A DNA stretch of 64,000 bases. It comes from an uncultured Lachnoclostridium sp. (lineage in GTDB: Bacteria > Bacillota > Clostridia > Lachnospirales > Lachnospiraceae). Of this stretch, positions 1 to 64,000 are shown one piece after another (positions within the stretch are counted from its first letter, which is position 1; each line of letters begins with the position of its first letter). Where the stretch lies: positions 31,430-95,429 of the forward strand of contig CAKNJS010000006.1 in the NCBI GenBank assembly GCA_930986645.1, written 5' to 3'. A model generated the notes under the pieces. It was given only the letters and a program-made list of their open reading frames with translations. It searched no databases and was not told the origin of the DNA. The translations under genes were made by a program, and so were the position numbers.

Positions 1-1425
1 ATATGCATAGTCTTTGATAAAATCATCATAGCCGATCCTTTTTCGTATATACTGAATCCCCGCATACGGAGCCATTTTCGCCAGCATTTTCACATCCCAC
101 TCAAACTGGTCAACTCTGTCCATCATCCAGTCCTTGTCACAGTAGAATTTCCGGATCTCCTCAAATGAAATCTCTCTCCCCGTCAGGCTGTCCCTTCCGA
201 TATACCGTTTCGGCCGGTTCATTACCTGAAGGAAGTCCCTTCTCTCTCTCTTTCCCAGCGCCAGCCGCATATATGCCTGAATATCCTTCGCTATAAAATG
301 ATTGTATATATTAGGGAGATGTTCCTTCATCTGAAACGGGATACGGCGTTCGATCAGTTCTTCGACTACAGGTCTCGCATCTGTATGTATCCGGAAAAGC
401 ACCGCCGTTTCTTCCGGCTCATACCCGGCATCAATACGCTTTTCAATCTCATCCGCAACATAACCGGCTTCCTCGGCCGGATCTTTTAATTCCTGAATAT
501 GCAGACATTTTCCCCGTTCTTTCACTGCCGTCAGGTCCTTGTAAAACCGTCTCTGGTTGTGACTGATCAGTTTCAGAGAATTTCTGACGATATTCCCGGT
601 GGAACGGTAATTTTTACCGAGGGTAATCTGCCTTGCATCAGGATAATCTTTCAGAAATTGGAACATAAGTTCAGAATCAGCCCCGCGGAATCCATAGATT
701 GCCTGATCATCATCGCCCACAACATAAAGATTGTTTTCCGGAAGCGCAAGCATACGGATCACATCATACTGCACCCGGTTAATATCCTGAAATTCGTCTA
801 CCAGAATATACTTGAACTTCTTCTGCCACAGTTCCAATACATCCGGCCTTGATTCAAACAATTCATAACACACGACAAGCATATCATCAAAGTCTATTTT
901 TCTGAGCGATTTTCTTCGTTCTTCGTATGCTCTGTATATCTCTCTGAATGCTTCTGCATTGACTTTTGCTGACACAAACTCGTCTAAAGGCAGTCTGTTG
1001 TTTTTGATCTTCCCGATTTCTTCCGCGATATCCTGCAGGAAATCCTCTTCGTCAAACACTTCAAGTTCCTGTCTGGATATGACTTCTCTGAGTATCTGGT
1101 ATTTTTCTTCTTCCGACAGAATGTTGCGGCTGTCCATCCTGTAGGCCCACTTTAATATGCCATAATAAATCCCGTGAAAGGTGCCGGCTGTCACGGGAAT
1201 ACTTTTACTGCCCATCAGGGCGCTCAGTCTTGTTTTCATCTCGGTGGCAGCATAACGGGTAAATGTTACAACAAGAATTTCCTCCGGCTTTACGCCGCAT
1301 TTCTCAATCAGCCAGCGGATCCTGTTTACGATCGTAAGCGTCTTACCCGAACCGGGCCCTGCCAGTACCTGACAGGGCCCGGTTCCATGAATGACCGCCT
1401 CTTTCTGCCTCTCATTAAATTTCAT
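1..1425 (-). CDS. UvrD/Rep-family superfamily 1 ATP-dependent DNA helicase (3' end cut by window)
   Basis: This gene is missing from the ORF track because its stop lies beyond base 1. Translating the minus strand from the ATG at 1425 ([11 protein letters not shown]) gives a continuous frame of about 475 residues. It carries SF1A motifs in order: Q-motif-like start, Walker A ([11 protein letters not shown]), Walker B with DEFQD, then [14 protein letters not shown], and a motif IV-like LGKNYRST. These define a 3'-5' helicase of the UvrD/PcrA/Rep group acting in DNA repair or replication restart. The start overlaps the end of gltX by 11 bases, so translation is probably coupled. Whether it is the housekeeping PcrA or a shorter paralogue cannot be decided without the C-terminus. 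Confidence 0.9.
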
Positions 1426-2878
1426 GTAATTTCTCAATTCCTCTGCGGATCCTGCGAAGAGATTCCTCTTTTCCGAACACTTCCATCAGCTCAGTCGCGC
1501 CTCCCGGTGTGCTCTGCTTGCCTGAAACAGCCGTTCTCAAGGGCCACATCACATATCCGATCTTATAACCTTTTTCTCCTGCAAATCCTTTCAGCATCTC
1601 AAAGAGGGCATCATTGCTGAAGTCCTCCTGTGCCTCAAGGAGCGGAAGCACTTCCTCCAGCAGTGCAAGTCCTTTTTCCGGATCCGTCTTCATCTTCTTA
1701 TGTCTGTAGAGCTCACAGTCATAATCCGGAAGCTCTTCGATAAAATCAATCTGGTCATTTATATCCGGGAATATTTCAATTCTTGTTTTCACAAGCGCCG
1801 CTATCTTCTTAAGGTCATAATCCTTCGTAACCGTCTTTCTGATATACGGCTCAGCCATCTCGTAAAATCTGTCGAAATCCATCGCCTTCAAATATTCCCC
1901 GTTCATCCACTTCAGCTTCGTCGTATCAAACACAGCCGGCGATTTGCTCATATGACGGTAGTCGAATTCTTTCACCAGTTCTTCAAGAGAGAAGATCTCG
2001 CAGTTATCTGACGGGCACCATCCGAGAAGAGCCACATAGTTGACAACTGCTTCCGAGACAAACCCCTGATCGATCAGATCTTCATAAGAAGAATGTCCGC
2101 TTCTCTTGCTCAGCTTCTTGTGATTTTCATCTGTAATAAGAGGACAGTGGACGTATACCGGCACTTCCCATCCAAACGCATCATAGAGGCGGTTGTATTT
2201 CGGGGCGGATGCCAGATACTCGTTCCCTCTCACAACGTGTGTGATTCCCATCAGATGGTCATCCACTACATTTGCAAAATTATAAGTGGGAAACCCGTCT
2301 GATTTAATCAGGATCATATCATCCAGCTCTGCATTTGGGACCGTAATATCCCCGTATATTTCATCATGAAATGTAGTCACGCCTTCATTGGGCACGTTCA
2401 GGCGGATTACCCACGGCTTCCCGGCTGCCAGATTCGCCTCCACCTCTTCACGGCTCAGACCGAGGCAGTGCTTATCATATACGACAATGTCTGTTCCGTC
2501 CTCGGAGACCGACGTCTTTAAAGACTCAAGACGCTCTTTATCACAGAAGCAGTAGTATGCGTCCCCCTGCTCCACAAGCTGTTTTGCATACTTCAGATAT
2601 ATTCCCTCAGCCTGTCTCTCACTCTGGATATAAGGACCGTATCCTCCATCCTTATCCGGTCCTTCGTCATGAACCAGTCCGGTCTTTGCCAGTGTTCTGT
2701 ATATAATGTCCGTAGCTCCTTCCACATAGCGTTCCTGATCCGTATCCTCCACACGGAGAATAAAATCTCCTCCTTCGTGTTTCGCGATCAGATACGCGTA
2801 AAGCGCTGTTCTTAAGTTGCCCACATGCATCCGGCCTGTCGGGCTGGGTGCGAATCTTGTTCTTACTCGGTTGCTCAT
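1415..2878 (-). CDS. gltX: Glutamyl-tRNA synthetase (GluRS)
   Basis: Class I aminoacyl-tRNA synthetase of 487 residues that charges tRNA-Glu. The N-terminus holds the HIGH-type signature ([19 protein letters not shown]), and the KMSKS-type loop appears as KLSKRSGH around residue 255. The remainder is the helical anticodon-binding domain. Length is normal for bacterial GluRS. I saw no glutaminyl-tRNA synthetase here. If none exists elsewhere, this enzyme may also misacylate tRNA-Gln for GatCAB amidation, as in many Firmicutes (inference). It sits second in an operon between the sirtuin-like gene (22-bp gap) and the helicase (11-base overlap). Confidence 0.96.
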
Positions 2879-2900
2879 TTTCTCTCTCCAATTTCAGTCT

Positions 2901-3650
2901 TTAAATATTTTCTTTCTTATATTCAGATACCATGCTGGCAAGGAATTCATCGCTCCGTCCGCGGATCACAATATCCGCCCTCTGATCCGAATAATGTTCT
3001 GTCTCTGTTACCAGAATCAGATTCGGTCCGGTATAATACTGAATCAGCTGGCTGCACAGAGGGGTTGTCAGATTTGCCCCCAGTACCAGCAGCGTATCCG
3101 CCTTCTCCACTTCCTGCGCGGCCTGTGTCATAACTGCATTATTAATCATCTCGCCGAACAGACACACCTGAGGGCGGATCGCCGTCATGCACTTTTCGCA
3201 GAGCGGCACACCTTTTGCAGCTTTTATATACTCTATCGGATATTTTCTCCCGCACACGGGACACGCATTGTCAAACACCGTGCCTTTCATATTCAGGACA
3301 TTTCTGCATCCGGCTCGATCCTCAAGTCCTGCAATGCGCCGGGTTATGATCGAATCGATAAGTCCGTAATCCTGCAGTTCCTTAAGAGCCAGAAATCCCT
3401 TTCCCGGGGAGACTTCTGCTGCTTTCAGGATAACTTCTTTGTAAAAGCGGAAAAACAGTTCCTTTCTTGCCGAATAGAAAGCACTGCTGAATATTTCCTC
3501 AAAGGAATATCCGTACTTTTCTTCGATCTCATAGGATTCCTGTCCGTCACGCAGAAGCGGATACCCGCTCTCCGCCATCAGACCTGCACCGCTTAAAACC
3601 ACGGTATAACTGCTGTCCTTCAAAATCTGAAGCATATTTTTTTCTCTCAT
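2901..3650 (-). CDS. Sirtuin (Sir2)-fold protein lacking canonical catalytic residues
   Basis: A 249-residue protein with a recognisable Sir2 layout: a Rossmann GAG motif (VVLSGAGLMAESGYPLLR), a two-CxxC zinc module (CPVC and CEKC) and an IRPQVCLFGE segment matching the family's RPxVVxFGE. Positions that normally carry out NAD-dependent deacylation differ. The TQNID motif reads TRRIA, and the catalytic ELHG reads NMKG, so His is replaced by Lys. The fold and perhaps nucleotide binding are retained, but classical deacetylation looks unlikely (inference). The ATG at 3650 follows GGAGGGG with good spacing. First gene of the operon with gltX and the helicase. An ADP-ribose-binding or regulatory role is possible but unproven. 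Confidence 0.8.
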   Translation of the reverse strand: MREKNMLQILKDSSYTVVLSGAGLMAESGYPLLRDGQESYEIEEKYGYSFEEIFSSAFYSARKELFFRFYKEVILKAAEVSPGKGFLALKELQDYGLIDSIITRRIAGLEDRAGCRNVLNMKGTVFDNACPVCGRKYPIEYIKAAKGVPLCEKCMTAIRPQVCLFGEMINNAVMTQAAQEVEKADTLLVLGANLTTPLCSQLIQYYTGPNLILVTETEHYSDQRADIVIRGRSDEFLASMVSEYKKENI

Positions 3651-3712
3651 AGAAGTCCCCTCCCTTCTGCCGCCGCAAATGCCGGCAGACCATGTTTCTG
3701 TAATATATCGAT

Positions 3713-3741
3713 ATTATAAAACAATTCGAAGGAATCTTCAA
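3713..3741 (-). promoter_or_regulatory. Sigma-A-type promoter of the sirtuin-gltX-helicase operon
   Basis: On the minus strand TTGAAG and TATAAT are separated by exactly 17 bp, ending about 60 bp before the sirtuin ATG. It lies immediately after the stop of the leucine-rich-repeat gene, so the operon has its own promoter. Confidence 0.7.
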
Positions 3742-3746
3742 CAATC

Positions 3747-4769
3747 CTATGGCGTTTCTCTGACAAGCAGCTCAATGTCCTCCGGAAGCCCCGTTGAATC
3801 TATAATCGGGCAGGCAGCCGCATCTATCGTTTCCAGCTGTGAACCGTCAAATGCCCCGGCAGCAAAACGCTCAACATGGGACGGAACTTTATAAGTCCCG
3901 GTTCTTCCGGCGGGGAAAGCAAGGATGCACGATCCGTTTTCCGAATAGAGTATTCCTTGTTCTGCATAATACTCTCCCGAAGGCGCCATCTCATACCACT
4001 CTATATTGGAAAGCCCTGAAAAAGCTCCCTCTTCAATATATGTAATATTAGACGGAATACGCATCTCGCGCACCTCAGGAAATCCTGCCGCAAATGTACC
4101 TGCAGCAATTCCCGTGCATCCCTCAGACGGCAGTTCCAGATATTCGTCAGCCGCAATAAGAGCCGGATCGGCAACTCCGTAAATCATCCCTGTGTCGTTG
4201 ACAAGGAACCCGTTCACCACGCCCGCCGGCGGTCCGGCCGGACTTTCCGGAGGGATGACCGCCTCCGGATCTGTTTCTTCTCCCTCATATCCGTCCATCC
4301 CGGTATCAGCCGCCGTATTTCCAGCTTCTCCGGATATTGTACTTTCCGAAGTACCAAAGTGCTGTTCTGCCGGCGGCACCGCAGATATATTCATACTGTC
4401 TTCCGCCGTCATTACCGGGCTTGCGTCTCCTTGTTTATCTGATTCCGGATAAACAGGCACATCTTCCGCCGTTATATTTCTATTCACGGGCACTGCTGTA
4501 TCTCTCTCATTCACATCTGCTGTCTCCGGCACCGGCATTACGGAAGGCAGCCATGTAATGTCCGCAGTTTCCGACATTCCGTTTCCCGCTTCATATACCG
4601 CATTTCCCGCGTCAGGCGCTTTGTCACCCTGAACCGGTCTTCTGCCGGTATACACTCCCGCGGCCATAATCAGAAAAGCCGCAAATACGACTAAAACTTT
4701 AGAGATTCTGGGCGCAGCCTCCGCCGAAAATCTTTCTCTGTAAAGTGTCCCGCACAATTCCATTTCCAT
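3747..4769 (-). CDS. Membrane-anchored or secreted protein with BspA-type leucine-rich repeats
   Basis: Predicted 340-residue surface protein. A short cytoplasmic stretch is followed by one hydrophobic segment (VLVVFAAFLIMAAGVY, about residues 26-42). Next comes a roughly 150-residue low-complexity linker rich in Pro, Ser, Glu and Asp. The C-terminal third resembles BspA/TpL-type repeats (FPEVREMRIPSNITYIEEGAFSG; VPSHVERFAAGAFDG), which often mediate binding on gut bacterial surfaces. I chose the ATG at 4769 because AAAGGACAGGG sits just upstream and because the longer track ORF would run through the purB terminator. No catalytic domain is visible and the ligand is unknown. Confidence 0.72.
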   Translation of the reverse strand: MEMELCGTLYRERFSAEAAPRISKVLVVFAAFLIMAAGVYTGRRPVQGDKAPDAGNAVYEAGNGMSETADITWLPSVMPVPETADVNERDTAVPVNRNITAEDVPVYPESDKQGDASPVMTAEDSMNISAVPPAEQHFGTSESTISGEAGNTAADTGMDGYEGEETDPEAVIPPESPAGPPAGVVNGFLVNDTGMIYGVADPALIAADEYLELPSEGCTGIAAGTFAAGFPEVREMRIPSNITYIEEGAFSGLSNIEWYEMAPSGEYYAEQGILYSENGSCILAFPAGRTGTYKVPSHVERFAAGAFDGSQLETIDAAACPIIDSTGLPEDIELLVRETP

Positions 4770-4842
4770 CCCTGTCCTTTCTTCACCACAACACATATGG
4801 AAAATATTTCCATTTATTTTGCCAGAAAATAAGATATCAGAG

Positions 4843-4878
4843 AAAAAGGAATGCCGCAATCATTCGCAACATTCCTTT
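4843..4878 (-). terminator. Rho-independent terminator of purF-purB
   Basis: Minus-strand hairpin with perfectly paired AAAGGAATG/CATTCCTTT outer arms plus four further inner pairs, two of them G-U, followed by a T-rich tail. It lies about 45 bp past the purB stop. Confidence 0.75.
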
Positions 4879-4921
4879 GCATTTTTCTGTATTATTTATA
4901 AACTGCCCGGAAACCTGCCTG

Positions 4922-6355
4922 TCAGACATTGATCTGTGCTGTCATTCCGAGAACTTCTTTATTTTCTTCAAGAAGCGGGTTAATCACGTTTTTCAGATAT
5001 GCTTCTACCTGTTCTTTGGCGCGTCCCACATATCTGGACGGATCCATCGTCTTCTGAAGATCTTCAAGGCTTAAATTAAATGCCGGATCTGCCGCGATCA
5101 GTTCAAGCAGATTATTATCCAGACCTTTTTCTTTTACATTTCTTCCTGCTTCCATGGAAAGCTCACGGATACGCTCGTGCAGTTCCTGCCTGTCTCCGCC
5201 GGCTTTTACCGCATCCATCATGATATTCTCTGTAGCCATAAACGGAAGCTCAGCCATGAGATGTTTCTCGATTACCTTCGGATATACAACAAGACCGTCT
5301 ACCACGTTCAGACACAGATCCAGAATGCCGTCAATGGCAAGGAAACCTTCCGGGACACTCAGACGCTTGTTTGCGGAATCATCCAGAGTACGCTCAAACC
5401 ACTGTGTCGCCGATGTGACAGCCGGATTAAGCGCATCGATCATCACATAACGTGACAGGGATGCGATCCGCTCGCTTCTCATCGGATTTCTCTTATATGC
5501 CATAGCAGAAGAACCGATCTGTGTCTTCTCAAACGGTTCCTCGATTTCCTTCAGATGCTGAAGAAGACGGATATCATTTGAAAATTTGTGGGCGCTTGCA
5601 GCAATTCCCGCGAGCACGTTCAGAACCCGTGTATCTACTTTTCTTGAGTATGTCTGTCCGGAAACCGGATAGCACGCCTTGAATCCCATTTTCTCGGCAA
5701 TCATCGGATCGATCTTGTCAATTGTCTCCTGATCCCCGTCAAAAAGTTCAAGAAAGCTTGCCTGTGTTCCTGTAGTTCCCTTAGAGCCAAGGAGCTTCAG
5801 GCTGCCCAGCACATAATCCAGATCTTCCAGATCCATCTCAAACTCCTGCATCCACAGGGTAGCGCGTTTTCCTACTGTCGTCGGCTGCGCCGGCTGGAAA
5901 TGGGTAAATGCGAGAGTCGGCTGGCTCTTCTGTGCATCCGCGAATTTTGCAAGCTCCGCGATTACGTTGATCAGTTTCTTTCTCACCAGCTTCAATGCCT
6001 CAGACATGATAATAATATCCGTATTGTCTCCGACATAACAGGATGTGGCGCCCAGATGGATAATTCCCTTTGCCTTCGGGCACTGCACGCCGTACGCATA
6101 AACGTGGGACATAACATCGTGACGGACAACTTTTTCACGTTCCTTTGCCACATCATAATTGATATCATCCGCATGGCTTTTCAGCTCCTCGATCTGCTCA
6201 TCCGTGATATTAAGTCCCAGCTCTTTCTCGGTTTCCGCCAGAGCGATCCAGAGTTTTCTCCATGTACGGAATTTCTTGTCCGGTGAAAAGATATACTGCA
6301 TCTCCTTACTTGCATAGCGCTCTGAAAGCGGGCTGACATAGCGGTCATTTGACAT
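4922..6355 (-). CDS. purB: Adenylosuccinate lyase
   Basis: Fumarase/aspartase-superfamily lyase of 477 residues. It cleaves SAICAR to AICAR in purine synthesis and adenylosuccinate to AMP. The superfamily signature appears as GSSAMAYKRNPMRSE around residue 282, giving the flexible loop with the catalytic serine. TSCYVGDNTD and THFQPAQPTT provide other active-site segments. Length matches the roughly 475-residue PurB class. The start follows GGAGAAC, and the gene is 54 bp downstream of purF, so the two are probably co-transcribed as part of the purine pathway. Confidence 0.95.
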   Translation of the reverse strand: MSNDRYVSPLSERYASKEMQYIFSPDKKFRTWRKLWIALAETEKELGLNITDEQIEELKSHADDINYDVAKEREKVVRHDVMSHVYAYGVQCPKAKGIIHLGATSCYVGDNTDIIIMSEALKLVRKKLINVIAELAKFADAQKSQPTLAFTHFQPAQPTTVGKRATLWMQEFEMDLEDLDYVLGSLKLLGSKGTTGTQASFLELFDGDQETIDKIDPMIAEKMGFKACYPVSGQTYSRKVDTRVLNVLAGIAASAHKFSNDIRLLQHLKEIEEPFEKTQIGSSAMAYKRNPMRSERIASLSRYVMIDALNPAVTSATQWFERTLDDSANKRLSVPEGFLAIDGILDLCLNVVDGLVVYPKVIEKHLMAELPFMATENIMMDAVKAGGDRQELHERIRELSMEAGRNVKEKGLDNNLLELIAADPAFNLSLEDLQKTMDPSRYVGRAKEQVEAYLKNVINPLLEENKEVLGMTAQINV

Positions 6356-6409
6356 AATTTTGTTCTCCTTTTCTTAATTTATAACACAGCAGCTCCCTGC
6401 CGTATCGTT

Positions 6410-7837
6410 CTACTCAAAAGCGTGGCTGATATCCTCATTCGGAACTTCCATAGGATACTGCCCGGTAAAGCATGCGTCACAGAACTTTAATTCTCCGACC
6501 ATATCTTTCAGCTTGCTGATCTCCATATATCCGAGAGAATCGGCACCGATCATCTGACGGATCTGCTCCGGTGTATGCGAGTGTGCGATCAGCTGGTCGT
6601 CGGACGGGACATCCGTTCCGAAATAACACGGATGAAGGAACGGAGGCGAACTGATTCTCACATGGACTTCTGTCGCGCCTGCATTTTTCAGCATCCTGAT
6701 AATATTGGCACAGGTCGTCCCCCTTACGATGGAATCATCCACCATAACGATTCTTTTTCCCCGTACTACTTCCGGGATTACATTCAGCTTAATCTTAACA
6801 CTGGACTCGCGGTCACTTTGTTTCGGCTTGATAAATGTACGCCCCACATAGCTGTTCTTGTGAAAGGCCATCCCGTATGGTATTCCTGAATACTCGGAGT
6901 AACCCTTGGCCGCTACAAGTCCCGAATCCGGCACGCCCACCACAAGATCGGCATCCACCGGATAAGACTCTGCCAGTGCCTTTCCCGCCAGAATCCGGGA
7001 GTGGTACACATTGACCCCGTCAAGCGTACTGTCTGTACGGGCAAAATAAATGTATTCGAAGATACATCTTGCCTGCTTCTCATCCGGAATTGCCATGCTC
7101 ATATCAGATGCAATTCCGTCCCTCGTGATCGTTACGATCTCGCCCGGTTTTACATCTCTGACAAATTCAGCATCGACCGCCGTAATTGCACAGCTCTCGG
7201 ATGCAAGGAAATAAGTGTTGTCCCTTTTTCCAATACACAGCGGCTTCAGTCCGAAAGGATCTCTCGCACCGATCATCTTGCGCGGGCTGTTCACAACGAG
7301 TGCATAAGCTCCCCTGATCTTCTTCATCGCATTTTTCACTGCTTCTTCCGCAGTTCTCGTGTTCAGCCGCTCTCTGGCTATGTGATATGCGATCACCTCG
7401 GAATCGATCGTGGTCTGGAAGATTGCCCCCGTATATTCCAGCTCTCTTCTCAGCTCGATCGCGTTGACCAGATTCCCGTTATGGGCAATGGCCAGCGTTC
7501 CTTTTACATAATTGATCACAAGGGGCTGTGCATTCTCTACTCTGGTTCCCCCTGCAGTAGAATAGCGTACATGCCCGACTCCCAGATTACCCTTAAGCTC
7601 AGAGAGAGTGTCTTCGTCAAACACATCATTTACATGTCCCAGCCCTTTTTTCGACAGGACTCTCCGCTGTCCTTCCGTATCAGTCACTGCAATGCCGCAG
7701 CTCTCCTGACCTCTGTGCTGCAGTGCAAACAGTCCGTAATAAATCGACGGCGCCACATCGCGCCCGTCCATATCGTAAGCCCCGAAGACTCCGCATTCCT
7801 CGCCAAGCCCTGTAGTGACTCTTTCAAAATTATCCAT
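6410..7837 (-). CDS. purF: Amidophosphoribosyltransferase (first step of purine synthesis)
   Basis: This 475-residue enzyme transfers glutamine-derived ammonia to PRPP to make phosphoribosylamine. The N-terminus has a short propeptide followed by ECGVFG, whose Cys15 would be the nucleophile of the Ntn glutaminase domain. The PRPP loop appears as IVMVDDSIVRGTT around residue 360. Cysteines in KQARCIFEY, HPCYFGTD and FCDACFTG match the four that bind a 4Fe-4S cluster in Bacillus subtilis PurF, so an oxygen-sensitive enzyme of that type is expected. It is the first gene of a purF-purB unit. Confidence 0.96.
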   Translation of the reverse strand: MDNFERVTTGLGEECGVFGAYDMDGRDVAPSIYYGLFALQHRGQESCGIAVTDTEGQRRVLSKKGLGHVNDVFDEDTLSELKGNLGVGHVRYSTAGGTRVENAQPLVINYVKGTLAIAHNGNLVNAIELRRELEYTGAIFQTTIDSEVIAYHIARERLNTRTAEEAVKNAMKKIRGAYALVVNSPRKMIGARDPFGLKPLCIGKRDNTYFLASESCAITAVDAEFVRDVKPGEIVTITRDGIASDMSMAIPDEKQARCIFEYIYFARTDSTLDGVNVYHSRILAGKALAESYPVDADLVVGVPDSGLVAAKGYSEYSGIPYGMAFHKNSYVGRTFIKPKQSDRESSVKIKLNVIPEVVRGKRIVMVDDSIVRGTTCANIIRMLKNAGATEVHVRISSPPFLHPCYFGTDVPSDDQLIAHSHTPEQIRQMIGADSLGYMEISKLKDMVGELKFCDACFTGQYPMEVPNEDISHAFE

Positions 7838-7864
7838 TTAATTTCACTCCTTATTGCAAACTCG

Positions 7865-7893
7865 ATTATAATATAAGGCAGGTGGAAAATCAA
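7865..7893 (-). promoter_or_regulatory. purF promoter
   Basis: TTGATT and TATAAT are separated by 17 bp on the minus strand. The predicted leader is only about 20 nt, so no room remains for a purine riboswitch. Any PurR-type control would have to act at DNA level. Confidence 0.75.
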
Positions 7894-8010
7894 CATTCCC
7901 CCCTGCCCTGTATCTCTCCGGTTCATTATTTTATTTCCGGACTTTTTATAAGTTTTTCTAATATATACACTGTAATTTATCGATTTTGCATATAAACCCG
8001 GCACTGTACG

Positions 8011-8796
8011 TCAGCCATTTGTATAACGTGACAAAAATTGTTTTGTTCGTTCTTCCTTTGGATTTTCAAACACTTCTTCCGGTGTTCCGCATTCAAGAAT
8101 ACGGCCGTCATCCATAAAAATCACCTGACTTGAGACATCTCTCGCAAAGGCCATCTCATGTGTAACAATGATCATTGTCGTCTCCTGCTCCGCAAGTCCC
8201 TTGATCACCTTGAGGACCTCTCCTGTAAGCTCAGGATCGAGCGCGGACGTAGGTTCATCGAAACAGAGGATGTCCGGCTTTAAGGCAAGCGCTCTTGCGA
8301 TTGCAACGCGCTGGCACTGTCCGCCCGAAAGCTGATGCGGATAATTGTTGATCCTGTCGGAAAGTCCCATCTGATCCAGAAGAGCCTTTGCCTCCCGTTC
8401 GATCTGTTCATGGATTTCTTTTTTTCTCGCCTTATAGTCCGGTTTTTCTTTCGCCAGAAGTTCCTTTGCCAGCATCACATTCTGAAGAGCCGTATACTGC
8501 GGGAAAAGATTAAAAGACTGAAATACAAGTCCAAAGTGAAGACGTTTTCTCCGGATCTCACTTTCCTGACGCGTCTGAGGATTCGCAGCGTCAAACAATG
8601 TCTCCCCGTTCACACGGATCACTCCGCCGTCCGGCTGCTCCAGAAAATTCAGACAGCGCAGCAGCGTTGTCTTTCCGCTTCCGGATGAACCGATCATGGA
8701 GAGTACTTTTCCTTTTTCCAGTGAAAAGCTGATATCCTTTAATACTTCTGTATTTCCAAAACTTTTACTTATATGCTGTACTTCCAATATTGCCAT
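8011..8796 (-). CDS. Polar amino acid ABC transporter, ATP-binding subunit
   Basis: Cytoplasmic ATPase of 261 residues in the GlnQ/HisP group, powering amino acid import. Walker A is [11 protein letters not shown] near residue 36, the ABC signature is LSGGQCQR, and Walker B is [13 protein letters not shown], followed by the H-loop (TH). Distal gene of a three-gene importer, 12 bp after the permease. Substrate cannot be read from the ATPase. Confidence 0.93.
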
Positions 8797-8808
8797 AGTT
8801 CGCGCCTC

Positions 8809-9492
8809 CTATCTGAAATATTCCAGTTTTCTCTCAAGACGTCCCAGAAGGACCGTCAGAATGCCGTTAAAGATCAGATAGTAAACTGCCGTGAAAAACA
8901 GCGGCCAGATTACGCCGGCAATCCCCATATTGCCTTTCATAAACGACTGGCCTGCCCAGATGACTTCCTGAAGCGCAATAATACGGGAAAGTGATGTATC
9001 CTTTACCAATGTAATAATCTCATTGGACATAGGCGGCACGATCCTCTTGATCATCTGAAGCAGCTTGACCTTGAAGAAAATCTGGCTTTTTGTCATGCCG
9101 AGCACAAGCCCTGCCTCTTCCTGGCCTTTTGGCACACCCTGAATTCCTCCTCTGTAGATTTCCGAGAAATAACAGGAGTAGTTGAAGATAAATGCGACGG
9201 AAGCCGCCATAAACCTTCCGCTCTCGCCGCCGCCCCATATATTATTGCCTCCTACCAGTCCGGGCATAAAATATATGATCAAAAGCTGGATCATCAGAGG
9301 GGTTCCTCTGATGATCCACACAATGATCTTCGTAAAGTAACTCAACGGTTTAAAACGGGACATGGATCCGAAGGAAATAATAAGTCCCAATGGAATTGCT
9401 CCCAGAAGCGTCACAAAAAACAGCTTCAGCGTCTGCAGGAATCCTCCGTTTAATGCCCCAACAACAATAGGAAACTGTTCTGAAAATGTCAT
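8809..9492 (-). CDS. Polar amino acid ABC transporter, permease
   Basis: Membrane subunit of 227 residues in the HisMQ family. Hydrophobic segments are visible near residues 17-43, 58-76, 90-110 and 180-215. The EAA loop that docks with the ATPase reads EEAGLVLGMTKSQIFFKVKL. A single permease gene suggests a homodimeric channel. It lies between the binding-protein gene (30-bp gap) and the ATPase gene. Confidence 0.92.
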   Translation of the reverse strand: MTFSEQFPIVVGALNGGFLQTLKLFFVTLLGAIPLGLIISFGSMSRFKPLSYFTKIIVWIIRGTPLMIQLLIIYFMPGLVGGNNIWGGGESGRFMAASVAFIFNYSCYFSEIYRGGIQGVPKGQEEAGLVLGMTKSQIFFKVKLLQMIKRIVPPMSNEIITLVKDTSLSRIIALQEVIWAGQSFMKGNMGIAGVIWPLFFTAVYYLIFNGILTVLLGRLERKLEYFR

Positions 9493-9522
9493 AAAATTAC
9501 TCCGTCCGTACTATAGTCTTCT

Positions 9523-10329
9523 TTACTGCTCGATCAGCGCAGCCTGCACTCCGTATGTCTCTGCCAGTTTCTGAATGCTTCCGTCCTCATAGCAGGATGT
9601 AAAGAAGTTATTCAGTTCTTCTGTCAGGTCAGAGCCCTTTCTGAAACCTACGCCGTATTCTTCATTATTTAAACGAACTGTATATGTAAGATCCGCGTAG
9701 CTTGTTCCGTCTCCGATCATGGCCGCCGCCATAAGAAGATCGATCACGGCTGCATCAGAAGTTCCTGCTGCAACCTCCATAAGCGCATCAGACTGTGCGG
9801 TTACCGGTGTAACATTCAAACCTCTGGCTTCAAGTTCCTCTTCTCCGGCACTTCCCGCCTCGGCAGCAAAATTCAGGTCTTTAAGGCTGTCCTCATCCTG
9901 ATACTGGTCCGCCGCTTCTTTCGGCACAACTACAACCTGAGCATTGTTGAGGTATGCATCTGTACAGTCCATAGAACTGGTCACCTCCGGAGTCAGAGTC
10001 ATGCCGTTCCACACACAGTCAATCGTCTTTCCTTCCAGTTCCATGATCTTGTTATCCCAGTCAATCTCCACGAACTCAGCCTCAACCCCAAGACTCTCCG
10101 CAAATTTCTTGGCAAGGTCCGCATCGAATCCGATCCACTCGCCATTTTCGTCTTTGTAATCCATAGGCTCAAAGTTGGTAATGCCCACAACAAGGGTTCC
10201 CTTATCCTGCACATATGCCTTATCGCTCTCACTTTCACCGCTTTTGCCGCTATTTCCGGATCCACAGCCCGCCAGCAGGGAAACTGCCATACCCGCACAA
10301 AGTAATACACTCAATACTCTTTTTTTCAT
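9523..10329 (-). CDS. Amino acid ABC transporter substrate-binding lipoprotein
   Basis: Extracellular binding protein of 268 residues. The signal peptide ends in the lipobox LLAGC, so the mature protein should be lipid-anchored at a cysteine. The body matches SBP family 3, with LVVGITNFEPMDYKDENGEWIGFDADLAKKF-type opening and the typical EIDWDNKIMELEGKTIDCVWNGM segment. The ATG at 10329 is preceded by GGAGGTAATT, so the track's longer start is rejected. The aromatic/acidic pocket fits a polar amino acid, but the exact substrate is not clear. First gene of the importer operon, under the two-dyad promoter described separately. Confidence 0.93.
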   Translation of the reverse strand: MKKRVLSVLLCAGMAVSLLAGCGSGNSGKSGESESDKAYVQDKGTLVVGITNFEPMDYKDENGEWIGFDADLAKKFAESLGVEAEFVEIDWDNKIMELEGKTIDCVWNGMTLTPEVTSSMDCTDAYLNNAQVVVVPKEAADQYQDEDSLKDLNFAAEAGSAGEEELEARGLNVTPVTAQSDALMEVAAGTSDAAVIDLLMAAAMIGDGTSYADLTYTVRLNNEEYGVGFRKGSDLTEELNNFFTSCYEDGSIQKLAETYGVQAALIEQ

Positions 10330-10386
10330 AATTACCTCCATCACCCACCGGATATCACCGGTTTTACTTTTTTTCTCTACCAATGA

Positions 10387-10410
10387 GTCACTGTACCATG
10401 GTAAAGTTAC
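10387..10410 (-). promoter_or_regulatory. Candidate operator over the start site of the amino acid transporter operon
   Basis: A 24-bp dyad, GTCACTGTACCATGGTAAAGTTAC, pairs at 20 of 24 positions around a perfect TACCATGGTA core. It begins where transcription from the adjacent promoter would start, a usual place for a repressor operator. The regulator is unknown. Confidence 0.55.
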
Positions 10411-10416
10411 CGTTGT

Positions 10417-10445
10417 ATTCTATCATAATGATATCCCCCTGTCAA
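10417..10445 (-). promoter_or_regulatory. Promoter of the amino acid transporter operon
   Basis: TTGACA (consensus) and TAGAAT with a 17-bp spacer on the minus strand. The -35 box lies inside one arm of the larger dyad at 10432-10467. Confidence 0.75.
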
Positions 10446-10467
10446 ATGATACTTTGTCAGGGGGATA
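10432..10467. other. 15-bp inverted repeat overlapping a -35 box
   Basis: Arms TATCCCCCTGTCAAA and TTTGTCAGGGGGATA pair at 14 of 15 positions around a 6-nt loop. It lies 10 bp after the stop of the upstream TPR gene, but no T-tract follows on either strand. It is either a weak terminator of the upstream operon, a second operator for the transporter, or both. Confidence 0.6.
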
Positions 10468-10475
10468 CTTCCGGC

Positions 10476-11243
10476 TTATGAATGATTTCTTCTATGCTGT
10501 CTCTTCCATTTCTCAATAAGGTCGGGATCCGTCTCATCCGGCATATTTTTGCGTATTTCATCAATCTCACGGCGCATCTGGGCATTGATCTCCATATAGT
10601 CATCCTGCTTTGTAATAAGGATATGGTATTCTTCAAGAGACATATACTTATACGAGGCATAGAGGTAAGGTTTGATCAGTGCCTTGTCCTGACAGATCTG
10701 ATACGCCCTGTCATACATACGCGCTGCCTCCTGATAGAGAAAGAGCCTTCCGTATGCCGCGCCCAGCCCCGCATAAATCCTGCCGTAGAATTTGTCATCT
10801 ACAGTCTCGTCCTTTTCCTGATTGAGGATGGCCTGATAAACAAGGATTGCTTCCTCTACCTCCCCGCTTTCCAGAAGATTGTCGCCCTTATATTTCTGAC
10901 GCTCAATGTCTTTCTGGTTCTTCAGATGCTCAAGCACATTCTGAATACGGATCATTTCCGGTTCACGGTAGATTTTAGACGCCTTCAGAATCGTCAGCAC
11001 AAATTTTTCCACCGATCCGCGCAGACGGAGCACGTCTCTTAGATCCGATGCGAGCCGGTCCATGCCGAGTTCCTCTTCAAGCCAGTCACAGAGCTGTACA
11101 TTCATGATCGTATAATCGATCAGATACAGATTGTTGCACAGATAATAGCACAGTTCTTCGATCGTGAAAATACGGCAGTGTATTCTTGTAATCTCATAAG
11201 GATGAGCAGCATGTCTGTCATGACAAAGAATTAAATTTCCCAT
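10476..11243 (-). CDS. TPR-containing protein of an uncharacterised three-gene operon
   Basis: Unrecognised 255-residue cytoplasmic protein. The N-terminal half is helical and contains several Cys residues (ELCYYLCNNLYLIDYTIM). From about residue 115 two or three TPR-like helix pairs appear (GDNLLESGEVEEAILVYQAIL; IYAGLGAAYGRLFLYQEAARMYDRA). The C-terminus is highly charged. The second of two tandem ATGs is chosen because AGGAGG lies 5 nt from it and only 2 nt from the first. The gene overlaps the end of the Hsp70-like gene by 26 bases, suggesting coupled translation and a shared complex. No enzymatic motif is visible; a co-chaperone or adaptor role is inference only. Confidence 0.8.
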   Translation of the reverse strand: MGNLILCHDRHAAHPYEITRIHCRIFTIEELCYYLCNNLYLIDYTIMNVQLCDWLEEELGMDRLASDLRDVLRLRGSVEKFVLTILKASKIYREPEMIRIQNVLEHLKNQKDIERQKYKGDNLLESGEVEEAILVYQAILNQEKDETVDDKFYGRIYAGLGAAYGRLFLYQEAARMYDRAYQICQDKALIKPYLYASYKYMSLEEYHILITKQDDYMEINAQMRREIDEIRKNMPDETDPDLIEKWKRQHRRNHS

Positions 11244-12501
11244 CATTGCCTCCTAAATGTATCGTTTTCTCAGCATGGAAATCCGTCGCCGGGAAAAAGT
11301 CTCCGAATCCTGCATCTCTCACAGATATCCTGCATGTCCTGCGGTCAAGAAAAACCGTCTCCAGCTGCAGGCGGACTGAATATTCCGAGCGTTTCGGCAG
11401 CTGGGCAAGAGAGATTTTTTCTGTTCTTACACTGCCTTGGATCAGCGATTCAATATGAAATTCAATTTCATCCATATCCTCGCAGAGAACCTCCCACTGG
11501 TTGTTGGACTCATACCAGTGGGCGCCCCAAGATACGATCGGATACCACATTTCCTTGCCGTCTACCCGCATATTCACAGTAATCTGATCTGTAAGCTTAT
11601 CCTCAGAGAGATATACCGGATTCTCTATATGCATAAAAAGCTTTCTGTATGCTGTATAGCACGCCCCTTTACTGTAAAGGTTATTTCCGATAAATGCTCT
11701 TCTTCCGTTGCACAGCACACGGAGGGCTTTCGGATACCAGTTGTTCTCGAACCCTTCACCTGTCAGGAATACAGAAGATACGATTCTCTTATCAAATACA
11801 CTCTCTATAAATTTGCAGAACATGGCATCTGCTTCTTTTGCTTTGTCTTCATTGAGAACCGGATAGACCATAGCCAGTTCTTTCATATGCGCGCTTGCCA
11901 CCTCATCCACTGTGACAAACGTTGTCTTTCCTCCGTCAAGTCCCGGACGGAGACGACGCAGCATATACGCCCGGATCTCATTGCGGTCACAGCAGAACAA
12001 AGCCGCATCATACTGCCACAATTCCTTGGGCTGATAGAAAAGATAGTTGCAGAAGCTCTCTTTATAATCCTGTATAAAGATATGCCGCTTGTCAATACCC
12101 ATGCGCACCGCAATACCACGGAGCATCTGCGCAAGTTCCTCCGTAAGCTCCGGAACGGTAAAAACAATTCCGTCAATTACCGGAAACGGCTGAAGAGACA
12201 TCTGGATAAACCGGGATAAAAGCCAGACCGCGTCATATGTCTCCTCACCGAACTCAATCTTGTCTCCCGCAAGACTTTTACTTAAAAGCCTTGTAACCGT
12301 GAATCCTTCTTTGATGGATACAAGTCTTTTGGCCTCTTTCCCGTAAGCCCACGTATCCCGAAGTTTTCCTATAATAAGCGGGATCTGGTAATTATCGGAA
12401 TCCACCTCCAGTGTATCCGGCTCCAGATTCTGATCGTTATAAAAACTGATCTGGCACGTCTTTTCATTTATCTCATAACCAATGATACTGCCCTGTCCCA
12501 T
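11218..12501 (-). CDS. Hsp70/actin-fold ATPase-like protein (probably DUF5716 family)
   Basis: A 427-residue protein of no assigned function. The order of segments resembles Hsp70/actin ATPases. There is an N-terminal hairpin (GSIIGYEINEKTCQISFY), a central FTVPELTEELAQMLRGIAVRMGI stretch like the Hsp70 VPA...R...A..AG region, and a later SVFLTGEGFENNWYPKALRVL segment resembling the adenosine-binding GG loop. The canonical DxGTT phosphate loop is not obvious, so ATPase activity is uncertain. The C-terminal 120 residues look beta-rich, like a substrate or scaffold domain. I recall this as the DUF5716 family; that name comes from memory. It lies 18 bp downstream of the 1100-residue gene and overlaps the TPR gene. 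Confidence 0.8.
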   Translation of the reverse strand: MGQGSIIGYEINEKTCQISFYNDQNLEPDTLEVDSDNYQIPLIIGKLRDTWAYGKEAKRLVSIKEGFTVTRLLSKSLAGDKIEFGEETYDAVWLLSRFIQMSLQPFPVIDGIVFTVPELTEELAQMLRGIAVRMGIDKRHIFIQDYKESFCNYLFYQPKELWQYDAALFCCDRNEIRAYMLRRLRPGLDGGKTTFVTVDEVASAHMKELAMVYPVLNEDKAKEADAMFCKFIESVFDKRIVSSVFLTGEGFENNWYPKALRVLCNGRRAFIGNNLYSKGACYTAYRKLFMHIENPVYLSEDKLTDQITVNMRVDGKEMWYPIVSWGAHWYESNNQWEVLCEDMDEIEFHIESLIQGSVRTEKISLAQLPKRSEYSVRLQLETVFLDRRTCRISVRDAGFGDFFPATDFHAEKTIHLGGNDGKFNSLS

Positions 12502-12519
12502 GTTATACAGACAACCTCC

Positions 12520-15500
12520 TTATTCCTGTGCGAACATATGGGCCGCCACCGCGTCTTCCAGCGCATACGCCTGCATCTTTCTCTTTCTTTCCTGTTCGTT
12601 TTTCTCCATAAGAATATCATTCAGGCGTCCGTAGCGTCCCTGCTCGCCGGGCTCGCTCTCCCGCACGCATATCTCTTTATCACTGCGGTAAGAATTGCCG
12701 TCTATCGTCTCTTTAAAGTAATATTTCAGCTTTTCGTTGGCAAACAGCACAAACTTTTTAACATAGAGATTCTCATACATCGGCGTGAGAACTTCCGTAG
12801 AATAATCATTCTGTTCCTGCCCGTTTTTCTGAAGCTGATAATAAAGCATGACCCTGCTCCCCTTCTGACCCTTGTATTCGATCAGCGTCTTGTCCCAGAG
12901 CTGCAGCTCTATCAGCCATTCCTTTTCATAGGAAAGGAAAAACGGAAAATAAATCTGTTTGCCGCAGAGTTCCTGAAGAAACTTCTTTAATGTTTTCCGC
13001 GTCTGCGCATTATATTCCCTGTCAGAATAGTATTTCAATACAGCGATCTTGCAGACATCCCCTGTTTCTTCGCCTTTTTCATATTCCCTGCAGATAATGT
13101 CAATCACACTGCGCCCGATCTTCCGCTCCTCTACAACATACTCTCTGGACACATAGGTGAGATATGCCTGCTGGAGTCTGAAATATGCGCCTTCCGCATA
13201 ATACTGTTCGAAGATCTGTGCTTCCTGAAAGAGTTCCTCTGAAAAGAGCATCTGTGTCAGGATACGTTCCGCCAGTTTATGGGTATGGATTTCATAATCT
13301 CTAGCCTCTCTCCAGAGAAGCTTCATATCTGATGTGGCGCCGCAGTAATAATTGGCAAGATAAGTCAGAATCACTTTGTCATACTGCTGTTTCTTAAACA
13401 GGTCAAAGCAGACATATGTAAGAAAATCATCATTTTCATAGTTATTCTCACGAATTGTCCTGCTGCACAGGCTGAATATCTCCTCCTCAGGATAATTCTC
13501 AAGCCCGTTCTCCTGTACAACCTCAAGCGTCAGTTCCTGTTTCTGTTCCTCTTCACGGTTTCTGCGCAGGCCGTTAATATACTTTCTGCACATATCCATA
13601 TACCGCAGCTCATAGAAGAGACGTTTGCTCTCATATGGAATGGAATCCGTATAATGTCTCCCATCCTTCGACTCCCACACAAGCCTGTCAGTCTTTGCAT
13701 ACAGAAATACCATTGCACCGTGCTCTGTATAAGGTGCCTTCTGGGTGATCGTGCCATCCTCCGCAATGACATGGATATACTTCATATTCCGCACTTTCGT
13801 TGTGATCCAGTACGCGTGGCATACATCGTAAAGCGCTTTCACACGTTCCGGATTCATAGCGGATTCCACCACAAATCTCTTATAAATAATCCGAAGCTGC
13901 TCATTTACATTCCTGCGGTCAAGCTGATTCCACGCAAATGCCTCCATCTCATCCCTGTAATGAGCATAAATCTCACTGGATTCGTCCTCATATGTAATAA
14001 GATTGGAATAGAGGAAGGCGCATTTGTGATAATCCAGATTATTGCCATGCATAAAATACAGGTATACAGATCTCGGAAGCGGTTTATGGAACTGTTCCGG
14101 ACGCACCGTCGCCATATAGTACTCATAGAGCTGTGCGATCTTAAGCTCGCCTTCCACCGCTTTCTCATACCATTTAAAATAGCAGCTTTCCACACAGTTT
14201 CCTTTTATCAGGAGCGTACAAATCGCAGTCAGTATCATTGACTCATTGTACATCCCGTACGCCTGAACAAGGACATTATACAGATGTCTGTCAAACACCT
14301 TCATCTGACTGGCAAGATTGGCCGTATAAAGAGCCAGCTCTCTTGTCATAAGCTTGTATTTCACCGCAAAAAGCAGTACCTGTACCTCGAACATTCCCAG
14401 CTTTTTCAAGGACGAGCTCTTGTCCCTAAAGCAGCGGAACGCCTGCAGATAGAACCAGATACTGTGGGACTTATCCTCATAAAACTGCTTTTCCAGCGCC
14501 CGAAGCCTCTCACTGTATATCTTATATTCGGAATCCACTTCGACCAGCATACAGAGAATCTTCCAGCTGTCCGGATGTTTCATAAACGACTTTGAAAGTT
14601 CTTCGGCAACCTTTCTCTGTCCGATCGTATCGTTTGAGAGAAGCGTTGTCAGATAGAGATAGTAAGAACTTAATTCCACATCTTTGCCGATTGCAAACCG
14701 ATTGTAATTATACGATTCAAGAATCCACTTAGCCTCATCATTTCTGCCGCCGATCAGACAGATATGAGCATGCGCCAAAAGATAGAACTCATTATTTTCA
14801 TCCATTTCGCGCAGGTGTTTGATTCTTCTGACCGCTTCATCCACCCAGTCCGCAAGCTGCATCTTTCCGGCTTCGTATTTCAGATAATTCTTAATAATCC
14901 CCGTGAACTCCCTGTCATTCGCTCTGCGCTCTTCATCCCTGACAATATCCTTCTCGACCACCACTTCATAAGTCAGAGTCTCATATGGGGTCTCAAGGAT
15001 AATCCGTCCGAAATTGCTGCCTCTGTGCAGTTTCTCTGTGTCGAGGAAATATTCAAGGCGGTAAGAATTTCCGATAAACTCTTCGGTCGTAATACGGGTA
15101 TGCTCCACGTAAAGGAAATCTCCCTCTGTCCTGACATCAATTTCCAGATATCCCCATGTATTCTTTTTAATAGCAAATGTCTCCTTACGGGGCTCTGTCA
15201 GAGAGATAAAAGCCCTGCTCTCCTCCTCCAGAGTAAGGAAAATCTTTTCCTTCTGCTTGCAGCCTACAAGGAACTCCTCCAACGCCTGCTGATCCAGCTC
15301 CCATTTGCGCATATTATCATAGAGGGCCTGAATCCTTTTATCCTCATATTTCAGGATTTCATAGAAATCTCTTGAGCGGAACAGTTTGACCGCCTCTGCG
15401 CCATCCCTGAAAGACAGCTTTTTAAAATCGTCCAGACTCTGCACTTTGCCGTAATTAGTCATCACAAAAGGCTTCTCGATAATCGCCGTAAAGGCAATGT

Positions 15501-15822
15501 CGAACTCGCCTCCGTTGCAGACAATCGTAAACTTCCCGTGCTCTACGTGTCCGGGCACCAGTCCGGTCCCGTCATATGTATAATAGATATTGACCGGATT
15601 AGAATCAAAGCCCTGCTCGTCACAGTGGACGCGGTATGAAGAGGGATATACAAGCCCCCTGATCGTCCCTTCCCCCTGATTCTGGAGAGAAAAGCTTCCT
15701 CTGTATTTTTCTCCCTCACCGACACGCATGATAATGCGCGTCTCCGGAAAAATAATCTCCGGCTGCGGGATATGGAAATCTCCTTTGGCAAAACGCTTGA
15801 TCTTATTCTTCAAATCAGTCAC
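12520..15822 (-). CDS. Very large beta-sandwich plus helical-repeat protein (probably DUF5717 family)
   Basis: An 1100-residue protein without signal peptide or membrane segments, so it is probably cytoplasmic. Residues 20-125 look like an Ig-type beta-sandwich (FSLQNQGEGTIRGLVYPSS; GKFTIVCNGGEFDIAF). A second beta-rich module follows at about 195-290. From about residue 310 to 1000 the sequence is almost entirely amphipathic helix pairs reminiscent of TPR/HEAT solenoids (FYLLAHAHICLIGGRNDEAKWIL). The C-terminus returns to beta and ends in a charged helix. No catalytic motif was found. First and largest gene of the operon, so it is the likely scaffold. The family name DUF5717 is from memory. 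Conservation with the downstream ATPase-like gene should be tested. Confidence 0.82.
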   Translation of the reverse strand: MTDLKNKIKRFAKGDFHIPQPEIIFPETRIIMRVGEGEKYRGSFSLQNQGEGTIRGLVYPSSYRVHCDEQGFDSNPVNIYYTYDGTGLVPGHVEHGKFTIVCNGGEFDIAFTAIIEKPFVMTNYGKVQSLDDFKKLSFRDGAEAVKLFRSRDFYEILKYEDKRIQALYDNMRKWELDQQALEEFLVGCKQKEKIFLTLEEESRAFISLTEPRKETFAIKKNTWGYLEIDVRTEGDFLYVEHTRITTEEFIGNSYRLEYFLDTEKLHRGSNFGRIILETPYETLTYEVVVEKDIVRDEERRANDREFTGIIKNYLKYEAGKMQLADWVDEAVRRIKHLREMDENNEFYLLAHAHICLIGGRNDEAKWILESYNYNRFAIGKDVELSSYYLYLTTLLSNDTIGQRKVAEELSKSFMKHPDSWKILCMLVEVDSEYKIYSERLRALEKQFYEDKSHSIWFYLQAFRCFRDKSSSLKKLGMFEVQVLLFAVKYKLMTRELALYTANLASQMKVFDRHLYNVLVQAYGMYNESMILTAICTLLIKGNCVESCYFKWYEKAVEGELKIAQLYEYYMATVRPEQFHKPLPRSVYLYFMHGNNLDYHKCAFLYSNLITYEDESSEIYAHYRDEMEAFAWNQLDRRNVNEQLRIIYKRFVVESAMNPERVKALYDVCHAYWITTKVRNMKYIHVIAEDGTITQKAPYTEHGAMVFLYAKTDRLVWESKDGRHYTDSIPYESKRLFYELRYMDMCRKYINGLRRNREEEQKQELTLEVVQENGLENYPEEEIFSLCSRTIRENNYENDDFLTYVCFDLFKKQQYDKVILTYLANYYCGATSDMKLLWREARDYEIHTHKLAERILTQMLFSEELFQEAQIFEQYYAEGAYFRLQQAYLTYVSREYVVEERKIGRSVIDIICREYEKGEETGDVCKIAVLKYYSDREYNAQTRKTLKKFLQELCGKQIYFPFFLSYEKEWLIELQLWDKTLIEYKGQKGSRVMLYYQLQKNGQEQNDYSTEVLTPMYENLYVKKFVLFANEKLKYYFKETIDGNSYRSDKEICVRESEPGEQGRYGRLNDILMEKNEQERKRKMQAYALEDAVAAHMFAQE

Positions 15823-15871
15823 CTACTCACAATTCTTCTTCTGCCCGGAAGGCAAAAATACGCTACTATGA

Positions 15872-15880
15872 ATTATAGCA
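15872..15880 (-). promoter_or_regulatory. Extended -10 promoter of the 1100-residue-protein operon
   Basis: The minus strand reads TGCTATAAT, an extended -10 element, about 50 bp before the ATG at 15822. No good -35 box is present. ACTATG/CATAGT inverted repeats flank the element, and a TGTCGAA heptamer (0A-box-like) lies upstream at 15922-15928. Confidence 0.55.
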
Positions 15881-15945
15881 TTGTTGCATAGTAACATGCA
15901 ATGGCGGATTCAAAGAATTTATGTCGAATTGTATACACGTATTCA

Positions 15946-16398
15946 TTATGAGGCATCCGTAAAATCCTTAATCATCTGTTTATAGTCCAGCTTCTTATAC
16001 CCAAGCCTTTCATATAAAGAAACAGCGCGCGTATTCTCCTCCTCTGCCTCCAGCCTGATTCTGCTGATTCTTCCTCTGTTATTTTCTTCCACATAGGAAA
16101 AAAACTCTCTTCCCAGACCGCGGGAGCGGAATTCCTCCCGGATGTAGAGTTCCTCGATCCAGAGCACCTGTCCTCCCGCTTCCTGTGAAAATGTTCTCGC
16201 CGTCAGGCCGTATCCGGCTGTTTTTCCCTCAAATTCCAGCAGATAAATCTCGGCATATTCATCGGACCGCAGTGCCTCGTCCGCCGTCTTCTCAAAATAT
16301 TCCCGGGGGATTGGATGCAGTACAGCATCCGAGCTGTAAAATTCCTCCGCCATTTTTACATATAAATCTCTGTCATTTTCTGTCATTTTCCGTATCAT
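15946..16398 (-). CDS. GNAT-family N-acetyltransferase
   Basis: A 150-residue single-domain acetyltransferase. The acetyl-CoA loop is visible as IREEFRSRGLGREFFSYVE near residue 95, preceded by the beta-4 strand QVLWIEELYI and followed by RIRLEAEEENTRAVSLYERLGYKKL, the usual C-terminal GNAT signature. The substrate (protein N-terminus, amine or drug) cannot be assigned. The track start at 16413 is a TTG. The ATG at 16398 has GGAGG 8 nt upstream and is preferred. It is probably a single-gene unit with its own promoter, sitting between the apgM terminator and the 1100-residue gene's operon. Confidence 0.88.
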   Translation of the reverse strand: MIRKMTENDRDLYVKMAEEFYSSDAVLHPIPREYFEKTADEALRSDEYAEIYLLEFEGKTAGYGLTARTFSQEAGGQVLWIEELYIREEFRSRGLGREFFSYVEENNRGRISRIRLEAEEENTRAVSLYERLGYKKLDYKQMIKDFTDAS

Positions 16399-16429
16399 CT
16401 GTTTTACCTCCAATAACGTATGTGGTCTT

Positions 16430-16458
16430 ATAGTATCCTATTTTTCTATTCTTATCAA
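16430..16458 (-). promoter_or_regulatory. Promoter of the GNAT gene
   Basis: TTGATA and TACTAT are separated by 17 bp, about 30 bp before the chosen ATG and just after the apgM terminator. Confidence 0.55.
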
Positions 16459-16489
16459 CAAAACAAAAGCTTTTCTAAAGATTCCTTTG

Positions 16490-16542
16490 TACAAAAAACA
16501 GCCGGAATACAGGTCTGAAGTACAACACCTGTATTCCGGCTG
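16490..16542 (-). terminator. Strong rho-independent terminator of hom-apgM
   Basis: Perfect 16-bp stem CAGCCGGAATACAGGT with a 12-nt loop, followed by TTTTTTGT on the minus strand, 17 bp past the apgM stop. Confidence 0.92.
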
Positions 16543-16558
16543 AATGTTTCTTACGGTT

Positions 16559-17794
16559 TTATTGTTTTTTCAACAGATGATCGATCAGAGTATACCCCTT
16601 TTCCACAAAGATCCCTGTCTCTTTTCCGGTCTTCTCATTGTAACTTTCTTTTCCTTCTGCCGGATCTGTACTGTCGTAGATCATATACGGCACAGGGTCT
16701 GAAGTATGAGTACGCACCCGCACAGGCGTGGGATGATCCGGCATCACAAGCATCCTGAAATCTGTACCTGACTTTTCAAGAGCTTCTGCAACCGGGCCGA
16801 TCACCTGTTCGTCAATATACTCGATCGCAGCGATTTTGTCCTCAGCACTTCCCTGATGTCCCATTTCGTCGGGAGCTTCAATATGTACATATACAAAATC
16901 AAATCCATCTTCCGTCAGCGCTTTCACCGCTGCCTGGCCTTTCCCCCGATAATTTGTATGCAGACCGCCATTGGCGCCCTCTACAATAATATTGTGCATA
17001 CCGGCACCCGCCGCGATACCCTTTAACAGGTCTACCGCAGAGATCATAGCACCTTTCACCCCATTCTTTTCCTCGAATGAAGTAAGAGCTGGCCGTGTTC
17101 CCGCGCCCCAGAACCACGCGGAATTTGCAGGATTCTTTCCTTCGGCACGGCGCTTTACATTGATGGGATGGTCTTTCAGGATGTCATAGCTTCTCACCAT
17201 CATATCCTTCAGGACAGGATCTTGGGGCAGATAATCCCCGATCCGTTTCGTCAGAATATCGTGGGGAGCCGTCAGTTCCACGACTTTTCCATTGGTATGG
17301 ATCAGCAGATGGCGGTAACTTGTTCCCACATAAAATTTATATCCGGGCGTATAGCAGGGACGCTCTGCCGCACTGCCATGCGCAAACTCTTCTTTTAAGG
17401 CTTCAATGAGGACAGCTGCGTCTTCCGTGCTGATCTCGCCGGAACTGTGATCTAATATAGTATGATCTTCATACCGTTCTTCACTCTCTGACAAAGTGAC
17501 AAGATTGCATCGGAAAGATACATCATCCTCCCCCATCTCCGCTCCGATACTTAACGCCTCCAGTGGAGATCGTCCCGAATAATACTTCTTCGGATCATAT
17601 CCGATCACGGACAGATTGGCCGTATCGCTCCCCGGCGCCATTCCCTCCGGCACCGTGCGTACCATTCCAATCTCCGCAGTCTTTGCGAGGCGGTCCATAT
17701 TCGGCGTGCGGGCAGCTTCCAATGGGGTCTTCCCGTCCAGTTTTTCAAGCGGCTCATCCGCCATCCCGTCACATAAGATCACAATATATTTCAT
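16559..17794 (-). CDS. ApgM-family 2,3-bisphosphoglycerate-independent phosphoglycerate mutase homologue; candidate homoserine kinase
   Basis: A 411-residue alkaline-phosphatase-superfamily protein. It opens with the metal-binding MKYIVILCDGMADEP and carries APGSDTANLSVIGYDP and VHIEAPDEMGHQG, which supply Asp and His ligands. Sequence alone says ApgM-type mutase. It is the second gene after homoserine dehydrogenase (30-bp gap), and in several bacteria this family has been proposed as the missing homoserine kinase of threonine synthesis. I favour that role from context, but a glycolytic mutase cannot be excluded. It ends at a strong terminator. Confidence 0.85.
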   Translation of the reverse strand: MKYIVILCDGMADEPLEKLDGKTPLEAARTPNMDRLAKTAEIGMVRTVPEGMAPGSDTANLSVIGYDPKKYYSGRSPLEALSIGAEMGEDDVSFRCNLVTLSESEERYEDHTILDHSSGEISTEDAAVLIEALKEEFAHGSAAERPCYTPGYKFYVGTSYRHLLIHTNGKVVELTAPHDILTKRIGDYLPQDPVLKDMMVRSYDILKDHPINVKRRAEGKNPANSAWFWGAGTRPALTSFEEKNGVKGAMISAVDLLKGIAAGAGMHNIIVEGANGGLHTNYRGKGQAAVKALTEDGFDFVYVHIEAPDEMGHQGSAEDKIAAIEYIDEQVIGPVAEALEKSGTDFRMLVMPDHPTPVRVRTHTSDPVPYMIYDSTDPAEGKESYNEKTGKETGIFVEKGYTLIDHLLKKQ

Positions 17795-17824
17795 TTCCTT
17801 CCTCCTGTTAACACCAAGCTGCCT

Positions 17825-19042
17825 TTAGTCCTCGATACGGATCATGTGAAGGATACCATCTATCTGAGAAGATCTGGCAAGATAATCTCCTTCCGTCATT
17901 ACTTCCGTCACAACACCGAATTCATTGTCCAGTCCGTCAACCGTAACTTTCTGCACCGGCCCGAATACTTTTTCAACTTCCGCAAGGCGTTCTTCCGCGT
18001 TTCCGCTGATACGGAGGAAAAACTGTTTTTCTGTATCCTCAATCGGGAGAAGTGTCAGCTTTTCATTCTTCCACATTGTCATAATATTTCTGCGAAGATG
18101 CTTCGCTTCATCTACAACATCTGCCACAACCGCACTGGCCGTAGGGAGTTTACCTGCACCGCTGCCGTAGAACATAGCATCCCCCAGCATATTTCCGTGT
18201 ACAAACACTGCATTAAACACATCATCCACACTGTACAGCGGGTGTTCTTTGTTCAGGAGCACAGGAGCTACGATCGCATGGAGATGATCCCCGTGACGCT
18301 TGCTTGACGCAAGCAGCTTGATCGTCATCCCCATTTTCTTAGCATAAAGCATATCTTTTTTCGTGATCTTTGTAATTCCTTCTGTGTGGATATCCTCAAA
18401 ATCAACCTGCTGTCCGGAAATCAGGGATGAGAGTATAGCAATCTTCCGGCAGGCATCGTATCCTTCTACGTCCGCTTCGGGATTGCGTTCTGCATAGCCG
18501 TTGTCCTGCGCTTCTTTTAAAACTTCATCATAATCCGCACCTTCGTAGAACATCTTGCTGAGCATATAGTTGGTCGTACCGTTCAGGATACCTGTGATCT
18601 CTTCGATCCTGTCAGCAGTCAACGAAGAGTTCAGTGCACGGATGATCGGGATACCGCCGCCCACACTGGCTTCAAACAGGAAGTTAAGTTCTCTGTCCCG
18701 GGCAATGGATAAAAGTTCCGCTCCGTGCTTTGCAACCAGCGCCTTATTAGACGTAACAACGCTTTTTCCCGCTTCAAGGCACCTCTTTACAAATGTATAC
18801 GCCGGCTCAATCCCGCCCATTACTTCCACTACAATACGGATCTCCGGGTCATTAATAATAACATCTACGTCATGTACGATCTTCTCCTGTATCGGATCGC
18901 CGGGAAAATCTCTGAGATCGAGAACGTATTTTATATTAATTTCATTTCCCGCACGCTGATTGATAATATCCCCATTTGTATTTATTACCTCGACTACACC
19001 GGAACCTACGGTACCGTACCCCATTACTGCTATATTTACCAT
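17825..19042 (-). CDS. hom: Homoserine dehydrogenase with ACT domain
   Basis: NAD(P)-dependent enzyme of 405 residues that reduces aspartate semialdehyde to homoserine, the branch point to threonine and methionine. A Rossmann start (MVNIAVMGYGTVGSGVVEVI) is followed by VVEVMGGIEPA, GGGIPIIRALNSSL and the family signature around NGYAERNPEADVEGYDACRK. Residues from about 330 on form an ACT domain (FFLRISGNAEERLAEVEKVFG) that would permit threonine feedback. First gene of the hom-apgM pair, starting after GGAGAAAACG, 63 bp past prfB. Confidence 0.95.
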   Translation of the reverse strand: MVNIAVMGYGTVGSGVVEVINTNGDIINQRAGNEINIKYVLDLRDFPGDPIQEKIVHDVDVIINDPEIRIVVEVMGGIEPAYTFVKRCLEAGKSVVTSNKALVAKHGAELLSIARDRELNFLFEASVGGGIPIIRALNSSLTADRIEEITGILNGTTNYMLSKMFYEGADYDEVLKEAQDNGYAERNPEADVEGYDACRKIAILSSLISGQQVDFEDIHTEGITKITKKDMLYAKKMGMTIKLLASSKRHGDHLHAIVAPVLLNKEHPLYSVDDVFNAVFVHGNMLGDAMFYGSGAGKLPTASAVVADVVDEAKHLRRNIMTMWKNEKLTLLPIEDTEKQFFLRISGNAEERLAEVEKVFGPVQKVTVDGLDNEFGVVTEVMTEGDYLARSSQIDGILHMIRIED

Positions 19043-19105
19043 CGTTTTCTCCTTCCCTGTACTCTGTATTCTAATGCTTCCGCGAAGCGTCCGGCCGCAC
19101 TGCTC

Positions 19106-20228
19106 TTACTGTTCATCCGCCGGCTTTCCTGTCTCCGCGCTTAAATATGCATTGATAAACGGATCGATATTGCCGTCCATTACAGCATTTACATTGCTGA
19201 CCTCTGTATTGGTTCTGTGATCTTTTACAAGCGTATATGGCTGCATGACATAAGAACGGATCTGGTTTCCGAAATTAATATCTCGCACTTCTCCCCTGAT
19301 ATCCGACATTTTTTCGGCCTGTTCCTGCTGTTTCATAAGATACAGCTTGGATTTGAGCATCTGCATTGCCTTGTCTTTATTCATATGCTGGGAACGCTCA
19401 TTCTGGCACTGCACCACAATGCCGGTCGGCAGGTGAGTGATCCTCACCGCGGATGAAGTCTTATTGATATGCTGTCCGCCCGCACCGCTGGAACGGTAGG
19501 TATCAATCTTCAGATCATCATCATTGATCTCAATGTCGATATCCTCTTCGATATCCGGGATCACGTCGCAGGAAGCAAAAGATGTCTGACGTTTTCCTGC
19601 CGCATTAAAGGGTGAGATACGCACCAGACGGTGTACGCCTTTTTCCGAGCGCAGATATCCATAGGCATTCTCGCCTTTCACCTCGAAGGTAACTCCCTTT
19701 ATCCCTGCCACATCGCCTTCCAGATAATCAAGTTCCTCTACATCATACCCTTTTTTCTCTGCCCATCTTGTGTACATACGGTACAGCATTCCTGCCCAGT
19801 CACAGGACTCCGTTCCGCCCGCTCCGGCATGAAGCGTCACGATGGCGTTATCCTTGTCATACGGACCTGTCAGAAGAGTACTGATCCGGAGTTCTTCAAA
19901 AGCCTCCTCGAATGTTTTCAGTTCCTCCTCAATCTCTTTTGAGGTCTCTTCGTCCGGCTCCTCCTCACTCATTTCTATGAGCAGTTTCATATCCTCATAG
20001 TCCGAGCAGAGCTGCTCGACCTCTTTGACAGAATCCTCAAGACCTTTCAGTTCTTTCATTACCTTCTGGGAAGTCTCCGGATCATCCCAGAATCCGGGCT
20101 CCTCCAGCCTTTTCTGTAATTCTTCAATTCTGAGTTTCTTTGACGCTAAGTCAAAGTGAATCCCTCAAATCTTTCAGCGGCTCTTCGTATGCAGTCAGTC
20201 TTGACTTCAGTTCATCTAATAAAACCAC
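19106..20228 (-). CDS. prfB: Peptide chain release factor 2 with programmed +1 frameshift
   Basis: RF2 recognises UGA and UAA stop codons and triggers peptide release. The track shows only the downstream part. A short first frame begins at GTG 20228 behind GAGGTG (VVLLDELKSRLTAYEEPLKDLRDSL) and reaches in-frame TGA at 20153-20151. A +1 slip on CTT-TGA-C rejoins the main frame (DLASKKLRIEEL), giving about 373 residues, the normal RF2 length. The anticodon-like SPF and catalytic GGQ motifs are present (RISPFNAAG; SSGAGGQHINK). RF2 abundance should therefore regulate its own synthesis. An ATG at 20255 is in frame but has a poor ribosome-binding site. Confidence 0.93.
20150..20165 (-). other. prfB programmed frameshift site
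   Basis: The minus strand reads AGGGATTCACTTTGAC: an SD-like AGGG upstream of the slippery CTT, in-frame TGA and a following C. This matches the autoregulatory RF2 recoding site known from many bacteria. Confidence 0.92.
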
Positions 20229-20300
20229 CTTATTCACCTCTTTCTTTATTTTCATATTAAATGAAAGGATTTTTATCCTCTGATTTCAGCCTTCTTCGTC

Positions 20301-22880
20301 TCAGACGGCTTTCTTGCGTCCGCAGCACTGTTTATACTTCTTCCCGCTGCCGCACGGACACGGATCGTTAGGATAGATTTTCTTTTCCACCCTTTTCTTC
20401 GGCGCGCGCGCTGAAGTGTCATCTTTATTTGTACCGGTTACCTTAGCAACCTCCTCACGCTCCACTTTCTGTTCTACACGGATGTGGAAAAGCGTCCGGA
20501 TCGTTGTCTCCGCGATCATATTAGTCATCTCGCCGAACATGTTGTATCCCGTCATCTTGTACTCTACAAGCGGATCTCTCTGTCCATAAGCCTGCAGGCC
20601 GATACCCTGACGGAGCTGTTCCATATCGTCAATGTGGTCCATCCACCTTGCATCAATGACTTTCAGGAGAACAACACGTTCTATCTCACGGATCTGTTCC
20701 GCTTCAGGGAACTCCGCCTCTTTTGCCTCATACGCCTTGACTGCGCGTTCTTTCAAAAGATGCTTAAGCTCTTTCTGGCGCATATTGCGGCATTCTTTTG
20801 CATCCGGCAGTTCCATCTGAGGGATCACATTGTGGAGATTGACATCCAGTCCTTTGATATCCCAGTCCTCCTCATCTGCCTCCGGCGATGCAAAGCGGTC
20901 CGTAATGTTCTCCACATACTCTGTGATCATATTGTAGATCGTATCCCGCATGCTCTCTCCGTCGAGCACTCTGCGCCTCTCGCCGTAAATAATCTCCCTC
21001 TGCTCGTTCATGACCTGATCATACTCCAGCAGATTCTTGCGGATGCCGAAGTTATTGATCTCCAGCTTCTTCTGAGCAGATTCGATGGCATTGGAAAGCA
21101 TCTTATGTTCGATCTGCTCTCCCTCCTGTACTCCAAGGGCATTGAACACGCCCATAAGCCGCTCCGAGCCAAACAGGCGCAGCAGATCGTCTTCCAGTGA
21201 AATGTAGAATCGGGATTCTCCGGGATCTCCCTGACGTCCGCTTCGTCCTCGGAGCTGATTATCAATACGGCGCGACTCATGCCGCTCTGTACCGATAATT
21301 TTAAGTCCGCCTGCTGCCCTTGCATCATCATCCAGCTTAATATCCGTACCACGGCCTGCCATATTCGTTGCGATTGTCACCGCGCCGTGCACACCGGCAT
21401 CAGCTACGATCTCAGCTTCCTGCTCATGATACTTTGCGTTAAGTACGTTATGTTTAATGCCTTCTTTTTTAAGCATGCCGCTCAAAAGCTCAGATACCTC
21501 TATGGTTATCGTACCGACAAGAACCGGCTGTCCTTTTGCGTGTGCTTTCTTGACTTCTTCAATTACAGCTTTATACTTTTCTTTCTTTGTCTTATAAACT
21601 GCGTCCTCGAGATCCACACGCTGTACCGGTTTGTTAGTCGGGATCTCTATAACATCCATTCCGTAAATATCGCGGAACTCTTTTTCTTCCGTAAGGGCCG
21701 TACCGGTCATACCGCTCTTCTTGTCGAACTTATTAAACAGATTCTGGAATGTAATTGTTGCCAGTGTCTTGCTCTCCCGGCGTACTTTCACATGTTCCTT
21801 CGCCTCGATTGCCTGATGGAGTCCGTCGGAATAACGGCGTCCCGGCATAATACGCCCGGTAAACTCATCGACAATCATAACTTCGCCCTCCGGCGTCACC
21901 ACATAATCCTGATCTTTGAACATAAGGTTGTGTGCACGCAGCGCAAGGATAATATTGTGCTGGATCTCAAGGTTCTCCGGATCTGCAAGGTTCTCTATAT
22001 GGAAGAATTTCTCAACTTTCTTCACACCGTCTTCTGTAAGATTGACCGTTTTTTCTTTTTCATTGACGATAAAATCACCGGTCTCCTCGATCTCTTCTCC
22101 CATGATAGCGTTGATCTTGGAAAATTCACCGCTGGCCTCGCCGCGCTCAAGCTGCCGCGCCAGAATATCACATGCCTCATACAATTTCGTAGACTTTCCG
22201 CTCTGTCCGGAAATAATAAGCGGGGTCCTTGCCTCATCGATCAGGACAGAGTCAACCTCATCGATAATGGCAAAATGCAGACCTCTCTGAACAAGCTGCT
22301 CCTTATAGATAACCATATTATCACGCAGATAATCAAATCCCAGTTCATTATTGGTCACATAAGTAATATCGCAGTTGTAGGCTTCACGCCGTTCTTTATT
22401 GTCCATGCCGTTTAATACAACGCCCACCGTAAGTCCGAGGAATTCGTGAACCTTTCCCATCCATTCGGCATCACGCTTTGCCAGATAATCATTGACCGTA
22501 ACGATATGGACACCTTTTCCTTCCAGCGCATTCAGATATGCCGGAAGGGTGGATACCAGCGTCTTACCCTCGCCGGTCTTCATCTCGGCAATACGGCCCT
22601 GATGCAGGATAATACCTCCGATGAGCTGCACTCTGTAGTGCCGCATTCCAAGTGCCCTGTATGCAGCTTCTCTCACAACCGCATAAGCCTCCGGCAGGAT
22701 ATCATCCAGAGTCTCTCCCTCCGACAGACGTTCCTTAAATTCTCTGGTCTTTCCTCTGAGCTCTTCATCAGAGAGTGCTTTCATCTCAGGCTCCATCGCC
22801 TCGATCCTGTCAACGATCGGATAAATCCGCTTCAGTTCGTTCTCGCTGTGGGTGCCGAAAATCTTCTCTATAATACCCAT
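20301..22880 (-). CDS. secA: Preprotein translocase ATPase SecA
   Basis: Peripheral motor of 859 residues that pushes preproteins through SecYEG. Walker A is [10 protein letters not shown] near residue 100, the DEAD-type box is [11 protein letters not shown] around 205, and helicase motif VI appears as [13 protein letters not shown]. The C-terminus ends in a zinc-binding SEC-C tail ([16 protein letters not shown]) that normally binds SecB or the ribosome. Length is standard. The gene has its own promoter, and prfB follows 72 bp downstream. Confidence 0.97.
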
Positions 22881-22949
22881 ATTACCTAATTTTAACTCCT
22901 TAATAATTAGTCTCGCACCGGTGCACAGCCCGATGCACTTACGTTTTCC

Positions 22950-22978
22950 ATTTTAGCACTAACTATAGGCTAATTCAA
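22950..22978 (-). promoter_or_regulatory. secA promoter
   Basis: TTGAAT and TAAAAT with a 17-bp spacer. The roughly 65-nt leader contains GTGCA/TGCAC and GCACCGGTGC inverted repeats that could form a small hairpin upstream of AAGGAG. Confidence 0.7.
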
Positions 22979-23007
22979 CAATTTCATAACTTGTTAACAT
23001 TTAATAA

Positions 23008-23778
23008 TCATCTATATCTTTTCACATTATCATATGGGAGTTCTCCCCCGAACAGGTCAAGCGCGCTTCCGACCGTAAAGTCCACCTTTCCGCCTCCCAG
23101 CTCTTTCAGCCGGTCCAGATCTTCCTCCGAACGGATGCCGCCGGCGTAGGTAACCGGTATTCTTCCCCATTTCCCGAGCATACGAACAAGATCCTCCTCC
23201 ATTCCGGAACGCTTTCCCTCCACATCAACACCGTGGATCAGGAATTCATCACAGCAAGCTGACAAATCTGACAGCACTTTGTCCGTAAGTTTCATATCAG
23301 TAAACTTCTGCCAGCGGTCCGTCACAACATAATATCCGTCCTCTTTTTTCCGGCAGCTCAGATCCAGAACAATATTGTCCCGCCCCGCGGCCGACATCAG
23401 TCTTTTAAGATTTTCTTTATAAAATGTCCCGTTTTTAAACACATACGAGGTAACAATCACGTGGCTTGCTCCCGCATCCAGAAAAAATTCCGCATTTTCC
23501 GCAGTAATGCCTCCTCCGATCTGCATGCCGCCCGGGTATGCCGCAAGCGCCTCAAGGGCCAGTCTTTTCGACTCTTCATAATATTCTGATCCTGCGGAAT
23601 TAAGAAGAATGATATGTCCGCCTTTCAGTCCGTCCTTTTTATACATCTCCGCATAAAAGGCCGCGTCCAGCTCAGACGCAAAGTTCGTGTCAGCCCGGTC
23701 TCCCTCATCGCGCAGGCTGCTTCCTACAATCTGCTTTACTTTTCCATTATGTATATCAATGCATGGCCTGAATCTCAT
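23008..23778 (-). CDS. hisA: Eukaryote-type HisA (ProFAR isomerase)
   Basis: A 256-residue TIM barrel catalysing the Amadori isomerisation of ProFAR to PRFAR in histidine synthesis. It starts MRFRPCIDIHNGKVKQIVG. Inserts such as YKKDGLKGGHIILLNSAG and SALDLFGGELPYDNV resemble the HIS6-like eukaryotic branch rather than classic bacterial HisA. Catalytic acids are expected in CIDI (Asp) and IVLDLS (Asp). The ATG at 23778 is preferred because the track's extra 39 N-terminal residues lack homology features. No other his gene adjoins, so it is an orphan here and may replace a missing hisA in an operon elsewhere. Confidence 0.88.
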   Translation of the reverse strand: MRFRPCIDIHNGKVKQIVGSSLRDEGDRADTNFASELDAAFYAEMYKKDGLKGGHIILLNSAGSEYYEESKRLALEALAAYPGGMQIGGGITAENAEFFLDAGASHVIVTSYVFKNGTFYKENLKRLMSAAGRDNIVLDLSCRKKEDGYYVVTDRWQKFTDMKLTDKVLSDLSACCDEFLIHGVDVEGKRSGMEEDLVRMLGKWGRIPVTYAGGIRSEEDLDRLKELGGGKVDFTVGSALDLFGGELPYDNVKRYR

Positions 23779-23919
23779 AATCCTCTTTTCCTCCGTATCT
23801 GTTCTGCGCCGCGGCTCTGCCGTTTTGTTTTTTCTGCTGTCCCGGCACAGGAATTGCCGCAGGAAGAGAAGTACTTTTCCTGCGGCATTCTGCATTCTCT
23901 TACAGCTTCTGCGGCTGTA

Positions 23920-24261
23920 TTATCTGTTATCCTGCGTATCTTTCTGCGCTCCGTTATTCTCTGTCATGTCATCGGCAGCCTTGTCAATTCCGTCTGTCAC
24001 ATCATCGGTAATATCGTCCACACCGTCTGTTACGTCATCTACAGCGTCGTCCAGAATCCCGTCGCCTTTTGAAGCATCATTCATTGTCCTGTCTTCTGTA
24101 TTATCTTTACTATTATCACTGCCGTCATTGTTGTATCTGTCGGAATCTGCCTCAGACTGGTCTGCTCCGTTATCCGCATTATCACGGCTGCCGCACGCTG
24201 TTGCTCCCAGAAGTACAAAGGTACACATCATCAGCAGCAATAACTTCTTCATTTTTTTCAT
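23920..24261 (-). CDS. Small acidic lipoprotein of unknown function
   Basis: A 113-residue secreted protein. After KKMKK and a hydrophobic stretch (LLLLMMCTFVLLGATAC) comes a lipobox ending in TAC, so the mature N-terminus should be lipidated. The rest is extremely Asp-rich and low in complexity. A repeated unit (DDAVDDVTDGVDDITDDVTDGID) has Val/Ile at regular spacing, suggesting an amphipathic helix or a cation-binding surface. The ATG at 24261 follows GGGAG and is favoured over the track start. No homologue is recognised. Confidence 0.7.
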   Translation of the reverse strand: MKKMKKLLLLMMCTFVLLGATACGSRDNADNGADQSEADSDRYNNDGSDNSKDNTEDRTMNDASKGDGILDDAVDDVTDGVDDITDDVTDGIDKAADDMTENNGAQKDTQDNR

Positions 24262-24350
24262 AAAAACAGTCTCCCTTTCCATAAATATTGTTGTACTTCT
24301 ACTATCTGCACATTTTCAATATTTATACATAAAAAGGATGCTGTTTCTTT

Positions 24351-25184
24351 TTATTTTGTGCTCTTGCGGAGTTTTTCCATGGCCCGCGCCTCGATCTGCC
24401 TCACTCTCTCCCTTGTTACACCGAGCTGCTCACCGATCTCCTCGAGCGTATGTGTCCTTTCATTATCCAGCCCGTATCGCAGACGGATCACCTGACGCTC
24501 CCTGTCCGTTAACTTTTGCAGAAGCTCTTTTACTTCTTCCTGCTGCACGAGAACATTCACGGCCTCCTCAGGCGTCGGCTCCGACCGGTCCTCCACCATA
24601 TCTCCCAGACTGCTCTCTCCGTCATCGCCTACCGGAGTCTCCAGAGAGACCGGATTCTGGAGATAATTGATGATATTTTTTACGTCCTCTTCTGTCTTAT
24701 CTCCCAGCTTCTCGGCAATCTCCTTCGGTGTAGCGTCACGTCCGAGAGACTGCTGAAGTTCCCGTGCCGTTTTCTGCACGCGTTTCATATTCTCAGCCAC
24801 ATGCACCGGCACCCGGATCTCACGTGACTGCTGATCGATTGCCCGGCGCATAGCCTCTTTGATCCACCATGAAGCATAGGTGGAAAACCTGTTTTCTTTT
24901 GTATAATCATATTTTTCTGCCGCTCTCATCAGCCCCATGTTTCCCTCCTGGATCAGATCCATCAGAGGGACACCTCTGCCCGTATAATGTTTTGCCAGAG
25001 AGACTACCAGTCTCAAATTCGCCTCTGAAAGCTTCTTTCTTGCATCTTCATCGCCCTGCGCACTCTTTTCACCAAGCATGCGCTCTTCCTCCTCACTGAG
25101 CAGGGGCATCTGCCCGATCTCGTTTAAATAAATCTGAAGAGGTTCTGACATTCCCTGTATCTGATTCTGCTGTTCCTTGTCCAT
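24351..25184 (-). CDS. RpoD-like sigma-70 factor lacking region 1.1
   Basis: Group 1/2-like sigma factor of 277 residues. Region 1.2 ([20 protein letters not shown]), region 2 ([40 protein letters not shown]), region 3 and region 4 ([29 protein letters not shown]) are all present. The acidic region 1.1 of housekeeping SigA is absent and the protein is short, so it may be a second RpoD-type factor in addition to a longer SigA elsewhere. It is not a sporulation SigF/G/K by these motifs. The ATG at 25184 behind AAAGGTG is preferred to the upstream GTG. Confidence 0.85.
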
Positions 25185-25252
25185 AATTTTCTGCACCTTT
25201 TCTATAGTTTTTCGTAACAGTTCCGCCCTCAGTGATAACGCAAAGCGGCCTG

Positions 25253-27205
25253 TTACATTTTTTCAATAATCTCGCCGTTCCTGTATGCAGAGAGCAGACG
25301 CTCCAGATCCTTTACCTGTCCTTTCAGGTCCCTGCCCACATCCGTATCACCGACAAGAAGCCGGTCGTGTACTCTCTGAACAACTGTAAGTTCCGAGTGT
25401 ATATCATTTTCTTTTACAATTGCGGCCTCAGTAGATTCAAAAGGCTCATGCGCCACCAAAAGCAGCCCGTAGGAATTAAAAATGAGCGTATATCCCGCAA
25501 TGCCTGTCTGCTTCTGATATGCTCTTGAAAATCCGCCGTCAATGACCATCACCTTACCGCCGCATTTCACCGGGCTTTCACCGTCTTTTCTCTTCACAGG
25601 GACATGACCGTTTACAATATGCCCTTCGGAGGGATCAAGCCCGAATTCTCTCATAATATTGTCGATCACATTTTCATTTTCTATGTAAGAATAGTACGGA
25701 TTTTTCTTCTCGACGTGAGTTTCTTTCTCCGCAAGGAAATATCTCTCAAAAGTAGCCATTTTATTTTTGCCGAACAGCGGTGAATCCGGATGCAGCCAGA
25801 TATACCACATGATATCTTTGCCGTCCTCCCGCTCCTTTTTGTCCAGTGCAAAGAAACCTTTTCTCACATAGGCATCCAGTGTATCGTAAAGTTCTCTTCC
25901 ACGGTATTTTTTCCCGTATACTTCCGTCTCCTTCAGACTGCCGTCCTCATCAAGAGGAACACAGCCATGGTAGAGGAGATTATCATTATAAACCTTATAG
26001 AGGCCGCCTTTTGCCAGCAGAAAACGCATATGGCGCTGAAGCTTCTCACAATTGACAAATGCTTTCTCGAGACGATCCATGATTTCTTCTTCCTCTTCAC
26101 TCAGAGCATACGGGTCTTTCGGATTAATTGTCGGGAAATTTGTATCCAGAAGCCTGTATTCCTTTCCATTGAGTACAATCGTCCCTTTTTCATAGTTGAT
26201 CCGGTGCAGAAGCGCACGGTCTTCCAGATGAAAAGATTTCTGTCCGGCTATGGTCTGGCCTTCCACTTTGAACTGTATAATGGAAATTGCCTTGTGAATG
26301 CGCAGGTTCATCTGCATTTCTTCAGAATCCGGGCGGTCCGGCACTTTCAGCTTAAAACAGGTGCACGGGTCATCCTTATACACCTTAAGAGCGAAAGTCG
26401 CCAGCGGGAGCAGATTAATGCCATATCCTTCTTCCAGAATGTCCAGATTGCCATACCGGGCACAGATCCGGATCGCATTGGCAATACAGCCTCTTTGTCC
26501 GGCAGCCGCTCCCATCCACAGAACATCATGGTTTCCCCACTGAATATCCAGTGAGTGGTAAGTCATCAGCTTGTCCATAATAATGTGCGGTCCCGGTCCT
26601 CGGTCATAGATATCACCTACAATATGCAGATGATCCACCACAAGTCTCTGGATCAGCTCTGAAATCGCAACAATAAAGTCTTCTGCTCTGCCGATCCGTA
26701 TGATCGTGGAAATAATCGCATTGTAGTATGACTCCTTGTCATTCACCTCTGCTTTTTCCGTGATCAGTTCTTCGATCACATAGGCAAAATCTTTCGGGAG
26801 TGCCTTTCTTACTTTCGACCGGGTATATTTGCTCGCCGCGCGCTTGCTTACCTCAATCAGAAGATAGAGATGAACACGGTACCAGTCTTCCATATTCGTC
26901 TCGGTTTTCTTAATCATATCCATCTTCTGCTTCGGATAATAGATCAGCGTTGCCAGCGCTCTTTTATCTCTGATGCTCATCGTATTGCCGAACACATCAT
27001 CGATTTTGCGCCGTACTGAGCCGGAGCCGTTCCTGAGTACATGGGAAAACGCTTCGTACTCCCCGTGAACATCTGTGAGGAAATGTTCTGTACCTTTCGG
27101 CAGATTTAAAATAGCCTGCAGATTAATAATCTCCGTGGCTGCCGCCGCAATCGTCGGATACAGGTCTGACAGGCGCTCCAGATACCTGGTTTCAAGATTT
27201 TTCAT
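25253..27205 (-). CDS. fbp: Firmicutes-type (class III) fructose-1,6-bisphosphatase
   Basis: Gluconeogenic phosphatase of 650 residues hydrolysing fructose 1,6-bisphosphate to fructose 6-phosphate. The metallophosphatase motifs are visible as DVHGEYEAF near residue 45, [14 protein letters not shown] around 190 and [10 protein letters not shown]. The length fits the Bacillus Fbp class, not the 330-residue class I enzymes. The ATG at 27205 is preceded by GGGAGGATAAA, giving the conserved [17 protein letters not shown] start. It lies between dapB and the sigma gene in the same direction. Confidence 0.93.
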
Positions 27206-27281
27206 TTTATCCTCCCGCTTTATTTCCAATTTGCCGGAACAGGACAGCCCTCTCTCAGCCATTCTGTCCCCGGCTTTTACA

Positions 27282-28040
27282 TCAGAGTCCGACTACATCT
27301 CCCATATCATACATGCCCGGAGCTTTTCCTGCGAGGAATTTTCCTGCTTCTACCGCTCCTTTGGCAAATACGCTTCTGGAATATGCCGTATGAGTAAATT
27401 CGATCACTTCATCAGTTCCCGCAAAAATCACTTCATGATTTCCAACGATCGTTCCGCCGCGGACGGCCGAGATACCGATTTCCTTTTTATCTCTTTTCTG
27501 GCGGACCTGACTTCTGTCGTACACGTAATGGTACTCATTATTCAGAGCGTCATTGACAGAATCCGCAAGCGCAAGAGCCGTTCCGCTTGGAGCGTCAAGT
27601 TTCTGGTTATGATGCCGTTCTACAATCTCGATATCATATCCTGCCGGTGCAAGCACTTTTGCGGCATCTTTTAAAAGCTTCAGGAGCAGATTGATTCCCA
27701 GAGACATATTGGCTGATTTAAGGATCGCAGTCTTTTTGGAAGCCTCCTCCACTTTCTTAAGCTGCTCCTCCGAAAGTCCTGTCGTGCACAGGACAACCGG
27801 CAGTTTCTTCTCCACACAGTAATCAAGAAGGGCATCTGCTGCTTTTGCGGTAGAAAAATCTATTACCACGTCCACATCCACATCACATTTCTCAATAGAA
27901 TCAAATACCGGATAATCGTTCGGCACCTCTGTATATGTGTCTACACCGGCTGCGATCACGGCATTCTCATCACCTTTTACGATCTCCGTAATCATTCTTC
28001 CCATCTTTCCATTACATCCATGCATCATAAATTTAATCAT
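27282..28040 (-). CDS. dapB: 4-hydroxy-tetrahydrodipicolinate reductase
   Basis: A 252-residue NAD(P)H-dependent reductase in the lysine/diaminopimelate pathway, supplying a cell-wall cross-linking amino acid. It begins with a nucleotide-binding loop (MHGCNGKMGRMI), and the signature around the catalytic residues appears as EIVERHHNQKLDAPSGTALALAD. The track ORF has 36 extra residues upstream. AGGAGGATGATAAC precedes the ATG at 28040. fbp follows 76 bp downstream. Confidence 0.95.
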   Translation of the reverse strand: MIKFMMHGCNGKMGRMITEIVKGDENAVIAAGVDTYTEVPNDYPVFDSIEKCDVDVDVVIDFSTAKAADALLDYCVEKKLPVVLCTTGLSEEQLKKVEEASKKTAILKSANMSLGINLLLKLLKDAAKVLAPAGYDIEIVERHHNQKLDAPSGTALALADSVNDALNNEYHYVYDRSQVRQKRDKKEIGISAVRGGTIVGNHEVIFAGTDEVIEFTHTAYSRSVFAKGAVEAGKFLAGKAPGMYDMGDVVGL

Positions 28041-28112
28041 GTTATCATCCTCCTGTCTTATATATCCACACAAAAACCGCCGTACTTTCAGGTGATTCTG
28101 TCTGTTACCATA

Positions 28113-28164
28113 TAAAATAAGGATATCATATCTGAGAGTTAATCTCAATACATGATATCCTTTT
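28113..28164 (-). terminator. Terminator downstream of the SSB-like gene
   Basis: Hairpin AAGGATATCAT/ATGATATCCTT with an additional inner TGAGA/TCTCA stem, then TATTTTAT on the minus strand, between the SSB-like gene and dapB. Confidence 0.75.
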
Positions 28165-28177
28165 AATGATCACACTT

Positions 28178-28807
28178 CTAATCTTCTATGCACTCCAGTT
28201 TGCTGACAGAGACCTCATATGCCGTGCGTGTTTCCGTCTCTGTCTCGGAGAGTTTTTTCACATATTCCCGGCTCTGGATGCGGCCGAGGATCCGCACATG
28301 CTCTCCGACTTCAAATCCCGATGCATATCTCGCATTTCTTCCCCAGCAGATACATGGAATATAATCCGACTTGCCGTACGGCCGGTTAACAGCCAGCAGC
28401 AAGTCTGCGATCTCCCTTCCCAGCGGCGTCTTGCGGTACACAGGGCGCTTACACATATATCCCTCAAGAAGAATATGATTCGTGCGTGCACCGTCAGGCT
28501 CCTCGTCCACAAACTCGATCTCCCGTGCAAACACCGACAGCACCAGTCTGTTTCTCTGCTCCTCATGCCGGTTGTAAGAACGGAACTGGCCGGATACCAT
28601 AATGCAGCGGTTTCTGTAATCCTGTGTCACGTCGATGAGGCGCTCCGACACCATAACCGGAATCCTGTCATTTGAACTGCTCAGTCTTCTGACAAGGATG
28701 TCTACCATATAAAATCCTTCCCCGAACACCTCGTGGCTGTATGTAAACTCCGATACCACTGTTCCTATGACTGTTACCTGATTGTTCTCAATAATCTTAT
28801 CTGACAT
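28178..28807 (-). CDS. SSB-like protein with two OB folds
   Basis: A 209-residue protein resembling single-stranded DNA-binding proteins. Residues 8-100 look like one OB fold (VTVIGTVVSEFTYSHEV; YRNRCIMVSGQFRSY), and residues 110-205 a second, closer to classical SSB (HILLEGYMCKRPVYRKTPLGREIADLLLAVNR; DYIPCICWGRNA). The acidic DDDIPF-like tail that recruits partner proteins is absent; it ends LECIED. It probably binds DNA but is not the housekeeping SSB. It forms its own unit ending at the terminator before dapB and is divergent from typA. Confidence 0.8.
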   Translation of the reverse strand: MSDKIIENNQVTVIGTVVSEFTYSHEVFGEGFYMVDILVRRLSSSNDRIPVMVSERLIDVTQDYRNRCIMVSGQFRSYNRHEEQRNRLVLSVFAREIEFVDEEPDGARTNHILLEGYMCKRPVYRKTPLGREIADLLLAVNRPYGKSDYIPCICWGRNARYASGFEVGEHVRILGRIQSREYVKKLSETETETRTAYEVSVSKLECIED

Positions 28808-28975
28808 AATCTGTAGTTCTCCCTTCCTCTTTCTGGTATTTTTGAGTCAATACTAAATTTATGAAATCATATCATTGTTTAGAACCCTGTAAGCACAGGA
28901 ATCGTTCGACAGATTTTTACATTTCATCCGGTTTACTAAAGAAAGGCCCGCAGAACAGATTTCAGCACGGAACTC

Positions 28976-29003
28976 TTGTCAAAAACAGATTTTGTGATAG
29001 AAT
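28976..29003 (+). promoter_or_regulatory. typA promoter
   Basis: TTGTCA and TAGAAT with a 16-bp spacer, about 55 bp before the typA ATG. A TTCGACA heptamer lies further upstream at 28905-28911. Confidence 0.6.
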
Positions 29004-29057
29004 AAGGAAGTTGCAGTTACAATTTATGACATTATATAAGGAAAGAGTGTTACAAAT

Positions 29058-30884
29058 ATGAAGACAAAACGTGAAGATGTAAGAAATATTGCTATTATCG
29101 CCCATGTCGACCACGGTAAGACAACGCTGGTCGATGAGCTGTTAAAACAGAGCGGCGTTTTCCGCGAGAATCAGGAAGTCGCGGAACGTGTCATGGATTC
29201 CAACGACATCGAGAGGGAAAGAGGTATTACGATCCTCTCCAAAAACACAGCCGTCCACTACAAAGGTGTGAAGATCAACATCATCGACACCCCCGGCCAT
29301 GCTGACTTCGGCGGCGAGGTGGAGCGTGTCCTCAAGATGGTAAACGGCGTTATCCTTGTAGTAGACGCCTTCGAAGGAGCAATGCCCCAGACAAAATTCG
29401 TTCTCAGAAAAGCGCTGGAATTAAGTCTTCCGGTTATTGTATGCATCAATAAGATCGACCGTCCGGAAGCACGTCCGGATGAGGTAATCGACGAAGTGCT
29501 TGAGCTCTTCATCGACCTCGGTGCTTCCGATGAACAGCTGGAATGCCCGTTCGTCTACGCTTCTGCCAAAGCCGGCGTAGCCGTACTGGATCTTACAGAT
29601 GAAGAGAAAGACATGAAACCTCTTTTTGAGACGATTCTGGACTACATTCCGGCTCCCGAAGGCGATCCGGATGCTCCGACGCAGGTTCTCATCAGCACGA
29701 TCGACTACAACGAATATGTAGGCCGAATCGGGATCGGAAAAGTAGACAACGGAACTATTGCTGTCAATCAGGAAATGGTTCTTGTCAACCACCACGACCC
29801 GGATAAACAGGAAAAGGTAAAAATCAGCCGTCTTTATGAATTTGACGGTCTGGAAAAAGTAGAGGTAAAAGAAGCGACCATCGGTTCCATCGTTGCAATC
29901 TCCGGTATCTCTGACATTTCCATCGGCGATACGCTCTGTTCGCCTGAAAAGCCTGAGGCAATCCCGTTCCAGAAGATCTCAGAGCCGACGATCGCCATGC
30001 AGTTTATCGTAAACGACAGTCCCTTTGCCGGCCAGGAAGGAAAATACGTGACATCCCGCCATTTACGAGACCGTCTCTTCCGCGAGCTGAACACAGATGT
30101 CAGCCTGCGTGTAGAAGAAATGGACAATACGGACAGCTTCAAGGTTTCCGGGCGCGGAGAACTCCATCTGTCAGTCCTGATCGAGAATATGCGCAGGGAG
30201 GGGTATGAATTTGCAGTCAGCAAGGCTGAAGTACTCTATAAGACAGATGAAAACGGTAAAAAACTTGAGCCGATGGAGCTGGCATATATTGATGTTCCCG
30301 ATGAATTTACCGGAGTCGTGATTGAGAAGCTCGGACAGAGAAAGGGCGAACTCAGAAATATGAGTGCGTCAAACGGCGGCTATACGCGTCTGGAATTTTC
30401 CATTCCGTCCAGAGGCCTCATCGGCTACCGCGGGGAATTTCTGACTGATACAAAAGGAAACGGTATCCTGAATACGAGTTTCGACGGTTATGCTCCATAT
30501 AAAGGGGATATCCAGTACCGCAAACAGGGATCATTGATTGCTTTCGAGACAGGCGAGGCTGTCACATACGGCTTGTACAGTGCACAGGAACGCGGCACCT
30601 TGTTCATTGGTCCGGGCGAGCGGGTATACGCAGGCATGGTCATCGGCCAGAACGGCAAAGCCGAGGATATCGAGCTTAATGTGTGCAAGACAAAGCATCT
30701 GACCAACACCCGTTCTTCCAGTGCCGACGAAGCGCTCCGGCTGACGCCGCCACGTATCTTAAGCCTTGAGCAGGCGCTCGATTTTATCGACACAGACGAA
30801 CTGCTTGAAGTTACGCCGAAGTCACTGCGCATCCGCAAGAAAATTCTCGATTCAAGAATGCGCAAACGAGCAAATATGAAATAA
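29058..30884 (+). CDS. typA: Ribosome-associated GTPase TypA/BipA
   Basis: A translational GTPase of 608 residues in the EF-G/LepA superfamily, acting in ribosome assembly and stress or cold adaptation. G motifs are in order: AHVDHGKTTLVDEL, RGITI, DTPGHADFGGEV, NKIDRPEA and SAKAG. EF-G-like domains III and V and the BipA-specific C-terminal domain (RGLIGYRGEFLTDTKGNG) follow. Length is normal. Translation starts at ATG 29058 behind GGAAAGAGTG. Monocistronic appearance, with a 120-bp gap before hpf. Confidence 0.96.
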   Translation: MKTKREDVRNIAIIAHVDHGKTTLVDELLKQSGVFRENQEVAERVMDSNDIERERGITILSKNTAVHYKGVKINIIDTPGHADFGGEVERVLKMVNGVILVVDAFEGAMPQTKFVLRKALELSLPVIVCINKIDRPEARPDEVIDEVLELFIDLGASDEQLECPFVYASAKAGVAVLDLTDEEKDMKPLFETILDYIPAPEGDPDAPTQVLISTIDYNEYVGRIGIGKVDNGTIAVNQEMVLVNHHDPDKQEKVKISRLYEFDGLEKVEVKEATIGSIVAISGISDISIGDTLCSPEKPEAIPFQKISEPTIAMQFIVNDSPFAGQEGKYVTSRHLRDRLFRELNTDVSLRVEEMDNTDSFKVSGRGELHLSVLIENMRREGYEFAVSKAEVLYKTDENGKKLEPMELAYIDVPDEFTGVVIEKLGQRKGELRNMSASNGGYTRLEFSIPSRGLIGYRGEFLTDTKGNGILNTSFDGYAPYKGDIQYRKQGSLIAFETGEAVTYGLYSAQERGTLFIGPGERVYAGMVIGQNGKAEDIELNVCKTKHLTNTRSSSADEALRLTPPRILSLEQALDFIDTDELLEVTPKSLRIRKKILDSRMRKRANMK

Positions 30885-30931
30885 ATCACGTCCTTAAAGG
30901 TGATTCGTTCTATACATTAATGCTGTTCCAT

Positions 30932-30939
30932 GCTATAAT
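30932..30939 (+). promoter_or_regulatory. hpf extended -10 promoter
   Basis: TGCTATAAT, an extended -10 element, about 70 bp before the hpf start. A further TATAAT at about 30980 is too close to the ribosome-binding site to be preferred. Confidence 0.45.
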
Positions 30940-31007
30940 ATTTACATAATACATACACATATTTAACATATGTTTATGTATAATATGAACAAAAGGAGTT
31001 GAACAGT

Positions 31008-31565
31008 ATGAACTATATCATCAGCGGAAAAAACATTGAAGTAACACAGGGCCTCAAAGACGCAGTCGAACAGAAGCTCGGAAAACTCGAGAGGTATTTC
31101 ACTCCTGAAACAGAAATTATCGTAACCTTGAGCGTAGAAAAAGGGCGTCAGAAAATCGAGGTAACAATCCCTGTTAAAGGGAACATTATCCGTTCGGAAC
31201 AGACAAGCAATGATATGTATGTATCTATCGATCTTGTAGAAGAAATCATTGAGCGCCAGCTCAGGAAATACAAAAACAAGCTGGTTGCAAAGAATCAGGG
31301 ACATCCGACTTCGGCAGCTCCTACCGGAAGCATCCGGAAGGAATTCATCGATTCCGAGGAAGATTCTCCGGAGGATGACGAAATCCGCATCGTCCGCACA
31401 AAGAAATTCGGAATTAAACCGATGTATCCTGAAGATGCCTGCCTCCAGATGGAGCTTCTGGGACACAGCTTCTTTGTATTCTCCAACGCAGAGACTGACG
31501 AGGTCAATGTAGTATACAAGAGAAAAGACGGCTCCTTCGGACTGATCGAACCTGAATTTTCATAA
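31008..31565 (+). CDS. hpf: Long-form ribosome hibernation promoting factor
   Basis: A 185-residue protein that binds 30S subunits and dimerises 70S ribosomes into inactive 100S particles in stationary phase. The S30AE/YfiA domain covers residues 1-100 (MNYIISGKNIEVTQGLKDAVEQKLGKLERYF). After a charged linker, the C-terminal dimerisation domain appears (IVRTKKFGIKPMYPEDACLQMELLGHSFFVFSNAETDEVNVVYKRKDGSFGLIEP). The long form is standard in Firmicutes. The ATG at 31008 after AAAGGAG is used instead of the TTG in the track. It ends in a strong terminator. Confidence 0.95.
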   Translation: MNYIISGKNIEVTQGLKDAVEQKLGKLERYFTPETEIIVTLSVEKGRQKIEVTIPVKGNIIRSEQTSNDMYVSIDLVEEIIERQLRKYKNKLVAKNQGHPTSAAPTGSIRKEFIDSEEDSPEDDEIRIVRTKKFGIKPMYPEDACLQMELLGHSFFVFSNAETDEVNVVYKRKDGSFGLIEPEFS

Positions 31566-31584
31566 TCAACAGCTGAACATACGT

Positions 31585-31646
31585 ACCGCCTGTGAAATGT
31601 GTTTCATGATCATCTCATGAAGAGCCGCATTTCACAGGCGGTTTTA
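31585..31646 (+). terminator. Terminator of hpf
   Basis: ACCGCCTGTGAAATG pairs perfectly with CATTTCACAGGCGGT, with a smaller TTCATGA/TCATGAA hairpin inside, and TTTTA follows. Confidence 0.85.
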
Positions 31647-31681
31647 TACTGTTATCACTTTATATTATATTTTACGCATTC

Positions 31682-32335
31682 TTAAGCATCCAGAATTTCA
31701 ACACCCTGTTCTGTCCGGGCAAACCAGCATTCTCCTGTCTCTTCTATAACGGCCTGTCCGTTTGTTCCCTCCATCACTTCTTTCTCAAAGGGTTCTCTTT
31801 CCTCCCCGGGTACAAGCAGGCAGATAACTACCCTGTCGGTATAAACGGTGTCCTGTACATACAAATCTCTGCGTGCTATAAGGTACTGAAGCTTTCCAAG
31901 CCCTGTATAATCGGTATGTACGGCCAGCTTATATCCGAAAATCCGGGTGATGATCGAGGTATCGTCAAGCGCGGCGGCTGCGGCTGCCGTATAGGCACGC
32001 ACCAGCCCGCCTGTTCCAAGAAGTGTGCCTCCGAAATATCTTGTTACAACAACAAACGCATTCGTCACATTTCTCCCCCGTATTACTTCAAGGATAGGCT
32101 TTCCTGCTGTGCCGGCCGGTTCGCCGTCGTCACTCATCCTCTCTGAAGCCGGATTTCTTCCGATCACATAAGCCCAGCAGTGATGTCTGGCATCCCAGTA
32201 ACGTTTTTTTACTTCTTCAAGATAAGTAAAAGCCTCCTCCTCCGAGGTTACAGGATAAACCTCGGCAATAAAGCGGGATTTCTTCTCTGTATACTCACCT
32301 GTTCCGCCTCTGTATACGGCATCATATCTGTCCAT
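31682..32335 (-). CDS. YigZ/IMPACT-family protein
   Basis: A 217-residue member of the UPF0029/IMPACT family. The N-terminal domain carries the signature DARHHCWAYVIG and MSDDGEPAGTAGKPIL, followed by VVVTRYFGGTLLGTGGLVRAY, typical of YigZ. The C-terminal half is a DUF1949-like ferredoxin fold. The biochemical role is unsettled; eukaryotic IMPACT regulates Gcn2, and bacterial members are linked to translation factors or nucleic acids. The ATG at 32335 after GGGAGGAGAGACAG is chosen. It is transcribed toward hpf. Confidence 0.88.
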   Translation of the reverse strand: MDRYDAVYRGGTGEYTEKKSRFIAEVYPVTSEEEAFTYLEEVKKRYWDARHHCWAYVIGRNPASERMSDDGEPAGTAGKPILEVIRGRNVTNAFVVVTRYFGGTLLGTGGLVRAYTAAAAAALDDTSIITRIFGYKLAVHTDYTGLGKLQYLIARRDLYVQDTVYTDRVVICLLVPGEEREPFEKEVMEGTNGQAVIEETGECWFARTEQGVEILDA

Positions 32336-32446
32336 CTGTCTCTCCTCCCGGTCAAAAAGCACGCTGTGCAGACTTACATCTTATCTTATCAAAAAATGTA
32401 GAAAATATGAAGATTTTATTTTTATCTTTATTTATATACACAGATT

Positions 32447-32455
32447 TGATATAAT
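32447..32455 (+). promoter_or_regulatory. Extended -10 promoter of the class A PBP gene
   Basis: TGATATAAT forms an extended -10 element 30 bp before the GTG start. This leaves a very short leader, with AAGGAGG directly downstream. Confidence 0.5.
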
Positions 32456-32484
32456 CATGGAAGTTGAAAAGGAGGATGTTATTC

Positions 32485-35139
32485 GTGAATTACGGGAAAA
32501 GAAACCTTTCCAGAAGAAAGAAAAATCTTTCTTCCAAAAAAAGAATGAAAAAGAAACGTGTAGGTGTACGGTTCTTCAAAGCCCTTATTATCTGTATACT
32601 CCTTCTGGGAATTATATGTGTCATCGGAGGGGCGGTCTTTGCCAAAAAGATCATCGACAATACTCCGGCCGTCACGGCAGAGGACATACTCCCGCAGGGA
32701 TATACGACCAGTATCACTGATCAGAGCGGAACCGTAATAGAAACTCTGAAAGATTCCGACTCCAACCGTATCTATAAAACCTATGAGGAGATCACGGCAA
32801 ACTCCAAATATCTTCCTCATGCATTTGTAGCGATTGAGGACGAACGTTTTTATGAGCACAACGGGATCGACCTTCAGGGTATCATCAGAGCCGGTATCGT
32901 CGGAGTCACTAACGGCTTCCACTTTACCGAAGGTGCAAGCACCCTTACCCAGCAGCTGATCAAGAATAATGTATTTCCTAACTTTGTAAATGAGAATACA
33001 TTTTTCGATAAGGTGGAACGTAAGCTGCAGGAACAGTACCTCGCTCTCCAGATTGAGAAGGAAATGACCAAAAATCAGATACTTGAAGCTTATATGAATA
33101 CGATCAACCTTGGACAGGGCTGTCTGGGTGTTGAGACAGCTGCCCAGCGCTACTTTAACAAATCAGCTGCGGATCTTACATTATCCGAGTCTGCTGTAAT
33201 TGCAGCGATCACCCAGAATCCGACTCTTTACGATCCGGTGACTAATCCGGATAAAAACGCACAGCGTCGCGAAAAAGTTCTGGGAAATATGCTGGATCAG
33301 GGCTATATCAATCAGACCGAATACGATGAAGCAATGGCTGATCCGGTTTACGACCGCATTCAGCAGACCGCAGCCGCGACTGAGGATACAACACCTTACT
33401 CCTACTTCACGGATGCCCTGATCGAAGAAGTAATCCGGGATCTCTGCGAAGAGAAAGGATATTCCGAGACACAGGCTTATAATCTTCTCTACACAGGCGG
33501 TCTTACGATACGTTCCACACAGGATATGTCTATTCAGTCAATCTGTGATGAGGTGACAAGTGACGAGAGCTACTATCCAGCCACAGAGTACGGCCTTGAA
33601 TTTGCATTGACAATCCACAGAGCTGACGGCTCTGTCGAGAACTACAGCAAAGAAAACCTTGCCACATATATCCGGGAAACCCATGATGACAAGAACCCTC
33701 TCGTCTTCTCCTCCAAAGAAGAGGCGGAACAGCGGATTGAAGAATACAAGGGCACTCTGAACATTAACGCAGAGGCAGGTGATATTGTTGACCAGAACTA
33801 TACGATTACCCTGCAGCCTCAGGTATCTTTCGTAGTCATGGATCAGTATACCGGTCAGGTAAAAGCCATTGTAGGCGGACGCGGCGAGAAGACAGGCAAC
33901 CTTACATTTAACCGGGCTACGGATGACCCGCAGCAGCCGGGATCCTGTTTCAAGATCCTATCCACTTACGCGCCTGCGCTCGATGAAGATAAGGATACTC
34001 TTGCGACAATAAAAGTAGATAAGCCTTACAAATATGAAAGCGGTCAAGTTATACACAACTCATACAGCGGATACAGAGGCTCCATGACTGTCCGGAATGC
34101 AATAAAAATATCCTGTAATACAATTGCGGTGCAGACTCTCACTGATGATGTAGGCCCCAAAACCGGTTATGAGTATCTGAAACAGTTTGGATTCTCAACA
34201 TTGACAGATGCTGACATTACACAGGCAATGGCTCTCGGCGGAATCACAAATGGTGTATACAACATCGAACTGACTGCCGCATTTGCATCGATTGCCAACG
34301 GCGGCACATATACAGAACCGGTAATGTACACCGAGATCCTCGACCATGACGGCAACGTTCTGATTGATAACTCCGCTCCGACCACCCATGAGGCAATCAA
34401 AGATTCTACCGCTTATCTTCTGACAAGCGCAATGGAGGATGTAGTAAACGGCGGTACAGGTACCTCTGCAAATCTAAGCAATATGACAACAGCCGGTAAG
34501 ACAGGTTCAACAGACGATTATGCAGACCGCTGGTTTGTAGGTTTTACTCCTTACTATACAGCGGGCATCTGGGGCGGCTATGATTCTAATAAATCTATGG
34601 AAGGATACGGCTCATGGCATCTGGCAATCTGGAATGCGATCATGGAGCGGGTTCATGACGGACTTCAGGACAAAGACTTTGAAATGCCGTCTTCCGTAGT
34701 AAAGAAGAGCATATGTACTGAGAGCGGACTTCTGGCAGTAAGCGGATGCCCGGCCAGAACTGATTACTTTGCCAAGGACTCCCTTCCGACCCAAAGCTGT
34801 TCCGGACATGGAAGCAGAGGCAGTTCGGATAACGATGACAATGATTATGACACACCAGATACCAATACCGGAAACAGCGGCGGTAATTCAGACACAAACA
34901 CCGGCGGCAACACCGGCAGCGGCAATACTGGCGGCAATACTGGCGACAATACCGGCGGTAATACCGGCGGCGGCGATACCGGTGGCAATACCGGTGGCGG
35001 CAATACCGGCGGCGGCAATACCGGTGGCGGCAATACTGGCGGCGGTGATACCGGAGGCGGCGATACTGGCGGCGGTGATGCCGGCGGCGGCGATGCCGGC
35101 GGCGGTGATGCCGGCGGCGGTGATGCACCTGCCGAATAG
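32485..35139 (+). CDS. Class A penicillin-binding protein with Gly-Asn-Thr-rich tail
   Basis: Bifunctional peptidoglycan synthase of 884 residues. A basic N-terminus is followed by one membrane anchor (ALIICILLLGIICVIGGAVF). The glycosyltransferase 51 domain has the catalytic AIEDERFYEHNGID and GASTLTQQLIKN. The transpeptidase domain has SxxK (GSCFKIL), SxN (SCNTIAV) and KTG (GKTGSTDDYADRWFVGFTP). About the last 100 residues are low-complexity GGNTGG/GGGDTGG/GGGDAGG repeats, probably extracellular. The GTG at 32485 is preferred since AAGGAGG lies 9 nt upstream; the track's TTG start and the ATG directly abutting AGGAGG are unsuitable. Confidence 0.93.
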   Translation: MNYGKRNLSRRKKNLSSKKRMKKKRVGVRFFKALIICILLLGIICVIGGAVFAKKIIDNTPAVTAEDILPQGYTTSITDQSGTVIETLKDSDSNRIYKTYEEITANSKYLPHAFVAIEDERFYEHNGIDLQGIIRAGIVGVTNGFHFTEGASTLTQQLIKNNVFPNFVNENTFFDKVERKLQEQYLALQIEKEMTKNQILEAYMNTINLGQGCLGVETAAQRYFNKSAADLTLSESAVIAAITQNPTLYDPVTNPDKNAQRREKVLGNMLDQGYINQTEYDEAMADPVYDRIQQTAAATEDTTPYSYFTDALIEEVIRDLCEEKGYSETQAYNLLYTGGLTIRSTQDMSIQSICDEVTSDESYYPATEYGLEFALTIHRADGSVENYSKENLATYIRETHDDKNPLVFSSKEEAEQRIEEYKGTLNINAEAGDIVDQNYTITLQPQVSFVVMDQYTGQVKAIVGGRGEKTGNLTFNRATDDPQQPGSCFKILSTYAPALDEDKDTLATIKVDKPYKYESGQVIHNSYSGYRGSMTVRNAIKISCNTIAVQTLTDDVGPKTGYEYLKQFGFSTLTDADITQAMALGGITNGVYNIELTAAFASIANGGTYTEPVMYTEILDHDGNVLIDNSAPTTHEAIKDSTAYLLTSAMEDVVNGGTGTSANLSNMTTAGKTGSTDDYADRWFVGFTPYYTAGIWGGYDSNKSMEGYGSWHLAIWNAIMERVHDGLQDKDFEMPSSVVKKSICTESGLLAVSGCPARTDYFAKDSLPTQSCSGHGSRGSSDNDDNDYDTPDTNTGNSGGNSDTNTGGNTGSGNTGGNTGDNTGGNTGGGDTGGNTGGGNTGGGNTGGGNTGGGDTGGGDTGGGDAGGGDAGGGDAGGGDAPAE
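34898..35128 (+). repeat. In-frame minisatellite coding the PBP tail
   Basis: Imperfect 12- and 15-base units such as GGCGGCAATACCGGT are repeated about 16-18 times. They encode GGNTG, GGGNT, GGGDT and GGGDA. The repeats also keep shadow reading frames open on the minus strand. Confidence 0.85.
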
Positions 35140-35166
35140 AAATAAATACAAAATAGCGGCATAACA

Positions 35167-35210
35167 AAGAGCCTCTTCCTGTAAGTCCTGAGACTTAGGA
35201 AGAGGCTCTT
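35167..35210. terminator. Bidirectional terminator between the PBP and glucokinase genes
   Basis: AAGAGCCTCTTCCT pairs perfectly with AGGAAGAGGCTCTT, with an inner AAGTC/GACTT pairing, placed between two convergent stop codons. T-rich sequence follows on both strands. Confidence 0.85.
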
Positions 35211-35242
35211 AATTTATTGTACAATATTATAAAACGAAATAA

Positions 35243-36181
35243 TTACTCGTTGTCCAGAACAAGCTTGGCTGCTCCGCAGATACCTGCATCATTTCCCAGC
35301 CTTGCAAGGACAAATTTTACATTCTTATTTGCGAAAAAGGCACGTTCCATATAGGGATCCCTTATATAGGGAATCAGTACTTCTCCCGCCTTTGAAACAC
35401 CGCCGCCGATGACAAATACCGCAGGGTCTGCCACCGCTGCAAGATTTGCAAGTGCATATCCCAGATATTTTCCAAATGTGACCGCAATCTCTTTTGCAAC
35501 CTCATCTCCCGCTTTGACAGCATCGAAAACATCCTTCGCTGTTACATCCTGCTTATTCAGAATCGTAGGACGCATCTCCTGCCCAAGCTTCTGCTTAGCA
35601 AGGCGGACAATTCCAGTTGCCGATGCATACTGTTCAAGACAGCCTCTGTTGCCGCATCCGCAGTGATCCGTCTCTTCATAGTTCACGCAGAGATGACCGA
35701 TTTCGCCGCCGGCGCCGTTTGCGCCCACAAGCATCTTCCCGTCAATGATTACACCTCCGCCGACACCGGTGCCGAGCGTAACCATGATCATATTCTTCTC
35801 GCCTTCTCCGCCGCCTTTCCACATCTCTCCAAGAGCAGCTACATTAGCGTCATTTCCGATATAGGATGTCAGACCGGTCAGCTCTTCCAGCTCTTTCTTC
35901 ACTTCCTTGTATGTCCATCCCAGATTGGCGCTGCCGTTTACAATCCCGTCTGCTGTTACCGGAGCCGGAACTCCCGCACCGATTCCGATGATATCATTCT
36001 TATCCAGTTTGTGTTCTTCAAGTTTCATTTCAATGGATGCAGCAATATTCGGAAGAATCGCCTTTCCTTCCTCAGATGTGTCTGTCGTTATTTCCCATTT
36101 GTCAAGGATCATTCCGGACTCTTCAAAAAGCCCCATCTTAACCGTGGTTCCTCCGATATCCACCCCAAAACAATACTTCAT
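35243..36181 (-). CDS. ROK-family glucokinase
   Basis: A 312-residue sugar kinase. ATP-binding start is FGVDIGGTTVKMGLFE, the catalytic segment reads IGNDANVAALGEMW, and the ROK zinc site appears as HCGCGNRGCLEQYAS. TLGTGVGGGVIIDG is the second phosphate loop. It most likely phosphorylates glucose to glucose 6-phosphate. It is the last gene of ftsH-uvrC-hprK-glk, next to HPr kinase, placing two carbon-metabolism controllers together. Other hexoses or N-acetyl sugars cannot be excluded from motifs. Confidence 0.9.
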   Translation of the reverse strand: MKYCFGVDIGGTTVKMGLFEESGMILDKWEITTDTSEEGKAILPNIAASIEMKLEEHKLDKNDIIGIGAGVPAPVTADGIVNGSANLGWTYKEVKKELEELTGLTSYIGNDANVAALGEMWKGGGEGEKNMIMVTLGTGVGGGVIIDGKMLVGANGAGGEIGHLCVNYEETDHCGCGNRGCLEQYASATGIVRLAKQKLGQEMRPTILNKQDVTAKDVFDAVKAGDEVAKEIAVTFGKYLGYALANLAAVADPAVFVIGGGVSKAGEVLIPYIRDPYMERAFFANKNVKFVLARLGNDAGICGAAKLVLDNE

Positions 36182-36205
36182 AGCTCTGCACTCCTTTCGG
36201 CACTT

Positions 36206-37138
36206 TTAATTTTTCTTTTTCGTAATATTCTCCTGAACTCTCTTATAAAGTTCCTGCGCAGCATTGTAGCCCATCTGTTTCTGTCTGTGGTTGACAGCTG
36301 CAGATTCCACAATAATAGCCAGATTTCTTCCCGGACGGATCGGAATACGATGGCAGACAACCTTGTTTCCAAGGAACTCTGTATACTCTTCTTCCAGTCC
36401 GAGACGGTCATACTCCTTATCGCGGCTCCAATCTTCCAGTGTGATCACAAGATCGATATTCTGCGTCTCTCTAATGCTCTGAACACCGAACATGGATCTT
36501 ACATCTACAATACCGATACCCCTCAGCTCAATAAAGTGCTTTGTAATCTCCGGTGCCGTACCTACCAAAGTCTCGTCGCTCACCTTTCTGATCTCAACTA
36601 CATCATCTGTCACGAGACGGTGTCCTCTCTTAATCAGCTCAAGAGCCGCCTCGCTCTTTCCGATACCGCTCTCCCCCATGATCAGCACGCCTACGCCGTA
36701 TACATCCACAAGCACTCCATGAATAGAAATGCATGGAGCCAGACGGACATTCATCCATCGTATGATCTCCGCCATGAAGTCCGACGTCTGCTTCGCAGTG
36801 TTAAAGATCGGAACGCCGTACTTCACTGCAGTTTTAAGGAAGCTTTCCTCAGGCACAACATCACGGCAGAACACAATACACGGGATCGGATGCTGCAGCA
36901 GTTTTTCGTATGTTTCCTGACGCTGCTCTTCGCTCAGCGTCTGAACGTATCTGTTTTCTACATTTCCGATAATCTGTACTCTGTTTGAATCAAAACGGTC
37001 ATAAAATCCTGCAAGCTGCAGTGCCGGTCGATTGACATCCGGTACATTGACCACCTTTTCAACCATATCAACTTCAGGTGTAAGATTTTTCAGATTCATT
37101 TTTTCTGCAATCTCACTTAACTTTATCCCTTGTCCCAT
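36206..37138 (-). CDS. hprK: HPr kinase/phosphorylase
   Basis: Bifunctional 310-residue enzyme that phosphorylates or dephosphorylates HPr at Ser46, setting CcpA-dependent carbon catabolite control. The P-loop is MGESGIGKSEAALELIKRGH near residue 150, and the family signature is ELRGIGIVDVRSMFGVQSIRETQ. The N-terminal half is the usual MurF-like domain. The track's first codon is GTG. ATG 37138 behind GAGGAG is used. It sits 24 bp upstream of the glucokinase gene and 41 bp after uvrC. Confidence 0.95.
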   Translation of the reverse strand: MGQGIKLSEIAEKMNLKNLTPEVDMVEKVVNVPDVNRPALQLAGFYDRFDSNRVQIIGNVENRYVQTLSEEQRQETYEKLLQHPIPCIVFCRDVVPEESFLKTAVKYGVPIFNTAKQTSDFMAEIIRWMNVRLAPCISIHGVLVDVYGVGVLIMGESGIGKSEAALELIKRGHRLVTDDVVEIRKVSDETLVGTAPEITKHFIELRGIGIVDVRSMFGVQSIRETQNIDLVITLEDWSRDKEYDRLGLEEEYTEFLGNKVVCHRIPIRPGRNLAIIVESAAVNHRQKQMGYNAAQELYKRVQENITKKKN

Positions 37139-37179
37139 AGATTCTCTCCTCACTTTCTCCTATTCTTTTTATCATATCA

Positions 37180-39030
37180 CTAGTGAAAGAACTTGTACAC
37201 AGATTCCGCCGCTTTTTCATTCATAGACGGTATTTTTGCCAGTTCCTCCACAGAAGCTTTCTTTATGTCGTCAAGGCTGAGATATTCCCTCATCAGTGCC
37301 TTCCTGCGCGCCGGACCGATTCCCTCAATATCATCGAGTATGGAGTGTACCTGCCCTTTTCCCCGCAGCTGACGGTGATATTCTATAGCAAACCTGTGCG
37401 CCTCATCCTGAATTCTTGTGATAAGCCGGAATGCTTCTGAATTTCTGTCGATAGGGATCTCTTCATTGTGATAATATAAGCCTCTTGTACGGTGGTGGTC
37501 ATCCTTTACCATACCGCACACCGGGATATCCAGATGAAGCTCATCAAGCACCTGCAGCGCCACATTAACCTGTCCCTTGCCGCCATCCATCAGGATCAGA
37601 TCCGGAAAAGCCGTAAACTTTCCGAGCTCCACATTTTCTTTGCGCTCTTTCAGGCCGTGGGTGAAGCGCCGGGTCAGCACCTCGCGCATACTGCCGTAAT
37701 CATCTGCCCCTTTGATCCCCTTGATTTTAAATTTGCGATAGTCATTGCGTTTGGGGCGTCCTCTCTCATAAACAACCATGGAGCCGACTGACTCAAATCC
37801 ATTTGTATTTGAGATATCATACGCTTCCATACGGACGATCTCTCCTATATCAAGCAGAGATGCGATTTCCTTCACCGCTCCGATGGTGCGGCCTTCTTCG
37901 CGCTTTAATCTCTCTTTATCTTTGGTCAGCACCATTCTGGCATTTTCCCGTGCCAGCTCCACAAGCTTCTCTTTTGTGCCTTTCTTCGGCACTCTGAGCG
38001 TTACTTTCTGGCCGCGCTTAGAGGTAAGCCATGTCTCCAGAAGTTCCTGATCCTCCACTTCATCCTGTAGCATTAATTCTCCGGGTATAAACGGCGTTCC
38101 TGCATAATACTGCAAGATAAAACTGTTCAATATCTCGGAAGTGCTCTCTCCCTTTGAAATACGCAGATAAAAATGATCCCGTCCGATCAGCCGTCCCCCT
38201 CTGATAAAAAATACCTGAACAACTGCATCTTCTTCCTGAGATGCAACTGCAAGAACATCTCTGTCCTCGCCGCTGGAGTCCGTGATCTTCTGCTTCTGGG
38301 CTACCTTTTTCACACTGCTGATCAGTTCCCTGTATTCGATAGCCCGTTCGAACTCAAGAGCCTCGGAAGCCGCATTCATCTTCTCCTCCAGCTCGTTCAG
38401 AACCGCATCATAATTGCCGTTTAAAAACTTCAGCACTTCATTGACCGCTTTCCCGTACTCTTCTCTGGAAATATACCCCTGACACGGAGCATCACACTGC
38501 TTGATATGATAGTTCAGGCACGGGCGTTCTTTCCCGATATCTCTTGGAAGACTGCGGTTACAGCTTCTCAAATGATACAGCTTATGGATCAGATCAATCG
38601 TATCCCTTACCGCCTGAGAACTTGTATAAGGCCCGAAATACCGGGCCTTATCCTTAAGCATCTTACGTGACATCACCACCCTTGGAAAGGCTTCATTCGT
38701 AGTCACCTTTATAAAAGGGTAGGTCTTGTCATCCATGAGCATCGTATTATATTTTGGGTGATGCTCTTTAATCAGGTTGCATTCCAGAACAAGAGCCTCC
38801 AGTTCCGAATCCGTCACAATATATTCAAACCGCCGGATGTGCGTCACCATCTGCTCAATCTTGACGCCCTTATTTCTGCTGCTCTGGAAATACTGACGCA
38901 CCCGGTTCTTCAGACTGACAGCTTTCCCGACATAGATAATATGGTCATTTTCATCGTGCATAATATACACGCCGGGTCTGCCGGGCAGCTTTTTCAGCTC
39001 TTCCTGAATATCAAAGTTACTATTTTCCAT
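37180..39030 (-). CDS. uvrC: Excinuclease ABC subunit C
   Basis: A 616-residue nuclease making both incisions in nucleotide excision repair. The GIY-YIG domain is N-terminal ([27 protein letters not shown]). A UvrB-interacting UVR motif lies near residue 205 ([24 protein letters not shown]), the RNase H-like domain carries [14 protein letters not shown], and helix-hairpin-helix segments end the protein ([15 protein letters not shown]). Length is standard. Starts 5 bp after ftsH, so translation is coupled. Confidence 0.96.
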
Positions 39031-39035
39031 GAGCC

Positions 39036-41093
39036 TTACTCACCGCCTGCTTCCGGCTGTCTGTCCTCCGCCGGTTTTTCTGTTTTCATATTTATGCGCC
39101 CTTCCCGCTCAGCCGGTACGTCTTCCTCCGTCTCAGCCGGTTCCGGTATTCCTTTTACTTCTCGGAATATCTTCATAAACTCTTTGCCTGTAATCGTCTC
39201 TTTTTCAATCAGGAAAGCGGCGATCTTATCCAGAGCTTCCCGGTTCTCGGCAAGAAGCTTCTTCGCCTCTTCATATGCTGCTTTCAGCATCTTCATGACT
39301 TCCTCGTCAATCTCGCCGGCCGTGGCATCTCCGCAGTTTAATACGGCTCTTCCATCCAGATAACGGTTCTGGATAGACTCAAGCCCCATCAGGCCGAACC
39401 GCTCTGACATGCCATACTGTGTGATCATTGCGCGGGCAATCTTAGTCGCCTGCTCGATATCATTGGCTGCTCCTGTAGTCACCGTATCAAAGACAAGCTC
39501 TTCCGCGGCGCGTCCGCCGAGAGCCACGACAATCATCGCTTCCAGCTCTTTTTTCGTATTCAGGAACTTCTCTTCCTCCGGTGTCTGCATCACGTAACCG
39601 AGAGCCCCCATCGTCCTTGGTACAATCGTGATCTTCTGCACCGGCTCTGTATTCTTCTGAAGCGCCGTCACAAGTGCATGCCCCACTTCATGATAGGATA
39701 CGATCCTTCTCTCCTCCTTGCTCATGATGCGGTCCTTCTTTTCCTTGCCGACAAGAACGACTTCCACTGCCTCAAAGAGATCTTTCTGGCTTACTACCTG
39801 TCGGCCATGCTTCACTGCATTAATCGCGGCCTCATTAATCATATTTGCCAGATCAGACCCTACCGCACCGGATGTAGCCAGAGCAATTGCTTCCAGATCT
39901 ACACTCTCATCCATCCTCACATCTTTTGCATGGACTTTCAGTATCTCCACACGGCCTTTCAGATCCGGTTTATCCACAATAATCCTCCGGTCGAAACGCC
40001 CCGGACGCAGAAGAGCCGGATCCAGAATCTCCGGACGGTTCGTTGCCGCAAGGATCAGAAGACCTTTATTGGTATCAAACCCGTCCATCTCCGCGAGGAG
40101 CTGGTTCAGAGTCTGCTCTCTCTCATCGTTACCGCCCAGCGAAGAATCACGGGTCTTTCCGATGGCATCGATCTCATCAATAAACACAATACACGGCGCC
40201 TGCTGCTGTGCCTGCTTGAACAGGTCACGGACACGTGACGCTCCCACTCCGACATACATCTCTACAAAAGCAGAGCCTGACAAAGAAAAGAACGGCACTT
40301 TCGCCTCGCCTGCAACGGCTTTTGCCAGAAGCGTCTTACCGGTTCCGGGCGGTCCCACAAGCAGGGCTCCTTTGGGAAGCTTCGCACCGATTCCGCTGTA
40401 CTTACCCGGATTGTGAAGGAAATCCACTACTTCCTGGAGGGATTCCTTCGCCTCGTCTTCGCCGGCTACATCCTGAAATGTAACACCGGTTTCCTTTTCC
40501 ATATACATCTTGGCATTGCTTTTTCCAATGCCCATCACGCCTCCGCCTTTCGTCATCTTCCGCATCAGCCATACAAGAATAACTGCCATCAGGCCTATGG
40601 GGAGGATCACCGTTATGAAAAGTTCAAGCAGCGTCTGCCCAACGGTATCGGCCGGTTCACTTCCAAATTTGACTCCTGCTTCCTCAAGCTTATCTGCAAG
40701 TGTATAATCATTGACATACCCGGTATAGTAGTCCGGATTCCGTTCTGCCTCCTCTCCGGTACTGCCGTCACTGCTGCCCGACTGCATCTGTTCCTGCAGC
40801 TGGCTCAGAATATTTGCCGGACTGCCGGTCCGTCCGCTTTTCCTAAATTCCTCCTGACGCGCTTCATCCGTCAGCGTAATATAAATCCGGCTGCTGTTCA
40901 GGCTTACTTCCTGAACCTTCTTATTGTCGAGGAGTGAGAGGAACTTGTCGTAACTGATCTCCTCCGGCCCGGATCCCCGCATCATAGAGTACAATCCCAT
41001 CACCATAAAAGTGACCAGCAGGGTTGTTACGAGGATGATCCCCCAGCCCTGCCGGTTATGATTCGGGTCTTTATTTCTATTATTATTGTCCAT
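39036..41093 (-). CDS. ftsH: ATP-dependent membrane metalloprotease FtsH
   Basis: A 685-residue AAA+ protease for misassembled membrane and regulatory proteins. Two membrane segments ([39 protein letters not shown]) bracket an extracytoplasmic domain. Walker A is [18 protein letters not shown], Walker B is [12 protein letters not shown], the SRH is [20 protein letters not shown], and the zinc site is HEVGH. The tail is charged. ATG 41093 after AGGAGGAATAGA replaces the track start, which would add a false hydrophobic N-terminus. First gene of the ftsH-uvrC-hprK-glk operon. Confidence 0.96.
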
Positions 41094-41121
41094 TCTATTC
41101 CTCCTAAAAACAGCTATTATT

Positions 41122-41150
41122 ATTATAAAGACAGGTTTTGCATAAATCAA
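41122..41150 (-). promoter_or_regulatory. ftsH promoter
   Basis: TTGATT and TATAAT with a 17-bp spacer on the minus strand, about 30 bp upstream of the ftsH ATG and divergent from the DUF1846 promoter. Confidence 0.75.
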
Positions 41151-41169
41151 CAAAAACATTATGAAAATA

Positions 41170-41199
41170 TTGTAAATCCATGACTTTTTATAGTATACT
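41170..41199 (+). promoter_or_regulatory. Promoter of the DUF1846 gene
   Basis: TTGTAA and TATACT with an 18-bp spacer, about 30 bp before the chosen ATG. Confidence 0.55.
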
Positions 41200-41230
41200 G
41201 GGTACGATAATACAAAGGAAAGGGGAAACT

Positions 41231-42706
41231 ATGAAAATAGGTTTTGACAATGAAAAATACCTGAAAATGCAGTCGGAACATATCCGGGAACGGATCAGCA
41301 AATTCGACAACAAATTATATCTGGAATTCGGCGGAAAGCTTTTCGATGACTATCACGCTTCCCGTGTGCTTCCCGGTTTCGCTCCCGACAGCAAATTACG
41401 GCTTCTCAAAGAGCTGAGCAGTCAAGCGGAAATCGTCATCGTCATCAGCGCAAAAGACATTGAGAAAAACAAAGTCCGGGGCGATCTGGGCATCACATAT
41501 GACACAGACGTGCTTCGACTGATCCAGACCTACAGGGATCAGGGGCTCTATGTAGGCAGTGTAACAATCACACAGTTTTCCGGTCAGGAGAGTGCCCTTC
41601 TGTTCAAGAACAGACTGGAAAGCATGAATATTCCTGTATATCTTCATTATATAATTCCGGGCTACCCGTCCAATATCCCGCTTATAATCAGCGATAACGG
41701 CTATGGAAAGAACGATTATATCGAGACGACACGCCCCCTCGTCATCGTAACGGCCCCGGGACCGGGAAGCGGGAAAATGGCCACATGCCTTTCCCAGCTT
41801 TATCACGAACACAAGAGAGGCATTCATGCAGGATACGCCAAATTTGAGACATTCCCGATCTGGAACCTGCCGCTTAAACATCCTGTCAATCTGGCATATG
41901 AGGCGGCGACAGCCGACTTAAACGATGTAAATATGATCGACCCGTTCCATCTGGAAGCTTACGGTGAAACAACCGTCAACTATAACCGGGATGTGGAGAT
42001 TTTCCCTGTGCTTAATACAATATTTGAAAAGATCTATGGGGAAAGCCCTTACAAATCTCCTACAGATATGGGAGTTAATATGGCAGGCAGCTGTATCTGC
42101 GATGATGAAGTCTGCCGCGAAGCATCGAAACAGGAGATCATCCGCCGCTACTACGCTGCACTGAACGCATTGGTAAAGGGCGACGCATCCGAAAAAGAAG
42201 CAGACAAAATCGAACTTCTTATGAATATGGCAGGGATTACAGCTGCAGACCGCAAAGTTGCCGTCGAAGCGCAGAAACGCGCCAAGGAGACCGGCGGACC
42301 TGCCGCTGCGCTTGAACTTGACGACGGCCGTATTGTAACCGGCAAGACAACGAATCTCCTTGGAGCCTCCGCAGCCCTGCTTCTGAATGTCCTGAAAGTT
42401 CTCGCCGGGATCGGCCATGAGGAACATATTATTTCCCCTGAGTCCATCGAACCGATCCAGAAACTGAAGGTGGATTATCTGAAGAGCAGAAATCCCCGCC
42501 TTCACACAGACGAAGTGCTGATCGCACTCTCCGCGAGCGCCGCTTCGAATCCGGAAGCGCGTCTTGCACTTTCCCAGCTTCCGAAACTGAACGGCTGTCA
42601 GGCGCATACTTCCGTCATGCTCTCGGATGTGGATATTAAGATCTTTAAAAAACTTGGTGTACAGCTTACCTGTGAGGCAGTGTACGAACATATACTTCTT
42701 TCGTAA
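41231..42706 (+). CDS. DUF1846 (UPF0371) family protein
   Basis: A 491-residue cytoplasmic protein conserved in many Firmicutes without an assigned role. The opening (MKIGFDNEKYLKMQSEHIRERI) and the VIVTAPGPGSGKMATCLSQLYH segment, which resembles a nucleotide or phosphate loop, are characteristic. A central TNLLGASAALLLNVLK stretch also recurs in the family. Structures show nucleotide-binding-like folds, but no reaction has been established to my knowledge. ATG 41231 follows AAAGGGGAAACT. It is divergent from ftsH and lies upstream of pyrG. Confidence 0.88.
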   Translation: MKIGFDNEKYLKMQSEHIRERISKFDNKLYLEFGGKLFDDYHASRVLPGFAPDSKLRLLKELSSQAEIVIVISAKDIEKNKVRGDLGITYDTDVLRLIQTYRDQGLYVGSVTITQFSGQESALLFKNRLESMNIPVYLHYIIPGYPSNIPLIISDNGYGKNDYIETTRPLVIVTAPGPGSGKMATCLSQLYHEHKRGIHAGYAKFETFPIWNLPLKHPVNLAYEAATADLNDVNMIDPFHLEAYGETTVNYNRDVEIFPVLNTIFEKIYGESPYKSPTDMGVNMAGSCICDDEVCREASKQEIIRRYYAALNALVKGDASEKEADKIELLMNMAGITAADRKVAVEAQKRAKETGGPAAALELDDGRIVTGKTTNLLGASAALLLNVLKVLAGIGHEEHIISPESIEPIQKLKVDYLKSRNPRLHTDEVLIALSASAASNPEARLALSQLPKLNGCQAHTSVMLSDVDIKIFKKLGVQLTCEAVYEHILLS

Positions 42707-42762
42707 AAAACACTGTACTTTCTGCCCCGTCTGTTGTATACTATATAGGTATTTTTTTCAGA

Positions 42763-42835
42763 CAGTCTGACTACATGTATGGATCCGGTCACAATGATGC
42801 GACTTTCCATCCATGGTCAGACTGTACTCTTTTTT
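42763..42835 (+). promoter_or_regulatory. pyrG leader terminator-like hairpin (candidate attenuator)
   Basis: CAGTCTGAC pairs perfectly with GTCAGACTG, extended by ATGGAT/ATCCAT, and six T residues follow after a 5-nt gap. It lies between a TATACT element (42737-42742) and the pyrG ribosome-binding site. An upstream CAGAC could pair with the 5' arm as a competing structure. Confidence 0.6.
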
Positions 42836-42886
42836 AAGAACCGCTTACCATTCACCAGATATTTTCAATTACAGGAGGGCACTATT

Positions 42887-44506
42887 ATGGCAGTAAAATA
42901 TGTATTTGTAACCGGCGGCGTCGTTTCCGGACTCGGAAAAGGCATCACGGCCGCTTCCCTTGGACGATTGTTAAAAGCCCGGGGATATACCGTGACCATG
43001 CAGAAATTTGATCCCTATATCAATATCGATCCGGGAACCATGAATCCGGTACAGCACGGCGAAGTCTTCGTCACGGACGATGGCGCCGAGACCGATCTGG
43101 ATCTGGGACACTATGAACGTTTTATCGATGAGAGCCTGACCAAGAACTCCAATGTCACGACCGGAAAGATTTACTGGTCTGTTCTTCAGAAAGAACGACG
43201 CGGCGATTTCGGCGGAGGCACCGTTCAGGTCATCCCCCATATCACAAATGAAATCAAGAGCAGATTCTACCGCAATCCCGCTGCAACCGATACAGAAATC
43301 GCTATCATTGAAGTGGGCGGCACAGTCGGAGACATCGAGAGCCAGCCTTTCCTTGAATCTATCCGTCAGTTCCAGCATGAGAAAGGTTCAGAAAATGTTA
43401 TCCTCATCCATGTAACACTGATTCCTTATCTGCGGGCTTCTCAGGAGATGAAGACCAAGCCGACACAGGCCAGCGTAAAAGAACTGCAGGGGATGGGCAT
43501 TCAGCCGGATATCATCGTATGCCGTTCCGAGTATCCTCTTGATTCGGGCATGAAAGACAAAATTTCTCTGTTCTGCAATCTTCCGGCAAGCCACGTACTC
43601 CAGAATCTGGATGTTGAATATCTCTACGAGGCGCCTCTGGCAATGGAAAAGGAACATCTTGCACAGGTTGTCTGCGAATGTCTCCATCTGGACTGTCCGG
43701 AACCGGATCTCAAAGACTGGACCGAAATGGTGGAAAATCTGCGCCACCCGACTCAGGAAGTAACCATCGCCCTTGTCGGAAAATACATCCAGCTGCACGA
43801 CGCCTACATCAGTGTCGTAGAGGCACTGAAACACGGAGGCATCTATTCCCATACTACGGTAAATATTAAATGGGTTGACTCCGAGACAGTTACAGAAGAA
43901 AATGCGGAAGAAATATTCTCTGATGTAAGCGGCATCCTTGTTCCCGGCGGCTTCGGCCACAGGGGAATCGAAGGCAAAATCACAGCCATCAAATATGCCC
44001 GCACACACGGTATCCCGTTCCTCGGCCTCTGCCTTGGAATGCAGCTTGCCATTGTAGAATTTGCAAGAAATGTAGTCGGATATCATGACGCACACAGCAT
44101 GGAACTCAAGCCCGATACCACTCATCCGGTGATCCACATCATGCCGGACCAGATCGGCGTGGAAGATATCGGCGGCACACTCCGTCTGGGCGCATACCCT
44201 TGCGTGCTCAAAGAAGGCTCTCTTGCCGAGAAACTTTACGGCACAAAAGAAATCAGCGAACGCCACCGCCATCGCTACGAAGTAAACAATGATTACCGTG
44301 ATGTTCTGGAAGAACACGGAATGTCTCTGTGCGGTCTCTCCCCGGACAGCCGCATTGTCGAGATGATCGAAATCCCATCTCATCCGTGGTTCATCGCGAC
44401 ACAGGCACATCCCGAACTCAAATCCAGACCCAACCGTCCTCATCCGCTGTTCAAAGGGTTCGTGGAGGCAGCACTCAAAAGACAGAACGAAACATCACAG
44501 AACTAG
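42887..44506 (+). CDS. pyrG: CTP synthase
   Basis: A 539-residue enzyme converting UTP to CTP with glutamine. The synthetase domain starts [27 protein letters not shown]. The class I glutamine amidotransferase domain carries [11 protein letters not shown], the nucleophile in [15 protein letters not shown], and HPELKSRP as the catalytic His-Glu pair. Length is normal. ATG 42887 follows AGGAGGGCACTATT, so the 36 extra track residues are leader. Expression is probably controlled by the leader hairpin at 42763-42835. Confidence 0.97.
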
Positions 44507-44524
44507 AATCCGCATAATATAGAA

Positions 44525-44573
44525 AAGAGATCATCATATCCCGCACTTCAGGACATGATGATCTCTTCTTTTT
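44525..44573 (+). terminator. pyrG terminator overlapping the end of dus
   Basis: AAGAGATCATCAT pairs perfectly with ATGATGATCTCTT, followed by CTTTTT. The last codons of the convergent dus gene lie inside this hairpin. Confidence 0.88.
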
Positions 44574-45489
44574 CAAACAGCTCTTCTACGACTTTTTCAT
44601 ATACTGCACATTTCTCGGACTTTTTTATCTTCTTTGCATATTTTTTATAATTAGTAAATACCGGGGCAAGATACGTCCACAGCTCTTTCATTTTGTAAAG
44701 AATCGTTCTGTCTCCGGACATTTCCCTGCAGTATCCTGCGTACAGAAGATCATGGAAGCGCCTCAGTTCCGCAGCACTAAGCCCTGCGCCTCCCCTGATT
44801 TTCCGGGCCAGTGCAGGATCGGCAAGCACGCCTCTGCCTATCATGATACAATCAACATCCGGCTGCATATGCGTGAAACGTCCGTAATCCGCCATGGTAA
44901 AAATATCCCCGTTATAACACACCGGATTGCTGCTCTTTTTTAATGCCCCGGCAAACGCTTCCATATCGGGTGTATTCTTATAAAAATCCTTCTGTACCCG
45001 CGGGTGAATAATCAATTCTTCCAGCGGATATTTATTATATATGGCGAGAATCCGGTGAAATTCTTCCGGTTCATCCATCCCCAGTCTGGTTTTAACAGAG
45101 ATGCGGATCTCGCACTTTTCAAATATCTCGTACAAGAAATTGTCCAGTCTGTCCGGATATGCAAGGAAGCCGGCTCCGCGCCCTTTCGTCACAACTGTTT
45201 TAGACGGGCAGCCCAGATTCAGATTGATTTCTCCGTATCCGTATTCCTTCAGCTTTGACGCAGTACGTATAAAATCCTCCGGTCTGTTTGTCAAAATCTG
45301 CGGGACTGTATACATCCCCTTATTATGCTCCGGAAAAATATCTTTCTTCTCTCTCGCACTGAAATGCCCCATCTGATTCGGTCTGATAAACGGCACAAAA
45401 TATTTATCAAATCCTCCGAAGCATTCATGGAGAGCACTGCGGAATATCCACCCTGTAATCCCCTCAAGAGGAGCCAGATAAAGTCTCAT
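44548..45489 (-). CDS. dus: tRNA-dihydrouridine synthase
   Basis: A 313-residue flavoenzyme reducing uridine in tRNA D-loops. It begins with the family motif MRLYLAPLEGITG. The catalytic cysteine is in NLNLGCPSKTVVTKGRGAGFL. FMN-binding segments appear later (VCYNGDIFT; DCIMIGRGVLADPAL). Sequence resembles the DusB-like clade, but the exact tRNA positions modified cannot be told. ATG 45489 after GAAGGG is chosen over a 46-residue extension. The stop codon falls within the pyrG terminator. Confidence 0.9.
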   Translation of the reverse strand: MRLYLAPLEGITGWIFRSALHECFGGFDKYFVPFIRPNQMGHFSAREKKDIFPEHNKGMYTVPQILTNRPEDFIRTASKLKEYGYGEINLNLGCPSKTVVTKGRGAGFLAYPDRLDNFLYEIFEKCEIRISVKTRLGMDEPEEFHRILAIYNKYPLEELIIHPRVQKDFYKNTPDMEAFAGALKKSSNPVCYNGDIFTMADYGRFTHMQPDVDCIMIGRGVLADPALARKIRGGAGLSAAELRRFHDLLYAGYCREMSGDRTILYKMKELWTYLAPVFTNYKKYAKKIKKSEKCAVYEKVVEELFEKEEIIMS

Positions 45490-45556
45490 ATCGTATTTCC
45501 CTTCTGATAATATTATTGAAGACATACATTCATACGTTATTACAGGAGGGAGCTTC

Positions 45557-45585
45557 TTGTCAAGCAGAAAATGATATGCTAAGAT
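45557..45585 (+). promoter_or_regulatory. Promoter of the ABC exporter gene
   Basis: TTGTCA and TAAGAT with a 17-bp spacer. The same -35 region reads TTGACA on the other strand and may also serve dus. Confidence 0.55.
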
Positions 45586-45621
45586 GTTCAGCGGGATAAA
45601 ATTGTAACAAGGAGTGATACT

Positions 45622-47343
45622 ATGCACACAATCAGAAAATTTATAGATTATTATGCGCCGTACAGAACCGTCTTCTTTATTGATCTGATCTGCGCGGCAT
45701 TTATCAGTATTGTGGATCTTGCCTACCCTCAGATCCTGCGCACTATGACCAATACTCTGTTCACAAAAGACAGCAGCACTATTCTCGGCACACTGCCCTT
45801 AATAGGCGCTGCTCTGCTGGCCATGTATATCATCCAAAGCCTCTGCAAATATTATGTAAGCTATCAAGGCCACATGATGGGAGCCAATATGGAACGGGAT
45901 ATGCGTCAGCAGCTCTTTGATCATTATGAAAAGCTTTCCTTTTCCTACTACAGCCGGAACAATTCCGGACAAATGATGAGCAAACTCGTCTCCGATCTGT
46001 TCGACATTGCAGAATTCGCACACCACGGCCCGGAAAACCTGTTTATCTCCGTCGTAAAGATCATTGGCTCATTCATCTTCCTGTTCCTTATTAACTGGAG
46101 GCTGGCTCTGCCTCTTGTTGTTCTCGTCCTGTGTATGTTCATCTTTTCATTCCGCCAGAACCAGCGTATGCAGGAGACATTTATGGAAAACCGAAGAAAG
46201 ATCGGTGACGTCAACTCAAGCCTTCAGGATACACTGGCCGGCATCCGTGTCGTCCAGTCCTTTGCGAACGAGGATATAGAGCGGGAAAAATTCAAAAAAA
46301 GCAACCACGCATTCCTCATATCTAAACGAAACAACTATAACTGTATGGGAAATTTCATGGGATGGAATCTTTTCTTTCAGGGGATGATGTATCTCGTAAC
46401 ACTTGTATTCGGAGGATATCTTATTGCCCGCGGTCTCATGAACGTTACGGATCTTGCAATGTATGCACTGTACATCGGCATTTTCATCAGCCCGATCCAG
46501 ATTCTGGTAGAACTGATTGAAATGATGCAGAAAGGTCTGGCAGGTTTCCGCCGTTTTCTGGATGTAATGGAGACCGAACCCGAGATTGTTGACGCCCCGG
46601 ATGCCAAACCTCTCACCGATGTAAAGGGGCGGGTATGTTATGAAGATGTGTCCTTCCATTACAGTGATGACGACACTCCGGTCCTCTCCCATGTCTCTTT
46701 CGAGATCCCGGCGGGAAAATCCATCGCCCTTGTCGGGCCTTCAGGCAGCGGGAAAACAACCATCTGTTCCCTCCTGCCAAGATTCTATGATGTAACAGGC
46801 GGACGGGTCACCATCGACGGCAGGGATGTGCGTACGCTCACACTGAAGAGCCTGAGAACCCAGATCGGTATGGTGCAGCAAGATGTCTATCTCTTCTCAG
46901 GTACAATCCGGGAAAATATTGCTTACGGAAAACCCGGTGCTTCTATGGATGAAATCATCGAAGCAGCAAAACGTGCCAATATACACGATTTTATCCAAGA
47001 ACTTCCGGATGGCTACGACACCTTTGTGGGCGAGCGCGGCGCCCGTCTATCCGGAGGGCAGAAACAGCGTATCTCCATCGCCCGCGTATTCCTGAAAAAT
47101 CCGCCAATCCTTGTCCTTGACGAAGCCACCAGCGCGCTGGACAATGAAAGCGAGCGCTGGATCCAGCAGAGTCTGGAAGAACTCTCCGCCGGCAGGACAA
47201 CCATCACCATCGCCCACCGGCTCTCCACTATCCGAAACGCCGATGAAATCATCGTCATCACTGAGGACGGCATTGCAGAGAGAGGAACACACGAAACACT
47301 GTTGCAGCAAAACGGAATCTATGCACACTACTACAATATGTAG
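45622..47343 (+). CDS. ABC exporter, fused permease and ATPase
   Basis: A 573-residue half-transporter of the MsbA/BmrA type. Six transmembrane helices occupy residues 15-310. The nucleotide-binding domain has Walker A GPSGSGKTTICSLLPRFYD, Q-loop GMVQQDVYLFSGTIRENIAYG, signature LSGGQKQR and Walker B ILVLDEATSALD. It would act as a homodimer or with a partner half. Lipid, peptide or multidrug export are all possible. RBS AAGGAG precedes ATG 45622, and the gene is monocistronic between dus and sigE. Confidence 0.9.
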   Translation: MHTIRKFIDYYAPYRTVFFIDLICAAFISIVDLAYPQILRTMTNTLFTKDSSTILGTLPLIGAALLAMYIIQSLCKYYVSYQGHMMGANMERDMRQQLFDHYEKLSFSYYSRNNSGQMMSKLVSDLFDIAEFAHHGPENLFISVVKIIGSFIFLFLINWRLALPLVVLVLCMFIFSFRQNQRMQETFMENRRKIGDVNSSLQDTLAGIRVVQSFANEDIEREKFKKSNHAFLISKRNNYNCMGNFMGWNLFFQGMMYLVTLVFGGYLIARGLMNVTDLAMYALYIGIFISPIQILVELIEMMQKGLAGFRRFLDVMETEPEIVDAPDAKPLTDVKGRVCYEDVSFHYSDDDTPVLSHVSFEIPAGKSIALVGPSGSGKTTICSLLPRFYDVTGGRVTIDGRDVRTLTLKSLRTQIGMVQQDVYLFSGTIRENIAYGKPGASMDEIIEAAKRANIHDFIQELPDGYDTFVGERGARLSGGQKQRISIARVFLKNPPILVLDEATSALDNESERWIQQSLEELSAGRTTITIAHRLSTIRNADEIIVITEDGIAERGTHETLLQQNGIYAHYYNM

Positions 47344-47347
47344 ATGT

Positions 47348-47417
47348 ATTTCGATTGTTCGAACTGATAAAACATTCGCCGGGAGGCGGATATTTTATCA
47401 GTCCGTAAAATCGAAAT
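47348..47417. terminator. Large inverted repeat between convergent exporter and sigE genes
   Basis: Nested pairings ATTTCGAT/ATCGAAAT, ACTGATAAAA/TTTTATCAGT and CGCC/GGCG form a long stem in the gap between the two stop codons. A clear T-tract is missing, so termination efficiency is uncertain. Confidence 0.5.
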
Positions 47418-47421
47418 TTAT

Positions 47422-48162
47422 CTATTCATATCTCACCATTTCCCGCTTTAGTCTTTTCATGATTTTTTTCTCCAGACGCGAAATATATGACTGTGAAATG
47501 CCAAGCATATCCGCTACTTCTTTCTGGGTTTTTTCTCTTCCCTCCGGGTTATCCAGACCGAAACGCATTTTTACGATCATTTTTTCTCTCCCGGACAGTT
47601 TGTTGAGAGCGCGTACGAGAAGTTTTCTCTCTGCCTCATTCTCCAGATCCCGGTATATTGTATCCTCCTCTGTCCCCAGTATATCCGACAGAAGCAGTTC
47701 ATTTCCGTCCCAGTCCACATTGAGAGGCTCATCAATAGATACTTCCAGTTTTGTCTTACTGTTCCGGCGCAGATACATTAAAATCTCATTTTCAATACAT
47801 CTCGACGCATATGTGGCCAATTTAATCTTTTTTGCGGGATTAAAAGTATTAATTGCTTTAATAAGTCCGATTGTTCCAATTGAAATCAGATCTTCCACTC
47901 CTACTCCGGTATTATCAAATTTCTTTGCAATATAGACGACAAGACGGAGATTATGTTCTATAAGCGCCTTTTTGGCTGTCTCATCGTTGTCCGTACCCAG
48001 ACGGCTGATCATCTCCTTCTCCTGTACGCCTTCCAGCGGAGGCGGCAGAATTTCCGTCCCTCCTATGTAATGAATTTCCTTTCCATTTCCAAATATCAGG
48101 CTTCTGATATCCGGCATAATCCGCATCCTGAACTGATGCGGAACCGCTGCATTAACTAACAT
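47422..48162 (-). CDS. sigE: Sporulation sigma factor SigE (pro-form)
   Basis: Mother-cell sigma factor of 246 residues, made as inactive pro-SigE and cleaved by SpoIIGA. The N-terminal segment leads into [13 protein letters not shown], which matches the pro-sequence cleavage region of Bacillus SigE. Region 2 is [34 protein letters not shown] with [16 protein letters not shown]. Region 4 ends [33 protein letters not shown] 48162 after GGGAGGAGACTGG is preferred to the upstream TTG. It follows spoIIGA by 30 bp. sigG, adjacent to sigE in Bacillus, is not next to it here. Confidence 0.94.
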
Positions 48163-48192
48163 CCAGTCTCCTCCCAAATTTATATTTTGATT

Positions 48193-48978
48193 TCATCCGG
48201 AAAAAATCGCCGGATTCAGGATCATCTCATATTCTCTGTTACCGGACAGATATGCTTCCCCGATTCCCACCAGAGGATTGTCTATCCATCTGTCTTCTTC
48301 CATATGAATACATATCTTTTTCAGCCGGAACACCTTCATAATTGATTCGCCTCCCACACAACGGTACGGGATCAGACGAAATCCTTTTTCCGGTTCCCCG
48401 CAGCTCCAGATTTCTGCCGCTGTCTCCGGATCGATAACACTCACCGGATCCCCCGTATAGCAGTCTCGCAGCTCGTTTCCCGTATCCAGAAGCGCTTTTA
48501 TGGACTTTTGTCCATATTCTGTATATAGAGTCACTTTCAGAATTTTTCCCTGCTGCCTGCAAATATGAGAAACAATCTTCCATAATTGCAGAAGCACTGC
48601 TCCGCTTAATACGGCAGCCGCGTAAAAAAGACTGGCATACCGCATATAAGGACGCATAACCTGCAAGATGCCGCCCATAAAGAATGCTGACACATACAGG
48701 AACAGAAGTGCGCGGATAAACTGAGGCAGTCCGGTAATCCGAAGGCCCGCAAACAGCATTGCACTGTCCACCAGCGTGTGAAACAGGATCAGGCGCAGCA
48801 CGGACGGAAAAGGAAGTACAATAACCAGACAGGTTAAAAGGCTTCCTGCCGCGCCTCCCAAAAGGAGGCGTCCATATGACCGTCCGTTGTTTATTATACG
48901 GTTTACAATCAGGAGAAGAAGACTGTCAAGCATGAAGTTTTCCAGAAAAAACACATCTATGTACAATTCATAGTACAT
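48193..48978 (-). CDS. spoIIGA: SpoIIGA, pro-SigE processing aspartic protease
   Basis: A 261-residue membrane protein. The first 150 residues hold five or so hydrophobic helices beginning YYELYIDVFFLENFMLDSLLLLIV. The soluble C-terminal half carries the aspartyl protease motif KALLDTGNELRD and later FRLIPYRCVGGES. The family processes pro-SigE at the forespore septum after activation by SpoIIR. It is co-transcribed with sigE from a Spo0A-type promoter. Confidence 0.93.
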   Translation of the reverse strand: MYYELYIDVFFLENFMLDSLLLLIVNRIINNGRSYGRLLLGGAAGSLLTCLVIVLPFPSVLRLILFHTLVDSAMLFAGLRITGLPQFIRALLFLYVSAFFMGGILQVMRPYMRYASLFYAAAVLSGAVLLQLWKIVSHICRQQGKILKVTLYTEYGQKSIKALLDTGNELRDCYTGDPVSVIDPETAAEIWSCGEPEKGFRLIPYRCVGGESIMKVFRLKKICIHMEEDRWIDNPLVGIGEAYLSGNREYEMILNPAIFSG

Positions 48979-49015
48979 ACCTCACCTTCTTTCCTCCGGT
49001 AACGATCCGGAAATT

Positions 49016-49049
49016 ATTATATCTCCCGGCCGGGAAAAAAATTTGTCAG
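49016..49049 (-). promoter_or_regulatory. spoIIG promoter with 22-bp spacer
   Basis: TATAAT at 49016-49021 is preceded on the minus strand by CTGACA at 49044-49049, separated by exactly 22 bp. The Bacillus subtilis spoIIG promoter is known for the same abnormal 22-bp spacing and needs Spo0A. The spacer here contains a perfect CCCGGCCGGG palindrome. Confidence 0.82.
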
Positions 49050-49075
49050 ATAATGACGGAAACACAGAAATATCT

Positions 49076-49082
49076 TTCGACA
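49076..49082 (-). promoter_or_regulatory. Spo0A binding site (0A box) of spoIIG
   Basis: The minus strand reads TGTCGAA, an exact 0A-box core, about 70 bp upstream of the predicted start. Weaker matches (TGACGGA, TGTCAGA on the plus strand) lie between it and the -35. Confidence 0.75.
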
Positions 49083-49120
49083 GCAGAAAGTGCCGGTATG
49101 GAACAAAACAGTAAGTATCA

Positions 49121-49156
49121 AAAAAAGCCCTGTACGGTATCCCGTACAGAGCTTTT
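49121..49156 (-). terminator. ftsZ terminator
   Basis: Minus-strand AAAAGCTCTGTACGGGATACCGTACAGGGCTTTTTTT forms a stem of CTGTACGG/CCGTACAG with flanking pairs, followed by a run of seven T. The opposite strand also has a short T-run. Confidence 0.85.
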
Positions 49157-49187
49157 AATCATTTTACATAAACTATATTTTTATTTT

Positions 49188-50375
49188 CTATTTCTTGAAG
49201 AAATCCGGAATCTTAATAGACTGCTCTTTTACAGTGCTGGACGGAGTCCTCGGCTGAAGTGTCGGCATTGTTCCGCCCTGCGGTCTTGATGAAGCTGTGC
49301 TTGCTGCAGTTCTCTTATTTTCACTGTCAAGACGGCTTCTTACCGGTGACTCGCCATTAGGCAGGATAGAGCCCACCTTCTGCTGTCCTTCCAGTCTTGC
49401 CTTTAACTTGGAAGCGCTTCCGCCTACATTATGTAAGCCTGTGGCAATAACAGTGATTGTACACTCATCAGACTTCGTATCATCATACATAGCACCGAAG
49501 ATAATACTTGCACTCTCTCCTGCAAGCTCCTGTACATAATCAGCTGCATCAGATGCATCCATAAGAGTAATATCACCAGATACATTGACAATGACGTTGG
49601 ATGCTCCCTGAATTGTTGTCTCAAGCAGCGGGCTTGCAACCGCTTCTTTCACAGCCTCGAGAGCCTTATCGTCACCGCGTCCGGAACCGATACCGATATG
49701 TGCAATACCCTTGTCCTTCATAACTGTCTGGATATCTGCGAAATCCAGATTGATCAGAGACGGCACATTGATCAGGTCTGTAATACCCTGAATACCCTGC
49801 TGAAGCACTTCATCCGCTTTCTTAAGAGCTTCAGGCATTGTCGTGCGTCTGTCAACGACTTCAAGAAGTTTATCATTCGGAATCACGATAATCGTGTCAA
49901 CATTCTCTTTTAATTTATCAATACCGTTCAGCGCATTCTGCATTCTTGTTTTGGATTCAAAACGGAACGGCTTTGTTACTACACCTACGGTCAGAGCCCC
50001 CTGCTCTTTTGCAATACGTGCAATGACCGGAGCTGCTCCGGTACCTGTTCCGCCGCCCATACCGCAGGTAACGAATACCATATCCGCACCTTTCAGAGCT
50101 GCTGAAATTTCTTCTGAACTTTCCTCTGCTGCTTTCTCTCCTACCTCAGGCTGTGCACCGGCGCCAAGCCCCTTTGTAAGTTTCTCACCGATCTGCATAA
50201 GAGTCGGTGCCTTGCAGAGCTGCAGAGCCTGCTTATCTGTATTTACTGCGATAAATTCCACACCCGCAATCTGCTCGTCGATCATGCGGTTCACAGCGTT
50301 ATTTCCGCCGCCGCCTACTCCGACAACAATTATTCTTGCGGCCGCTTCCGATTCGTTGGTTTTAATTTCTAACAA
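49188..50375 (-). CDS. ftsZ: Cell division GTPase FtsZ
   Basis: Tubulin homologue of 395 residues that forms the Z-ring. The GTP tubulin signature is [13 protein letters not shown] near residue 107, and the T7 synergy loop reads LINLDFADI. The globular core ends near residue 320. A Ser/Thr/Pro-rich linker and the conserved C-terminal peptide [10 protein letters not shown] follow, which normally binds SepF, FtsA or other partners. It has its own promoter and terminator, between ftsQ and spoIIGA. ftsA is not adjacent. Confidence 0.97.
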
Positions 50376-50453
50376 GAGTATTTCCTCCTTTGTCGTCTTA
50401 TTAATTTCTTATACATCCCTTTTTATTATTGAACCTTACAATCCAATAAGTAT

Positions 50454-50482
50454 ATAATAAAGTCTTTTCCGTAAATAATCAA
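50454..50482 (-). promoter_or_regulatory. ftsZ promoter
   Basis: TTGATT and TATTAT with a 17-bp spacer, about 80 bp before the ftsZ ATG, so ftsZ can be expressed apart from the upstream division genes. Confidence 0.65.
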
Positions 50483-50552
50483 TAGATTTTTTCCTATTTT
50501 TCTGATTTTTTATACTATTTCAATACTATCCAGCCTGCATGGCATGCGCCGG

Positions 50553-51293
50553 TTATCCGGCCGGCACGAACGAGATCGACTCGGAATCAGAATCATAATT
50601 TTCCAGATGCAGTGTTCCTGCCGTATCCGGATACAATTCTGACAGTTTCTGCAGTATCGGAGGCACCTGCTGAAGTTTCAGGTCATAATCTCCGCTTCCG
50701 AGAAGCACTTCCACGACTCCGAAATACACACGGATATCCCCATCCGCACAGGACATCTTGTCAGGAGTAAGGCTGTATTTTTTCAGATTATCCGATACCT
50801 CCGTGATACGGCCGAAAATAGTCTCGTCCTCCACCGGAAGAGTTTTCCCTATTTCTGCCGCAGTCTCATCAAAGGCCAGTCCTTCTATATACGGCACACC
50901 CTCCATCAGCTTTTTGGTCTTCAGGACAGCCGTTCCATCCCGGTCAAAATAAAGATACGCTCCGTCGTAATCTACATATCCGGCCATCTCTTTTTCTTCC
51001 ACATTCACGCGGACAGTCCATGGATTTTTCAGGGAGACCCTGAGCCGTTCCACACCGGCCGGGAGTTCCGCGTCCGCAATATCATAGCGAAATAGAATAT
51101 ACAATGTATTGAAAGAAAGATCATCTCTCTGCACCCATGTTGCAATCGTATTGTCGCTGTAATAGGAGTTGCCTTCCACTTCCACCGAACGCGTGCGGAA
51201 CAGCAGCACAGCCGCTGCCGCCAGTATAATCAGAGCCAGCAGTACAACGAGTATGATGCGCCACACCTTCCTGCGCTTTTTCTTCTTTTTCAT
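50553..51293 (-). CDS. ftsQ: Cell division protein FtsQ/DivIB
   Basis: A 246-residue bitopic membrane protein. A very basic N-terminus (MKKKKKRRK) precedes one membrane span (IILVVLLALIILAAAAVLLF). The POTRA domain starts at SVEVEGNSYYSDNTIATWV, followed by NPWTVRVNVEEKEMAGYV and the FtsQ/DivIB beta domain. It links FtsL and the septal synthases at the division site. It lies after ftsW (89-bp gap), where murG and murB often occur in other Firmicutes. Confidence 0.88.
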   Translation of the reverse strand: MKKKKKRRKVWRIILVVLLALIILAAAAVLLFRTRSVEVEGNSYYSDNTIATWVQRDDLSFNTLYILFRYDIADAELPAGVERLRVSLKNPWTVRVNVEEKEMAGYVDYDGAYLYFDRDGTAVLKTKKLMEGVPYIEGLAFDETAAEIGKTLPVEDETIFGRITEVSDNLKKYSLTPDKMSCADGDIRVYFGVVEVLLGSGDYDLKLQQVPPILQKLSELYPDTAGTLHLENYDSDSESISFVPAG

Positions 51294-51382
51294 GTATCTA
51301 TGCCTCCTTAGTATTCTGACGGCCAGCCGCCGTTTTCAATTCTTTCCGCTCAGATCAGGACCGCACCGTGCGGTTTATCTGT

Positions 51383-52468
51383 TTATTCTACCAGACGCGA
51401 CACGCTCAGCACAAGCCCCATTTCCAGCAGAAGAAACACAACGGAGGTTCCGCCGTAGCTGATAAAGGGAAGAGTGATCCCTGTATTGGGAATGGAATTC
51501 GTGACAACTGCAATGTTCAATATCACCTGTATCATCATATGCGCCATCGCCCCGGAGGCAATAAGAGCTCCCAAAAGATCCGGCGCTTTCACAGCAATCA
51601 CAAAAAACCGCCATATCAGCAGAAGGAACAGGAAGATAATAATCCCGGCGCCCGCCAGCCCCAGTTCTTCGCAGATAATTGAAAAAATCATATCGTTCTG
51701 TGCCTCCGGGAGAAATCCCAGTTTCTGCACACTATTTCCCAGTCCCCTTCCAAAAAGACCGCCGCTTCCGATTGCATACAGCCCCTGCAGTGTCTGATAT
51801 CCCTTCTCATACTGTTCCGGATTACGCCAGATAGCAAGCCGTTCAAGCCTGTAGCTCTCCATAGCGAGGAATACTGCCATAAAAGCTATTCCCGCTGTTC
51901 CCATCCAGATAAACTGGGAATATTTCGGACTGGCCACAAAGACCAGTACTACGGCAATTCCCAGAATGATAATCGCAGTGCTTAAGTTGCTCGCGCCAAC
52001 AAGCGCCACAATAGGAAGAACCGGAAGCATCATAAGAACCAGTGTTCTGAATTTATCCATTTTCTTCGAATATCTGGTTACAAGGCAGGCAAGGAACAAT
52101 ATTACAGCTGCCTTCGCGAATTCCGAGGGCTGAAAAGAAACAGGGCCCAAAGACAGCCATCTTTTGGACCCGTTATATTCATCTCCGAAGAGCATAACCG
52201 CTACTGACAGGGCAATTGCGGCCAGATATCCCGGTACGGCAAGCTTCGCCCACCGGTGATAGTCTATCCTCGATACGATCACCATACCCAGAATACCGAT
52301 AAAAGTGGCAAATCCCTGTTTTTTCAAATAGTAGAAAGGATCGTGAAACTTCACTTCACCATTATAGGCACTGGTGCTGTACAGCATAACCAATCCGATT
52401 ACTACAAGTATAATCACCACGGTCAGCAGCGTTTCGTCATAATGTCTCCTCTTTTCGGAACGCTCCAA
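51383..52468 (-). CDS. ftsW: SEDS peptidoglycan glycosyltransferase FtsW
   Basis: A 361-residue polytopic protein with about ten transmembrane helices, polymerising lipid II together with a class B PBP. Family marks are SRIDYHRW, GPVSFQPSEFAKAAVILFLA, GLYAIGSGGLFGRGLGNSVQKLGFLPEAQNDMIFSIICEELG and ITLPFISYGGTSVV. Position between murD and ftsQ favours FtsW over RodA; SpoVE is an alternative. A TTG start at 52468 is accepted because AAGGGGTG lies about 8 nt upstream and the next residues fit. Confidence 0.92.
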   Translation of the reverse strand: MERSEKRRHYDETLLTVVIILVVIGLVMLYSTSAYNGEVKFHDPFYYLKKQGFATFIGILGMVIVSRIDYHRWAKLAVPGYLAAIALSVAVMLFGDEYNGSKRWLSLGPVSFQPSEFAKAAVILFLACLVTRYSKKMDKFRTLVLMMLPVLPIVALVGASNLSTAIIILGIAVVLVFVASPKYSQFIWMGTAGIAFMAVFLAMESYRLERLAIWRNPEQYEKGYQTLQGLYAIGSGGLFGRGLGNSVQKLGFLPEAQNDMIFSIICEELGLAGAGIIIFLFLLLIWRFFVIAVKAPDLLGALIASGAMAHMMIQVILNIAVVTNSIPNTGITLPFISYGGTSVVFLLLEMGLVLSVSRLVE

Positions 52469-52482
52469 TCAAAATTCACCCC

Positions 52483-53865
52483 TTATAGCTGTTCTACAAG
52501 TTCTTTGAATTTATCTCCGCGTTCTTCATAATTTTTAAACATTCCCCAGCTCGCACATGCAGGAGAAAGAAGCACTGCATCACCGGGCTGCGCATATTCC
52601 ACACATTTTTCAAAGGCTTCCTCAAAAGTATCCGCCATGACAATATCCGTAAAGCCGAGCCTCTTTGCTGTCTCAGCGATTTTCTCGCGGGTCGCGCCGA
52701 TCAGCACAAGCTTTTTCACCTTGCCGTCAAATGCATTGATCCACTCATCATAAGAAGATTCCTTGTCATATCCACCGCCGATCAGTACAGTCGGACGGTT
52801 CATCGCCTGAATACCCCTGATCGCTGCATCAGGATTCGTTCCCTTGGAATCATTATAATAGGCAACACCATTCTTCTCAGCCACAAACTCAATCCGGTGT
52901 TCCACACCGCGGAATTCCTTCAGCGTCTTTCTGATCACATCCATGGGCACGCCGTATGCGTATGCCATCGCTATGGCTGCCATTGCGTTTTCATAGTTGT
53001 GTGTACCAAGGATCTGCAGTTCATCCGTACCGCACACAGCGATCGGCTCATCTATACAGCAGACTATTGTGCTGCCGTCTAAATATACGCCTCTGTTAAG
53101 TTTACGCCGGCTGCTGAAATATAGAACCTGAGCATTCAGGCTTTCTCCGAATTTACGGAGAACTTCATCTTCATAATTAAGTACACAAAAATCATCCGGA
53201 GTCTGGTTAGAGGCGATCCGTTCTTTTGCCTCGATATACGCCTCCATCGTATGGTGACGGTTCAGATGATCCGGAGTAATATTAAGAATCGCACTGACTT
53301 TTGGACGGAAACTGTGCACCGTCTCGAGCTGGAAACTGCTTATCTCCGCAACAATGACGGAGTCTTCCTTTGTCTGCGGAACAATGCTTGTATACGGATT
53401 TCCGATATTACCTACAACAAATACACTCTCTCTGGCATTTTTCATGATCTCGCCCAGCAGAGAGGTAGTCGTCGTCTTACCGTTTGTGCCTGTAATAGCA
53501 AGCACATCGCCTTTTCCGCAGGCATAAGCCAGCTCAATCTCGCCCCAGATCGGAATATTTTTTTCTCTCATTTTTTCCACCACCGGAAGATCGGTCGGAA
53601 CGCCCGGACTCATCACGGTGAGGTCCAGTTCATCCAGCATCTGTTCCGGGAACTTTCCGAGTACTACACTGACAGTTCCCGGCAGTTTTTCATGCTCTTT
53701 AGTCTGTGCCTGTTCCAGTATCTCGCTTTTGATTCTGTCCGCATCCAGTTTTTCATTTCCGTCATAAAGAACGATATCAGAACCTTCGCGCATCAGCAGA
53801 CCTGCTGCCGCTTCTCCGCTGATTCCGGATCCGAACACAAGTACTTTACTGTCTTTTAAATTCAT
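52483..53865 (-). CDS. murD: UDP-N-acetylmuramoylalanine-D-glutamate ligase
   Basis: Cytoplasmic ATP-dependent ligase of 460 residues adding D-Glu to UDP-MurNAc-L-Ala. A Rossmann N-terminus (KVLVFGSGISGEAAAGLLMREG) precedes the Mur P-loop AITGTNGKTTTTSLLGEI, then NITPDHLNRHHTMEAYIEAK. The C-terminal domain includes YYNDSKGTNPDAAIRGI. Standard length. It starts 4 bp after mraY, with ftsW 14 bp downstream. Confidence 0.96.
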   Translation of the reverse strand: MNLKDSKVLVFGSGISGEAAAGLLMREGSDIVLYDGNEKLDADRIKSEILEQAQTKEHEKLPGTVSVVLGKFPEQMLDELDLTVMSPGVPTDLPVVEKMREKNIPIWGEIELAYACGKGDVLAITGTNGKTTTTSLLGEIMKNARESVFVVGNIGNPYTSIVPQTKEDSVIVAEISSFQLETVHSFRPKVSAILNITPDHLNRHHTMEAYIEAKERIASNQTPDDFCVLNYEDEVLRKFGESLNAQVLYFSSRRKLNRGVYLDGSTIVCCIDEPIAVCGTDELQILGTHNYENAMAAIAMAYAYGVPMDVIRKTLKEFRGVEHRIEFVAEKNGVAYYNDSKGTNPDAAIRGIQAMNRPTVLIGGGYDKESSYDEWINAFDGKVKKLVLIGATREKIAETAKRLGFTDIVMADTFEEAFEKCVEYAQPGDAVLLSPACASWGMFKNYEERGDKFKELVEQL

Positions 53866-53869
53866 CGTA

Positions 53870-54826
53870 CTATACCCCCATAAGAGCGATCAGGCAGAGA
53901 AGTGCTGTAATAACCGAGAACACAGCTACCACTCTCGTCTCCGACCATCCGCAGAGCTCAAAATGGTGGTGGATCGGAGCCATCTTAAAGATACGCTTTC
54001 CGCCTGTCTTTTTAAAATAAGTAACCTGAATAATAACTGATGCCACTTCCACCAGATAGATGAATCCCACGATAATTATAAACAAGGGCATCTGAAGCAT
54101 ATATGCCGTACCGGCGACAAAACCGCCCAGTGCAAGCGACCCTGTATCTCCCATAAACACACTTGCAGGATATACATTAAACAAGAGAAATCCAAGCAGC
54201 GCACCTACAACAGCGCAGGTAATCGGCTCAATTCCACTCTTCGTCCCGATTGCAACAACTGTAAAAAATGTAGCGACAAGCACCGTAACACTGGACGCCA
54301 GACCGTCAAGTCCGTCTGTAAAATTAGTCCCGTTTACAGTTCCGATCACCGCAAAGAAAAGAACCGGAACAGCCAGCCAGCCGATATCCCAGTAATATCC
54401 TCCGGAAAACGGTACAAGCATCGTCAGCGGTATTTTTGCCACCTTCACAAGATAGAATGCGAATACAGCGGTAACAACAATCTGCAGAGCCATCTTCTGC
54501 ATCGGCATCAGCCCGTCTGAACGCTTCAGGACAACTTTAAGATAATCATCAAGGAAACCGATCAGGCCGAACGCAACCGTCAGAAACAGGACCGGTATAA
54601 TTCTCGGGTAATCCCGTACATAAAAAAGGGAGGTCACGATCACTGCTATCAGGATAATAATCCCGCCCATCGTAGGCGTACCTGCTTTCTTAAGATGGGA
54701 CTGCACACCGTCCACACGTTCCGTCTGTTTCATCTTCAGTTTTCTTAAAAAAGGAATGACAACCGGCCCCAGTACAAGGCTCACGGCAAAGGAAACCAGC
54801 ACCGGAATCACTACATGACTACTCAT
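53870..54826 (-). CDS. mraY: Phospho-MurNAc-pentapeptide transferase (lipid I synthase)
   Basis: A ten-helix membrane enzyme of 318 residues that moves phospho-MurNAc-pentapeptide to undecaprenyl phosphate. Family motifs are KKAGTPTMGGIIIL, FGLIGFLDDYLKV (the catalytic Asp pair), NGTNFTDGLDGLASSVTV and APIHHHFELCGWSETRVV with the HHH cluster. Length is short-normal. It lies between the PBP gene (58-bp gap) and murD. Confidence 0.96.
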   Translation of the reverse strand: MSSHVVIPVLVSFAVSLVLGPVVIPFLRKLKMKQTERVDGVQSHLKKAGTPTMGGIIILIAVIVTSLFYVRDYPRIIPVLFLTVAFGLIGFLDDYLKVVLKRSDGLMPMQKMALQIVVTAVFAFYLVKVAKIPLTMLVPFSGGYYWDIGWLAVPVLFFAVIGTVNGTNFTDGLDGLASSVTVLVATFFTVVAIGTKSGIEPITCAVVGALLGFLLFNVYPASVFMGDTGSLALGGFVAGTAYMLQMPLFIIIVGFIYLVEVASVIIQVTYFKKTGGKRIFKMAPIHHHFELCGWSETRVVAVFSVITALLCLIALMGV

Positions 54827-54884
54827 AAATCCACCTCTTCATCTCTTTCGTTTCATACAGGGGCCTCCCCCTTTTCTGAACATC

Positions 54885-56630
54885 TCATTTAGTATATACC
54901 ATCGTCTGATTTTTTTCAATCCCGAGATAGGGAAGCACATTGTCGTAAATATCCCTGAGGACCGGTGCGGCGATTGTCCCTCCGTAGTACACCCCCTTGG
55001 GATCATGGATGATAACCATTCCGAGAATCTGCGGATCGTCCGCCGGAGCGAACCCGATAAATGAGGATATATACTTATTGGCACTTCTGGGCAGAGTCTG
55101 CGATGTAGCCGTCTTCCCGCCGATAGAATACCCCTCTATATATGCATTCTTTCCCGAGCCCTCCGAGACCACACTCTCAAGCAGCATCCGCATTGTCTCC
55201 GATGTCTCTTCTGATACAATCCCCTTCTCACTGTCATAGTCGAATGTTTCGATCTTCTCTCCGTTTTCATCGAGCACGGCAGCCGCTACATGAGGCGTTA
55301 CCCTTGTACCGCCGTTTATAATGGAGCTCACAGTAACAGCCATCTGAATCGGAGTCACTTGAAAAGACTGCCCGAACGTCATAGTAGCAAGTTCCACAGT
55401 GCCGATATCCTCTTTCTTGTGCATGATAGTACCCGCCTCGCCCGGGAGATCGACATTTGTCAGCTTCAGAAGCCCGAACTTCTCAAAATAGTCATAAAAC
55501 CTGTCTGCCCCCAGTCTGAGTCCGATATCCATAAACACCGGATTGCAGGAATTCTGTATTCCCTGTACAAACGTTTCCTGTCCATGACCTCCCACTTTAT
55601 GGCACCGGATCTTCCGATCTTCCACTATGCGGTAGCCCGGACATACAAACGTGTCATCGAGAGATACAACTCCCTCTTCCAGACAGGCGGAGGCGGTAAT
55701 GATCTTAAACGTGGAGCCCGGTTCGTAAGTATCGTTAATGCACCGGTTTCTCCACATCTGATTCAGCTGATCCTGAAGTTCTTCATCCGACAGGGAATTC
55801 TCATCTACGCCCGTGTTCAGCTCATAAGGATTATTCAGATCAAACTCCGGAACGTTTACCATGGCATAGATCTCTCCGTTCTGCGGATTCATCAGGAGAA
55901 TGGAAACAGCTTCCGCCTGCTTTTCCTCCATCACATTTTCCGCCACCTGCTGGCAGTATGCCTGCATATTATAATCAAGGCTTACCTGCAGGGTCTCTCC
56001 GGCAACAGGCTCGATGCGGTCTTCGGCTACGCCGTCAAGCTCTACGCCCCTTGCATCCGTCACAGTCAGGATCGTTCCGTTGGTTCCTTTCAGGTAATCC
56101 TCATATTTTACTTCCAGACCGATAATCCCCTGATTATCACCCCCGGTAAACCCCAGCACTCTTGAGGCCAGATCATCAAACGGATAATAACGTTTATAAT
56201 CTTCATCCACCTTCACCCCCGCCAGATCATATTTCCGGATCCTGTCGCCGGTTTCCTTGTCCACATTGGTCTGAATCTTCTCCATGGATGATACTTTCTC
56301 TACTTTTTTCCTCACTTCGGACTCTTCCAGCCCCAGCTCTGAACAGAGCACCTCCGTTACAAGATCCTCATCTTCAATCTGGCTGTGGATCACGGATATG
56401 GTACACACGGTCCGATTCGCAGCAAGAACAACACCGTTACGGTCAACGATCTCCCCTCTTGCGGCCTTAATCTCACGCTCCCGTTCATGCAGATCCTGTG
56501 CCAGTTCCTGATAATACTCTGCATCAAATACCATCAGCCAGACAAGTCTGCCGATAAGTCCGAACAGGATCAGCGCGGCGCAGATAAATACTACAAGGAT
56601 TTTCTTCTTATTATATGTTCTGTTTTTCAT
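54885..56630 (-). CDS. Class B penicillin-binding protein (FtsI/SpoVD family), second of a tandem pair
   Basis: A 581-residue transpeptidase. One N-terminal membrane anchor (ILVVFICAALILFGLIGRLVWLMVF) is followed by the PBP dimerisation domain (GEIVDRNGVVLAANRTV) and transpeptidase motifs SxxK (EPGSTFKIITA), SxN (QNSCNPVFMD) and a KTG-like box that reads GKTATSQT, so KTA instead of KTG. No PASTA domain is present. ATG 56630 lies only 5 nt after a long hairpin whose 3' arm contains the GGGTTATT region. It may serve septal or spore-cortex synthesis with an FtsW-type partner. Confidence 0.88.
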   Translation of the reverse strand: MKNRTYNKKKILVVFICAALILFGLIGRLVWLMVFDAEYYQELAQDLHEREREIKAARGEIVDRNGVVLAANRTVCTISVIHSQIEDEDLVTEVLCSELGLEESEVRKKVEKVSSMEKIQTNVDKETGDRIRKYDLAGVKVDEDYKRYYPFDDLASRVLGFTGGDNQGIIGLEVKYEDYLKGTNGTILTVTDARGVELDGVAEDRIEPVAGETLQVSLDYNMQAYCQQVAENVMEEKQAEAVSILLMNPQNGEIYAMVNVPEFDLNNPYELNTGVDENSLSDEELQDQLNQMWRNRCINDTYEPGSTFKIITASACLEEGVVSLDDTFVCPGYRIVEDRKIRCHKVGGHGQETFVQGIQNSCNPVFMDIGLRLGADRFYDYFEKFGLLKLTNVDLPGEAGTIMHKKEDIGTVELATMTFGQSFQVTPIQMAVTVSSIINGGTRVTPHVAAAVLDENGEKIETFDYDSEKGIVSEETSETMRMLLESVVSEGSGKNAYIEGYSIGGKTATSQTLPRSANKYISSFIGFAPADDPQILGMVIIHDPKGVYYGGTIAAPVLRDIYDNVLPYLGIEKNQTMVYTK

Positions 56631-56635
56631 AGACA

Positions 56636-56689
56636 AATAACCCTGCAAAAGATGTTGTTAAAACATATTACATCTTTCGCAGGGTTATT
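56636..56689 (-). promoter_or_regulatory. Long hairpin burying the ribosome-binding region of the downstream PBP
   Basis: AATAACCCTGCAAAAGATGT pairs with ACATCTTTCGCAGGGTTATT at 19 of 20 positions around a 14-nt loop. On the minus strand the 3' arm (GCAGGGTTATT) is the only SD-like sequence before the ATG at 56630. No T-run follows. Confidence 0.72.
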
Positions 56690-56724
56690 CCTTATTCTGC
56701 CGGATCAAAACAATCCGCAGGCTT

Positions 56725-58740
56725 CTATTCTGTTGTTTCGCCGGTCGCCCAGTCATCCAGATCCGGGTCATAGTCTTCATCTATATAGGATCCGTCCGGA
56801 TTATTGTAAGTCTCCTCATAATTTTCATCGTAATCCGTATACCCGGCATCCGCAATATCCTCTCCGTCTGTCTGGATCGTACTCTCACTCTCTGCGATCG
56901 TAGTGATGCCCAGATACGGGAACGCCTCCTCCATAATCGCTTTGGACAGTCCCAGCACAAGTGAACTGTCCGCCTGAACTTCCGCATTCGGCTCATCGAT
57001 CACCACATAGATTACCACTTCAGGATTGCTGGCCGGGGCGCACGCAATATAGGAGAGCAGATATTTTCCGTTTCCCCGCGGGAGCTTTTCCGCTGTACCC
57101 GTCTTGGCGCCGATCTCATATCCGTCCACCTGAGCGCTTTTTCCCGTACCATAGTCCATTGTCGCTTTAAGGTACTGTCTGATAGTCTGTGACGTTTCAG
57201 ATGAAACAGTTTTCCGCAGCAGTACAGGATCTTTCGTCTCAATTACATTTCCGTCTTCATCCTGAATCTGTTTTACCACATGAGGTTCATAGTAATACCC
57301 TCCGTTCACCAGAGAACAGAAAGCTGACATAAGCTGCGTCATCGTAACATTGAAGTTTTGCCCGAAAGAGTTCGTCGCAAGATCGATATCCGACATGTTA
57401 TCCGCACTGTACAAAAGTCCTGCCGTCTCAGCCTCTCCCGGAAGATCTATGCCGGTATATTCACCAAAACCGAATATATGCTGATATCTTGTAAAATCAT
57501 CCGCTCCGATCGTAAGCGCCATATCCATCAGTGCCACATTACAGGAATATGCCAAAGCATCCTGCACGGTCTCCGTACCGTGTCCTTCTTTGTGCGCACA
57601 GCTGATATCTGTTCCGAGAACGTTTTTAGAGCCGTCACAGTAATATGTCTCATCACCTTTCAATTTGCCCGTCTCAAGACCGGCCGCTATGGTAAAAGGC
57701 TTCGCCGTAGATCCCGGCTCGTAGGCATCACTGACGCAGAAGTTTCTCCACAGATCGTTCATCGCATTGACCTGATCTTCTTCCGTCATTTTGTCCCACT
57801 CTTCATCCGTATAGATACCGAACAGATCCCGCGGAGAGTTCAGATTAAAATTGGGATAGGATGCCTCCGCCAGAATTTCTCCGGTATTTGGATTCATGAT
57901 CATCACTGCTGTATTCTTACTTCCAAGTTTTCCGTCCTCAGCATGCTCCTGATTAAAGTCAAGGATACACTTTTCGACAATGCTCTGGAGTGTCACGTCT
58001 ATAGTCGAAACAACTGTATCTCCGTTTTTCGCCGGCTTTACCGTACGTTCCAGAGACGACTCGGTATCAAAATACCCATACTCTCTGCCGTCTGTCCCGT
58101 TGAGGATATCGTTATATGCACTCTCGATTCCGATCGCCCCTGCATTGCCCGAATAAGTGAATCCGATCACATCGCTGGCGAGGCTGTCATAAGGATAAGT
58201 TCTCGTGTAATCCTCCTCCAGCCAGACTCCTTTGACATTGGGATAGTTTTTATCGTCGTCATCGATTGCATTGAACTTCTGCGCCGTCTCATAATCAACG
58301 CCGGTTTTCAGAATCTCATACTGGCTTTTCGGCTTGTCTTCTATCAGCTTGTCAATAACGCTTCCTTCAATCCCGAAACATTCCTCCAGCACTTCTTTTG
58401 TCGGTTCGATGTAATCATCTTTCTCTCCGCTGTCAGTAAGGACCATAACATCAAGTATTACATTGTAGACACGCTCACTTGTCGCAACTTTCGTGCCGTT
58501 CCGGTCTACTATGTCTCCCCTCTTATATGCGATCACTCTGCTGTTATAATTCTGCTGATCCAGAACCACCTTTGTATAACTGCTTCCTTTAGATGCATTA
58601 ATCCATGTAATCCTTCCTATAAGAACAACAAAAGCCAGTATCACTGCCATAAATAGCATTACCAGCTTTCGTTGCATTCTTAGGGGGAATTTTTTTGTCA
58701 AAAATCCAAATCTGTTTTTTCTTCTCTTTCTTCCAGCCAT
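56725..58740 (-). CDS. Class B penicillin-binding protein (FtsI-like), first of a tandem pair
   Basis: A 671-residue transpeptidase. A basic N-terminus (MAGRKRRKNRFG) precedes one membrane segment (LVMLFMAVILAFVVLIGRITWI). The dimerisation domain begins RGDIVDRNGTKVATSERVYNV. Transpeptidase motifs are SxxK (EPGSTAKPFTIAAG), SxN (AYSCNVALMD) and KTG (GAKTGTAEKLPRGNGKYLLSYIACAP). A roughly 60-residue acidic Tyr/Asp-rich tail (YTDYDENYEETYNN) ends the protein and has no counterpart in the neighbour. It directly follows the FtsL-like gene, the usual place of ftsI, so it is the better candidate for the essential divisome PBP. Confidence 0.9.
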   Translation of the reverse strand: MAGRKRRKNRFGFLTKKFPLRMQRKLVMLFMAVILAFVVLIGRITWINASKGSSYTKVVLDQQNYNSRVIAYKRGDIVDRNGTKVATSERVYNVILDVMVLTDSGEKDDYIEPTKEVLEECFGIEGSVIDKLIEDKPKSQYEILKTGVDYETAQKFNAIDDDDKNYPNVKGVWLEEDYTRTYPYDSLASDVIGFTYSGNAGAIGIESAYNDILNGTDGREYGYFDTESSLERTVKPAKNGDTVVSTIDVTLQSIVEKCILDFNQEHAEDGKLGSKNTAVMIMNPNTGEILAEASYPNFNLNSPRDLFGIYTDEEWDKMTEEDQVNAMNDLWRNFCVSDAYEPGSTAKPFTIAAGLETGKLKGDETYYCDGSKNVLGTDISCAHKEGHGTETVQDALAYSCNVALMDMALTIGADDFTRYQHIFGFGEYTGIDLPGEAETAGLLYSADNMSDIDLATNSFGQNFNVTMTQLMSAFCSLVNGGYYYEPHVVKQIQDEDGNVIETKDPVLLRKTVSSETSQTIRQYLKATMDYGTGKSAQVDGYEIGAKTGTAEKLPRGNGKYLLSYIACAPASNPEVVIYVVIDEPNAEVQADSSLVLGLSKAIMEEAFPYLGITTIAESESTIQTDGEDIADAGYTDYDENYEETYNNPDGSYIDEDYDPDLDDWATGETTE

Positions 58741-58781
58741 ATTACTTATTCCTTATCAAATACCGCTGCAGTCTCACCGTT

Positions 58782-59324
58782 TCAGCGGGAAGCTTCGCTG
58801 GACTGCGCCAGCACGCCGCTTTTGGGAATATCGCTGTACTGCTTTACATAATCTCCGGAAGGACTGTCATACTCAATCACTGTTCCTTCGGATGCATACA
58901 CCATTCCCATCTCATTTACCGCTTTATCTTTCACAGTCTGAAGATTAACGGAATCTGCCGCTGCATTATATCTCGTATCATTTGCCTCCGTAAGATCAGC
59001 CAGCTCTTCCTGAAGAGCCGTAATATGCTCAGATCTGCTCACGACATCCGACTGCAGATTCAAATACAGTACACAGACCATAACTGCGCACACAGCCGCT
59101 GCTGCAAGAAATACAGCATATGCCGGACTGATGCTCATAGCCCTGTTTCTGTTTCTTGCAACCTGACGGCTTGTCCGCCGTGGCTGCGCCGGACGCGTTT
59201 TCGGCGCCCGTGCCGGAACAGGCTCCGCCTGGCGCACGGTATTTCCATACACATAGAACTGCCTCTGACTTCTTCCCCTGTGATCAGATCTTCTATTATT
59301 ATATGTGCTGTACCCTGCTGCCAT
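58782..59324 (-). CDS. FtsL-like cell division protein
   Basis: A 180-residue bitopic protein in the ftsL position between rsmH and the PBPs. The N-terminal 60 residues are basic, Arg/Pro-rich and probably disordered. One membrane span (AYAVFLAAAAVCAVMVCVLYLNL) leads into a coiled coil (SEHITALQEELADLTEANDTRYN), followed by a KAVNEMGMVYASEGTVIEY element typical of FtsL/FtsB ends. It would pair with FtsB/DivIC and FtsQ to activate septal synthesis. Sequence identity to FtsL is low, as usual; the call rests on topology and synteny. Confidence 0.82.
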   Translation of the reverse strand: MAAGYSTYNNRRSDHRGRSQRQFYVYGNTVRQAEPVPARAPKTRPAQPRRTSRQVARNRNRAMSISPAYAVFLAAAAVCAVMVCVLYLNLQSDVVSRSEHITALQEELADLTEANDTRYNAAADSVNLQTVKDKAVNEMGMVYASEGTVIEYDSPSGDYVKQYSDIPKSGVLAQSSEASR

Positions 59325-59407
59325 AGCGAACTGCCCCTTTCCTGTTTTTTGTTTCTCCGGGCTCTCCCCTTCCCGTCAAAACATATATCTTAACTACTCC
59401 CTGTTAT

Positions 59408-60343
59408 TTACGCACGTTCAAATATTCGAAGCTTTGCGCTCTTTGAACGACTGTTGGACTCCATTTCCTCCGTTGTCGGGAGGATCGGCTTCCTTGTTAT
59501 CACTTTCCCTTTTGATACTTTTCCGCACACACATACGGGAAAGTGGCTCGGACAGGTACATGGATTCTCGTTCTTTCGAAACGCACTCTTCACGATTCTG
59601 TCCTCCAGCGAATGAAATGTTATGATGCAGATCCGGCCTCCCGGATTTAACATATCGATCATGTCATCCAGTGAACTCTTCAGCACATCCAGCTCGTGAT
59701 TCAGTTCAATCCTGATCGCCTGAAATGTCCGTTTTGACGGATGTCCTGATGTCTTCTGAATTTTCATTGGAATGGCATGCCGTATAATCTCATTCAGCTG
59801 TCCTGTTGTCTCGATCGGTCCTTTCCTGCGTTCCGCTGCGATATGCTTTGCAATATTCTTAGCAAATCTGTCTTCTCCATAATCACGGATCACCCGATAA
59901 AGTTCCGATTCACTGTAGTCATTGACAATATCACGCGCCGTCATCCTCTGCCGCTGATCCATCCTCATATCAAGAGGCGCATCCACCCGGTATGAAAATC
60001 CCCTCTCGGCCGTATCCAGCTGATAGGATGATACTCCGAGGTCAATGACGATCCCGTCGACTTTATCAATGCCTATTTTGTGGAGCTGCGGCTTCATATC
60101 ACGGTAATTGCTCCGTATTATCGTGACCTTCTCCCCGAAGCCTTCCAGTCGTTTGCCCGCCGCCTCAATGGCGTCGGCATCCTGGTCTATTCCTATAAAT
60201 CTCCCCTTGTCATTTAACCTGCTGCACACCTCATATGCGTGACCTCCGCCCCCCAGCGTAGCGTCCACATAAATGCCGTCCGGTTTGACATTAAGCCCGT
60301 CCACAGTCTCTTTGAGCAGGACGGATGTGTGATTGAATGCCAT
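59408..60343 (-). CDS. rsmH: 16S rRNA (cytosine1402-N4)-methyltransferase
   Basis: A 311-residue SAM-dependent enzyme (MraW) that methylates C1402 in the ribosomal P site. It starts [13 protein letters not shown], and the SAM loop is [15 protein letters not shown]. Further motifs are [25 protein letters not shown] and [16 protein letters not shown]. Length is standard. It follows mraZ by 14 bp with AGGAGGAGACT before the ATG. Confidence 0.96.
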
Positions 60344-60357
60344 AGTCTCCTCCTAAA

Positions 60358-60795
60358 TCAGATCCTGATTCCTATTGCTTCCATACGCTCTGCAATGGCA
60401 TCCAGATCTTCTTCGCTAACCTGACTGCGCTCTTCCCACAGAGCCTTGTCCCAGATTTCCACGCGGTCCTGAACTCCCACAAGGACAACGTCTTTCTCCA
60501 GATGCGCTGCCTTTCTAAGTGACGGCGGTACAAGAACTCTCCCCTGCTTGTCGAAACTGCCCTCAGACGCGCTTCCGAAGAAATAGCGTTTAAAGATTCT
60601 GGCATCCTTATTCATACGTGGTAAGGTTTCAAGCTCGGCGACGAATTTATTCCATTCTTCCTGAGAGTATACAAAGAGGCAGCCTTCCAGTCCGTTACAG
60701 ATGACAAAACTGTCACCAAGGTCATCCCTCAGTTTTGCCGGGATGATGAGTCTTCCCTTTTCATCAATGCTATGGTTAAACTCTCCTAATAACAT
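60358..60795 (-). CDS. mraZ: Transcriptional regulator MraZ
   Basis: A 145-residue AbrB-fold DNA-binding protein and first gene of the division cluster. Two MraZ/SpoVT-AbrB half-domains are visible: MLLGEFNHSIDEKGRLIIPAKLRDDLG at the start and SFDKQGRVLVPPSLRKAAHLEKDV near residue 75, each with a DxxGR. MraZ forms ring oligomers that bind repeated boxes before its own promoter. Six such repeats lie upstream here. Confidence 0.96.
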   Translation of the reverse strand: MLLGEFNHSIDEKGRLIIPAKLRDDLGDSFVICNGLEGCLFVYSQEEWNKFVAELETLPRMNKDARIFKRYFFGSASEGSFDKQGRVLVPPSLRKAAHLEKDVVLVGVQDRVEIWDKALWEERSQVSEEDLDAIAERMEAIGIRI

Positions 60796-60835
60796 CTGGA
60801 ATCCTTTCTCTTATTGTGAGCCTCCACATCGCTCC

Positions 60836-60890
60836 CCACTTTATACCACTAGCCACCACTCTTTACCACTTGTCACCATTCTAAACCACC
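60836..60890 (-). promoter_or_regulatory. MraZ box: six TGG direct repeats at 10-bp period
   Basis: On the minus strand TGG starts at 60888, 60878, 60868, 60858, 60848 and 60838, always exactly 10 bp apart, mostly as AGTGGT. This agrees with the TGGGN-N5 repeats bound by Escherichia coli MraZ. The array covers the promoter spacer, the -10 and the early transcript. Confidence 0.9.
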
Positions 60891-60906
60891 ACACTCCCTT
60901 TTTCAA
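60878..60906 (-). promoter_or_regulatory. mraZ operon promoter
   Basis: TTGAAA and TAGAAT with a 17-bp spacer on the minus strand. Transcription would begin near 60871, within the MraZ repeats. Confidence 0.8.
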
Positions 60907-60973
60907 CCCCTTTTTTTGATTTTTTTGTGTGCCCGGAAGTTCAAAAAGAGCAGAAAAACCTGCTGTTTTCGGG

Positions 60974-61022
60974 CAAAAAAAGAACATGTAGGTGATGGGA
61001 TTTGACCTGTCACCTACATGTT
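60974..61022 (-). terminator. Terminator of the small membrane protein gene
   Basis: AACATGTAGGTGA pairs perfectly with TCACCTACATGTT, followed by CTTTTTTT on the minus strand. It insulates the mraZ promoter from upstream transcription. Confidence 0.9.
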
Positions 61023-61059
61023 GTGTTTTAGTTCGATATCTTGTTTTTAAGTGGATTTT

Positions 61060-61311
61060 TTATTCTGCAGTGTCCTGAGCAGAAAGACCATTCAGATAAT
61101 TTGTCACTGCATCATAATTGACCTCAGCAACCACTCTCTCTTTTCCCGAATCATATATATCATAAGCAGAATACCCGAGCCATGCCACAAGAGCAATCGC
61201 TGCCAGAGCAAGCACGCCCTTTCTGACAATATTCATCACTTTCTGCTTACGCATGATCTTCTTTCTGTTCGCCTTTTCCTGTTTATATCTGTCAACCTTC
61301 TCCTGGCTCAT
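61060..61311 (-). CDS. Small single-pass membrane protein of unknown function
   Basis: An 83-residue protein. The first 35 residues are strongly basic (KVDRYKQEKANRKKIMRKQK) and likely cytoplasmic. One transmembrane helix follows (KGVLALAAIALVAWLGYSAYDIY). About 30 residues lie outside and end GLSAQDTAE. AAGGAG precedes the ATG with 9-nt spacing, and a strong terminator follows, so it is a real gene. No family is recognised. Location directly upstream of mraZ hints at an envelope role, but that is inference. Confidence 0.78.
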   Translation of the reverse strand: MSQEKVDRYKQEKANRKKIMRKQKVMNIVRKGVLALAAIALVAWLGYSAYDIYDSGKERVVAEVNYDAVTNYLNGLSAQDTAE

Positions 61312-61386
61312 CTGTACCGGCTCCTTTCACTAACGGCCGCCTGTTGTCTGCTGCAGCCACATAATGTCAGTTTACCACAATCATCT

Positions 61387-62232
61387 TCAGAGTACAACTA
61401 TTATTCCTCCGTCATTGGCATACATCGTGCTGATTCCCGCAGTATCGACAATAAAACTGTCCCTTACGCGGATCTTTTCAAGAAGCATCCGTTCTACTTC
61501 TCTGGCCCGTTCCGGGCAATTACAGTGGGCAATCGCCAGCAGTTTGTCTTTCGTCGCTTTTCCTTCCCGTGCAATCTGGTCCGTCATCTTAACAAGAGCT
61601 CGTTTCATGCCTCTTGCCTGTCCGAGCTGGCAGATCGTGCCTTCAGGTGTAGATCCCATAACCGGTTTAATATTAAGGGCGCTGGCCACAAATGATTTAA
61701 TACCTGTGAGACGGCCATTCTTGCGCAGCGTATCCAGATTTTCAAGCACGAAATACGTGTGCTGGCTCTCTATATATTCTTCCACTGTGCTGACTGTCTC
61801 ATCAAAACCAAGTCCCTGTTCCTCACACTCCTGTATCTTAAGTCCGATAAGAGTCTCACCCACCGAAGCAGACCGGGAATTAAACACGTAAATCTGCTTT
61901 TCGTCCTCTCCGTGCTCCTCGATCCAGAGCTTTTTCCCAAGCTGCGCACTATTGTATGAACCGCTCAATTCCGAAGAAAGGGTCACTGCATACACTCTCT
62001 TCTCGCTGCCCGCATACAGCTCCATGTATTCCTCCGGAGAAGGGCAGGAAGACTTTGGACATTCCGGACTTGCCGCCACGCGGCGCAGGAAATCCGCCTG
62101 ATCAAAAGACGTATCATCCACGATAATATCTCCGTCCACTTCCATACTGAGCGAAGCCGTCTCGTAGATTCCGCTCGCTTTCATTCTGTGAGTCAGCTCT
62201 CCGCAGCTGTCTACAATAATCTTATAATCCAC
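61387..62232 (-). CDS. DegV-family fatty-acid-binding protein
   Basis: A 281-residue protein of the DegV family, which binds fatty acids and in some Firmicutes (as FakB) presents them to a fatty acid kinase. The N-terminus reads YKIIVDSCGELTHRM, and a conserved Ser-rich segment is VTLSSELSGSYNSAQLGKK. RKNGRLTG and KPVMGSTPEGTICQLGQARGMKRAL are typical of the C-terminal domain. GTG 62232 after GGGAGGGATCATT is preferred to the track ATG, which would add a residue stretch spanning the RBS. No fakA-like kinase is adjacent. Confidence 0.9.
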   Translation of the reverse strand: MDYKIIVDSCGELTHRMKASGIYETASLSMEVDGDIIVDDTSFDQADFLRRVAASPECPKSSCPSPEEYMELYAGSEKRVYAVTLSSELSGSYNSAQLGKKLWIEEHGEDEKQIYVFNSRSASVGETLIGLKIQECEEQGLGFDETVSTVEEYIESQHTYFVLENLDTLRKNGRLTGIKSFVASALNIKPVMGSTPEGTICQLGQARGMKRALVKMTDQIAREGKATKDKLLAIAHCNCPERAREVERMLLEKIRVRDSFIVDTAGISTMYANDGGIIVVL

Positions 62233-62363
62233 AATGATCCCTCCCGAACTGCAATGTATATCTCGCGCCCTCATAACAAGTAGTTTTCAATACCACATAC
62301 CACTATACCATACATTACCATAGAAAGAAAGGGGAATCTTGTGAATTTTTTCTATATAACAGC

Positions 62364-63830
62364 TCAGTCTTCGAGCCTGATCCTTCTCGAAATCCCCAGC
62401 GCTACTCCCATCTCTGCCATCAGGAACAGAATGGCCGTACCTCCGTAACTGATAAACGGCAGCGTAATACCTGTAGTGGGAAACAGTCCCGTGACAACCG
62501 CTATATTAAAAATAACCTGAATAGCGATATGTGCAAAAATTCCGGCAGCGATCAGAGAGCCATACAGATCCGGCGCATTCTGAGCTATAAACATCAGCCT
62601 GTACAGCAGGACCCCGAACAGAATCAGGATCAGAAGCGCCCCGAACACTCCCAGTTCTTCACAGATTACCACAAGGATCATATCATTCTGCGCTTCCGGG
62701 ATCACACCGAGCTTCTGGGTGCTGTTTCCAAGACCTTTTCCGAAGAAACCGCCGCTTCCGATGGCATAAAGCCCCTGCATTACCTGATAACTTCCGTCAG
62801 ACGCTGTTGCCTCCGGATTCAGCCATGAAATAATACGCTGAATTCTGAAATTATCACTGTTTGCCGCAATCACCGACAAAACAGCAATCCCGATTACAGC
62901 TATGATCACCGCAGCTATAATAATCGCCACAAAAGGCTTTGTCTTCGGATGTATGAGAAAAATCAGAATACAGGTAATTGCCATTACAATGATGGCCGTA
63001 CTCAGATTATCCGTCAGGAAAAGGACGCCTCCCGAAGCTATCGCTCCGAACGCCAATACCCTGACAATTCCTGCCAGTGTATAAGCTTTCCTTCCCAAAC
63101 GGCACAACTCGTACGAAATAAACAGTATGACCGCAATCTTCGTAATCTCGGCAGGCTGGAGAGTCTGACCGCCGGGAAGCTTTATCCACCTTCTGGCACC
63201 GTTCAGCGTAAGCCCCAAAGGCGTACGGACCAGAGCCATCATAAACATTGCAAATATATAGATCTCTGTTGCAAATGCGCCGTAAATATGATAATCGATC
63301 TTAGAGACAAGAAACATCACCACAAATCCCGCCGCGCCGATCAGAGCCTGTCTGGTAAAATAATACAGATCATTTCCGAAATCCGCATCCGCCTCATAGG
63401 AACTTACGCTGTACAGCATGACAAGTCCGAAACACATAAGAAAAATAATGACAAGCAGCAGATCATAATCAAAATACATCTCTCCGGCAGCTGCCCCGTT
63501 TCTGCGCTTCCTGCCTGCAAGCAGCCTGCTTACGCTGCCTCTCTTTGCTTTTGCCGCCGGACGTTTCCGCCTGTTTTCAGTCTGCGGCTGCGGAGTCCGA
63601 AGCATCTCTCTTCTTCGGTCAATCGACTGTCTGTATGCATTCGTATATGTACTGTATCCCGAGCGTGAACTCACAGGCCGGACAGGCTGCGTATCTCCAT
63701 ACCTGCTCTGCCTGACATTCTGCCCGACAGGCCTCATCGGCTGTGTATCTCCTGAGACGCTTCCTTTCTTTCTTCTGTTGCCGCTGTTCTGTCCCCGCCG
63801 GTTGACCGGACGTACAATCCTGCTCTTCAT
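62364..63830 (-). CDS. Second FtsW/RodA/SpoVE-family SEDS protein with long basic N-terminus
   Basis: A 488-residue SEDS glycosyltransferase. The first 120 residues are disordered, Arg-rich and contain a duplicated motif (SGDTQPMRPVGQN; YGDTQPVRPVSSR), absent from usual family members. The membrane part from about residue 120 has about ten helices and the hallmarks KIDYHIYG, LQPAEITKIAVILFISYEL, GSGGFFGKGLGNSTQKLGVIPEAQNDMILVVICEELG and ITLPFISYGGTAI. It could be RodA, SpoVE or a second FtsW. Its close likeness to the FtsW at 51.4-52.5 kb favours an FtsW/SpoVE paralogue. Confidence 0.88.
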   Translation of the reverse strand: MKSRIVRPVNRRGQNSGNRRKKGSVSGDTQPMRPVGQNVRQSRYGDTQPVRPVSSRSGYSTYTNAYRQSIDRRREMLRTPQPQTENRRKRPAAKAKRGSVSRLLAGRKRRNGAAAGEMYFDYDLLLVIIFLMCFGLVMLYSVSSYEADADFGNDLYYFTRQALIGAAGFVVMFLVSKIDYHIYGAFATEIYIFAMFMMALVRTPLGLTLNGARRWIKLPGGQTLQPAEITKIAVILFISYELCRLGRKAYTLAGIVRVLAFGAIASGGVLFLTDNLSTAIIVMAITCILIFLIHPKTKPFVAIIIAAVIIAVIGIAVLSVIAANSDNFRIQRIISWLNPEATASDGSYQVMQGLYAIGSGGFFGKGLGNSTQKLGVIPEAQNDMILVVICEELGVFGALLILILFGVLLYRLMFIAQNAPDLYGSLIAAGIFAHIAIQVIFNIAVVTGLFPTTGITLPFISYGGTAILFLMAEMGVALGISRRIRLED

Positions 63831-63950
63831 ACTACCATCGCTTTCCGCTGAAATCTCGCTTATAACAGATAAGGAACCAGTTTCGGTATGAAGCCTTCGC
63901 CCGATCTGATCCCTTATGATAATTCATTAACGTGTAATAATTTTAATTCA

Positions 63951-64000
63951 TCGGGGTGACAGGATTCGAACCTGCGACCTCACGGCCCCCAGCCGTGCGC
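63951..64000 (-). tRNA. tRNA-Pro (anticodon GGG), 3' part only
   Basis: The minus strand at the window edge reads CACGG-CTGGGGG-CCGTG, an anticodon arm with U33 and anticodon GGG. The T arm is GCAGG-TTCGAAT-CCTGT and the acceptor strand CACCCCG with discriminator A at 63951. CCA is not encoded (TGA follows). The 5' half lies beyond the window. Confidence 0.92.

Follow-up and report, generated by a model that had tools for sequence, protein, structure and literature searches.

A candidate Spo0A-activated promoter with an over-wide spacer upstream of spoIIGA in a Mediterraneibacter-type genome, and a probable promoter-straddling terminator in its relatives

The spoIIG promoter of Bacillus subtilis has a 22-bp spacer. 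A site with a spacer of the same length lies upstream of spoIIGA in the window, the 64,000-nucleotide stretch of DNA from an uncultured Lachnoclostridium sp. that was analysed here, and this raises the question of which parts of such a promoter are conserved in distant relatives: the exact spacing, the sequence within the spacer or the binding sites for Spo0A. Mediterraneibacter (Lachnospiraceae) contained the nearest named relatives of the window genome.

The spoIIGA promoter region of the window

The promoter-like site was located directly 5' of spoIIGA, with the gene for a sigma factor next, and the features of this region, in the direction of transcription, were as follows.

49188..50375, minus strand: ftsZ (PF00091, PF12327), codirectional upstream gene
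49120..49153, minus strand: intrinsic terminator separating ftsZ from the promoter; its stem of 12 bp, including one G-T pair, is followed by a T-run
49076..49082, minus strand: perfect 0A box TGTCGAA, predicted strong upstream Spo0A site
49054..49060, plus strand: second weak 0A box TGACGGA, 6/7 against TGNCGAA
49044..49050, plus strand: weak 0A box TGTCAGA (the reversed -35), extended as TTTGTCAGA at 49042..49050, 8/9 against TTTGTCRAA
49044..49049, minus strand: -35-like hexamer CTGACA
49022..49043, minus strand: spacer AATTTTTTTCCCGGCCGGGAGA, exactly 22 bp
49025..49034, unstranded: spacer palindrome CCCGGCCGGG, not conserved
49016..49021, minus strand: -10 hexamer TATAAT, invariant in 50/50 genus loci
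48994..49012, minus strand: short 5' leader hairpin TTCCGG-ATCGTTA-CCGGAG, z of -1.0, with similar sequence in close relatives
48193..48978, minus strand: spoIIGA (PF03419, E value of 1.8e-56), ATG at 48978
47422..48177 (predicted start), minus strand: sigma-70 factor (PF04542, PF04545), sigE by position, directly behind spoIIGA

The first-pass annotation had described a 22-bp gap between CTGACA and TATAAT, a TGTCGAA about 70 bp upstream of the start and weaker boxes near the -35, and each of these was borne out. The hexamers occupied 49049-49044 and 49021-49016 of the minus strand, and TGTCGAA (49082-49076, same strand) was at about -70 from the predicted start and about 100 bp from the ATG. 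Both weaker boxes were on the plus strand, in tandem and in the same orientation, 10 bp apart. From the positions of these elements, we infer that the spoIIGA transcript starts near 49008.

In the single window sequence, the promoter motifs were near the level of chance. A pair of the CTGACA-22-TATAAT type with one mismatch or less and a gap of 22 bp was found once in the window compared to 0.35 expected, TGTCGAA was found 11 times compared to 9.5 expected, and a genome search for CTGACA-N16-28-TATAAT gave 7 matches compared to 8 for a reversed control pattern. The motifs gain significance because the hexamer, TATAAT and TGTCGAA were in register in 50/50 homologous loci of the genus, as was GACAAA.

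The core 8-bp stem of the terminator upstream of the promoter was also detected by a stem scan (listed on the plus strand), and a terminator-like stem was found upstream of the spoIIGA promoter in 37/50 genus loci. Transcription of ftsZ would be kept out of the spoIIGA-sigE operon by this terminator. The short leader hairpin was not significant by energy, as its z value was only -1.0. A conserved leader segment, approximating GAGTGCCAAATCGATTTAGTACC and nearly self-complementary, was observed between the start site and the ribosome-binding site in several genera (loci L008, L009, L017, L079, L081, L082, L216, L222, L232 and L235).

One clear Spo0A gene was present in the genome, and the DNA-binding domain of its product matched solved Spo0A domains with an E value of 2e-48, the stretch SRVERAIRHAIEVAWSRG being unchanged. 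It is very likely that the site drives the spoIIGA-sigE operon of a Mediterraneibacter-type member of the Lachnospiraceae, as a promoter that is used by the housekeeping sigma factor and activated by Spo0A~P. Spo0A~P would occupy the strong TGTCGAA site and the two weak boxes, which are in tandem at a distance of one helical turn; the nearer box overlaps the -35. The promoter would be weak without Spo0A~P, because a normal sigma contact would need the -35-like element to be 4 to 5 bp closer to the -10, and would become active once Spo0A~P holds sigma region 4 beside this element. This mechanism, in which Spo0A~P places sigma on an over-wide promoter, is proposed by analogy with work on B. subtilis.

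Against this reading, a similar promoter was not found within 1.5 kb of spoIIE in the genus, and a search of the genome for TGACAAA-N18-20-TATAAT gave 4 matches compared to 2 in the control and hence no wider regulon. The SpoIIE protein of the genus (L313, at G000:C1:14200-15540, and L305 to L334) fell below the family cut-off in 58/58 genomes; the match started at about model position 314 and the open frame began only some 15 to 70 codons before the match, and therefore the long N-terminal membrane part of SpoIIE seems to be missing.

Conservation of the spacing and of the 0A boxes

Conservation was examined in 240 regions upstream of SpoIIGA homologues (50 genus loci, 90 family loci with a single locus for each genus, 70 class loci and 30 phylum loci). 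The best TTGACA/TATAAT pair at any gap from 12 to 30 bp was recorded, with ties shared. A gap of 21 bp scored best in about 188 regions and one of 22 bp in about 21, with a share of 0.7 for 17 bp, and a reverse-strand control of the same scan was flat, with no peak at 21 bp. The promoters of groES, included as a control in which a peak at 17 bp would be expected, had best scores near the chance level and were uninformative. A second scan, limited to gaps of 20 to 23 bp, located 233 sites, with 198 at 21 bp, 28 at 22 bp, 3 at 20 bp and 4 at 23 bp. Within the window genus (n = 50), 36 loci had a spacer of 21 bp and 14 had one of 22 bp, and a quick tree of the SpoIIGA sequences of the genus, 20 rows of which were short, called for at least six switches between the two lengths; hence, the exact 22 bp is not needed.

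The odd, long spacing of spoIIG is thus real and deep, and to that extent the earlier proposal of a deeply conserved spacing held across a phylum-wide sample. The part of the proposal that took 22 bp as the conserved and required value did not, because the modal conserved spacing is 21 bp and 22 bp is a recurrent +1 variant. With a spacing of 21 to 22 bp nearly fixed across this sample, what was an oddity of B. subtilis becomes a general rule for the joint action of Spo0A and the housekeeping sigma factor at the onset of mother-cell development.

At the -35, conservation extended beyond the hexamer over an entire 9-bp 0A box. In the family set, T at position 0 was conserved in 90% of loci, A at position 7 in 77% and A at position 8 in 88%, and position 2 of the hexamer was T or C. 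As read from the alignments, the conserved unit matches the 0A box TTTGTCRAA in reverse complement. The bases C(-5) and A(-4), which precede C5 and A6 by exactly 10 bp, were present in 100% of genus loci and in 87% and 80%, respectively, of the phylum set, as would be seen for a second weak 0A box in tandem; conservation was weaker in the family (57% and 38%) and class (59% and 48%) sets.

The perfect distal box behaved differently from the weak boxes. TGTCGAA was found at -33 or -32 from the hexamer in 50/50 genus loci, and the view that this box has been kept was right within the genus; a perfect box was present in only 42/90 family genera, in 2/63 class loci and in 1/30 phylum loci. Where perfect boxes occurred in the family, two distances from the hexamer were preferred, -33/-32 and -43/-42, one helical turn apart. 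The widely conserved part of the promoter is therefore the weak boxes at the -35 rather than the perfect distal box. It is the weak tandem boxes at the -35 that are important, and the exact 22 bp, the palindrome and the perfect distal box are unimportant.

Different readings of these elements have to be weighed against the proposed promoter. It is possible, if somewhat doubtful, that CTGACA serves as a 0A box only, with sigma region 4 docking 4 to 5 bp downstream, on or near a conserved AAATTT, in which case the "22-bp spacer" would be the distance from Spo0A to the -10. The conservation of the flanks that a 0A box requires (T at 0, A at 7 and 8) is in keeping with such a role, as are the T or C at hexamer position 2 that TTTGTCRAA permits (TCGACA and ACGACA included) and a conserved T run at positions 10 to 12, where a -35 at 17 bp would end. 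However, TTGACA was the commonest hexamer of the family (51/90), beyond what a 0A box alone explains, and AAATTT matches a -35 poorly. Far less credible is an ordinary vegetative promoter with a coincidentally long spacer and the true start elsewhere, for example by read-through from ftsZ. The near-chance frequency of the motif in one sequence would fit this, but the architecture was nearly invariant across 50 species, and the sole promoter-like site in the region with a gap of 16 to 18 bp (TAGAAA-18-TAAAAT, 9/12) scored no more than shuffles and lies before the terminator.

The palindrome within the spacer had been noted as a possible site of bending or binding. It is present, at 49034-49025, and CCCGGCCGGG occurs in five copies in the genome, but this species alone among 50 genus members carries it in the spoIIGA promoter. 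A sister species (L039) has CCTGATCAGG at the matching place in the spacer, two compensated pairs away from CCCGGCCGGG. Palindromes of 10 bp were thus found in 2/50 genus spacers and, overall, in 6/233 spacers compared to 4.6 in shuffles; a function in bending or binding was unsupported by these frequencies. The palindrome was rejected as a conserved signal, since the other 48 genus members are without one and its frequency is near that of shuffles. A functional palindrome, whether as a protein-binding or bending site or as an arm that pairs with the leader in read-through RNA, is unlikely. The different palindrome at the equivalent place in the sister species speaks for a function, as does the folding of the palindrome, in read-through RNA of the window, onto the leader and the ribosome-binding site (a modest z of -2.06, with 7/200 shuffles as good). 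The specificity of this pairing was, however, doubtful, with 17.5% of swapped partners (a swap fraction of 0.175 for the spacer arm against the ribosome-binding site) and 3/20 spacer shuffles doing as well, and the window has a separate terminator. On the sequences compared, the palindrome most likely arose by neutral drift, as it lies in the middle of the spacer, where the sequence is variable.

A probable promoter-straddling terminator in relatives

In a group of Lachnospiraceae with aroD upstream, plus a few other lineages, the spacer showed a different pattern. The loci were L086, L383 to L404, L069, L070, L078, L206, L228, L231, L234, L237, L247, L272 and L281. The spacer and the -10 make up the 5' arm of a terminator-like hairpin, the 3' arm coincides with the ribosome-binding site of spoIIGA or immediately precedes it, and a U-run comes next. 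In one group of the relatives, exemplified by L070 (AACACCCCCGATCCCC ... GGGATCGGGGGTGTT), the spacer and the ribosome-binding site of spoIIGA constitute a long inverted repeat. Because the spacer is upstream of the predicted start, only read-through RNA would contain both arms. We consider it likely that, in these relatives, the long spoIIG spacer was recruited on more than one occasion to form the 5' arm of a promoter-straddling terminator, which would stop vegetative read-through from the upstream housekeeping gene and block translation while Spo0A-driven transcripts escape.

Duplexes between a locus's own arms had energies of -25 to -32 kcal/mol in this group, far stronger than those of swapped arms (swap fraction of 0 to 0.04). 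The read-through RNA of L086 gave a fold with a z value of -7.1 (0/200 shuffles as good), compared to +0.4 and no such fold for the native RNA. In an alignment of the arms with 18 rows, 81% of cells paired compared to 75% in shuffled alignments (0/500 reached the observed value) and at most 59% when the arms were slid, counts that are not probabilities, since the rows are related. Seven pairs were changed on both sides, and 56/460 pairs among the arms were G-U; the tolerance of such pairs points to RNA.

A T run of at least four between the ribosome-binding site and the start codon was present in 28/30 loci with strong arms compared to 10/187 with weak arms. By the scan, a separate upstream terminator was detected in 0/28 strong family loci compared to 24/57 weak genera, and, with one locus per genus, in 0/11 compared to 24/57 (Fisher P value of 0.006, relatedness being ignored). 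Most loci checked had aroD as the upstream gene, whereas L228 had a GH13-type gene, L272 had pfkA and L247 had, as judged by C-terminal sequence, an ftsZ without a terminator of its own. When arms that end at a T-run were searched for, the same set was recovered together with L281 and L397, the control arm of L397 also being strong; the weakest matches of this search (L213, L147, L072, L125, L253 and L057) are probably due to chance. The loops, at about 50 to 100 nt, are unusually long for an intrinsic terminator. Judged by their sequence features, these loci probably carry promoter-straddling terminators, which may in addition cover the ribosome-binding site.

The window itself is without this device: no T-run of four precedes the ATG, and a separate terminator is present at 49153-49120. 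A read-through hairpin in the window's own genus was considered and rejected, there being no genus-wide enrichment. If the straddling terminator is real, it would be unusually compact, a single DNA segment acting as a promoter, as an arm of the terminator and as a lock on translation, and it would guard vegetative cells against accidental sigma-E.

Comparison with known systems

The window promoter joins a known promoter type, and the straddling terminator in the relatives is the unexpected part. In B. subtilis, the distal 0A site lies further upstream than that of the window (about -70). The spoIIG promoter of that species resembles the window promoter in its operon, its long spacer, its strong distal and weak boxes near the -35 and its housekeeping sigma factor, likenesses that are in part general background. 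It differs from the clostridial promoters, whose conserved spacing is 21 bp with a 22-bp variant. For the B. subtilis spoIIG promoter, which uses sigma-A and has Spo0A~P as its activator, two later papers (PMC12090719 and PMC3485338) cite Baldus 1994, Bird 1996 and Schyns 1997.

For Clostridioides difficile, one report describes a mapped sigma-A start of spoIIGA with GTGACA and TATAAT boxes and a 240-fold reduction of sigE without Spo0A (PMC3789822), and another describes in vitro binding of the Spo0A DNA-binding domain, with low affinity, to DNA upstream of spoIIGA (PMC3485338). By analogy, these results speak for a Spo0A~P-activated promoter in the window. The C. difficile promoter is like that of the window in having a -35-like box (GTGACA there) and TATAAT upstream of spoIIGA, with a link to Spo0A that is experimental there, and differs in the low affinity of its Spo0A site.

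No description of a spoIIGA read-through hairpin was found in the literature searched, a scope that left most subscription journals outside. Fold-back protection is known from the IS10 and IS50 transposases and from late genes of phage T4, where transcripts from outside hide the ribosome-binding site and the native start lies inside the hairpin. These cases differ in that they are not Spo0A promoters and are not known to have a terminator geometry. The logic of a read-through hairpin has already been proposed for sigG of B. subtilis (PMC5942855). Like the putative device of the relatives, the sigG hairpin is large, can form only in RNA from an upstream promoter and covers the ribosome-binding site (PMC5942855). 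The relatives differ from it in that one putative arm consists of the spacer and -10 of the promoter itself, the other arm precedes a U-run and spoIIGA is the gene concerned.
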